DNA of 33,656 bases from Candidatus Omnitrophota bacterium (GTDB lineage: Bacteria; Omnitrophota; Omnitrophia; JAHJGZ01; JAFGJY01), in assembly GCA_016928875.1 (NCBI GenBank), contig JAFGJY010000114.1, positions 1-33,656 on the forward strand, read 5' to 3'. The translations under genes were made by a program, and so were the position numbers. This document shows positions 1 through 33,656 of this stretch, piece after piece; position 1 is the first letter of the stretch, and each line of letters begins with the position of its first letter. The notes beneath the pieces are model-generated. The model did no database searches, had not been told where the DNA came from, and was given only the letters and a program-made list of their open reading frames with translations.

Positions 1-309
1 CGGATCGATGAAATGTACGATCCTTTGGATAACGCGGAATTTGAACTCACTGGTGTAATCACGCGTAAAAAACCAGTAAAGCCCCCCGCCGATCAGGGCC
101 CCGATGATGAGCGGGTATGCCAATGCTTTTGCCTGTTGCGGATCTCCGGTGGCCATAACACCGATGAACAGTCCGCCGAATATGACCCCCACGATCCCCC
201 AGCTCATGTAGATCTTACGCACGACCTTAAGTCGCTCCGCTTCGAGGTCTTTGATGTCGTTGATGAGCTCTGTATTGTAAAATGTCCTGAGTTCTTCGAT
301 GGTTTTCAT
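1..309 (-). CDS. DUF3137-family membrane protein, N-terminal part (runs off window)
   Basis: Only the first 103 codons are in the window; the gene continues past base 1. The reading frame opens with ATG at 309 after an AAGGA ribosome-binding site, starts MKTIEELRTFYNTELINDI, has an LEAERLKVVRKI helix, and then two predicted membrane segments (roughly residues 36-53 and 66-84) separated by a short loop. The 'YNtel...LExeR' start followed by a two-helix hairpin is typical of DUF3137 proteins, which often accompany LemA; a lemA gene lies 2.3 kb away on the same strand. The biochemical role of this family is not established. It is the second gene of a likely unit with the lipoprotein at 334-909 (24-base gap). 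It is absent from the supplied ORF track because it lacks a stop codon in the window. Confidence 0.7.
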   Translation of the reverse strand, partial: MKTIEELRTFYNTELINDIKDLEAERLKVVRKIYMSWGIVGVIFGGLFIGVMATGDPQQAKALAYPLIIGALIGGGLYWFFTRDYTSEFKFRVIQRIVHFIDP

Positions 310-333
310 ATGACGTTATTCCTTATTTTGCAC

Positions 334-909
334 TTACAGGTGATCGTATTTGCCAATTTTGTAGGAAGTGACAACGATCGTCTGGCTTCTTCCCTCCATC
401 TTGATCACAAGCGTGTGTGTCTTACCGCCGGCATTCTTAAAGAACGACATGCCTCCGCCAGACGGTTTTCTACCGAGGCGCGGGCTTGGATTAAACCCGG
501 CCTGAAGGAATGCGGCATGCAGTTCATCATCTTCGGTGATCGCAAACCAGCGCTTTACGACGTACGTAAAACCCTCAAGCAGGTCCTCTTGCCAGCTCCA
601 GTCGCTGGGCGGTGTTTCGCTCACGAGCTTTGCATCGCCGTAAACTTTTTTAAGCACGGGCATGATCACGGCATCGAGTGCTTTTACATCAGCGCGGGTC
701 GGTTTGATCGCCGTTGCAGTGTAAAAGCCGGGATTGTCTGAAATGTCTTGTATTTGAGAAGAAGCCGTGCGTGGCGCAGATTGTTTGGTCGGTTCTGATG
801 CGTGCTTGTCATCGCTCTTCCCTGAACATCCGGTGCATACAATGATAAAAAGTAAAATTAATGTACCACAATAATTCTGACGTGGATTGATGATCGTTGG
901 TCGTTGCAT
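334..909 (-). CDS. Putative lipoprotein, unknown function
   Basis: A 191-residue product when started at ATG 909, which has a well-placed AAGGAG site; the longer ORF start at 969 has no such site. The N-terminus has a positively charged stretch, a hydrophobic run (LILLFIIV) and a lipobox-like CTGC, so lipidation at that cysteine and anchoring in the cell envelope are expected. The next ~35 residues are polar and probably disordered (Lys/Ser/Thr rich). The rest is a soluble domain of about 140 residues ending near 'TIVVTSYKIGKYDHL'. I do not recognise the family. The gene is preceded by a good sigma70-like promoter (998-1026) and is followed closely by the DUF3137 gene, suggesting a two-gene envelope operon. 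Confidence 0.65.
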   Translation of the reverse strand: MQRPTIINPRQNYCGTLILLFIIVCTGCSGKSDDKHASEPTKQSAPRTASSQIQDISDNPGFYTATAIKPTRADVKALDAVIMPVLKKVYGDAKLVSETPPSDWSWQEDLLEGFTYVVKRWFAITEDDELHAAFLQAGFNPSPRLGRKPSGGGMSFFKNAGGKTHTLVIKMEGRSQTIVVTSYKIGKYDHL

Positions 910-997
910 GGTTTTCTCCTTGCGTTCATGCTGCTGTGGGGCAAGAGGCGGTGTGGTGTGGTTTTGCATAACTTTATTAAGTTTAATTAGTTACATC

Positions 998-1026
998 ATA
1001 ATACCTTTTATTACGCAAAAAATCAA
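998..1026 (-). promoter_or_regulatory. Sigma70-type promoter for the lipoprotein/DUF3137 unit
   Basis: Read on the minus strand: TTGATT, a spacer of exactly 17 bases, then TATTAT. The transcript would start about 80 bases before the ATG at 909. It lies back to back with the plus-strand promoter at 1062-1090, so the 35 bases between them could be a shared control region. Confidence 0.55.
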
Positions 1027-1061
1027 GCGCACAAAATAGGACTATTTTCGTGATAATTCGA

Positions 1062-1090
1062 TTGACGGTTTTGCGGTGCTGTACTACCAT
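1062..1090 (+). promoter_or_regulatory. Sigma70-type promoter for the small secreted protein
   Basis: TTGACG, 17-base spacer, TACCAT (four of six matches to the -10 consensus). It sits 50 bases upstream of the ATG at 1140 and diverges from the promoter at 998-1026. Confidence 0.4.
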
Positions 1091-1139
1091 AGTGTCCGTT
1101 CATCGTAAAACCATCCACAATTCCATAAAGGAGAACGCA

Positions 1140-1472
1140 ATGAAAAAGCTGACCAGTATCATCATCACCTCATTTCTCTTTATCGTAAGCTTTTTAACCG
1201 CATCTGATCGGACAGAAGCTGGCTTTGATACCTTCAGACAAAAGAACAAAGAGGATCTTTCATCAGAAGAGACAAGCAAGATCAAGTGGGAAAATCTTGA
1301 AACCACGGAATCGGCGTCGGGCAAGATAGACAACCTTGAAGATCAGGTAAAGCTCGAAGATCTCGAGATGAAAGACAATCCGACCGTCGAAGCAATGAAA
1401 GATGACATCACCGAACAGGCAGAAGTGATAAAAAGCAATATCGCTGAACAAGTCGAGGAGTGGAAACGCTAA
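1140..1472 (+). CDS. Small secreted acidic/charged protein, unknown function
   Basis: A 110-residue protein starting at ATG 1140, which has an AAAGGAG site 6-8 bases upstream; the track start at 1050 has none. Residues 1-25 form a typical Sec signal peptide (MKKLTSIII..., hydrophobic core). The mature part is very rich in Glu, Lys and Asp, with regular 'ENLE', 'DNLE', 'EDLE' spacing and an amphipathic C-terminal stretch (TEQAEVIKSNIAEQVEEW), so an extended or coiled-coil periplasmic protein is likely. No family is recognised. It is the only convincing plus-strand CDS in the window and forms its own transcription unit: a promoter upstream and a strong terminator 20 bases downstream. Confidence 0.7.
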   Translation: MKKLTSIIITSFLFIVSFLTASDRTEAGFDTFRQKNKEDLSSEETSKIKWENLETTESASGKIDNLEDQVKLEDLEMKDNPTVEAMKDDITEQAEVIKSNIAEQVEEWKR

Positions 1473-1492
1473 CCAAGGCTGGAACAAAAAAA

Positions 1493-1523
1493 GGCGCATC
1501 ATATCATTGATGTGCCTTTTTTT
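1493..1523 (+). terminator. Rho-independent terminator
   Basis: GGCGCATCA, a six-base loop, TGATGTGCC, then seven T. A run of A precedes the stem, so it can also work on the minus strand. It closes the unit that starts at 1140. Confidence 0.85.
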
Positions 1524-1578
1524 ATTGCTTCCTCACAAAATACCACGTCCGTAAGGGTGTGGAGGGATGCGAATCCTC

Positions 1579-1610
1579 CGCGGTGTGATAAGAGCTTTTC
1601 TCACACCGCG
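1579..1610. repeat. Perfect 10-bp inverted repeat
   Basis: CGCGGTGTGA and TCACACCGCG separated by a 12-base loop. It lies in a 289-base region without genes (1473-1761), between the terminator at 1493 and the cysteine-cluster gene. No T-run follows, so it is probably an intergenic repeat rather than a terminator. Confidence 0.6.
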
Positions 1611-1638
1611 CAGGTGAAGAATCCGGAATTAGTACAAA

Positions 1639-1656
1639 CGCAGGCTAAAGCCTGCG
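1639..1656. repeat. REP-like palindrome (CGCAGGCT-AA-AGCCTGCG)
   Basis: A perfect 8-bp stem with a two-base loop, followed by GCTACCGG. From memory, this 'GCAGGCT...AGCCTGCGGCTAC' unit recurs in intergenic DNA of many unrelated bacteria and is of the REP kind moved by RAYT transposases. A RAYT-type gene is present at 21475-22461, although its own flanking repeats differ. Confidence 0.55.
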
Positions 1657-1761
1657 GCTACCGGACGAGATAAGTATGTGTGAAAAAAGATCGCGAACAA
1701 GCGCAGCGTGGTCTTTAACCAAATGCCACGTCCCTGCAGGCAGGTTCCCGGGCGTGGGAGG

Positions 1762-2427
1762 TTACTTTTTCTTTATCTCAGAGACAATATCCCGCCCGAT
1801 CATTGTTCCCAGGAATGAAAGCTCTTCCCGTAACGCTTCGTAGCACGGCGTGGTGTCATGACGATAACACGGAAAGATGTTATTTTTGAAGGTAGACGGC
1901 ACGGTCAATGTTCCGTTCTTGATGCTTAAGGGATATTTCCAGCAATTTATGGGTTTGTAATACCACTTATGTCTGCCGAACTGCTCTGCTAATCGTTGTA
2001 ATGCACATGCCCCGTCCTTAAGCAAAAAAACGCAGGCGTGCATGGTTTTTTGTAAACGACGGATGTTCAGTTTTGCGGTACTTCCCTTCCTCGTGATCAT
2101 CTCAAATACGATCTTGTTGACCTCATTAAATGTGCGCCTGCGATGCAGGAGCCGGTGCCTGCCCGTCGGACGATCGATGGTAATGACATTGCCTTTTATT
2201 TCACAGCCTAATCGGTACAATTCACTTGAGTGATCGCACGCGAGCCGGGTTAAGATCTCGGCCTCTTCCGCCGTGACCGCGACCTTAAGGCTACAACACA
2301 TGCCGAAACACTTTTCTGTTGTGAAAGAACACGCAAGCACACCGCCCTTACGAAGACGGTCTGTATCGATGACCTTTATGAGCGTTCTTAAGCGTTCTTC
2401 CGTTTTTGGAAATGCGGTATGGCTCAT
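1762..2427 (-). CDS. YkgJ/DUF3109-type cysteine-cluster protein
   Basis: A 221-residue protein if it starts at ATG 2427. The conserved layout is visible: an N-terminal cluster ACSFTTEKCFGMCC, then GACALQRLAEQFGRHKWYYKPINCWKYPL, then FPCYRH and TPCYEALREEL. The 'CxxxxxxCxxxCC ... GxCxLQ ... KPxxCxxYP' pattern is that of YkgJ/DUF3109 proteins, which are thought to bind zinc or an iron-sulfur cluster; the reaction, if any, is unknown. No signal peptide or membrane segment, so cytoplasmic. The track start (2502) would place coding sequence in palindromic repeat DNA (GGTGTCAGACACC at 2440; a composite repeat from 2472), so I prefer the internal start, although it has no clear Shine-Dalgarno site. 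It is separated from lemA by the repeat block. Confidence 0.65.
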   Translation of the reverse strand: MSHTAFPKTEERLRTLIKVIDTDRLRKGGVLACSFTTEKCFGMCCSLKVAVTAEEAEILTRLACDHSSELYRLGCEIKGNVITIDRPTGRHRLLHRRRTFNEVNKIVFEMITRKGSTAKLNIRRLQKTMHACVFLLKDGACALQRLAEQFGRHKWYYKPINCWKYPLSIKNGTLTVPSTFKNNIFPCYRHDTTPCYEALREELSFLGTMIGRDIVSEIKKK

Positions 2428-2471
2428 GATAGCACCATTGGTGTCAGACACCGTTATGTTTAACATTCGAT

Positions 2472-2577
2472 GTCGTCCCGGCCGGAGCGCCCTCCCTCTC
2501 ATGTCATCCCCGCGAAAGCGGGGACCTAGGTCCTTCGTTCTCAGATCCCGGATAAGCCTTCGGCTTTCCGGGACGAC
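2472..2577. repeat. Composite nested inverted-repeat element
   Basis: The outer arms are GTCGTCCCGG (2472-2481) and CCGGGACGAC (2568-2577). Inside lie two more hairpins: CCCCGCGAAAGCGGGG (2508-2523) and CCCGGA-t-AAGCC / GGCTT-t-TCCGGG (2547-2572). The inner units match very common mobile intergenic repeats (TCATCCCCGCGAAAGCGGGGAC type). No protein is encoded. Confidence 0.65.
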
Positions 2578-2610
2578 AACGGAGGAAACAAGGACGAGGT
2601 ATTTATGAGA

Positions 2611-3168
2611 TCAATTCCCGAACAACTTCCCTACATCGACGTTCTTACGTTCGGCTTCGGATATCTCAAAGAGGGTCTTCGGCTTGTAATTCATCATGCC
2701 GGCAAAGATGTTCGTCGGGAACATCTCGAGCGCGTTGTTGTAATCGGTCACTGCAGCATTGTAGGCACGCCGCGCGGCCGAGATCTGCTCTTCTATCTCG
2801 TTTAGTGAACCTTGTAGTTGCAGGAAGTTTTGATTTGCTTTAAGGTCGGGATAATTCTCGACAGCGACCATGATGCCGCGCATTGCCTGCTGCATCTTAT
2901 TGTCAAGATCGACCCGTTCGTCATCGGAGAGCTGCCCTGAGACCGCTTTGGCGCGCAGCTCCGTGATCGTGGTGAGCGTGCCCGCTTCATGCTGCATGTA
3001 ATTCTTCACCGTTGCTACAAGGTTCGGAATAAGATCATAACGTTTCTTGAGCATCGCATCCATGCTCGCGAACACATTAGCGACCTGGTTCTTCTTCGCT
3101 ACCAGACTGTTGTAGATCACTACAACAAAAAGGACGACAACGCCAAGTACGATCAATAATGGGACCAC
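2611..3168 (-). CDS. lemA: LemA family protein
   Basis: 185 residues from a GTG start at 3168; the track start (GTG at 3174) directly abuts the AAGGAGG site, whereas 3168 leaves the usual five-base spacing. One N-terminal membrane helix (LLIVLGVVVLFVVVIYNSL) is followed by the LemA hallmark 'VANVFASMDAMLKKRYDLIPNLV' and a long antiparallel helical bundle ending 'FEISEAERKNVDVGKL'. LemA proteins are membrane-anchored with the bundle outside the cytoplasm; their function is not settled. Last gene of the lpxA-to-lemA run, 26 bases after the SYLF gene. A DUF3137 gene, a frequent LemA partner, is at the left edge of the window. Confidence 0.93.
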   Translation of the reverse strand: MVPLLIVLGVVVLFVVVIYNSLVAKKNQVANVFASMDAMLKKRYDLIPNLVATVKNYMQHEAGTLTTITELRAKAVSGQLSDDERVDLDNKMQQAMRGIMVAVENYPDLKANQNFLQLQGSLNEIEEQISAARRAYNAAVTDYNNALEMFPTNIFAGMMNYKPKTLFEISEAERKNVDVGKLFGN

Positions 3169-3194
3169 AGCCACCTCCTTATTAGAACGAAATG

Positions 3195-3821
3195 TTAATT
3201 AAACGGTATCTGATTAAGCGTTTTATTCTTACTGAATTTGGTGCCTTTTACCGTAAGCTCCAAAGTGAGTGCATCGTCAATGATCTGGTAGAGCCGAACA
3301 CCCGGCGATACGGGGATGGCATCATCGATCGCAACAGCATCGCTGATGTCCGCGTCTGCAGCGGCGTGAGTGCCGAGTTCCCAGCCCGAACTGACGAAAC
3401 CATGAAAATAGCGGCCTTCAGCGAAGACAAAAACCAGGCGGACCGTTCGGAAATTCAATCCGAGACCTGCATGTATCTCGCGCATGTTCATGAAGGTCTC
3501 CTCGCCGCTCACGTTGTTGTGGGCGATCCCGCTGCCCCAGGCACCTCCGAGCAAAAAGACTTTTATGCCAACATTACTAAAGACCGCATAGCCGGCGCTT
3601 TTTTCAAGTATTTCTCGCGCTTCAGGATGTTTTTCAAATAACATAGCAAGCGTTTCTGCTACAGAACGTCGGATCTCGGCTTTTTTAAGCTCGACCGATC
3701 CGCCAAATGCGTACAGCGTTGGCTGCAGGACCATGCCCATCACCAATGAGAAAACTACGATCGTACAATACTTCCTCATGTGTTCTCTTGTGTATTTCCA
3801 TAACACCGCTGTCTCCCTCAT
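3195..3821 (-). CDS. SYLF/Ysc84-domain lipid-binding protein (first copy)
   Basis: 208 residues. After an N-terminal hydrophobic segment (KYCTIVVFSLVMGMVLQPTL, likely signal peptide) comes the SYLF/Ysc84 core: 'EAREILEKSAGYAVFSNVG' and 'FLLGGAWGSGIAHNN', as in proteins that bind phospholipids or phosphoinositides. In Gram-negatives these are usually periplasmic. The ATG at 3821 overlaps the preceding stop as ATGA, which suggests translational coupling; an internal ATG at 3779 directly before the signal peptide, with an AAGAGA site, is an alternative start. A second SYLF gene of different sequence is at 7843-8520. Confidence 0.8.
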   Translation of the reverse strand: MRETAVLWKYTREHMRKYCTIVVFSLVMGMVLQPTLYAFGGSVELKKAEIRRSVAETLAMLFEKHPEAREILEKSAGYAVFSNVGIKVFLLGGAWGSGIAHNNVSGEETFMNMREIHAGLGLNFRTVRLVFVFAEGRYFHGFVSSGWELGTHAAADADISDAVAIDDAIPVSPGVRLYQIIDDALTLELTVKGTKFSKNKTLNQIPFN

Positions 3822-4498
3822 GCTTGCTTCTGGATCATCTCGCCAAGCAGGATCTCCGGCAATTTCTGTGCGTCGATGCGAATACCGCCGTCATGCTCGA
3901 TCTTAAGCGTGTACAATGTGCCGGGCAAAAACACCGTACCGGGTGCCTCGATCTGAGCGTTCTTGATACCCATGGTATGCGCCTTCTCAGCATCGAGCGC
4001 GTACTCCCAGAACGATCTCCAGATCTTCTCCTGTGCTGCGACCGACGCATGTTCGACTTTGTACCCATCGGGCAGTGAATATTCGGGCGTGATATCGTAC
4101 TCTTGCGTGTTCTCGCCGTCCAGCATGAACGCTTTGAGGAACAAATAAGCGCTGCGTCCCTTGATCGCATCCCCTGCGGTAACGAGATCATCGTTAAAAC
4201 GGATGACCAGTGACTGGAATTGGATCACATTGCCGCTAAAGGTGAAGTACTGTGGTGTGAGGGGTTGGCCCGCCGAATCGTATTCGAGGAATTTTATTTT
4301 TGTCTGAATAGTATTGGTAAGCTCATCAAGCGTTGATTCGACCACCAACACTTCGGCAATGCGCGTCTCTGCCTGCAGCCGTTCGATCACGCGTTCAAGG
4401 ACCTTCTTCTCATTAAAATGACGGTAGGCAAAATATCCCGCCACCATAAGCGCAAGAAGAATGATTAGTGTAACGATGCGAAAGAGTTGTTTGATCAT
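3818..4498 (-). CDS. Membrane-anchored protein of unknown function
   Basis: 226 residues from ATG 4498 (the track start at 4528 would begin inside a hairpin repeat). Residues 1-25 are a single membrane helix (LFRIVTLIILLALMVAGYFAYRHF) without a lipobox, followed by a short coiled region (EKKVLERVIERLQAETRIAEVLV) and a mostly beta-type domain with 'FTFSGNVIQFQSLVIRFND' and 'PGTVFLPGTLYTLKIEHDGGIRID'. I do not recognise the family. The stop overlaps the SYLF start (ATGA), and the gene belongs to the lpxA-lemA run, so an envelope role facing the periplasm is likely but unproven. Confidence 0.7.
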   Translation of the reverse strand: MIKQLFRIVTLIILLALMVAGYFAYRHFNEKKVLERVIERLQAETRIAEVLVVESTLDELTNTIQTKIKFLEYDSAGQPLTPQYFTFSGNVIQFQSLVIRFNDDLVTAGDAIKGRSAYLFLKAFMLDGENTQEYDITPEYSLPDGYKVEHASVAAQEKIWRSFWEYALDAEKAHTMGIKNAQIEAPGTVFLPGTLYTLKIEHDGGIRIDAQKLPEILLGEMIQKQA

Positions 4499-4520
4499 AA
4501 CGCTACGAGTTAAACACCGA

Positions 4521-4544
4521 GGGGACACACACGCGTGTGTCCCC
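4521..4544. repeat. Hairpin repeat, first of a pair (GGGGACACAC stem)
   Basis: GGGGACACAC, four-base loop, GTGTGTCCCC: a perfect 10-bp stem. It stands 23 bases before the ATG at 4498, inside an otherwise tightly packed operon. No T-run follows on the minus strand. Confidence 0.65.
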
Positions 4545-4551
4545 TGTTTGG

Positions 4552-4589
4552 ATGAATTGGGGAGACACGCGTGTGTGTCCCCAATTCAT
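4552..4589. repeat. Hairpin repeat, second of a pair
   Basis: Outer arms ATGAATTGGGGA and TCCCCAATTCAT are perfect, and the interior (GACACGCGTGTGTG) nearly continues the stem. It shares the GGGGA(g/c)ACACGCGTGT core with the hairpin at 4521-4544. It starts two bases from the stop of the 86-aa gene and could act as an mRNA processing or protective structure between the two genes. Confidence 0.65.
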
Positions 4590-4591
4590 TA

Positions 4592-4852
4592 TTAGCTTTT
4601 CTCTGCCTGCCGTTGCTGCCATTCGTCGATCAATGAACCGACACTGTCGCCGACGGTCTTCTTCTCAAAAACATGGACCATGAAATCGTTCTTGTACCGT
4701 ATGCCGACATGGCGCTTGGGGGTCTCAGCCTTTGAATAAATGAGAATGTCGTACGTCTCGGTGTTGTAATTGACGTTACAGAACAGATTGACGGCGACAA
4801 AGGTAACGATCGCCAATACGACCAAACCGATAAGACCGCTTACAATTTTCAT
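4592..4852 (-). CDS. Small single-pass membrane protein, unknown function
   Basis: 86 residues starting at ATG 4852 behind a GGAGGG site. Residues 1-25 are a hydrophobic membrane anchor or uncleaved signal (IVSGLIGLVVLAIVTFVAVNLF). The remaining 60 residues are hydrophilic with 'YDILIYSKAETPKRHVGIRYKNDFMVHVFEKK'. The topology (short N-terminal anchor, small C-terminal tail) recalls LapA-type small membrane proteins, but I see no diagnostic motif. It follows the acyltransferase gene by 19 bases. Confidence 0.65.
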   Translation of the reverse strand: MKIVSGLIGLVVLAIVTFVAVNLFCNVNYNTETYDILIYSKAETPKRHVGIRYKNDFMVHVFEKKTVGDSVGSLIDEWQQRQAEKS

Positions 4853-4871
4853 GCTCCCTCCGCTAAAGTTT

Positions 4872-5819
4872 TTACGCTACTTTGTAATATTTTTTATCTT
4901 TCCAACGATTGTGCGTCCACATCCATTGTTCAGGATAGATCCTGATCATGCCTTCAAGGATACCGTTGAGCTCTTGGGTGATCTCCTCAACGGTGCGGTC
5001 TTTATCATTCTCGATCGTGGGGACAATGGGTTTCAATATGATCTTGAACTTGCCGGAATCGGTCCTAATGCAAAACGCCGGGATAAGCGCGCTTTGCATT
5101 TTTATTGCCGCACGGGCCGGCAGGGTCGTGGTCGAGGCCGGCGTGCCGAAAAAATCGAGCCATGGCTCGGCATTCCCGCCCCATTGGTCGATCGCCATCG
5201 CAACGAGATGGTTCTTTTTAAGTTCCCGGATGGTGGTCCGAGCCCCCATGGTATTTGAACACGTTTCTAAGTGAGCTGCTTGACGCATCGATATGATCCA
5301 ACGATTCATGTAGGGGTTCCTCAATGTCTTACCTATTATCGTCGAGGGGATATTCTGTAAATATGATATGAAAGAAAGGTATTCCCACGAACCCAAATGG
5401 GACATGACGAGTATGATCCCATGTCCTTTCGCGAGGGCCTCTCTGGCGTTTTCCATGCCTTCAAACTCAAAACATTCATGTGCCCGCTTCGCAATGCGTG
5501 GGGTGTTGAACAATTCAAGAAAGCAAAGCCCAATATGGCAAAAATTTGCGTGCAAGATCTTACGTTTGGCTTCCCGAGTCAATGAATCGCCGAATGCGAT
5601 ATCGAGGTTTTTCATGGCGACCTTACGGCGTTTAGGTAATATGTAATACATAAAAATGCTTAAATGCTTGACGATCGCGGTTGTTATTACTCGCGGCAAA
5701 AGGCGCATGCAGGCCACCAATACACGTAGGCACGAGTACTCTACCAAGTGCGTTATTCGGGCAAGGAACGGTGTTCGCTGGTAGACTTGTTTTGGTTTTG
5801 TCTGTGTGAAAGTTATCAT
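4872..5819 (-). CDS. LpxL/HtrB-family lysophospholipid (lipid A) acyltransferase
   Basis: 315 residues, the usual size for the family. The catalytic H-x4-E motif is HLGSWE (about residues 141-146); 'AIDQWGGN' and 'FFGTPASTTTLPARAAIKMQSALIPAF' match the substrate-binding blocks; the C-terminal 'PEQWMWTHNRWK' is the classic ending. These inner-membrane enzymes add secondary acyl chains to lipid A from acyl-ACP. An amphipathic or membrane stretch near residues 25-60 fits peripheral inner-membrane location. The start ATG abuts the upstream stop (TAAATG). Position two genes after lpxA supports a role in lipid A; which acyl chain and position cannot be told. A related non-lipid-A acyltransferase is possible. 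Confidence 0.88.
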   Translation of the reverse strand: MITFTQTKPKQVYQRTPFLARITHLVEYSCLRVLVACMRLLPRVITTAIVKHLSIFMYYILPKRRKVAMKNLDIAFGDSLTREAKRKILHANFCHIGLCFLELFNTPRIAKRAHECFEFEGMENAREALAKGHGIILVMSHLGSWEYLSFISYLQNIPSTIIGKTLRNPYMNRWIISMRQAAHLETCSNTMGARTTIRELKKNHLVAMAIDQWGGNAEPWLDFFGTPASTTTLPARAAIKMQSALIPAFCIRTDSGKFKIILKPIVPTIENDKDRTVEEITQELNGILEGMIRIYPEQWMWTHNRWKDKKYYKVA

Positions 5820-6884
5820 TTAAACGTTTGCCTCTTGCAATAATTCAGCAATGAACTCTTTTACCGTTGTGATCTGTGTGATCGGATCGACGTTGCACCC
5901 GGTCATGAAAAGTCCGTTCTCCCAATCCCCTTCACGCGCGGCCAAGAGGGCCTGAGCAATGCAGAACGGCACTTTTTTCATATCGCACGTTATCAAGCAT
6001 TTGTACGGACATTTGAATTTCTCCCGCTGCCCTGAAAGCATGCGCTCGACGAGCGGGGATCTCAGCACGCGCACCGGCAGTCCGACCGGGCTTTGGACCA
6101 CGGTCACATCACCCGCGCATGCCCTAATGTAATGCTCTTGTCCTTTACGTTCCATACCGCTTTCTGCGGTACAGATAAACCGGGTGCCGATCTGAACGCC
6201 GGCAAAACCCATCGCGAGATAACGGTCAATGTCTGCACGACACGTGACCCCTTCCGCAGCGATAAGTGGAATGCGTTTGTGTTCTTCACCGAGGACTTCC
6301 CTGGCTTCCGCAAGGATCTTATCGATCGAACAGGTCTCAGGATGTTCGATCTGTTCGTACGAGAATCCCAAATGTCCACCGCATAACGGGCCCTCGAGTA
6401 TTATTGCGTCCGGTACGCGATCGTATTTTGACCGCCAGGTCTTCATTACGAGTTTAAGTGCACGGCCCGATGAGACGACCGGGACGAGAGCTGTTTTTTC
6501 ATCAACGTACGCGGGTAATCGCAACGGAAGCCCTGCGCCTGAAATAATAAGATCGACGCCCTCTTTTACTGCAGTACGAACAAGGGATTCGTAGTTGGTG
6601 AGCGCGACCATGACATTAACGCCGAGCGGTCCCTTCGACCCCGTGATCGAACGCGCGATCCTGATCTCGTCGACGAGCTTACATTCGCTGTCCTCGATGT
6701 ATCCCGCGTTCAGCGTTTTATCAATGTCTGCCAATCCCACGCTAGCGATGACACCGATGCCGCCTTCGTTGATCACCGCACCTGCCAAGCGGCCGACACC
6801 GATACGCACACCCATGCCGGCTTGGATGATCGGAAGTTGCGCAGTATGTCCTTTTATCGTTAATTCGGGTAACGGTCTATTCAA
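5820..6884 (-). CDS. NAD(P)H-dependent flavin oxidoreductase (nitronate monooxygenase / FabK-like)
   Basis: 354 residues, TIM-barrel FMN enzyme: 'LPIIQAGMGVRIGVGRLAGAV' at the start, 'GVNVMVAL', 'LIISGAGLP', 'ILEGPLCGGHLG' (substrate/His region), 'PLIAAEGV' and 'AGVQIGTRFICTAES' (phosphate-binding end). The start is TTG at 6884, since the conserved first strand lies upstream of any ATG. The family includes nitronate monooxygenases and the FabK enoyl-ACP reductases. Its place between lpxA and an acyltransferase makes an acyl-chain role attractive but unproven. A C-terminal four-cysteine block, 'CPYKCLITCDMKKVPFC', is seen in some anaerobe homologues and may bind metal. 18 bases follow the lpxA stop. 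Confidence 0.82.
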   Translation of the reverse strand: MNRPLPELTIKGHTAQLPIIQAGMGVRIGVGRLAGAVINEGGIGVIASVGLADIDKTLNAGYIEDSECKLVDEIRIARSITGSKGPLGVNVMVALTNYESLVRTAVKEGVDLIISGAGLPLRLPAYVDEKTALVPVVSSGRALKLVMKTWRSKYDRVPDAIILEGPLCGGHLGFSYEQIEHPETCSIDKILAEAREVLGEEHKRIPLIAAEGVTCRADIDRYLAMGFAGVQIGTRFICTAESGMERKGQEHYIRACAGDVTVVQSPVGLPVRVLRSPLVERMLSGQREKFKCPYKCLITCDMKKVPFCIAQALLAAREGDWENGLFMTGCNVDPITQITTVKEFIAELLQEANV

Positions 6885-6902
6885 AATTCGCTTTCTTTCT
6901 CA

Positions 6903-7700
6903 TTACATCATTACGTCTTCTTTTTCACCGCCGGCAGCAATGCCGCGTTTGGAGTTTTTGATAAAGTCGACAAAATATTTAACTTCGGCGCTCGTGCACT
7001 CTTGCTCGATCCGGGCGATCGCATTGGGCCGGCTTAGGCCTTCTAAATAAAGTATTTTAAACGCGTTCTTGATCTCTTTACGAACGTCAGGCGAGAACCC
7101 GGCGCGTTTCAGTCCGACAATATTTACATTTGTCATGCATGCCGGCCGACCGCCACCGGTCAGGTACGGCGGGATATCCATGTTCACCGCTGAAAGCCCC
7201 GAGACCATTGCGTATTTCCCGATCCTGCAGAATTGATGGACAACCACACTGGCCGAGACAAATGCGTGATCTCCTACTTCGACGTATCCGCCAAAGACGA
7301 CCGTGTTGACGGTGATAACGCCGGTCCCGATCTGGCAATTGTGCGCCACATGCGTGTAGCCCATGAGGAACGTATTATCTTTTATGACCGTCTTTGTACC
7401 TGCTTTTGTGCCGCGATGGATCGTACAGTATTCGCGGATACGATTGCCATTACCGATCTCGAGGAAGGTCTCGGAACCATCGAAGGCGATGTCCTGAGGG
7501 ATATCACCCAGGATAGCGCCGGCATGGATGAGGTTGCCGTTGCCCATCGTCGTACCTTTGAAGATCACCGCACCGGGACAGATCATGTTATTCGAACCGA
7601 TGGTAACGCCCTCTTCGATCACAGCATGCGGACCGATCGTGTTGTTATCGCCAAGAATGGCTTTTTTGCTGACCACAGCTCGTTCGTGAATGGTGTTCAT
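6903..7700 (-). CDS. lpxA: Acyl-ACP--UDP-N-acetylglucosamine O-acyltransferase LpxA
   Basis: 265 residues. The N-terminal two thirds is a left-handed beta helix of hexapeptide repeats (e.g. AVIEEGVTIGSNNMICPGAVI), interrupted by the 'ILGDIPQDIAFDG' loop typical of LpxA. The catalytic histidine is in 'YTHVAHNCQIG' (about residue 120, equivalent to His125 of E. coli). 'AFVSASVVVHQFCRIGKYAMV' and a C-terminal helical domain (NAFKILYLEGLSRPNAIARIEQE) complete the family layout. It carries out the first cytoplasmic step of lipid A synthesis. An AGGAG site precedes ATG 7700. First gene of the seven-gene run; lpxD, fabZ and lpxB, often adjacent elsewhere, are not in the window. Confidence 0.95.
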   Translation of the reverse strand: MNTIHERAVVSKKAILGDNNTIGPHAVIEEGVTIGSNNMICPGAVIFKGTTMGNGNLIHAGAILGDIPQDIAFDGSETFLEIGNGNRIREYCTIHRGTKAGTKTVIKDNTFLMGYTHVAHNCQIGTGVITVNTVVFGGYVEVGDHAFVSASVVVHQFCRIGKYAMVSGLSAVNMDIPPYLTGGGRPACMTNVNIVGLKRAGFSPDVRKEIKNAFKILYLEGLSRPNAIARIEQECTSAEVKYFVDFIKNSKRGIAAGGEKEDVMM

Positions 7701-7842
7701 CGTCTAGCACTCCTAAACTCAATTATTCTAGTTTCTAATTACTCTAATGACTAAAAATCCCCAAAACCCAATGTCCAATATTACCTCTTGTCGTTAGCGC
7801 AATTAGACATTAGGTCAATTAGAAATTCACATCACAATGTGA

Positions 7843-8520
7843 TCAATATTGTTCCAAAAGCGTGAGCAATTTTTTTGCTGATTCGCTTGGCTCCACTTTT
7901 TTGTGGACGAGAATATCCTTGGCCGTGAGCGCCCTGTCATAGTAGACATGGTTAGAATCAAAATCAAAATAAAGCCGCGAACCTTCGAGCTTTGCCCCGG
8001 CAAAAAGGCCGCGTGCTTTTGAATACGAATAAATACCACCCTTAAAATGAAGGTCTGTTGCTGCTCCCACATCACGCCCGACCGGCCCTGCCGCGAGCCC
8101 CGCATCAGCGCCGAGTTTAAATGATGTCTCGAGTAAACCGTTCAAACCGCGTTCTGATGAGATCACAATAATATGATCGATCGCTTCCCCACCGATCTGG
8201 AATCCTAGACTTCCGCCTGCTATCTTGAAGAACGCCGGGGCGCTCCACTCGCCTGTGTCAATGTTCCGCGCGATAATAACACCTTTGCCGTATTTGGCGC
8301 CAAAGATAAAACCGCCGTTGACGGTCGTCGGAAAGATCGCAACCGCTTTGCACGTTTGCAACAAAGACCGTGGTATTGCTTCATCCGGCATTGAGGTCAT
8401 CTCTTCAAAAACGAGTGTCGCATCGCTCAGAAGATCATCCCAGCGTGTTTGCGCGAAGGATACCGAAGGAATAAGCGTCAGGATAAGAACAACTACTGCA
8501 AATTTGGCGTACGTTTTCAT
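7843..8520 (-). CDS. SYLF/Ysc84-domain lipid-binding protein (second copy), secreted
   Basis: 225 residues with a clear Sec signal peptide (MKTYAKFAVVVLILTLIPSVSFAQ). The SYLF core is complete: 'IPRSLLQTCKAVAIFPTTVNGGFIFGAKYGKGVIIAR', 'WSAPAFFKIAGGSLGFQIGGEA', 'LIISSERG'-type region, 'LGADAGLAAGPVGRD' and 'IYSYSKARGLFAGAKLEGS'. This is the better-conserved of the two SYLF proteins and is most likely periplasmic, binding lipid at the membrane surface. It has its own promoter with a palindrome (8600-8628) and an AAAGG site before ATG 8520. A 142-base AT-rich stretch without genes separates it from lpxA. Confidence 0.9.
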   Translation of the reverse strand: MKTYAKFAVVVLILTLIPSVSFAQTRWDDLLSDATLVFEEMTSMPDEAIPRSLLQTCKAVAIFPTTVNGGFIFGAKYGKGVIIARNIDTGEWSAPAFFKIAGGSLGFQIGGEAIDHIIVISSERGLNGLLETSFKLGADAGLAAGPVGRDVGAATDLHFKGGIYSYSKARGLFAGAKLEGSRLYFDFDSNHVYYDRALTAKDILVHKKVEPSESAKKLLTLLEQY

Positions 8521-8599
8521 GGCCCTAACCTTTCTTTGAGTGAACGGATATTAGGCAGGATGTACTATTTACCTATTAATACTAGTAAGCAGAACATTA

Positions 8600-8628
8600 T
8601 TTATACCAAAAAATTGTGTTTAACACAA
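8600..8628 (-). promoter_or_regulatory. Promoter with overlapping palindromic operator upstream of SYLF gene
   Basis: On the minus strand: TTGTGT, 17-base spacer, TATAAA. The -35 half is one arm of a perfect palindrome TTGTGT-TTA-ACACAA (8614-8628), a plausible dimeric repressor site. The start codon at 8520 is about 75 bases downstream of the predicted start of transcription. Confidence 0.5.
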
Positions 8629-8697
8629 GGCAATTAACAGAACAAAGCAGGAATGCGGAGGTTGGGAAAATAATGCAGGTAATCGGCGTCCCAATGG

Positions 8698-9693
8698 CTA
8701 CAGGGCGTAGGCATGACCAGCATCTAACAGCTCTTGATTGAGATACTTACCGTCACGCTGGATAACGGCAGGATCGGCCTCTCCCGGCAGATACAAAAGG
8801 TCAGCGACATAGCGCCCGTGAAGATCGGTAGAATACGTCCTGATCACCACCGTAGGTGCATCCTTCAGTGTTCGTTCAACGAAATGTTTGGCCTGCTTCC
8901 CTCGCGGGGTATCCACCTCAAGCGCATTGATGCCGCGCAACCTGATGCTCTGGCGGATAAAAACACCGCCCCCGCAATCAATAATGAGCATGAGCGTATC
9001 CCCATCTATCACGCGTTCTATCGTTGCTGGATACAAATAGTCCGGCCTGCGGGTGCTGATAGGCACGTCAGACCGCGGCATCGTGCGTACCACATGGAAT
9101 CCGCAATCGACCAAGACATGTCCCGGTTGTGCCTTAAGACGCTCGCTCTGAAATTCTGTGGCCGTTCCAAATATGCCGCTCCGTAAATTTGTTGCTGATT
9201 TGAGCGTTGCAGGCGTACCGTCCTTAAGTATCCCCAATTGTCTGCGGTCAGCGCGTGGGCTGTGCCCGCGTAAAAGCGCGTTTTCTTCACGAATGAGCTT
9301 GCGAAGTTGTCGGTGTGAGAGGCGGTTCTGCTCCGCGATCGACTCGTACCGTGCGCGCATGTCGGGTTCTTTCAGATTGAGCAGTTCAGCGTAATGCGTC
9401 CAGCACAATTTCGACGGCGCCGTCGATTTTGGGTAGGTCAAATAAAACTTTCTCATCCGTTCGAGATTGCGCTGCGAGAACCCTTCCCCGTACTTTTTGG
9501 TGAGGTCTTTGGAAAGGCGTTCAAGAAGGTTCGCGCCGTAGGCTGCTCTTATCTGCTTCTCTTGCTCAATGTTGACGATGCGCTTCCCAATTTCCCAATA
9601 ACAGTCTGCTAGCGCGTGACGTGCCTGTTCGAAGAGATGACCGATCTCCTGAATGAGTTTTTTGTATTTTTGTGCGGCTAATGATCGTTGCAT
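8698..9693 (-). CDS. DUF1016 N-terminal domain fused to a staphylococcal-nuclease domain
   Basis: 331 residues in two parts. Residues about 1-145 match the DUF1016/YhcG N-terminal helical domain (LIEQARHALADCYWEIGKRI-type start, 'YGANLLERLSKDLTKKYGEGFSQRNLERMRKFYLTYP', 'LSHRQLRKLIREENALL'). After a polar linker (about 145-215), residues 220-331 are an SNase/thermonuclease domain: VIDGDT (Asp pair), 'IRLRGINALE' (Arg251, Glu259), 'DLHGRYVADLLY' (Arg294) and 'LNQELLDAGHAY'. The usual calcium-binding Asp of 'GIDAPE' is Asn here, a substitution I recall from other SNase proteins. YhcG proteins normally carry a PD-(D/E)XK nuclease instead, so one nuclease has apparently been exchanged for another. 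No signal peptide. It stands alone with its own promoter (9736-9764). Confidence 0.85.
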   Translation of the reverse strand: MQRSLAAQKYKKLIQEIGHLFEQARHALADCYWEIGKRIVNIEQEKQIRAAYGANLLERLSKDLTKKYGEGFSQRNLERMRKFYLTYPKSTAPSKLCWTHYAELLNLKEPDMRARYESIAEQNRLSHRQLRKLIREENALLRGHSPRADRRQLGILKDGTPATLKSATNLRSGIFGTATEFQSERLKAQPGHVLVDCGFHVVRTMPRSDVPISTRRPDYLYPATIERVIDGDTLMLIIDCGGGVFIRQSIRLRGINALEVDTPRGKQAKHFVERTLKDAPTVVIRTYSTDLHGRYVADLLYLPGEADPAVIQRDGKYLNQELLDAGHAYAL

Positions 9694-9735
9694 GGTGTGC
9701 GGATGTTGTTAAGGATTTGTGATCCTACAGTAATA

Positions 9736-9764
9736 ATTATAAAACGGAGGAAATGTAAAAGCAA
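9736..9764 (-). promoter_or_regulatory. Sigma70-type promoter for the DUF1016-SNase gene
   Basis: Minus strand: TTGCTT, 17-base spacer, TATAAT; predicted transcript start about 35 bases before ATG 9693. Confidence 0.6.
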
Positions 9765-9867
9765 GGATTAGTTAGCACATCATATTGGCATGAAATAGGT
9801 TAGATTATGGCAAGTATGTGAATAAAACCCCTCACCTAATAAGGGATCAGTAAAAAAATCCAATGCC

Positions 9868-10458
9868 TTAACGTCCGCTGATCTCGTACCACCATAAATG
9901 TGAAGGACGCTCTCGGCATGCACGCCACAATGTCTTGGCGCTTTCGGTAGCCAGCATTTTCTCGCCGTTCCTGAAGAATGGCTTAACACCACGGATGCCG
10001 TTCTCGTAATATTCTTTTGCTTGAATGAGGCATTCCAAAATATCGGCATCGCGTACTATCTTCGCCAATCGTGACTTTTGCTCCCGATCTTCGGTTCGCA
10101 ACGCGCGCAATGTTCTCTTCAACGCATGCGGTAATCCCGCGGTCTGTTGTTCCGCGACCGTTCCCTCTGCGGCATAGGGATCTACATAGCGTTTTGCCAT
10201 TTTATGCATATCGCCCGTACGCGCTTCATGGAGGTCGTGGAACAGTGCTATTGCCATCGCTTTCTCCGCATCTGCGCTTTCGAGCGAGGCTATCACAAAT
10301 GCAAGTACCGCGCACCGGTAACTATGATCAGCGACAGATTCGGGTTTTTGCACACCGGCAACGAGCCATCCCGAACGCGGCGTTCGCTTGAGCATCCCCG
10401 CCTCGTAGATCAGATCAGCCAGTGCCTGTCCCGCATTCTGTTTTCTTTTTTTCTTCAT
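9868..10458 (-). CDS. HD-domain hydrolase (YfbR/HDDC2-like nucleotidase)
   Basis: 196 residues, cytoplasmic. The metal-binding pattern of the HD superfamily is present: 'ESVADHSYRCAVLAF' (His), 'ALFHDLHEARTGD' (HD pair plus helper residues) and 'IVRDADILECLIQA' (Asp). This arrangement and size fit the YfbR/HDDC2 branch, whose studied members are 5'-deoxynucleotidases acting on dNMPs; the exact substrate here is inferred only by similarity. A basic N-terminus (MKKKRKQN) precedes the domain. The ATG overlaps the stop of the rRNA methylase gene (ATGA), so the two are probably translated in a coupled manner. Confidence 0.85.
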   Translation of the reverse strand: MKKKRKQNAGQALADLIYEAGMLKRTPRSGWLVAGVQKPESVADHSYRCAVLAFVIASLESADAEKAMAIALFHDLHEARTGDMHKMAKRYVDPYAAEGTVAEQQTAGLPHALKRTLRALRTEDREQKSRLAKIVRDADILECLIQAKEYYENGIRGVKPFFRNGEKMLATESAKTLWRACRERPSHLWWYEISGR

Positions 10459-11189
10459 GATACGGCCTTTCTTTGCTTTGTGATCTCATAACAGATGATC
10501 GCGCATGCATTGTTAACATTGAACGAAAGTGTGGCACCGTTCATCGGTATGGTGATCTGCTGATCGACTTCATCAAGAAGATCGGTACTGATACCATGGG
10601 CTTCAGCGCCCATGACCAGCGCCAGAGGGAATTTGAATGTAATGTGGGTCAGGTCCCGTGCCGTATCACTTGGCAGGGCCGCGTACACGGAATACCCTAT
10701 CGCACGTGCTTGGGCAAGTGCGGCCTTAAGATCATCAACACGCGCTACCTGTACGTAGTTCTCACCGCCTGAAGCGACATGCATGACCGTATCATTAACA
10801 CTACACGCTCCCCTTTCAGGCAGCACCATCGCAAAATTACCGAAACATGCCAGCATGCGCATGATCACGCCCACATTATGCGGATCATTGATCCCGTCGA
10901 GAAAAACAAGTGTGGTCTTTGCCGGCCGCTCCATGAGCTCATCGAAATTGACATACGTAAAGCGTTCGACTTTTGCAACGATCTTCTGGAAGTCTTTAGC
11001 CCGGGTGATCCTTTTAAGGTCACGCTCCGAAACCGTATCACAGCGAACACCGTGTGCCTTGATCAATCCTTCGATCTCGCGATGCGTGAATGAACGTTCA
11101 ATAAATATCTTGCGAATACTTGCGGGATCACATCTCAAGCGTTCGAGGATGGAATTGATGCCGTAAAGGACCATTAGGTTTTTTGCCAT
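10455..11189 (-). CDS. rlmB: RlmB-type 23S rRNA 2'-O-ribose methyltransferase (SpoU family)
   Basis: 244 residues. An N-terminal substrate-binding domain ('LYGINSILERLRCDPASIRKIFIERSF') precedes the SPOUT knot with the three family motifs: 'FLDGINDPHNVGVIMRMLACFG' (motif 1), 'LALVMGAEAHGIS' (motif 2) and 'ITIPMNGATLSFNVNNACAIICYE' (motif 3). 'HVASGGENYVQVARVDDL' resembles RlmB more than TrmH, so methylation of a 23S rRNA guanosine ribose is the best guess. In motif 3 the usual 'SLNVSxA' reads 'SFNVNNA', a mild departure. No clear ribosome-binding site; it begins 43 bases after the carbonic anhydrase stop and is likely co-transcribed with it. Confidence 0.88.
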   Translation of the reverse strand: MAKNLMVLYGINSILERLRCDPASIRKIFIERSFTHREIEGLIKAHGVRCDTVSERDLKRITRAKDFQKIVAKVERFTYVNFDELMERPAKTTLVFLDGINDPHNVGVIMRMLACFGNFAMVLPERGACSVNDTVMHVASGGENYVQVARVDDLKAALAQARAIGYSVYAALPSDTARDLTHITFKFPLALVMGAEAHGISTDLLDEVDQQITIPMNGATLSFNVNNACAIICYEITKQRKAVS

Positions 11190-11232
11190 GGAAGGATATC
11201 ACGTTGTCTCGGTTAAATGTCTCTATTGTTTA

Positions 11233-11856
11233 TCAGCTTAATAACTGCCGCGCTTCCTCTTGGTTCGTTACACAGGACTGAAGTTCCTTTAAAATACCAT
11301 TGCTTACCTTGTAGATCCATCCGTGGACGGATAATTCCTGCCCTCTTACCCAGGCGTTCTGAACGATCGTGGTATTGCATACATTAGAGACCTGTTCAAT
11401 GACGTTCAGCTCGCACAACCGATCAGCCCGGGCGTGGCTATCTTTCAGTTGATCGATCTCTTCCCTGTGATAGCGATAGACATCTTTGATGTGGCGCAGC
11501 CAGTTATCGATCAGGCCGTGTTCTGTTCCGTCAAGAACTGCCGTGATGCCACCACAGTCGTAATGGCCGCAGACGATGATGTGTTTTACCTTGAGGACAT
11601 CAACCGCATACTGGATCACCGCGAGGCAATTAAGGTCGGTGTGGACCACCAGATTGGCAATATTACGATGCACGAATACTGAACCGGGTAGCATGCCGAT
11701 GATCTGATTGGCCGGCACACGCGAATCGGCGCAGCCGATCCACAGGATCTCGGGGGTTTGCTGGGAAGCCAGTTTATTAAAGAAATCCGGGTCATCCTTC
11801 TTTATCGTCTCGGCCCACCGTTTGTTGTTCTCGAATATGTGTTTAAGCGTCCGCAT
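11233..11856 (-). CDS. can: Beta-class carbonic anhydrase
   Basis: 207 residues; zinc ligands Cys42 and Asp44 in 'WIGCADSRVP' and His98 and Cys101 in 'CGHYDCGG', with 'HRNIANLV' and 'SVHGWIYKVSNG', match the E. coli Can (YadF) branch at the same positions. The enzyme interconverts CO2 and bicarbonate in the cytoplasm, supplying bicarbonate to carboxylases such as those of fatty acid and nucleotide synthesis. ATG 11856 follows an AAAGGA site and lies 23 bases after the stop of the repeat protein gene, so it is probably the second gene of the 12443-9868 operon. Confidence 0.95.
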   Translation of the reverse strand: MRTLKHIFENNKRWAETIKKDDPDFFNKLASQQTPEILWIGCADSRVPANQIIGMLPGSVFVHRNIANLVVHTDLNCLAVIQYAVDVLKVKHIIVCGHYDCGGITAVLDGTEHGLIDNWLRHIKDVYRYHREEIDQLKDSHARADRLCELNVIEQVSNVCNTTIVQNAWVRGQELSVHGWIYKVSNGILKELQSCVTNQEEARQLLS

Positions 11857-11879
11857 ACGAGAGACTTTCCTTTACAATA

Positions 11880-12443
11880 TTATTTACCGCGAGTACCTTT
11901 GTCTTTTTTGAATATGTGCCGCCATCCCTTCTTTGCTTCAGTGCGCGCCTCTTTTTCTTGCGGGGATAGATCTTTCCACTCCTCCCTCATCTCCTGGCGT
12001 TTCGACTTGAGCGCTTCTTTTTCTTCGGCCGATGTATTAAGCCACTCTTGATGCCGTTCTTTGCGCTGCTGTTTTAAAGCTTCTTTTTGTTCGTCCGACA
12101 TGGTGCGCATCCGGTCACGGTGCTGTTCACGCCTTTTTTTTGCTTCTGCTTTCTCATCTTCTGACATATTTTCCCAACGTGCCTTACGTTCTTCGCGGCG
12201 TTTGTTGATCGTGGCCTTCTCTTCCTCTGACATATTGTTCCACCGGTCATGGACCGCTTGCCAATCATCCTTTAATTCTTTTTGTTCTGCAGCCGTAGAG
12301 GATTCATACACTTCGCTGAGCTTTTCGCTTTGCTCAAGCGCCTGCTCGAATGTTTCGGGCTTCTCCTGCGCGTATGCGATGTTACAGACGCACAATAACG
12401 AACAGATCAATCCGATTAATAGAATGTTCCTGTCAACTCTCAT
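11880..12443 (-). CDS. Secreted protein with five 22-residue charged helical repeats
   Basis: 187 residues from the second of two adjacent ATGs (12443), which has the better distance from AAGGAGG; 12446 is the alternative. A signal peptide (NILLIGLICSLLCVCNIAYAQ) is followed by an acidic helix and five tandem 22-residue units beginning near 'RWNNMSEEEK', 'RWENMSEDEK', 'RMRTMSDEQK', 'EWLNTSAEEK' and 'EWKDLSPQEK'. Each unit starts with an S-x-x-E/Q helix-capping box and is full of Lys, Arg, Glu and Gln, so a chain of short amphipathic helices in the periplasm is expected. It resembles DUF3106-like 'LSPEQR' repeat proteins, but I cannot assign it firmly. It is the first gene of the carbonic anhydrase operon, behind a good promoter. 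Confidence 0.8.
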   Translation of the reverse strand: MRVDRNILLIGLICSLLCVCNIAYAQEKPETFEQALEQSEKLSEVYESSTAAEQKELKDDWQAVHDRWNNMSEEEKATINKRREERKARWENMSEDEKAEAKKRREQHRDRMRTMSDEQKEALKQQRKERHQEWLNTSAEEKEALKSKRQEMREEWKDLSPQEKEARTEAKKGWRHIFKKDKGTRGK

Positions 12444-12481
12444 CATAACCTCCTTACGGATAAGATTAATAAATTGCGTAA

Positions 12482-12510
12482 ATTATACCGTGATGTACGT
12501 GCTAAGGCAA
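12482..12510 (-). promoter_or_regulatory. Sigma70-type promoter for the repeat-protein/carbonic anhydrase operon
   Basis: Minus strand: TTGCCT, 17-base spacer, TATAAT, about 38 bases before the start codon. Confidence 0.6.
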
Positions 12511-12596
12511 CGCAGTATTTAAAATTCGTTCCGATTATGATTGTTGCGTTCGTGCGCTGTATCAATGAGACGGTAGTTAACTGGTAAGGACGAGGG

Positions 12597-14531
12597 CTAC
12601 GCGGCTTGTAGTACTTTCGATTCGGCGTCTCTTTGTAATGCGGCCAGATAAGAATCACCATTTTCCGTTACAAAAAGTTCCGTAAAGCCTTTTACCGTGC
12701 GTGGCCCGGAATATGACTTCTGCCTGATAAGCTTATTCAGCACAGCAGTAATAGCGTACGTCGCATCTTTATCGCCGTTCATCATATAATAAAATTGTAA
12801 TGCGTCACGAATATTCGTAGCTTGCGAAGGATAAGATTTCGGTATTTCGGTCACGCGCTTTGCGATCGCCGCGTAATCCTGGAGGTCCCTGACGTTCACG
12901 TGCGCGAGGTCAGAATCAACAATGGCATACACCGTTCTTATGATATCCTGCATATCATGCTCTGTGACCGAATAACTGTGAGATAAATATGAATATAACG
13001 AAACGATCTCTTCTATATCATCTATGTCTTTAATTGCGCCTAACCCTGAAAGCAAAACAACAGTGCTCATGAATGCCCTCATGTATGTATCGTATTGTTT
13101 GTACGATATTCCCGTTACGAGGCCTTTGACAAGTCTAAGGAACCTTGCCTGCTCCTCAACGTTCTTCAAAACATCGAACTTTTGCATGTACGTAAAATAT
13201 TGGAGAAATTCCTCAGATACATGTAAGCGATCGTTGCCCTCAAATGCATTCAGCAATACAAAGTAATCATCAAGAGAGTTGATCGACTGCATGACCAAAG
13301 GACTGTTGAACAGATTACTAAGGTTATATGTCCTTTCTTGCAAACTCGCTCCTCCATACATGTTGTTGGTTGCCATGCTCGCTCCCTTGATAAAAGCCAG
13401 CAGTTCATCGACCGACGATATGCTCTCGAGAAATTTAGGTTTGTTTATGATATTCATGAGGAACACTAACGGTTCGCTTGGCACTCTCCCATACTCGACA
13501 AAATGAGCATTGAGCGTTATCACGATCTTTTTCATGACCTCGCTGAGATCGCCGATCGTGCGGATCATTCCCTTGTCCGTCAGTTTTTCTGTGATCAACA
13601 ACACAGCACTGAACATTTGCGGCACGGATGTGCGTATGCCGGCAATACCTGTCTTTTTATCCCGATCGGTGATCAAAGATTCCATGCGTGCGATCTCAGC
13701 ATCTGTCATAGCGCAGGCGTCACGGTATAAATGCAAAAGATCGGAAACGTTGGTCTGCGGTGAATGTATATTATTAATGACGGCCTGCAATCGTGCGAAG
13801 GTAGGCGTCCGCATGGATCTGGATACATTAACAATGTGATCATCTAAGAACTGTTTTAGTTCCTTATTCTTTTTCGTAGTAATGGTGGTGGTAACTGGAT
13901 ATAAGCCGTCCTTATTCTTCGTGGTGATGAGTTCATCAATATCATCATCAATATACAATCTTACATCTTCGGGAAAATCACGCAAAAACCGCTTGTATTT
14001 TGCCCGCAGATGCGTGTTATGCCCATCGGCGATCGCCGCTTCAGGCAGGATAACGTGGATCGCTTTGTTGCGTTCCACTACAGCGCGGTAAACAGAGAGC
14101 ATGAACGATTTGAACAAGCAATCACCATACGCACCTCCGTTGATAATGAGCGTGATCTTGTCCGATCCGTTTTGCGTATCGATAAAATCATAAAGCTGTT
14201 GCACGAATTCCTCGCCAATGATCTGCATCTCCAATGTGTTGTTTGAGCCGACCGAATACACTTTTATCATGTGGTATTCGAGACCATATGCTTCATATTC
14301 TTGCTCTTCAGTGGTTCTCGGAAAATCATTGACGAGCAAATACATGACGTTCTTACGCACCCGTTCAGCTGTCGTCTGTTCCAGCATGAATGCCTGCAGG
14401 TTCATAGAACTGACGGTATCCTCAGATACGCATGGCGTTGCAACGGCAACTGTGGTAAACGCCATTATGATAGTGGCGGTAATTGCACAAAAGCGCAATT
14501 GGGCTTTTCGAATTAGCTGTATCATGCTCAT
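12597..14531 (-). CDS. Large exported protein of unknown function
   Basis: 644 residues with an N-terminal signal peptide (IRKAQLRFCAITATIIMAFTTVAVA). The first 200 residues include 'KVYSVGSNNTLEMQIIGEEF', 'KITLIINGGAYGDCLFKSFMLSVYRAV' and 'HVILPEAAIADGHNTHLRAKYKRFL', an alternating strand/helix pattern that could be an alpha/beta domain. The remaining 400 residues are almost all helix ('LLHLYRDACAMTDAEIARMESLI', 'VNVRDLQDYAAIAKRVTEI'). No catalytic motif or known domain is recognised and no membrane segment follows the signal peptide. It has its own promoter (14581-14609) and no close neighbour, so no function can be inferred from context. Confidence 0.7.
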   Translation of the reverse strand: MSMIQLIRKAQLRFCAITATIIMAFTTVAVATPCVSEDTVSSMNLQAFMLEQTTAERVRKNVMYLLVNDFPRTTEEQEYEAYGLEYHMIKVYSVGSNNTLEMQIIGEEFVQQLYDFIDTQNGSDKITLIINGGAYGDCLFKSFMLSVYRAVVERNKAIHVILPEAAIADGHNTHLRAKYKRFLRDFPEDVRLYIDDDIDELITTKNKDGLYPVTTTITTKKNKELKQFLDDHIVNVSRSMRTPTFARLQAVINNIHSPQTNVSDLLHLYRDACAMTDAEIARMESLITDRDKKTGIAGIRTSVPQMFSAVLLITEKLTDKGMIRTIGDLSEVMKKIVITLNAHFVEYGRVPSEPLVFLMNIINKPKFLESISSVDELLAFIKGASMATNNMYGGASLQERTYNLSNLFNSPLVMQSINSLDDYFVLLNAFEGNDRLHVSEEFLQYFTYMQKFDVLKNVEEQARFLRLVKGLVTGISYKQYDTYMRAFMSTVVLLSGLGAIKDIDDIEEIVSLYSYLSHSYSVTEHDMQDIIRTVYAIVDSDLAHVNVRDLQDYAAIAKRVTEIPKSYPSQATNIRDALQFYYMMNGDKDATYAITAVLNKLIRQKSYSGPRTVKGFTELFVTENGDSYLAALQRDAESKVLQAA

Positions 14532-14580
14532 ATTGAATAAGTTATGGTTATTAATACGATCGAGGGTATTTTACTGTAAA

Positions 14581-14609
14581 ACTATACCCTAGATTAGCTC
14601 AAATTGCAA
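14581..14609 (-). promoter_or_regulatory. Sigma70-type promoter for the 644-aa exported protein
   Basis: Minus strand: TTGCAA, 17-base spacer, TATAGT, about 45 bases before ATG 14531. Confidence 0.55.
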
Positions 14610-14650
14610 TAGAACGGGGTTTTAAGAGGTAGGGATCCTGCAGGTTCGTA

Positions 14651-15397
14651 TTAGCGTAATTCTACGCCGATCAAGGTCACGCCTTTGAGAACCATTCCGC
14701 TTTGTGATGCAGGTTGACTATCTTGGTATGTGGCCCATTCAAGGGCTGCGTTAAAGAGGCTTACGCCGTTTGCGCCGAGATTATTGAAATATTGCGCGGC
14801 AACAAAAACACGTCGTTCGGCCGCAGTATTGACCCCACCGCGCAAGAGCCCTCCCTTCTCAACATAAAGGACTGTGGCTTGCGTTGGTGCGGCATTGAAA
14901 CGCGCGATGGGTTTAACGTCATTTGCCCACCCGGACATGTATCCGATGTTTGCGGCAACGGTATACGCAGTGACTGTTCCGCTCAATCCGGCCGCAATGT
15001 AATGAGTATCATCAACAATGTCAACGTCAGTATCAGCGGTGGTATCGCTTACACCAGTGCTTGCAAGCTCGTATTCATCGTTGTTGCATCCTTCGATAGT
15101 CAGAATAGGCACGATACGGTTTTTTAGCCAGCCCGTATTCCCGGAGGTCACAGATTCAGATATCACGATACAATCGTAGGTAGTCGGGTCGTATGAACTG
15201 TCGGAATCATTTTTTAGCGTGACCGTATGTCCGAGGGACGTTTGTAGATGATCCCTCAACGGTACGTCTTTATTTGCGTCGGGGGCCCCGGCGTTAAGAA
15301 CGATCAAGGCAATATCCAGCGCGTAGACCGGCACGGCATAAAAAATAATTAAGATCACGAAGGACATGTTACGCAATATCCTAAAGAAAGGTTTCAT
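14651..15397 (-). CDS. Secreted protein with a ThuA/glutamine-amidotransferase-like fold
   Basis: 248 residues. The signal peptide (MSFVILIIFYAVPVYA) is followed by 'DIALIVLNAGAPDANKDVPLRDHLQTSLGHTVTL', 'YDCIVISESVTSGN' and 'IVPILTIEG', the strand-loop pattern of ThuA-like or GATase1-like domains in which a catalytic cysteine is often absent, as seems true here. It continues to 'FVAAQYFNNLGANGVSLFNAALEWA'. The last 15 residues, GMVLKGVTLIGVELR, closely resemble the end of the next protein upstream in the same direction. An AAAGG site precedes ATG 15397. A non-enzymatic surface or polymer-binding role is possible; no substrate is known. Confidence 0.7.
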   Translation of the reverse strand: MKPFFRILRNMSFVILIIFYAVPVYALDIALIVLNAGAPDANKDVPLRDHLQTSLGHTVTLKNDSDSSYDPTTYDCIVISESVTSGNTGWLKNRIVPILTIEGCNNDEYELASTGVSDTTADTDVDIVDDTHYIAAGLSGTVTAYTVAANIGYMSGWANDVKPIARFNAAPTQATVLYVEKGGLLRGGVNTAAERRVFVAAQYFNNLGANGVSLFNAALEWATYQDSQPASQSGMVLKGVTLIGVELR

Positions 15398-15424
15398 AGA
15401 TCATGCCTTTCACCAGTTATTATT

Positions 15425-15449
15425 GGTCTCAGACACTGTGTCTGAGACC
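15425..15449. repeat. Perfect 25-base palindrome between two surface-protein genes
   Basis: GGTCTCAGACAC, a single central T, GTGTCTGAGACC. It lies in the 67-base gap between the stop of the DUF2341 gene (15465) and the start of the next (15397). It has no T-run and looks like the other GGGG/GGT-headed palindromes in the window rather than a normal terminator. Confidence 0.75.
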
Positions 15450-15464
15450 CCGGCCATAGATATC

Positions 15465-16679
15465 TCATCGCAACGTAACTCCATCCATTAAGGCTATGTC
15501 TTTAAGAACGATCCCCTTACGTGGCGTTTCTTCGCTGCTAAAACTAAGCAAATTGTCGTTCTCCGCATGGTATGAAGCTTTGATGTAAGCATCGCTGCGG
15601 ATAACATCTGACACCCGTACCTCGTCGATCATGCCATCAAAATAGATCGCACGAGCAGGCCTTAGGTCGCCAAGCGTAAAGATCGTTGTCCAGTTTTCCT
15701 CCCCGTCGTTGGTGAAGGAAAGTTTCTCGGCCGCATTGACAAATACCTTGGAGTTCCCGCTTTTTGTTGCGGTCGCAACAATGTGGTACAGCGCGCCGGT
15801 AACCAGGCTCGCACCCGTTGTCTGACGCTCGCCACCGATCGCCGTTGCTTCATACGCCCAAAAGCGGATCTCGGATTTCCAGGCCGTAAGCCACAAAGGA
15901 TAATGCGCGCTTGAGTTTACCGATGATGCCATAATGCTGTAACCATAGGTTGACTGGTCACCGCCACCCGCGGTCAGATTGTTAGCCAACATCCAACACT
16001 CCACTGTGTACATGTTGGTTATTCCCAGGTTGCCGTGATTAATGTTGTCATCCGTAAAGTTTTGAGCTTTGCCGATCTTGCCATTTAATTGTGTTGGATT
16101 ATTTGCCGAGGCCTTGGTCCCGTCGAAATCGTACTGCGTGCTGTCTTTCGTGGTGGACGTGGTCGCGTCCTTAAGATGATGGACGAGAATAAAATCATCA
16201 TCCCACACGTTCTCAGCAGGTGCCGAGTCCGTGTCCCCTACATACGCGGTGTTATCTGCCTGATCCTTATCGTAGTACAAATACAATGTCGTTCCGGTAG
16301 AACCAGAGAGCGTCAGATCGGCGCTCGAGACCCATAGTACTGCCTGTTCGTTCGCACTGTCCCAATGTTCTATTTCAACATAGAGCTGGGTCATACCATC
16401 ATCTTTTGTGACTGCGAGCTTGAAGCGGTTGGCATCGTTCTGTAATTCATCAAAAATAAATGTTACGTCAGCATTAGTCGAGCCGACCGCCGTACCCAAG
16501 AAGACCGGGAGTGGGAAATACCCCAGATCGCTGTCTATATTATCACTACTGATGCTGAGCACAACCCGTTTATCCCACCCCGGCAGCCATGCCGCATCTG
16601 CACAAATCGTAAAGCATTGACAAAGGAATATCGCGGAATAGAAGAACAATATTTTTTTGAACGATATAATATCTTTCAT
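15465..16679 (-). CDS. Secreted DUF2341 plus LamG/concanavalin-like surface protein
   Basis: 404 residues: a signal peptide (ILFFYSAIFLCQCFTICADA), then a DUF2341 domain (about 30-150: 'WLPGWDKRVVLSISSDNID', 'LPVFLG', 'VTFIFDELQNDANRFKLAVTKDDG', 'TLYLYYD') and a LamG/concanavalin A-like domain (about 165-380: 'VHHLKDATTSTTKDSTQYDFDGT', 'YTVECWMLANN', 'LYHIVATATKSGNSKVFVNAAEKL', 'IYFDGMIDEVRVSDVIRS'). Such pairs occur in extracellular or cell-surface proteins that bind polysaccharide. The C-terminus, KGIVLKDIALMDGVTLR, matches the tail of the 248-aa protein downstream. The region upstream of ATG is AT-rich with no Shine-Dalgarno site. Confidence 0.88.
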   Translation of the reverse strand: MKDIISFKKILFFYSAIFLCQCFTICADAAWLPGWDKRVVLSISSDNIDSDLGYFPLPVFLGTAVGSTNADVTFIFDELQNDANRFKLAVTKDDGMTQLYVEIEHWDSANEQAVLWVSSADLTLSGSTGTTLYLYYDKDQADNTAYVGDTDSAPAENVWDDDFILVHHLKDATTSTTKDSTQYDFDGTKASANNPTQLNGKIGKAQNFTDDNINHGNLGITNMYTVECWMLANNLTAGGGDQSTYGYSIMASSVNSSAHYPLWLTAWKSEIRFWAYEATAIGGERQTTGASLVTGALYHIVATATKSGNSKVFVNAAEKLSFTNDGEENWTTIFTLGDLRPARAIYFDGMIDEVRVSDVIRSDAYIKASYHAENDNLLSFSSEETPRKGIVLKDIALMDGVTLR

Positions 16680-16721
16680 AAAATATATTTTAAAAGAGTT
16701 TTGTAGTATTAGATCGATCTG

Positions 16722-18185
16722 CTATCTAAAAAGACTGCGTGGTTTATCTTCCCACTGGTATTTCGTGCTCATGTCACTGCGCTGCACAAGTTTATCATTA
16801 AGCCGCAGCCAATCGATCTTAAGCCGTTTGAGGTTTGAGATGCGCGTGATCTTGTTGAACAGGTTATTATCGCGCCGGTTTACGGCATCGATGTAATCGT
16901 TGAGCGTTATTTTCCCGTAGGTGTAATTTTTGGTCTCATCCTCTAGTACTGCTTCCGAGAGCTTTATCTTTTCATCCGCGAGCGCAAGCAGTTCTTGCTC
17001 GCGTTCGATCCCGAGCGCCAAGTTACGAATATCGCGATACAAGCGGTAGTACACATTGTCAGTCGTGATCTGAGACTTTTCTTCTTCTACTTTAGCTATC
17101 CCGTGCTGAGCCCGTTCGACCTGGTCAAAGAAAGGATAGGAAAAAGAAAACCCGGTGTAAAGCATGTTTTCCCCTGATTCGAACTCATATTCATCTCCCT
17201 GGATCTTGTACCCGACCAAAAGTTCAATGGACGGCAAAAGATCATCCGCATTTTTGGAGACATCAAGAGAGCTCTTCTCTTCCAGAAGCTTCAATACTTG
17301 AAATGTTCTCCCGTTCTCGTAGAGCTCTTTAAAATCGCGCTCAAACGAAACAATGACCTCGTCATACATTGACGGTCTTTTGGGTACCAGCCGCTCAGCG
17401 CCTCGGTAACGCAATGCCGTGGTGATCACGTTCAATGTTTTATTGTATGTTTCGGTCAGTCCGATCAGGGTCTCTTGCTTTGCGTACACCTGCAGGCTTG
17501 TCTTATTGACATCGACCGGCTTTGCGATCTTGCTGTTCTCCCGTTCCTTCATATTGTCCAGCAGCTTAACGTTCTCATTGTACGACGACTGCCCGATAAG
17601 CATGTTCTCATATGCTTCATACCAATTGTAGTAGGCGGTAATGATCGTTGCCAGATAATCCTCATACGCTTCAACGATCTGATGTTTGGCAACATCATTC
17701 TCAAGACCGATGATATCATCTAACAGGCGGGTCGCTCGTCCAAACGCGTTCTGCGCGATCGGCTGTGTGAGGTAAAGCTCCATATCAGAAGAACTCGTAG
17801 CCTCAGTCCACGAAGGCCTGGTCGAATATTCAGCACCGACCGTTGTGCCGAGATTAGGGAACAATTTACTTAATGCGATCGTTGCTTCCGGGTCTTCCCT
17901 GTCCTGGTCGAGGACAAAATCATACTGGCCTTGTACGTCAAGAACAATGTCGCGGGCAGGTAACCGCAGATCTTTTTGATATTTCAATGCCATTTCGTTG
18001 ATCAATATTGCCTGGAATGCAGTATCATTTTCTATCGCTCCATTAATGTACTCTTCGAGCGTAAGGACACGAGGGGATCTATTATCTGCATCGTTCTGTG
18101 CATGCGCAAAACGGAAAGACCCATCGGCGAACATGACCGCCGTGATCGATACTATCGCAAGAGTTAACAGCACATTTTTATTCAT
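16722..18185 (-). CDS. TolC-family outer membrane efflux protein
   Basis: 487 residues with a signal peptide (VLLTLAIVSITAVMFADGSFRFAHA) and the two-repeat helical architecture of OEP/TolC proteins: 'LTLEEYINGAIENDTAFQAIL' opening, 'QYDFVLDQDREDPEATIALSKLFPNLGT', 'LYLTQPIAQNAFGRATRLLDDIIGLEN', then the second repeat 'YTGFSFSYPFFDQVERAQHG' and the closing helices 'ALADEKIKLSEAVLEDETKNYTYGKITLNDYIDAVNRRDNNLFNKITRISNLKRLKIDWLRL'. The trimer would form the outer-membrane exit duct. The ATG lies within the stop of the RND gene (8-base overlap), so the pair is coupled. No lipobox, so no N-terminal lipidation is expected. Confidence 0.92.
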   Translation of the reverse strand: MNKNVLLTLAIVSITAVMFADGSFRFAHAQNDADNRSPRVLTLEEYINGAIENDTAFQAILINEMALKYQKDLRLPARDIVLDVQGQYDFVLDQDREDPEATIALSKLFPNLGTTVGAEYSTRPSWTEATSSSDMELYLTQPIAQNAFGRATRLLDDIIGLENDVAKHQIVEAYEDYLATIITAYYNWYEAYENMLIGQSSYNENVKLLDNMKERENSKIAKPVDVNKTSLQVYAKQETLIGLTETYNKTLNVITTALRYRGAERLVPKRPSMYDEVIVSFERDFKELYENGRTFQVLKLLEEKSSLDVSKNADDLLPSIELLVGYKIQGDEYEFESGENMLYTGFSFSYPFFDQVERAQHGIAKVEEEKSQITTDNVYYRLYRDIRNLALGIEREQELLALADEKIKLSEAVLEDETKNYTYGKITLNDYIDAVNRRDNNLFNKITRISNLKRLKIDWLRLNDKLVQRSDMSTKYQWEDKPRSLFR

Positions 18186-21100
18186 CGCCCCCGTCCTTTA
18201 CCCTTCGCGGTATTTTATATAAGAATTCCATCTCCATGCTGTAAACACATGGCATCAGCAGCAGTGTGATCGCAGTGCCGAAGAAAAGTCCCCACGTAAG
18301 CGCAAGCATCATCTCGGCAAGCATCGAATCATACCCCGCGAACCCGTACGCCGTCGGCAACAACCCCGCTATAGTAGTAAGCGTTGTCAGGATGACCGCG
18401 CGCAATCGTGTTTGAGCGATAGCCGCCACTTGAGGATAAATGGCAAACCTCTCCTGTGAACGGTCGAACTCATTGTCCAGTTTGACCAACATCACGATCG
18501 AATCATTGATCACCACACCGGCAAGTCCCAATGTTCCGATCGCTGCGTAAAAACCGAACAGTGTTTTGCCGTGCAGCCAGAAAGCAAAGACGATCCCGAC
18601 CACCCCGAAGGGGATCGCGAGCATGATGATCAAAGGCTTGGTGAGCGACTTAAAGAGAATGGCCAGTACGCAATAAATAAGCAATATTGTCATCACGATA
18701 GCATTGATCAGATTTTGCTTGGACTCACGAGTATCTTCCACTTCCCCGCCGAAATGGAACGTGGTCGTGGGATATCGAGCAATGATCGTCGGGAAGACCT
18801 CGGATTCGAAATGATCGGCCACTCCGACCGGCGTCATGCCGCTATTGTGCTTGACATCAGCATAAATGATCGTCGACCGCTTGAGCTCGCGGCGGAAGAT
18901 ATTGCTCGGCGCCTGCCTCGACTCTACTCTGACTACATCACGTAATGGTACCAAATAATTGCCGTGGTTCTCGACCGGAATATCCAGTATCCGCTCGATA
19001 TCGTCTTTGGCTTCATCGACCGTTGTGACGCGAACCTGAATATCTTTGTCGCCTCGTTTGAACTCATACACTATCGTCCCTTCTAATGCTGCCCTGAGCG
19101 TTGAAGCGATGTCGGCAGGATCGATAGAAAGACGCTTGACTCTCTCTTGATTAATATGGATGCGATATTCCGGGATCTGCAACCCTTCGTCGATCTCTAC
19201 GTTCTCAAGTGCCGGGAACGTTTCCATGATCTTTTTTACCTCTTCAAGGACCACCGTTCGCTTTTTGTCGTCATTTTGCTGGACAAAAAGCTCGATCGAG
19301 CTTCCCGAGGATGATCCCCATCTGCTTTTCTGGAATTTGATTTCCTTAAACCCCTCTAAAGCCTCGATCGGCTCCCGCAGATCTTCGATCATCTGATCAG
19401 CCGACCTCTTCCGTTTCTCTTTTGAGACTATCTCGATCACCACCCGGAACTTGTTTTCTTCGACAACACCCCCGCGTCGTCCGCGCGCGATACCCGTCCG
19501 CATACCGACCAGTTCTTCTTTGAGACTTGATAAGGCGATCTTCTCGATCTGGAGCGTTAGTTCAGCCGTTTCAGCGCGCAGCGTGCCGGCCGGTGCTTCA
19601 CCCACGATCGTGATCTCACGCGTTTCTTCATCAGGGAACATCACGAATTTCAACTGATATTTCATGATAACGATCGAGGCAAGCAACATGAGCCCGAAGA
19701 AAAGTAATATGATCCATTTATGTGGCAGGATCCGTTCTAATATCCTGCCGTAGGATGCCTCAACATTCTTAAACCAATGTTTCCTCTCCGCCTTCTTGTC
19801 TTTACCACGGGTACCGATAAAGAGCGCATCGAGTTTGGGAAGCCGCAGGGCCATGTGCCCGGGCAAAATAAAGAGCGATTCTAGTAAACTAGCCCCCAGC
19901 ATGAGGAATATGACCGGCGGAATGAATTGTACGAACTTTCCGTATCTGCCGGTAAAAAAGAAAAGCGGAATGAACGCGATACAGGTCGTAAGAATGCTCG
20001 CGACGATCGGAAGCAGGACATAGACCGTTCCTTTTATGACAGCGTCTTTTCGCCTCTGCCCCTCGGCAAGGGAACGATTGATATTCTCAGCCACGACGAT
20101 CGCGTCATCGACGATCATACCCATCACGATAATGACGGCGGCAAGCGTTGTTCCATTGATCGTGTATCCCATCCACGATGCACAGATCATGGTAAAACAG
20201 AATGTGAAGGGAATGCCCATCGCCACCCACAGTCCGGAGCGGATGTCGAGAAAAACGAAAAGGGTCGCGATGATGAGGATAAACCCTATGATGCTGTTGT
20301 AGCCGATGATCGAGAGGCGGTTGCGTATGTCGACAGACTCATCATCCAGCAAGACTAACTGGATCGAGGTCCCCTTCAAGTTGTTCTCGCGGAACTTATC
20401 GATCGCCTTGGTGACTTCGTCAAGTGCTACCAATATCCCATACGAGCTATTCTTGACCACACTGAACATGATCGCTTCGTGGCCGTTGACCTTCATGATA
20501 TTGTCGTTCTTCTCGAAGCCTTCATGAACATCGGCGATCTCGCGTAACCGTATCACACCACCTTCAAAGCCTCCTTGGACAATAAGCTCATTAAGTTCTT
20601 CAACGGACGTAAGCTCGGAGAGCAAGGTCACCTTTGGCTCTTGGTCGGTCTCTATCGTTCCGGCTGGCTGACGGATGTGGTTATTTTTTACTTCATTGCG
20701 CCCGACATTGAAGGGGATCTCATATTCTATAAGCTTATCCGGATATGCCTTTATCTGGATCTCTTCCTGGAGATATCCGCGTTTATTAATGCTGTTGACG
20801 GCGGCAAGGGTAAGCAGATGATCTTCTAATGCAAGCGCGTACGTTTGCAGTTCCTGCCGCTCTTCCACCGTAAGCAAATGTTTTTTTGTATTGATGATCC
20901 CGATATCAAGGATGGCTTTTTTGGAGGTCTTGAAGATATGGATCGAAGGATCGTCGATGATGTCGCTTGGCAGATCGACGTCGAGCACCTCATTGCGGAT
21001 CTCATTAAATGCTTCTGCGATGTCTTTATAGTCGGGCTCGAGCTCAACGGTGATATCACTGCGGCCTACCCCGGTATTGCTCGTGATAAGGCGTATCCCA

Positions 21101-21330
21101 TCGATACCGCGCAATGCTTCCTCTATCGGCTCAGTAACATAATATTCTACGTCCCCTGCGGGGGCGCCGGGATAGGAAGTCATGATGCGCACAATCTCGA
21201 ACGTAACGTCAGGCAATTCTTCTTTACTGGTGTTCTGCCATGCAAAGATACCGCCTGCAATGACCGCTATGAGCAAGAAGTTCGTTACAAAATGCCGTTT
21301 TACAAAATACGCGACTATGTTCTCTAGCAT
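18178..21330 (-). CDS. RND-family inner membrane efflux transporter (AcrB/HAE1-like)
   Basis: 1050 residues, normal RND length. The N-terminal helix (FLLIAVIAGGIFAWQ) is followed by 'EELPDVTFEIVRIMTSYPGAPAGDVEYYVTEPIEEALRGIDGI', the porter subdomains, the proton-relay helix 'GMIVDDAIVVAENINRSLAEG' (paired Asp), and the second half with 'ILAIPFGVVGIVFAFWLHG' and 'GVVINDSIVMLVKLDNEFDRS', then 'RLRAVILTTLTTIAGLLPTAYG'. It would pump substrates across the envelope using the proton gradient; the substrate is unknown. It is followed in the operon by TolC, but no periplasmic adaptor gene is adjacent: the next gene upstream is a RAYT element. The region upstream of ATG 21330 lacks a Shine-Dalgarno site; a TATAAT (21387-21392) lies about 60 bases before it. 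Confidence 0.93.
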   Translation of the reverse strand: MLENIVAYFVKRHFVTNFLLIAVIAGGIFAWQNTSKEELPDVTFEIVRIMTSYPGAPAGDVEYYVTEPIEEALRGIDGIRLITSNTGVGRSDITVELEPDYKDIAEAFNEIRNEVLDVDLPSDIIDDPSIHIFKTSKKAILDIGIINTKKHLLTVEERQELQTYALALEDHLLTLAAVNSINKRGYLQEEIQIKAYPDKLIEYEIPFNVGRNEVKNNHIRQPAGTIETDQEPKVTLLSELTSVEELNELIVQGGFEGGVIRLREIADVHEGFEKNDNIMKVNGHEAIMFSVVKNSSYGILVALDEVTKAIDKFRENNLKGTSIQLVLLDDESVDIRNRLSIIGYNSIIGFILIIATLFVFLDIRSGLWVAMGIPFTFCFTMICASWMGYTINGTTLAAVIIVMGMIVDDAIVVAENINRSLAEGQRRKDAVIKGTVYVLLPIVASILTTCIAFIPLFFFTGRYGKFVQFIPPVIFLMLGASLLESLFILPGHMALRLPKLDALFIGTRGKDKKAERKHWFKNVEASYGRILERILPHKWIILLFFGLMLLASIVIMKYQLKFVMFPDEETREITIVGEAPAGTLRAETAELTLQIEKIALSSLKEELVGMRTGIARGRRGGVVEENKFRVVIEIVSKEKRKRSADQMIEDLREPIEALEGFKEIKFQKSRWGSSSGSSIELFVQQNDDKKRTVVLEEVKKIMETFPALENVEIDEGLQIPEYRIHINQERVKRLSIDPADIASTLRAALEGTIVYEFKRGDKDIQVRVTTVDEAKDDIERILDIPVENHGNYLVPLRDVVRVESRQAPSNIFRRELKRSTIIYADVKHNSGMTPVGVADHFESEVFPTIIARYPTTTFHFGGEVEDTRESKQNLINAIVMTILLIYCVLAILFKSLTKPLIIMLAIPFGVVGIVFAFWLHGKTLFGFYAAIGTLGLAGVVINDSIVMLVKLDNEFDRSQERFAIYPQVAAIAQTRLRAVILTTLTTIAGLLPTAYGFAGYDSMLAEMMLALTWGLFFGTAITLLLMPCVYSMEMEFLYKIPRRVKDGGDE

Positions 21331-21474
21331 ATTGGTACCACTAGTGTTATAAAAAACAGCGTTAAAATTTAAAAAAGCTTTCGTGAATTATAACATATAT
21401 AACTTTAAAAAAGTTCCCTATTTATACCTAAAAATGGGGACGTCAAATAGGGGGGGCAAATAGGCAAATAGGGG

Positions 21475-22461
21475 TCAAGTCTTGACTAATTGACTTAAAC
21501 GTTTGTACAATTTCTGAATTAATGAATATTCTTCCCCTTTTTCTCCCATCGCCTTTTTTGCATCACTATACAATCGTGTTGCGATCGCCCCATTCACACC
21601 ACCAAGCATTTCACAAATCTCATGCTGTTTACTATGGGATGTTTCGCGACAAAAATACACAAAAGCACGCTTCAAGCCCTGAACGCCGCGGAGGCGTGGT
21701 TTTCGAAGACTTCCGTAAGGCACTCGTGCAATAGATTCAAGCAAATGCGCCACTTGTTCTAATGACACATGATCGACCACAATGTTTCTCGGTACGACCT
21801 CCGCATCCACTCGCTTCTCTCCCCACGCATACCGTTTTACTATTTCATGAAACGCATCTCCCCCTAATATCGCCGGCCATCGCATACTATCAAGTTTTGC
21901 TTCAAGCTCAAGCGGCATTTCATTTCCAACAAATGCATGAAATGCCTTTTTCGCCTTCTCTTTATACCGGCCGAAACGGCTTAACACTTCCTCTGTGCAC
22001 AGCCACGGCGGCTTTTGTTCATCAAGCATATACGCGTGATGGCTCGTCCATGGATGCTCACCAAGCCGTTTTTCCAGCCCAGACTTAAGTGGATTACGAT
22101 GAATATACCGGACTAATTCCAATAAATATTCTTCATGATCGATAAGGATCGATTTAAACCTCCCCTTAAACAAACTCCCTTCTCTTCTATAGGACATATT
22201 GCTGCATTGGGTAAAGACACCATTGACATGGCGCATGATACGTGAAAGATTCCCGCACGGCGTACATATGATAAGATGATAATGGTTGGGCATCAAAGAA
22301 TAGGCGTGTATTTGCGCGGAAAATAATGCGGTGACCTCTCCTAAGAGAGCAAGGAATTTTTTATAGTCAACCTCGGCAAAGAATACCCTCTCACGTCTTC
22401 TTCCTCGATTAAGAACGTGATACCATGCTCCAGGAAATTCTATTCGCAGTGGGCGGGCCAT
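21475..22461 (-). CDS. REP-associated tyrosine transposase (Y1_Tnp/IS200-like, RAYT)
   Basis: 328 residues. 'MARPLRIEFPGAWYHVLNRGRRRERVFF' is the standard RAYT opening; the HUH metal site is 'SLMPNHYHLIICTP' and the catalytic tyrosine is most likely that of 'LVRYIHRNPLKSGL'. The C-terminal third ('RGVQGLKRAFVYFCRETSHSKQHEICEMLGGVNGAIATRL') resembles the DnaA domain IV-like helix-turn-helix found in this long form of the family. Such proteins cut and join single-stranded hairpins and are usually single-copy chromosomal genes. A good promoter lies immediately upstream. The reading frame is intact, so recent activity is possible. No clear ribosome-binding site. Confidence 0.92.
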   Translation of the reverse strand: MARPLRIEFPGAWYHVLNRGRRRERVFFAEVDYKKFLALLGEVTALFSAQIHAYSLMPNHYHLIICTPCGNLSRIMRHVNGVFTQCSNMSYRREGSLFKGRFKSILIDHEEYLLELVRYIHRNPLKSGLEKRLGEHPWTSHHAYMLDEQKPPWLCTEEVLSRFGRYKEKAKKAFHAFVGNEMPLELEAKLDSMRWPAILGGDAFHEIVKRYAWGEKRVDAEVVPRNIVVDHVSLEQVAHLLESIARVPYGSLRKPRLRGVQGLKRAFVYFCRETSHSKQHEICEMLGGVNGAIATRLYSDAKKAMGEKGEEYSLIQKLYKRLSQLVKT

Positions 22462-22470
22462 AATGGGAGG

Positions 22471-22499
22471 ATTATAGCAATCCTTCGCTGTTTAGTCAA
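22471..22499 (-). promoter_or_regulatory. Promoter of the RAYT gene, almost leaderless
   Basis: Minus strand: TTGACT, 17-base spacer, TATAAT. Only nine bases (CCTCCCATT) separate the -10 box from the ATG at 22461, so the transcript would begin two or three bases before the start codon. Confidence 0.65.
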
Positions 22500-22503
22500 C
22501 ACC

Positions 22504-22640
22504 TGACCCCTTTTTATCCGTGCCCCTAATAACTCACGAGAACACCCTAAAGTCAATTAGTCAAGACTTGACCCCTTTTTCCCCTCTTGACCCCTTTTTC
22601 TTCTCTTACTTTCCTTTCCTTATTTGACCCCTTACTTATT
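22504..22640. repeat. Iterated TGACCCC(TTTTT) motifs beside the RAYT element
   Basis: TGACCCC followed by T-runs occurs at 22504, 22569, 22588 and, less perfectly, 22625. The 22462-22642 interval holds no gene; it contains the RAYT promoter, the right terminal repeat and these iterations, which look like remains of several repeat insertions. Confidence 0.5.
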
Positions 22641-22642
22641 AC

Positions 22643-25600
22643 TTACTTGACCGTGATGTTTCTCTCGGCCGAGACGATACGTCCGTCATCATGCGCATCA
22701 AGCGCGATCTTGTAATCACCTGCTTTCTCGAATTTCCCCGTATGCGTAGATGAATACTCTTGACTATTTGGTTTTTCGTTATTAACAAGCACTTGCTGTT
22801 TGCCGTTCGTTGATTTGATCTCAGCATAAATATTCTGTATATCACTGTCCGGATCGTACACAAAAAGATCTATTCGTAGCGTATCGCCGAGTCTCACGAC
22901 TGTCGTTTCCGTTTCTATCCGCGGTTCCGGTGGCAATGAAAATGTTCGAAAGCTCACGGTGCCGGGCGTTGTAAGCAGCGTACCCTGCGAGGAGACTGCC
23001 GTAATGGTCGCGGAGTAATCAGTCATGGTCGAAAGGCCGCTCAGATCATATTTAGTGGTACTAACGCTCGTTATGTCTTTCGTGTCCCCGTTGATAGTGA
23101 TCACATACTTTCCGAACCCCGTTGAATACGGGAATTTGCTCCACGTAAGATGAGCACTTGTCGTTCCAACATCAAGCGCCCAGAAATGCCATTCCGCACC
23201 GCCAAAAAGGATCTTCTGAGTCTCGCTTGTCTCAGTAATATTATTAATGCCGTCTTTGGCCTTCACTTTTATTTTGTAAATGCCATGGCTGAGAGTATTC
23301 CCCTGTATCGTGACCGTTCGGTTGGTATTCCAGGGGGTTGTCGTGATGTTTCCCTTTGGATCCACGTATTGGACACAGCTCTGCGCATTCGTCTCATCGA
23401 CCGCAAAGGTCACTTGAAGTGCTTTTTCTCCGGTCTGCGTTACGGCAACATCGGTGATCACCGGGCCATAAATATCTGCGTTGCAGATGATGTCCGCTTC
23501 CGTGGTCTCGCCCGCTGCAATAGTAGCGGTCTCGTTTGAGGCCATCAGTGGTGAGTTCGACGGCGGCGTGACCGTGAGCGTCACCGTGTGAGATTGGGTG
23601 TTCGTGTATGTCTTGGTGAAGGTCGCCTGGCCGGACGAATTCGTGGTCACCGTGCCCAATGATGTCGACCCTTCCTTTATCGCGATACTCGCTCCGTTCA
23701 CCGCCGCTCCTGCGCCATCTTTGATAGTGATAGCAAGCGTGGCCGTCTGAGAGACAAGAACACACGGCGGTGCCGTAAAGATGCCGTAGGTATCCACCGC
23801 ACCTTTAACCGAACCGTTTAAATAACCATTCTTGGTCACATTCACCGTCGGCGTCCCTTTTGAAAGGCCTTCTACGGTATACTGGCCGGTGGATGATGTT
23901 TGCGCGGTCTTAGTGCCGACCGTGATCGACGCCCCTTGGATGGGCGCACCTTGCTCATTACATACAATGCCGCCCGGCGAGGGTTTCTTAGTGAGGTTCA
24001 TCGTGACCATTGAAAGCGCGCCGCTTGCATTCGCTCCCACGGTCAACGCCGATGACGTAATATCCTGGTATGCAGGATGGTCCTTGAGGGAGAATGTGTA
24101 ATTCGATCCTTTATCCAGAATGATCTCTGGTGTGATCCCGTTCGTGCCGGTGATCGCGGTCGATGAAAAGCTCGCATCATTGGTCTTTTTAATAAGTATG
24201 ATCGCACCCGCAAGCGCAGTATTGTTAGGACCCTGCGCCTTGACCGTGACCGAGGGCGGCGGAGGCGGTGTGAGGGTCGACACATTGCCTGTGCGGCCGA
24301 TCTTGGCCAGCAGATTGTCATTAAGATCGTCATTTTTATAAAACATCGACCGAAGCCCATAATAATATTTGATTCCCGGGTCTAATCCCTTGACCCGTAT
24401 GGAATGCGATGAAACCAGCTCTAGTGGCGTATCATCGCTGGTTACCCATCCCTGCGTGACCGTGCCATTGGTCCGTTTTACGGCGGCAATGTAGTTGATC
24501 GAGATATCGGGAGACGGCGAATAATAGACCATGGTCGATCCGTTACGGCTCGTAGTCCACGTAAAATCGATGTAATCGCCGTCTGTTTGGTTATAGCCCG
24601 CAGTGGCTGTCGGCGTGCCAACGAATTTAAAATCACCCGTTGATTCCTGATACGTAAGCCCCTTGTCTTCATCAAGCGTCTTGACCGCGACCGGGCTCCC
24701 CCACGCGTGCTGTCCACCACTTTGGTCCGCGGCATTGACGATAAAATTATAATTCGTCTTCGGCAAGAGATCGGTGATCACGATATTATGGCTTGTTTTG
24801 TATTCGCTCTCCCGTACGGTCTTGACCTTGTTCGCGGCCGAGGTCGTGCCTTTGAACACATCGACCGAACTTTTTAAGGCGATGTACGGGCTCGCGAATT
24901 TGATCTGCGCGCTCGTGTACCCCGGATGCCCCATCATGAGCTGCATGGCTGAGGTCGACTTTTCCACCGGGATCTCAAAAGTTTTTTCTGCAGCGGTATC
25001 GCGAACCGCTTGTGTGTAGCGCAGGACCTTCGTATAATTTTCAGCCGGGCTTGGCAAGAGCGATAATCCGCACATAAATTGCAATCCCTGGCTCAGTTTG
25101 AACTCATAGGTGATCTTTTCGATGACGATCTTGACCTTGTCACCGGTCTCGATAAACGGCGTCAGGCCGAATGCAATCTCTTTTGTCTGTGAGGTGGATG
25201 TGAAATAGATCGGATAGGTACCGCTCCCTTTAACGCCGCCGGATGCGGTCTGCAAGGAAAAGCGGACATTGAGACAAATATTAACTCCCTCGACCGTGTA
25301 CGATGGGTCCCCGCTGATCGATACGGTGGCCAATTTCCCCACGAACCCGGGCAATATGCCGGCACATTTCTCAATAAGGAACTTCTTCGAATCAGCGCTC
25401 GATTTGCCGGTTACGGCACTGATCGTGCCGAGGATCGCTGTTTTCCCCGGTATTGCATTGGCAATATCTTCGCCGACTTTGTTCTTATCGCTGTCTTTTA
25501 TGAAGGCATCCGCCAAATTGAATGATATAAGATCGCGTGCATCGTGGTACGACTTTGAGGTACCGAGCGGTAAGGCTTCTTTTGAGGCCATATTGACGCC

Positions 25601-26110
25601 GATCTGTTGCGAGGCATTCGCGATGTGTTCCCCGACCTTAGGTACATGGCCGCACAACTGCCAGAAATCATACGGAACATTAAGCCACGGCGTAAGGCTG
25701 CCAATGCCCACCATGTTGGCAAGGCCCAACTGGATCTTATTCGGCAGATAGATCCCGAAATCGCTTTGGAATGTGTTGTATGACGCCGGACGCGGTTCTG
25801 CTTTGAATTTAAGGTGCAATGTTTTACCGCCCTGGGCTTCATTCGGGTCATATTCGACGGTCACCTTGACCGGATTTTTAATGATGATCGACCCGGCCGA
25901 AAGGGTCAGCCCCAGTTTTAACCTCAGCAGTATTTGATTGAAAAGCGGCACCCACGGTGTCCAGAGCTCGATCGGATCGCTCCCGATGCTGAATTCCACG
26001 GGCTGATATTCGTGCGTAAGGGTCGTGAGCGCGCACGCAACGCTCATGTTCAGGATAAAGCAACAGAATAAAGACACACCGATCCTCAACAGTATTGTGC
26101 GTTTTTTCAT
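22643..26110 (-). CDS. Large modular secreted/surface protein (FN3-like and carboxypeptidase-regulatory-like domains)
   Basis: 1155 residues with a signal peptide (ILLRIGVSLFCCFILNMSVACA) and an AGGAGG site before ATG 26110. Residues about 30-360 form an N-terminal region I do not recognise ('WTPWVPLFNQILLRLKLGLTLSAGS', 'WLNVPYDFWQLCGHVPKVGEHIANAS'). Then come fibronectin-III-like domains ('PYIALKSSVDVFKGTT...SHNIVITDLLPKTNYNF', 'DYIDFTWTTSRNGSTMVYYSP'), a PPPPP hinge, three carboxypeptidase-regulatory/Ig-like repeats ('GAIILIKKTNDAS', 'GAPIQGASITVGTKTAQTSSTGQYTVEGLSKG', 'GAAVNGASIAIKEGST'), another FN3-like unit ('DVGTTSAHLTWSKFPYSTG') and a final Ig/PKD-like domain ('LRIDLFVYDPDSDIQNIYAE'). 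No catalytic domain or C-terminal anchor is evident; a surface adhesin or scaffold is likely. Transcribed toward, but separate from, the RAYT gene. Confidence 0.85.
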   Translation of the reverse strand: MKKRTILLRIGVSLFCCFILNMSVACALTTLTHEYQPVEFSIGSDPIELWTPWVPLFNQILLRLKLGLTLSAGSIIIKNPVKVTVEYDPNEAQGGKTLHLKFKAEPRPASYNTFQSDFGIYLPNKIQLGLANMVGIGSLTPWLNVPYDFWQLCGHVPKVGEHIANASQQIGVNMASKEALPLGTSKSYHDARDLISFNLADAFIKDSDKNKVGEDIANAIPGKTAILGTISAVTGKSSADSKKFLIEKCAGILPGFVGKLATVSISGDPSYTVEGVNICLNVRFSLQTASGGVKGSGTYPIYFTSTSQTKEIAFGLTPFIETGDKVKIVIEKITYEFKLSQGLQFMCGLSLLPSPAENYTKVLRYTQAVRDTAAEKTFEIPVEKSTSAMQLMMGHPGYTSAQIKFASPYIALKSSVDVFKGTTSAANKVKTVRESEYKTSHNIVITDLLPKTNYNFIVNAADQSGGQHAWGSPVAVKTLDEDKGLTYQESTGDFKFVGTPTATAGYNQTDGDYIDFTWTTSRNGSTMVYYSPSPDISINYIAAVKRTNGTVTQGWVTSDDTPLELVSSHSIRVKGLDPGIKYYYGLRSMFYKNDDLNDNLLAKIGRTGNVSTLTPPPPPSVTVKAQGPNNTALAGAIILIKKTNDASFSSTAITGTNGITPEIILDKGSNYTFSLKDHPAYQDITSSALTVGANASGALSMVTMNLTKKPSPGGIVCNEQGAPIQGASITVGTKTAQTSSTGQYTVEGLSKGTPTVNVTKNGYLNGSVKGAVDTYGIFTAPPCVLVSQTATLAITIKDGAGAAVNGASIAIKEGSTSLGTVTTNSSGQATFTKTYTNTQSHTVTLTVTPPSNSPLMASNETATIAAGETTEADIICNADIYGPVITDVAVTQTGEKALQVTFAVDETNAQSCVQYVDPKGNITTTPWNTNRTVTIQGNTLSHGIYKIKVKAKDGINNITETSETQKILFGGAEWHFWALDVGTTSAHLTWSKFPYSTGFGKYVITINGDTKDITSVSTTKYDLSGLSTMTDYSATITAVSSQGTLLTTPGTVSFRTFSLPPEPRIETETTVVRLGDTLRIDLFVYDPDSDIQNIYAEIKSTNGKQQVLVNNEKPNSQEYSSTHTGKFEKAGDYKIALDAHDDGRIVSAERNITVK

Positions 26111-26177
26111 TGTATCGACCTCCTATTTTTTCTTATTGGGGTGATATTGTTCTGGATGGCACTAAAGGATATCTTTT

Positions 26178-26183
26178 ATTATA
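26178..26183 (-). promoter_or_regulatory. Possible -10 box of the modular surface protein gene
   Basis: TATAAT on the minus strand, about 67 bases upstream of ATG 26110. No convincing -35 hexamer is seen at 17 bases, so this is tentative. The 259-base gap 26111-26369 otherwise holds only the inverted repeat at 26307-26368. Confidence 0.3.
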
Positions 26184-26306
26184 CGACGTATTCATGCGAT
26201 CACGCGTTTCATCGATGGTGTCTGAAGCTGCACGAACTATTAGATTGATATAATGCATTATTATATCTTAAGATACGTAATTGGCAAGCTATTAAATTAT
26301 GAAGTG

Positions 26307-26368
26307 TTTAAGGGGGACGGAGCCCTATTTGACAAAAAAATGCCAAATAGGGCTCCGTCCCCCTTAAA
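26307..26368. repeat. Perfect 25-bp inverted repeat (GGGGGACGGAGCCC type)
   Basis: Arms 26307-26331 and 26344-26368 are exact inverse copies, containing GGGGGACGGAGCCCTATTTG, with a 12-base loop acaaaaaaatgc. It abuts the stop codon of the helicase gene (26370). It could block transcription, but there is no T-run after the stem. It looks like a mobile palindrome that landed right behind the gene. Confidence 0.8.
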
Positions 26369-26369
26369 C

Positions 26370-27575
26370 CTATCTGCGTCTGCGGAAACTGCCGCGGCGT
26401 CCCCGTGAGCCACGATGTGAACTGAACACTATCTGAGGCTTAGCAAATGAGGCTGATTCGACATCAGCATGTTTTGAGATAGGAAGGGTTTTTTTAATGA
26501 TGCCTTCGATCTTCTGGACATCGGTACGCTGGTCAGGAGTAGCTATCGAGATCGCATGTCCCGTACGACCGGCACGGCCTGTGCGTCCGATCCGATGCAC
26601 GTAATTCTCGGCGTCATCCGGCAGATCGAAGTTTATCACCACTTCAATGCCGATGACATCAATGCCGCGCGCTGCGACATCGGTCGCAACAAGTATACGA
26701 TAACGTCCCCGCTTAAAACCCTCTAACGCCTCCTTGCGCTGTGAAAGCGTCCGATCTGAATGTATCTCTGCAGCCTTATGACCACTATTACGCAATACAC
26801 GGGCAAGTTTCTTGGTACCGATCTTGGTCCGGCAAAAAAGCAAGATAGAACCGCGATGGTGTTCAAGTAATTTACCGAGGATCTCTTTTTTCATCTCTTT
26901 GCGAACGATGAACAGCTCATGGGTCACGCCTTCGGCCGCAGTGCCTGACGGCGCGATCTCGACCTGTACCGGAAATTTCATGTACGCCGCTGTCATCTTT
27001 ATGATCGACGGAGGCATGGTCGCCGAAAAAAGCAAGGTCTGACGTTCTTTTGGCGTGGAACGCAATATCTTTTCTATTTGCGGTTGGAATCCCATATCGA
27101 GCATACGGTCTGCTTCATCAAGTACTAGAATACCGACTTTATCAAGACGTGCCTTACGTTGCTCAAGCAGATCGATGAGACGCCCCGGTGTTGCAATAAT
27201 GATACGTGGGTTCTGCGATAATGCTCGGATCTGCTGCTGCATTGAGCTGCCACCGATCAACACCGCGGTCTTTATGCCGAAAGGTTGCGCGATCTTTACG
27301 GCACTTTCATTAACCTGTATTGCTAATTCTCGTGTTGGGACGAGGATAAGAGCGCTCTTTTGATTTTGCGCCAGATGCTGTACCGTCGGGATAACGAATG
27401 ACATGGTCTTCCCTGTGCCGGTTTGCGCGATCCCGATAAGGTCCTTGCCCTGCAAGGCCAGCGGGATCGTTTTGTATTGTATCGGATACGCACTGGTGAA
27501 TTTGAGACGATGTACTATTTCAATGATCCTTGGAACGATCCCCAAGTGTAAAAAACTATATTCCGATTGCTGCAT
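26370..27575 (-). CDS. DEAD-box RNA helicase (RhlE-like)
   Basis: 401 residues from ATG 27575 (a GGAAGG-like site lies nine bases upstream; the track start at 27611 has none). All helicase motifs are present: Q motif in 'FLHLGIVPRIIEIVHRLKFTSAYPIQ', I AQTGTGKT, Ia PTRELA, Ib TPGRL, II DEAD, III SAT, IV 'ILLFCRTK', V 'ATDVAARGID', VI 'HRIGRTGRAG'. A short basic C-terminal tail (HRGSRGRRGSFRRRR) probably binds RNA. The size and the absence of a DbpA-like RNA-binding domain fit the RhlE branch, cytoplasmic, acting in ribosome assembly or mRNA turnover. The gene stands alone. Confidence 0.93.
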   Translation of the reverse strand: MQQSEYSFLHLGIVPRIIEIVHRLKFTSAYPIQYKTIPLALQGKDLIGIAQTGTGKTMSFVIPTVQHLAQNQKSALILVPTRELAIQVNESAVKIAQPFGIKTAVLIGGSSMQQQIRALSQNPRIIIATPGRLIDLLEQRKARLDKVGILVLDEADRMLDMGFQPQIEKILRSTPKERQTLLFSATMPPSIIKMTAAYMKFPVQVEIAPSGTAAEGVTHELFIVRKEMKKEILGKLLEHHRGSILLFCRTKIGTKKLARVLRNSGHKAAEIHSDRTLSQRKEALEGFKRGRYRILVATDVAARGIDVIGIEVVINFDLPDDAENYVHRIGRTGRAGRTGHAISIATPDQRTDVQKIEGIIKKTLPISKHADVESASFAKPQIVFSSHRGSRGRRGSFRRRR

Positions 27576-27659
27576 TGTGTTGGTGCCTTCCCCTGAGTTG
27601 TGCATTTCCATCGGTACTTCGATAAATAGAGTGCTGTATGAAAATGAAACCGCTCAATG

Positions 27660-29255
27660 TTAATGATTAATACCAATTGTTGGTTTTAAATTGTTTTTAG
27701 CCCGTTGTAACTTATCTAGGAACGTGCCTTTCTTGAATTCCTGTTTCCATCCCCTGAGCACCATCCATCCGCCGAAGCGCGTCAGATTGTTGCGCCACGG
27801 ACGGTACCATTTAAGCCATCCTCTTTGTAGATTATGAAGAAAGAACAGCAGTGCCGGAAACGAAAAAAGATGAAATCCTACCATGAAGAAGTATTTAAAA
27901 TGGTAAAACTTGCTCATGATCTTACGAATAGACGCTTGTAGTTCCTCCGGTTTTATCGGTGGATCGGGTACAAAAAGCGGGAAATTACCGTCGTAATATT
28001 CCCACCCAAGGTCGTGCGTTGAATAGATCCTGTTATCCTGCTCAAGCCGGTCACGCAATTCTGTCCCCGGCAATGGTACGGGCAAAAGAACTTGCACGGT
28101 GTCGATCTTTGCTTTATTGATGAACGTTTTAAAACGCTTTACCCGTTCCTTGGCGCGCATAGTAAATTTATGTCCGCCTTTAAGCGGATATCCAAATATG
28201 AACATGCCGTGTACTAAAAAGCCAAATTTATGGTATGCTCTGGCTAACGCTACCATATCTTCGGGTTTGACCCTTTTATTCATTGCCAACAGTTCCTCTT
28301 CGATCGGGGATTCAAACCCGATACAGACCGCATTGATGCCGGCCTCACGCATTGCCGTGAGAAGCTCGGCATCTTTCGCATTGTCTAATCGTATCTGGAC
28401 CGTGAAATCGAGCCGTTTGCCGATACTTTCCTGGTAGTATCTGAGCATATGACAGAAGTCGATCGTTGCGGGACGGTCTTGGCCAAACAGATCATCGACA
28501 ATAAAGAAATGTTTTGCATTATTCGTTTCTACGAGCGACCTGATCCCTTCCATGGTCCGCTCCGGAGATGCACATCGCGGCTTACCCCTTACCGTGCAAA
28601 ACTCACAATCCATGCCGCAGCCCCGAATACGGCCCACCGGATAAAGATTGATCTTTGCGTATCGCACGAGCGAGAAGTCAGGCACCGGCAACATATCAAA
28701 ATCGGTGATCGGTTCGCGTGGCGGCGTCGACCGTACGGATCCGTTCTCACGATATGAGATCCCCGCTACCTTTTTAAGCTCACGCTTGTCCATTAAAGCC
28801 TCGAGCAGCTCTGGCATCGTAAGCTCACCTTCGCCGCTGACCACGTAATCAACATTATGCTTAAGCGCATCGGCAATATTCTCGCCCATAAAATGCTGAC
28901 CGCCTGCAACCGTTATTACACCACGCTGTTTATAAAATCCTGCGACTTCATAAAGCCGTGGTATTGTGCTCGTAAGGCCACCGTAAATACCCACTACATC
29001 GGCCGGCCGGAGCGCCTGAAGCGCACCGTGATCTACGGCACCGCTGCTCGTTTTCGGGCCATATTGCCGATAATTGTTTTCGTCAATGACCTCTACGTCC
29101 CATCCCGGCATTTCATTAATGACACTTGCAACGCATATCGGCCCCAATGCAGTCGTTCGCCGCGCTACGTGAGAATAAATATTGAATATCGGATATGACG
29201 GGACGATAAGCCGGAAACGATATCGTCTATGTGTTTGATCAAGTGCAATTTTCAT
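27660..29255 (-). CDS. B12-binding-type radical SAM protein, membrane-associated
   Basis: 531 residues from ATG 29255, which has AAAGG at proper distance; the longer track start lacks a site and would overlap the promoter. An N-terminal Rossmann-type region of the B12-binding kind ('TTALGPICVASVINEMPGWDVEVIDENNY', 'DVVGIYGGLTSTIPRLYEVAGFYKQRGVITVAGGQHF', 'DYVVSGEGE') precedes the radical SAM core with the cluster motif 'RGCGMDCEFC' (Cx3Cx2C) and 'FFIVDDLFGQDR', 'INAVCIGFESP', 'HGMFIFGYPL'. The C-terminal ~80 residues contain a hydrophobic segment (FFMVGFHLFSFPALLFFLHNL) and basic flanks, suggesting membrane association as in BchE/HpnJ-like enzymes. The substrate is unknown and no biosynthetic neighbours are present to suggest one. 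Confidence 0.88.
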   Translation of the reverse strand: MKIALDQTHRRYRFRLIVPSYPIFNIYSHVARRTTALGPICVASVINEMPGWDVEVIDENNYRQYGPKTSSGAVDHGALQALRPADVVGIYGGLTSTIPRLYEVAGFYKQRGVITVAGGQHFMGENIADALKHNVDYVVSGEGELTMPELLEALMDKRELKKVAGISYRENGSVRSTPPREPITDFDMLPVPDFSLVRYAKINLYPVGRIRGCGMDCEFCTVRGKPRCASPERTMEGIRSLVETNNAKHFFIVDDLFGQDRPATIDFCHMLRYYQESIGKRLDFTVQIRLDNAKDAELLTAMREAGINAVCIGFESPIEEELLAMNKRVKPEDMVALARAYHKFGFLVHGMFIFGYPLKGGHKFTMRAKERVKRFKTFINKAKIDTVQVLLPVPLPGTELRDRLEQDNRIYSTHDLGWEYYDGNFPLFVPDPPIKPEELQASIRKIMSKFYHFKYFFMVGFHLFSFPALLFFLHNLQRGWLKWYRPWRNNLTRFGGWMVLRGWKQEFKKGTFLDKLQRAKNNLKPTIGINH

Positions 29256-29285
29256 AAGTAGTAACCTTTCTCTATTAGGTAAGGC

Positions 29286-29313
29286 ATTATACACCCTAAA
29301 TATAATAAATCAA
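29286..29313 (-). promoter_or_regulatory. Sigma70-type promoter for the radical SAM gene
   Basis: Minus strand: TTGATT, 16-base spacer, TATAAT, about 30 bases before ATG 29255. Confidence 0.55.
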
Positions 29314-29425
29314 CAAGGCTGGATAAAAGATGGACGCGGACAGATATAGCAATATGCTTTGCAGACAAGGGTTAGGTTCTTTAGGCCTGCATCATTACAT
29401 GAAAACTTCCATCTATAAAGACACG

Positions 29426-29457
29426 AACGAGGCGGAACCGATCGTTCACGCCTCGTT
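29426..29457 (-). terminator. Probable terminator of the ydbH-ynbE-ydbL operon
   Basis: AACGAGGCG and CGCCTCGTT form a perfect 9-bp stem that can be lengthened by GAAC/GTTC around a small bulge. It lies 19 bases after the ydbL stop. The following T-run is weak, so termination strength is uncertain. Confidence 0.5.
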
Positions 29458-29475
29458 TGAGCAACTGCGTGGCCA

Positions 29476-29880
29476 CTATTTTGTAACCCATGCACCGTTT
29501 TCAAGTTGGATATGCTCACCGGGTTGAGCTTTCGAACGCTGGACCTCGGCGAAAACTGCTTCGATAGTACCCAAAGCGCTTGTCAAACCATTTTGATCAG
29601 CAATAGCTTGGTAGATGAGTTTACGATCCTGGTTTTCAGCATTAATGATCGCGTGCGCCGTCTCATCAGATGTCACTACCTCAACATAGCCCGCCTTGTT
29701 CTCTCCTACAATACCTTGCGATTTGAGCGATTGCAGTTCATTAAATCTACCGCGTCGGGCATCAAGCGCCTGTTGTATGGCTGGAGTGATAGTTTTAAGG
29801 TCATACATGGCCGCGATAGCATGTGTGGTGAACGTTGCTAGTAGTATACCGCCAATAACGATCAATATTAATTTCTTCAT
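29476..29880 (-). CDS. ydbL: YdbL family (DUF1318) periplasmic protein
   Basis: 134 residues with a signal peptide (KLILIVIGGILLATFTTHAIAA). The DUF1318 pattern is clear: 'ITPAIQQALDARRGRFNELQSLKSQGIVGENKAGYVEV', then 'IINAENQDRKLIYQAIADQNGL' and the C-terminal 'AQPGEHIQLENGAWVTK'. In E. coli, YdbL is a periplasmic helper of the YdbH-YnbE bridge that joins inner and outer membrane. An AAGGAGG site precedes ATG 29880, 32 bases after the ynbE stop. Third and last gene of the operon. Confidence 0.9.
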   Translation of the reverse strand: MKKLILIVIGGILLATFTTHAIAAMYDLKTITPAIQQALDARRGRFNELQSLKSQGIVGENKAGYVEVVTSDETAHAIINAENQDRKLIYQAIADQNGLTSALGTIEAVFAEVQRSKAQPGEHIQLENGAWVTK

Positions 29881-29912
29881 TGGTGTTCCTCCTTACTATA
29901 TTTGATAACGAA

Positions 29913-30122
29913 TTACTGTTTAAATGGTTGCTCTGATTTGCCACTTACATAATCTTCGATGTTCGTAGCCGTATTCTGCATGCCCTTGACATCCACGGTA
30001 ATGTGGGCATTGATCGTGATCGGCCGGTTCGGATCACCAACCGCCTTTACCGTACAGCTTGTCATGCTGAATAAAACCACCGTAAGCATGCTCCACATTA
30101 AAACATCACATTTATGTATCAT
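29913..30122 (-). CDS. ynbE: YnbE-like outer membrane lipoprotein
   Basis: 69 residues from ATG 30122, which has an AAGGGGAG site; the track start at 30140 overlaps the ydbH stop and is less likely. The signal sequence ends in a lipobox-like MTSC. The short mature part carries the family pattern 'NRPITINAHITVDVKG', a single strand expected to add onto the edge of YdbH's beta-sheet groove. E. coli YnbE is a similarly small outer membrane lipoprotein. The C-terminal extension (MQNTATNIEDYVSGKSEQPFKQ) is longer than in the E. coli protein as I recall it. Confidence 0.85.
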   Translation of the reverse strand: MIHKCDVLMWSMLTVVLFSMTSCTVKAVGDPNRPITINAHITVDVKGMQNTATNIEDYVSGKSEQPFKQ

Positions 30123-30139
30123 ATAGCTCCCCTTTATCA

Positions 30140-31162
30140 TTATGATTGTTCTTGCTTGTTCATATCGGTCAGCGCCAGAAGGTTCATCAGCCCGCCTTCT
30201 ACGATAAGATCAAGCGTAAGATTAAGATCAAGATTGATGCGTTTGCTTGATAATTGTAACTCGATAGTCATTTTTTCACTATCAAAATTCGTTACTTTCA
30301 CGATCGTTTTATCCAGCTCTATCTTTCTTTGCTCTTTTATCAATAAGGCCAGCTCGTTACGCTCAGCGCTCTGCGGGATGTAGTTGATCAGGAATTGCAG
30401 TACTGCCGCATTGATCATGCTTCTTTTGGTCATTACCATGTCAGCTTGCATATCCGTAATAGCGCCCGCGGCTGCCTGCACAGTGATCGAAATATTTGCG
30501 ATCCCATCAACCTGTGAGACAAGGTCGGGCCGGTCATGCGCGATCTTCGAAATATCGATATCATCAAGAGTTAAAAACATTTCAATGTATCCGTTCTGGT
30601 CGGGTTTGCACAAGACCGTCGCGTTGACCGATCCCCCGTAAAACTGTGCTATGATGCTGGTTATCTGAATTTCATCCAACATGCCTGCAATATGCCCTGA
30701 TATCTCCGTAGCGGCAAGTTTCTGGGTTGTTACTGTCTTAATGCTAAGGTCGCCGTCTATTTCAAAGTCGTTCTTCGGCCGCCGGGTAAAGACACCATCA
30801 AACCCTACATCATCTATAACAAGCTCCATCCCTATGAAAGTTCCGTTTTGCGCATGTATTTTCACCGGATGTGTTGCGCCCAAAAGCGCATAGATCGACG
30901 AAACATTGAAATGCTTGAACGCGATCGCCATCTCCCCGGCCTTATCAGACAGTTTAATGATCATGTTATCAAACGTAAGTGAACCATCGATATTGAAACG
31001 TTGTTTCGTAAGCAAAAGCTCGGTTATGCGAATATCCTTGAGGAAGATATTAGCGATGGGCGGAACGATATTTTTAGTAACAGTTTTGGAATTAAGCGCC
31101 CAATAAAGGATGGCACTGATAGTAATGATCACAACGGGAAAGATGATTAGAAGTTTTCTCAT
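30140..31162 (-). CDS. ydbH: YdbH-like AsmA-superfamily protein, shortened form
   Basis: 340 residues. One N-terminal membrane helix (LLIIFPVVIITISAILYWAL) is followed by a largely beta-stranded periplasmic domain with 'FNVSSIYALLGATHPVKIHAQNGTF', 'LAATEISGHIAGMLDEIQITSIIAQFYGGSVNATVLC', and a C-terminal stretch 'AAVLQFLINYIPQSAERNELALL...SSKRINLDLNLTLDLIVEGGLMNLLALTD' of the kind that ends YdbH and other AsmA-like proteins. E. coli YdbH is about 880 residues, so this form would be a much shorter bridge. YdbH proteins are thought to carry phospholipid between the membranes. The order ydbH-ynbE-ydbL matches E. coli and supports the assignment, which would be weak from sequence alone. No Shine-Dalgarno site; the -10 box is six bases before the ATG. 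Confidence 0.78.
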   Translation of the reverse strand: MRKLLIIFPVVIITISAILYWALNSKTVTKNIVPPIANIFLKDIRITELLLTKQRFNIDGSLTFDNMIIKLSDKAGEMAIAFKHFNVSSIYALLGATHPVKIHAQNGTFIGMELVIDDVGFDGVFTRRPKNDFEIDGDLSIKTVTTQKLAATEISGHIAGMLDEIQITSIIAQFYGGSVNATVLCKPDQNGYIEMFLTLDDIDISKIAHDRPDLVSQVDGIANISITVQAAAGAITDMQADMVMTKRSMINAAVLQFLINYIPQSAERNELALLIKEQRKIELDKTIVKVTNFDSEKMTIELQLSSKRINLDLNLTLDLIVEGGLMNLLALTDMNKQEQS

Positions 31163-31168
31163 GGAAAG

Positions 31169-31174
31169 ATAATA
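31169..31174 (-). promoter_or_regulatory. -10 box of the ydbH operon, leaderless arrangement
   Basis: TATTAT on the minus strand, followed by six bases (CTTTCC) and the ATG of ydbH. The -35 region is weak (TTGTTA at 19 bases). If this promoter is real, transcription starts at or next to the A of ATG. Confidence 0.4.
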
Positions 31175-31272
31175 TCACAAAATGCGATAAATCTAACAAG
31201 AATTAATCAACAAATACCATTAAATAACACTATGATGATTTCATGCTGAACGTCTTTCAGATCAAGATAATG

Positions 31273-31881
31273 TTAATTTCTAGCGAGAATAACGAATAAA
31301 TACTCATGTCTTTTCGGATCAACCCCGCCATCGAGGACACGAAATCCGATAGGATCTACAGCGTTTTGAATAGAATCAACATTATCAAAAAATAGATACT
31401 CACTATGAAGTGACCGCGGATGTCGTTGAGGATACAGTGATGTTGCAGTACTTAAGAGGGTATACCCTGCTCCGCGCATGACCCGTCGCGCTTCCTGAAG
31501 TGCATGCCACCGACGATCTCCGATATAAGAAAATATTGAAAAAAAGATAAAATCAAATGCCTCATCCTGAAACGGCCATGGCTGTGTAACATCCATTTCC
31601 TTGAATGTAACGTTATCGATCCCTCTCTTTTTACATAACAGCCGTCCCGCATCAAGATAGATGGTCACATTGTCAATACACACGATCGAATGACCGTTAG
31701 CATGGATCGGGAACGCTTCTCTCCCATTGCCGGAGCCAAGCACCAGCACGTCGCTCGGCCTCGTAAGGTATTTATCGACCAACTCCTTTTCTTTGGTGAA
31801 GTAGCCGAACTCGAAATTCTCTCGAGCAGCAAACAATGTTCCCCAGGGGAACGTCTTTTTTATGCGTTCTTCTTTCTTCAT
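31273..31881 (-). CDS. Class I SAM-dependent methyltransferase, unknown substrate
   Basis: 202 residues. SAM-binding motif I is 'VLVLGSGNGREAFPI', the acidic motif II is 'IVCIDNVTIYLDAGRL', then 'VTFKEMDVTQPWPFQDEAFDFIFFSIFSYIG' (motif III/IV) and 'ALQEARRVMRGAGYTLLST' (post-motif). This is a compact UbiE/Methyltransf_11-type fold. The N-terminal 45 residues ('KKTFPWGTLFAARENFEFGYFTKEKELVDKYL') may contact the substrate, which cannot be deduced. No membrane segment. The gene lies between ydbH and the zinc-ribbon gene with gaps of more than 100 bases on each side, so it is probably transcribed alone. Confidence 0.82.
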   Translation of the reverse strand: MKKEERIKKTFPWGTLFAARENFEFGYFTKEKELVDKYLTRPSDVLVLGSGNGREAFPIHANGHSIVCIDNVTIYLDAGRLLCKKRGIDNVTFKEMDVTQPWPFQDEAFDFIFFSIFSYIGDRRWHALQEARRVMRGAGYTLLSTATSLYPQRHPRSLHSEYLFFDNVDSIQNAVDPIGFRVLDGGVDPKRHEYLFVILARN

Positions 31882-32005
31882 AACATAATACGAGCTTCAG
31901 ATACAGCAATAATACAAAATGTAACTATTGCCGCATAAATAATAATTTTTAAAATTGGTGTATTCACGGAAGAGAATTATAAACAGGACGTATAAATACA
32001 TGCGT

Positions 32006-32353
32006 TTATTTTTCCCAAAAAAACGGGAATGGCTCTTTTAATGTAGAAACAAAGCGCCACCAGATCGCATGACCTATGATCCATAAAACAAGGCACACGA
32101 AGATCAATACATGATCTTTGTCCAGATCGTAGCCCATTTTTGAGAAGGTATGAATGTACAAAAAAATCAAAGGAATAGAAAGTATGATGTAACTGTAAGT
32201 CGTAAACGCAGACTCCTGGCACAGGGTCCCGCAGGAAGGGCATTCGAAAACAGGGAGAGTCCTTCGCCACATATTTTTCCAAAAGAACTTAAATATCCCC
32301 TTAAAATAGGTTACATAAGAGATTTGTTTGTTACACTTGTAACATTGTGCCAT
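32006..32353 (-). CDS. Small zinc-ribbon membrane protein (CxxC-(x)n-CxxC type)
   Basis: 115 residues. The N-terminal 'CYKCNKQISYVTYFKG...FECPSCGTLCQES' supplies two CxxC knuckles about 35 residues apart for one zinc ion, followed by two membrane helices ('YSYIILSIPLIFLYIHTF' and 'HVLIFVCLVLWIIGHAIWW'). The layout is like the TIGR04104 'cxxc_20_cxxc' group seen in Firmicutes, whose function is unknown. ATG 32353 has an AAGGAG site. Its upstream region ends at the repeat at 32398, the left border of the ssrA-associated islet. Confidence 0.7.
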   Translation of the reverse strand: MAQCYKCNKQISYVTYFKGIFKFFWKNMWRRTLPVFECPSCGTLCQESAFTTYSYIILSIPLIFLYIHTFSKMGYDLDKDHVLIFVCLVLWIIGHAIWWRFVSTLKEPFPFFWEK

Positions 32354-32397
32354 TCAAAGTTTCTCCTTAAAATGATACTTTAGAGATTAGTTAGTAA

Positions 32398-32427
32398 TGG
32401 TGGAGGCGAATGCAACCAATTCGCACC
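32398..32427. repeat. ssrA-end-like repeat, copy A (possible attachment-site remnant)
   Basis: TGGTGGAGGCG (32398-32408), identical to the first 11 bases of copy B at 33379. It is followed by GCGAAT / ATTCGC with a 7-base loop, an arm of T-stem-loop size. Read on the minus strand it ends CGCCTCCACCA like a tRNA-type 3' end. Beyond the first 11 bases it differs from the tmRNA sequence. Confidence 0.45.
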
Positions 32428-32436
32428 TTTTGCGCC

Positions 32437-32658
32437 TGCCCGCCGAAGCACGCTTCAGAGGACTTCTATATCCAGCGAAGGTGGGAGATCAGTCTCCATA
32501 TCAATATCCACCCTGTCAAAGATGTTCCATAGTATCAAAAGATCTCCAGAAAAGTAAGACAATTACGAGAACTTGGTATGACCTTTAAAGCCATTGCAGA
32601 ATCGCTTGGAGTCGACACGAAAACAGTTATAAAAGCCTATCGGTTGAGCAAATATTAA
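32437..32658 (+). pseudogene. Degraded C-terminal fragment, probably of a site-specific recombinase
   Basis: Read in one plus-strand frame the segment gives 'EISLHINIHPVKDVP', an in-frame TAG at 32530, then 'YQKISRKVRQLRELGMTFKAIAESLG...KTVIKAYRLSKY' and a TAA at 32656. The last part is a typical helix-turn-helix ('QLRELGMTFKAIAESLGVDTKTV') of the kind that closes large serine recombinases. No start codon with a ribosome site and no catalytic domain are present, so this is a relic. Its position right next to copy A of the ssrA-end repeat fits an integrase left behind by an old insertion. The recombinase identity is from memory of the motif; a stand-alone HTH remnant is the alternative. Confidence 0.45.
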
Positions 32659-32948
32659 CTTGCCTTCAAAACGGCGACTTCAGATTGCAACTTTTTTCCA
32701 AGCTTATCAGCCTGGACCTCAAGATCGTAATGCGACTGCAAATTGAGCCAAAATTCAGCATTCATCTCAAAAAAGCGTCCTAACCTTAAAGCTGTATCTG
32801 CAGAAATCGATCTCTTCCCGTGAACGATTTCATTAATCCGTCTTGCAGGTACACTTATCGCTTGAGCCAGCTTGTATTGACTGATCTCCATAGGTTTCAG
32901 AAACTCTTCGAACAATATCTCGCCTGGATGTATCGATTTAATCTTCAT
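32655..32948 (-). CDS. higA: HigA-family antitoxin (HTH transcription repressor)
   Basis: 97 residues: 'IHPGEILFEEFLKPMEISQYKLAQAISVPARRINEIVHGKRSISADTALRLGRFFEMNAEFWLNLQSHYDLE' is the standard HigA/VapI Xre-type DNA-binding domain. It neutralises HigB by direct binding and represses the operon. An AGGAGG site precedes ATG 32948; it lies nine bases after the higB stop, in the toxin-first order usual for higBA. Its stop overlaps the end of the recombinase relic on the other strand by a few bases. Confidence 0.95.
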   Translation of the reverse strand: MKIKSIHPGEILFEEFLKPMEISQYKLAQAISVPARRINEIVHGKRSISADTALRLGRFFEMNAEFWLNLQSHYDLEVQADKLGKKLQSEVAVLKAS

Positions 32949-32957
32949 AGTAACCTC

Positions 32958-33239
32958 CTAATGATAATCTTCTATTTGTACATCATATGCATTTCCATTT
33001 TCCCATTTAAAACATAATCGCCATTGATCATTAACTCGAACGCTCCATGCTCCTTTACGATCTCCCGTAAGCGGCTTTAAACGATTTCCTGGCGGAACTC
33101 TCAAATCATTTACATCTACAGCAGCATGAAGCATTACAAGCTTCATTAACATAGTTCTCTTTACGTTAGCGGGGAATTTCTTTACAGTCTTTCTATTAAA
33201 GAGCTCTTTAGTATTTTTGCATTTAAATGTCTTTATCAT
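32958..33239 (-). CDS. higB: HigB-family toxin (RelE-like mRNA interferase)
   Basis: 93 residues from ATG 33239: 'MIKTFKCKNTKELFNRKTVKKFP', 'VMLHAAVDVNDLRVPPGNRLKPLTGDRKGAWSVRVNDQWRLCFKWENGNAYDVQIEDYH'. This is the compact RelE/ParE fold of HigB toxins, which cut mRNA on the ribosome; the conserved 'GAWSVRVNDQWRLCF' carries the usual basic and aromatic residues. The longer track start (GTG 33260) would begin between the -35 and -10 boxes and is rejected. The operator and promoter lie directly upstream, and there is no room for a 5' leader. Confidence 0.93.
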   Translation of the reverse strand: MIKTFKCKNTKELFNRKTVKKFPANVKRTMLMKLVMLHAAVDVNDLRVPPGNRLKPLTGDRKGAWSVRVNDQWRLCFKWENGNAYDVQIEDYH

Positions 33240-33245
33240 GCACAA

Positions 33246-33285
33246 ATAATAACACATCACGTTAATAACGTCAACCGTTATTAAC
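33246..33285 (-). promoter_or_regulatory. higBA promoter and palindromic operator
   Basis: Minus strand: TTGACG (33269-33274), 17-base spacer, TATTAT (33246-33251), then six bases to the higB ATG. A perfect inverted repeat GTTAATAACG / CGTTATTAAC with a five-base centre (33261-33285) covers the -35 box, and a third partial copy (AACGTTAT) lies just upstream. This is a textbook HigA autoregulation site. Confidence 0.8.
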
Positions 33286-33325
33286 GAAAAACGTTATCAT
33301 TGATAAAACACCAAGCACAAAAAAA

Positions 33326-33348
33326 GACGCTCTTTTGAGCGTCTTTTT
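33326..33348. terminator. Bidirectional terminator upstream of higBA
   Basis: GACGCTC, loop TTTT, GAGCGTC with A-run on one side and TTTTT on the other. It insulates higBA from transcription coming from ssrA. Confidence 0.85.
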
Positions 33349-33378
33349 AACTTAAAGTGCGACTATGAGTTACATAAA

Positions 33379-33395
33379 TGGTGGAGGCGGTGGGA
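33379..33395. repeat. ssrA 3'-end repeat, copy B (with encoded CCA)
   Basis: TGGTGGAGGCGGTGGGA. Its last 14 bases (TGGAGGCGGTGGGA) match exactly the ssrA end at 33575-33588. Read on the minus strand it gives TCCCACCGCCTCCACCA, a complete tmRNA end including CCA, but the rest of the T-arm is missing. It looks like a displaced gene end, as left by insertion of an element at ssrA. Confidence 0.65.
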
Positions 33396-33534
33396 CATTT
33401 TCGCCTACAGTCATCACTTCCTGTGATTCCTTGCGTCGACTTCCCTTCGTTCGCTGACGCCGTCTGTCCTGACGGCTTTTCCTCCCCTAAGGTCGGCGCT
33501 CACTGCGCTGCAATTCCCACTTTAGCCTAAATTT
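33396..33534. other. Gene-free stretch between the two ssrA-end copies
   Basis: No ORF of note. It contains a small hairpin GCCGTC/GACGGC and a second GCAATTCCCAC fragment of the tmRNA T-arm (33510-33520). It is probably residue of insertion and deletion at the ssrA end. Confidence 0.4.
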
Positions 33535-33566
33535 AAAAGGGGATGACACCTTTCGGCATCATCCCC
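33535..33566 (-). terminator. Terminator of ssrA
   Basis: Minus strand: GGGGATGA ... TCATCCCC with inner CC/GG pairs, followed by TTTT. It begins a few bases after the tmRNA 3' end. Confidence 0.7.
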
Positions 33567-33574
33567 TTTAAAAA

Positions 33575-33656
33575 TGGAGGCGGTGGGAATTGCACCCACG
33601 TCCAATGAAGTTACCTTAGCAAGTAGCTACATGCTTAGTTTATCATTGATTTAACC
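33575..33656 (-). ncRNA. ssrA: tmRNA (ssrA), 3' part; 5' part beyond the window
   Basis: The minus strand reads AACTAAGCATGTAG ... GGACGTGGG-TGCAATT-CCCAC-CGCCTCCA. 'ACTAAGCATGTAG' followed by a last pseudoknot region and an alanine-tRNA-like T-arm and acceptor strand is the standard end of tmRNA, which rescues stalled ribosomes together with SmpB. The acceptor strand CGCCTCC plus discriminator A ends at 33575; the CCA is not encoded here (ATTT follows). The T-loop reads TGCAATT, where TTCAANT is usual. The tag peptide and 5' end are outside the window. Confidence 0.88.

Follow-up and report, generated by a model that had tools for sequence, protein, structure and literature searches.

How phospholipids pass across the periplasm is a long-open question, in which short AsmA-like proteins are puzzling, since they seem too short to reach across that compartment. 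In E. coli, YnbE adds beta-strands to the C-terminus of YdbH, and YdbL prevents runaway multimerisation of YnbE; this YdbH-YnbE-YdbL system was reportedly described by Kumar, Davis and Ruiz in PNAS in 2024. In the window (the whole stretch of 33,656 nucleotides analysed here, a contig of a Candidatus Omnitrophota bacterium), three minus-strand open reading frames encode a YdbH-like protein of 340 aa, a YnbE-like protein of 69 aa and a YdbL-like protein of 134 aa. The question that this locus raises is whether so short a YdbH could take part in a lipid bridge and, if so, what would supply the distance.

The initial annotation had described three consecutive genes in E. coli order, and the open reading frames were found where it had placed them (Table 1). 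Both the order and the tight spacing are those of the E. coli K-12 ydbH-ynbE-ydbL locus, whose products measure 879, 61 and 108 aa, respectively. The longest ynbE reading frame (29913-30140, 75 aa) overlaps the ydbH stop codon in a TAATG, and the start at 30122 is preferred because a strong Shine-Dalgarno sequence lies just before that ATG. Of the 116 loci of the phylum in which YnbE was found (see below), 107 carry the YdbH gene upstream and on the same strand. As these genes, fused or not, occur together in locus after locus while the flanking genes vary, the grouping is not due to chance. A conserved wider operon was also considered and is ruled out, since no neighbour beyond the trio is conserved in the phylum loci. 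Promoter-like sites showed no excess over shuffled sequences, and a search for a terminator-like site found none. Elsewhere in the window, at 32655-33260 on the minus strand, what appears by eye to be a pair of HigA-like antitoxin and HigB/RelE-like toxin genes is encoded.

Table 1. Positions of the features of the three-gene locus within the window.
Feature	Position	Strand	Basis
ydbH-like gene; 340-aa AsmA/YdbH-family protein with one N-terminal membrane helix	30140..31162	-	ORF
Predicted inner-membrane anchor of YdbH, N-terminal hydrophobic helix, residues 4-24	31091..31153	-	sequence
YdbH C-terminal module, about residues 136-335, the last part of its boundary extrapolated from relatives	30158..30757	-	hhalign (weak) and relatives' PF11739 matches
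ynbE-like gene, 69-aa lipoprotein	29913..30122	-	YnbE profiles
Shine-Dalgarno-like AAAGGGGAG (AAGGGGAG) before the ynbE ATG at 30122	30127..30135	-	sequence
Predicted lipidated Cys of YnbE; lipobox MTS-C, +2 = T, no Asp	30054..30056	-	sequence
ydbL-like gene, 134-aa DUF1318 protein	29476..29880	-	PF07027, BLASTP, solved YdbL structure
Shine-Dalgarno AAGGAGG before ydbL	29888..29894	-	sequence

By homology, the identity of the DUF1318 protein as YdbL is certain. It scores 76.3 bits against PF07027 (DUF1318; cut-off 27, E = 2.8e-21), is 33% identical to E. coli YdbL by BLASTP (E = 5e-14), and matches the solved structure of E. coli YdbL (PDB 28oj_A, E = 2.4e-8), a protein that the entry labels as probably chaperone-like. 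It has a signal peptide, with a likely cleavage site predicted after residue 23, between AIA and A. Elsewhere in the phylum, the DUF1318 proteins of two loci (L051 and L073, genomes G034 and G082) themselves resemble lipoproteins (CREH...LHKT), and neither a YnbE strand nor a YdbH was found alongside them, possibly reflecting a different use of YdbL.

That the lipoprotein is a YnbE homologue is well supported by profile comparisons in both directions. The window protein, a short lipoprotein with the strand motif PxxPI[TK]I[ND], encoded between ydbH and ydbL, is matched at E = 1.5e-21 by a YnbE profile that includes it, and scores 76.6 bits against one built without it. Conversely, E. coli YnbE scores 26.0 bits against a profile of 116 phylum sequences built without E. 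coli, equivalent to E = 2e-6 for 4,300 proteins, the best of 2,000 shuffled sequences reaching 18.0. PF13617 (YnbE-like lipoprotein) is matched by E. coli YnbE at 3e-16 and by none of the eight phylum sequences scanned, namely the window YnbE and seven relatives; the window protein is thus a divergent homologue rather than a member of the Pfam family. Position +2 of the lipobox is never Asp in the 116 YnbE homologues.

The window YdbH, like the window YnbE, matches no Pfam or NCBIfam family, and its assignment to YdbH is supported through its relatives. A short-YdbH profile that includes the window protein matches it at E = 1.1e-72, and matches TamB in the PDB at E = 1.3e-7. Among 71 aligned relatives, 21 match PF11739 (YdbH) at E<0.1, the best at 3.6e-12 and several above the cut-off, and 24 have AsmA-type matches. 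When ten relatives were scanned one by one, their matches to PF11739 lay within positions 637-851 of the 893-position profile, that is, in its C-terminal quarter, and hhalign places the alignment at residues 651-761 of E. coli YdbH, as a weak match (probability 8.8%, E = 0.0038). The C-terminal module of the window protein would thus be roughly the counterpart of residues 640-850 or so of full-length YdbH. The full length of about 850-880 aa is not reached, and on the simplest reading of the alignments the protein consists of an inner-membrane anchor, a short N-terminal part and, immediately following, the C-terminal, YnbE-facing module, and lacks some 500 residues from the middle of its full-length counterpart. 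Single-sequence AlphaFold models were poor both for this protein (pLDDT 39.6) and for the fused protein of contig L001 discussed later (49.9). All three homologies proposed by the initial annotation were thus borne out, that of YdbH by way of the relatives.

The short YdbH is not a trait of this genome, since 280-424 aa is the typical range in the phylum. DUF1318 is present in 134 of 384 Omnitrophota genomes, and 119 further DUF1318 loci were sampled to give, with the window, 120. YnbE was found in 116 of these, nearly all of them with a recognisable YdbH gene alongside, and in more than 25 families the trio, where it occurs, has stayed complete and compact. The median length of YdbH is 337 aa where ynbE is separate and 370 aa where it is fused, the range given above being that of 99 filtered sequences. 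A search independent of DUF1318 recovered YdbH in 88 of 237 genomes, with reading frames from 135 aa (a fragment at a contig end) to 500 aa, plus one of 645 aa whose start is apparently extended, and none near 880 aa. YdbH accompanies DUF1318 in 87 of 91 carrier genomes, and a single genome has YdbH without DUF1318. Judged from these sequences, the short YdbH is the standard form of the phylum rather than peculiar to the genome studied here. At two loci, tandem YdbH-like genes precede a fused YnbE-YdbL gene (L152, 1646-3691, and L150, 2094-3700, in cassette orientation). The longest YdbH-like protein, of 470 aa (L065, 2236-3649, cassette orientation), seems to contain part of its module twice, which suggests that internal duplication can lengthen the groove.

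A lengthened YnbE as an offset for the short YdbH was also considered, and the length survey spoke against it. Where the two genes are separate (51 loci), the mature YnbE measures 40-56 aa; the median is 43 aa, compared with 45 in E. coli. YnbE tends to be slightly longer where YdbH is longer (rho 0.34), a correlation whose sign rules out a longer YnbE as compensation for a shorter YdbH. With YdbH much shorter than in E. coli and YnbE no longer, a bridge would call for additional YnbE copies or a narrower gap: if YdbH has to extend to the outer membrane, the distance is presumably supplied by copy number or a narrow periplasm.

We consider that the trio is probably a shortened YdbH-YnbE-YdbL envelope module that works as a variant of the E. 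coli lipid bridge, because the retained C-terminal module of YdbH, the YnbE strand motif and YdbL are the parts needed for the strand-addition step. An outer membrane is encoded in the same genome (BamA/Omp85, E = 1.6e-69; LptD, E = 1.2e-8). For the module itself we infer a groove, strand addition, stacking and lipid transport, as follows. YdbH would be held in the inner membrane by its one helix, keeping a short N-terminal beta-groove and the C-terminal module at which YnbE docks; lipidated YnbE in the outer membrane would add beta-strands to the YdbH C-terminus and stack on itself, extending the groove towards the outer membrane, with YdbL as a periplasmic chaperone that stops YnbE from polymerising prematurely. 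Lipids would then travel from one membrane to the other along this groove, in a bridge built with more YnbE copies than in E. coli or across a narrower gap. Joining of YnbE to the YdbH C-terminus by strand addition has been proposed (PMC12045153), and an interaction of YdbH with YnbE in E. coli is on record (PMC12977461).

The short AsmA-like protein might instead act locally at the inner membrane, loading or sorting lipids or lipoproteins as GspN does, with no bridging and with YnbE and YdbL as client and helper. GspN/PulN of type II secretion is indeed an AsmA-like beta-taco protein of the inner membrane linked to lipoproteins, and moves lipoprotein effectors (PMC12802150); one YdbH relative weakly matches a GspN model, and one matches T2SSN at E = 0.006. 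In P. aeruginosa, which has a YdbH of 855 aa (PA5307), the AsmA-like DUF748 protein PA2708 (361 aa) is similar in size to the window protein and is likewise judged not long enough to cross the periplasm by itself (PMC10900882). The company kept by these proteins differs, however. GspN is encoded with secretion genes and without YnbE or YdbL, and PA2708, reported as PF05359, has no known outer-membrane partner, whereas the window YdbH adjoins YnbE and YdbL, other neighbours not being conserved. Nor did the GspN models (T2SSN, PF01203) match the window YdbH, or the relatives' loci contain conserved secretion neighbours, and the scanned relatives match the YnbE-facing C-terminus of PF11739 far better than they do the GspN models. 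We therefore regard purely local action as unlikely.

Nor does it seem at all probable that the trio is a reduced or auxiliary system, in which a longer bridge carries the bulk lipid and the short YdbH modulates it. A candidate for such a bridge exists. The genome (1.73 Mb in 131 contigs, 78% complete) was searched for other AsmA-like proteins, which yielded two more, of 646 and 278 aa. The former, TamB/AsmA-like with a weak TamB match (L167, contig C28, 1750-5256), is encoded immediately ahead of mlaE and a gene for an mlaF-like ATPase, the contig ending inside the latter gene, and is possibly a long lipid bridge coupled to Mla; no TamB match in the genome exceeds the Pfam cut-off. The latter (L168, contig C20, 2820-3656, minus strand) is an AsmA/DUF748-like protein (PF05170, E = 1.6e-12) without YnbE or YdbL beside it. 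A second full-length ydbH beside another ynbE, which the initial annotation had named as evidence against its own reading, was looked for in this 78%-complete assembly, and neither a long ydbH, a second ynbE nor a second DUF1318 gene was found. An auxiliary role would also accord with the retention of DUF1318 in only about one-third of the phylum's genomes, from which the trio would be dispensable in many lineages. The trio's intactness and compactness across so many families is, however, unlike a decaying remnant, and since the three bridges of E. coli are redundant, dispensability is no argument against a bridge.

In 59 of the 116 loci, YnbE and YdbL form a single polypeptide of about 165-225 aa, which begins as a complete YnbE lipoprotein and ends in the DUF1318 domain. 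Every one of the 59 carries at the join an [A/V]-x-A site, a classic signal peptidase I motif, in the position that the signal-peptide cleavage site occupies in separate YdbL proteins. In a concatenated tree one change separates the fused from the separate forms: 55 fused rows constitute a clade with support 100, and the other four, from two further families, lie at the unresolved base of the tree, two of them (L046 and L096) having the start of a separate-type YdbL ('LKYTTPE' or 'YDLRYPTPE'). Given this clade and the four basal rows, one to three fusion events are possible; many independent fusions, which we also considered, are not supported, as the tree needs one change. At one locus (L115, genome G075), a fused-type protein has a degenerate YnbE strand motif and retains the A-x-A site and DUF1318.

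Cleavage of the fused precursor at the join is plausible from the motif, and we infer that the precursor would deliver lipoprotein and chaperone in a 1:1 ratio before being cut. Tentatively, and at rather less than an even chance, we propose that in one large lineage YnbE-YdbL is exported as a precursor and cut at A-x-A by signal peptidase I or an equivalent, that YdbL behaves like a pro-domain until its release, and that YnbE then makes up most of the bridge, with a short part contributed by YdbH. The fused protein may also never be cleaved, in which case YdbL would remain attached to YnbE at the outer membrane and serve as an integral cap that fixes the number of YnbE subunits, the A-x-A being a leftover of an old signal peptide; this is possible, somewhat short of probable, and compatible with the other explanations. 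A short hydrophobic stretch precedes the motif, and its 12-residue Kyte-Doolittle maxima, mostly 0-0.7, fall far below the values of about 2-3.4 seen in genuine YdbL signal peptides, as expected if no cleavage occurs. A leftover motif should nevertheless have drifted, and this one has not: despite an otherwise variable linker, position -1 is Ala in 59 of 59 fusions and position -3 is Ala in 53 and Val in six, while -2 varies among Tyr, Trp, His, Phe and Leu; +1 is mostly Gln, Glu or Asp. Contig L001 has IYA at its join.

Set against the E. coli system, the window locus has the components, order, tight overlap, lipoprotein signature and DUF1318 chaperone in common. It differs in its YdbH, of 340 rather than 879 aa and without most of the middle, the region of the E. 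coli gain-of-function sites at 303-308 and 456 (PMC8593681), and half of the phylum loci differ further in having YnbE and YdbL fused. The AsmA-like fold of TamB and YhdP is probably shared by the window YdbH. TamB and YhdP are proteins of about 1,260 aa, and the partner of TamB is TamA. Short AsmA-like proteins (PA2708, GspN) and the E. coli trio are already known; neither a short YdbH accompanied by YnbE and YdbL nor a YnbE-YdbL fusion was found described in the literature searched, coverage of which was incomplete, with key primary papers outside it.

As this family of short YdbH proteins keeps exactly the partner pair of E. coli, it offers a compact test case for the respective shares of YdbH and YnbE in a bridge. 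The existence of natural YnbE-YdbL fusions provides independent evidence, from evolution, that YdbL acts on YnbE, and their invariant join site gives a direct handle on co-delivery and processing.
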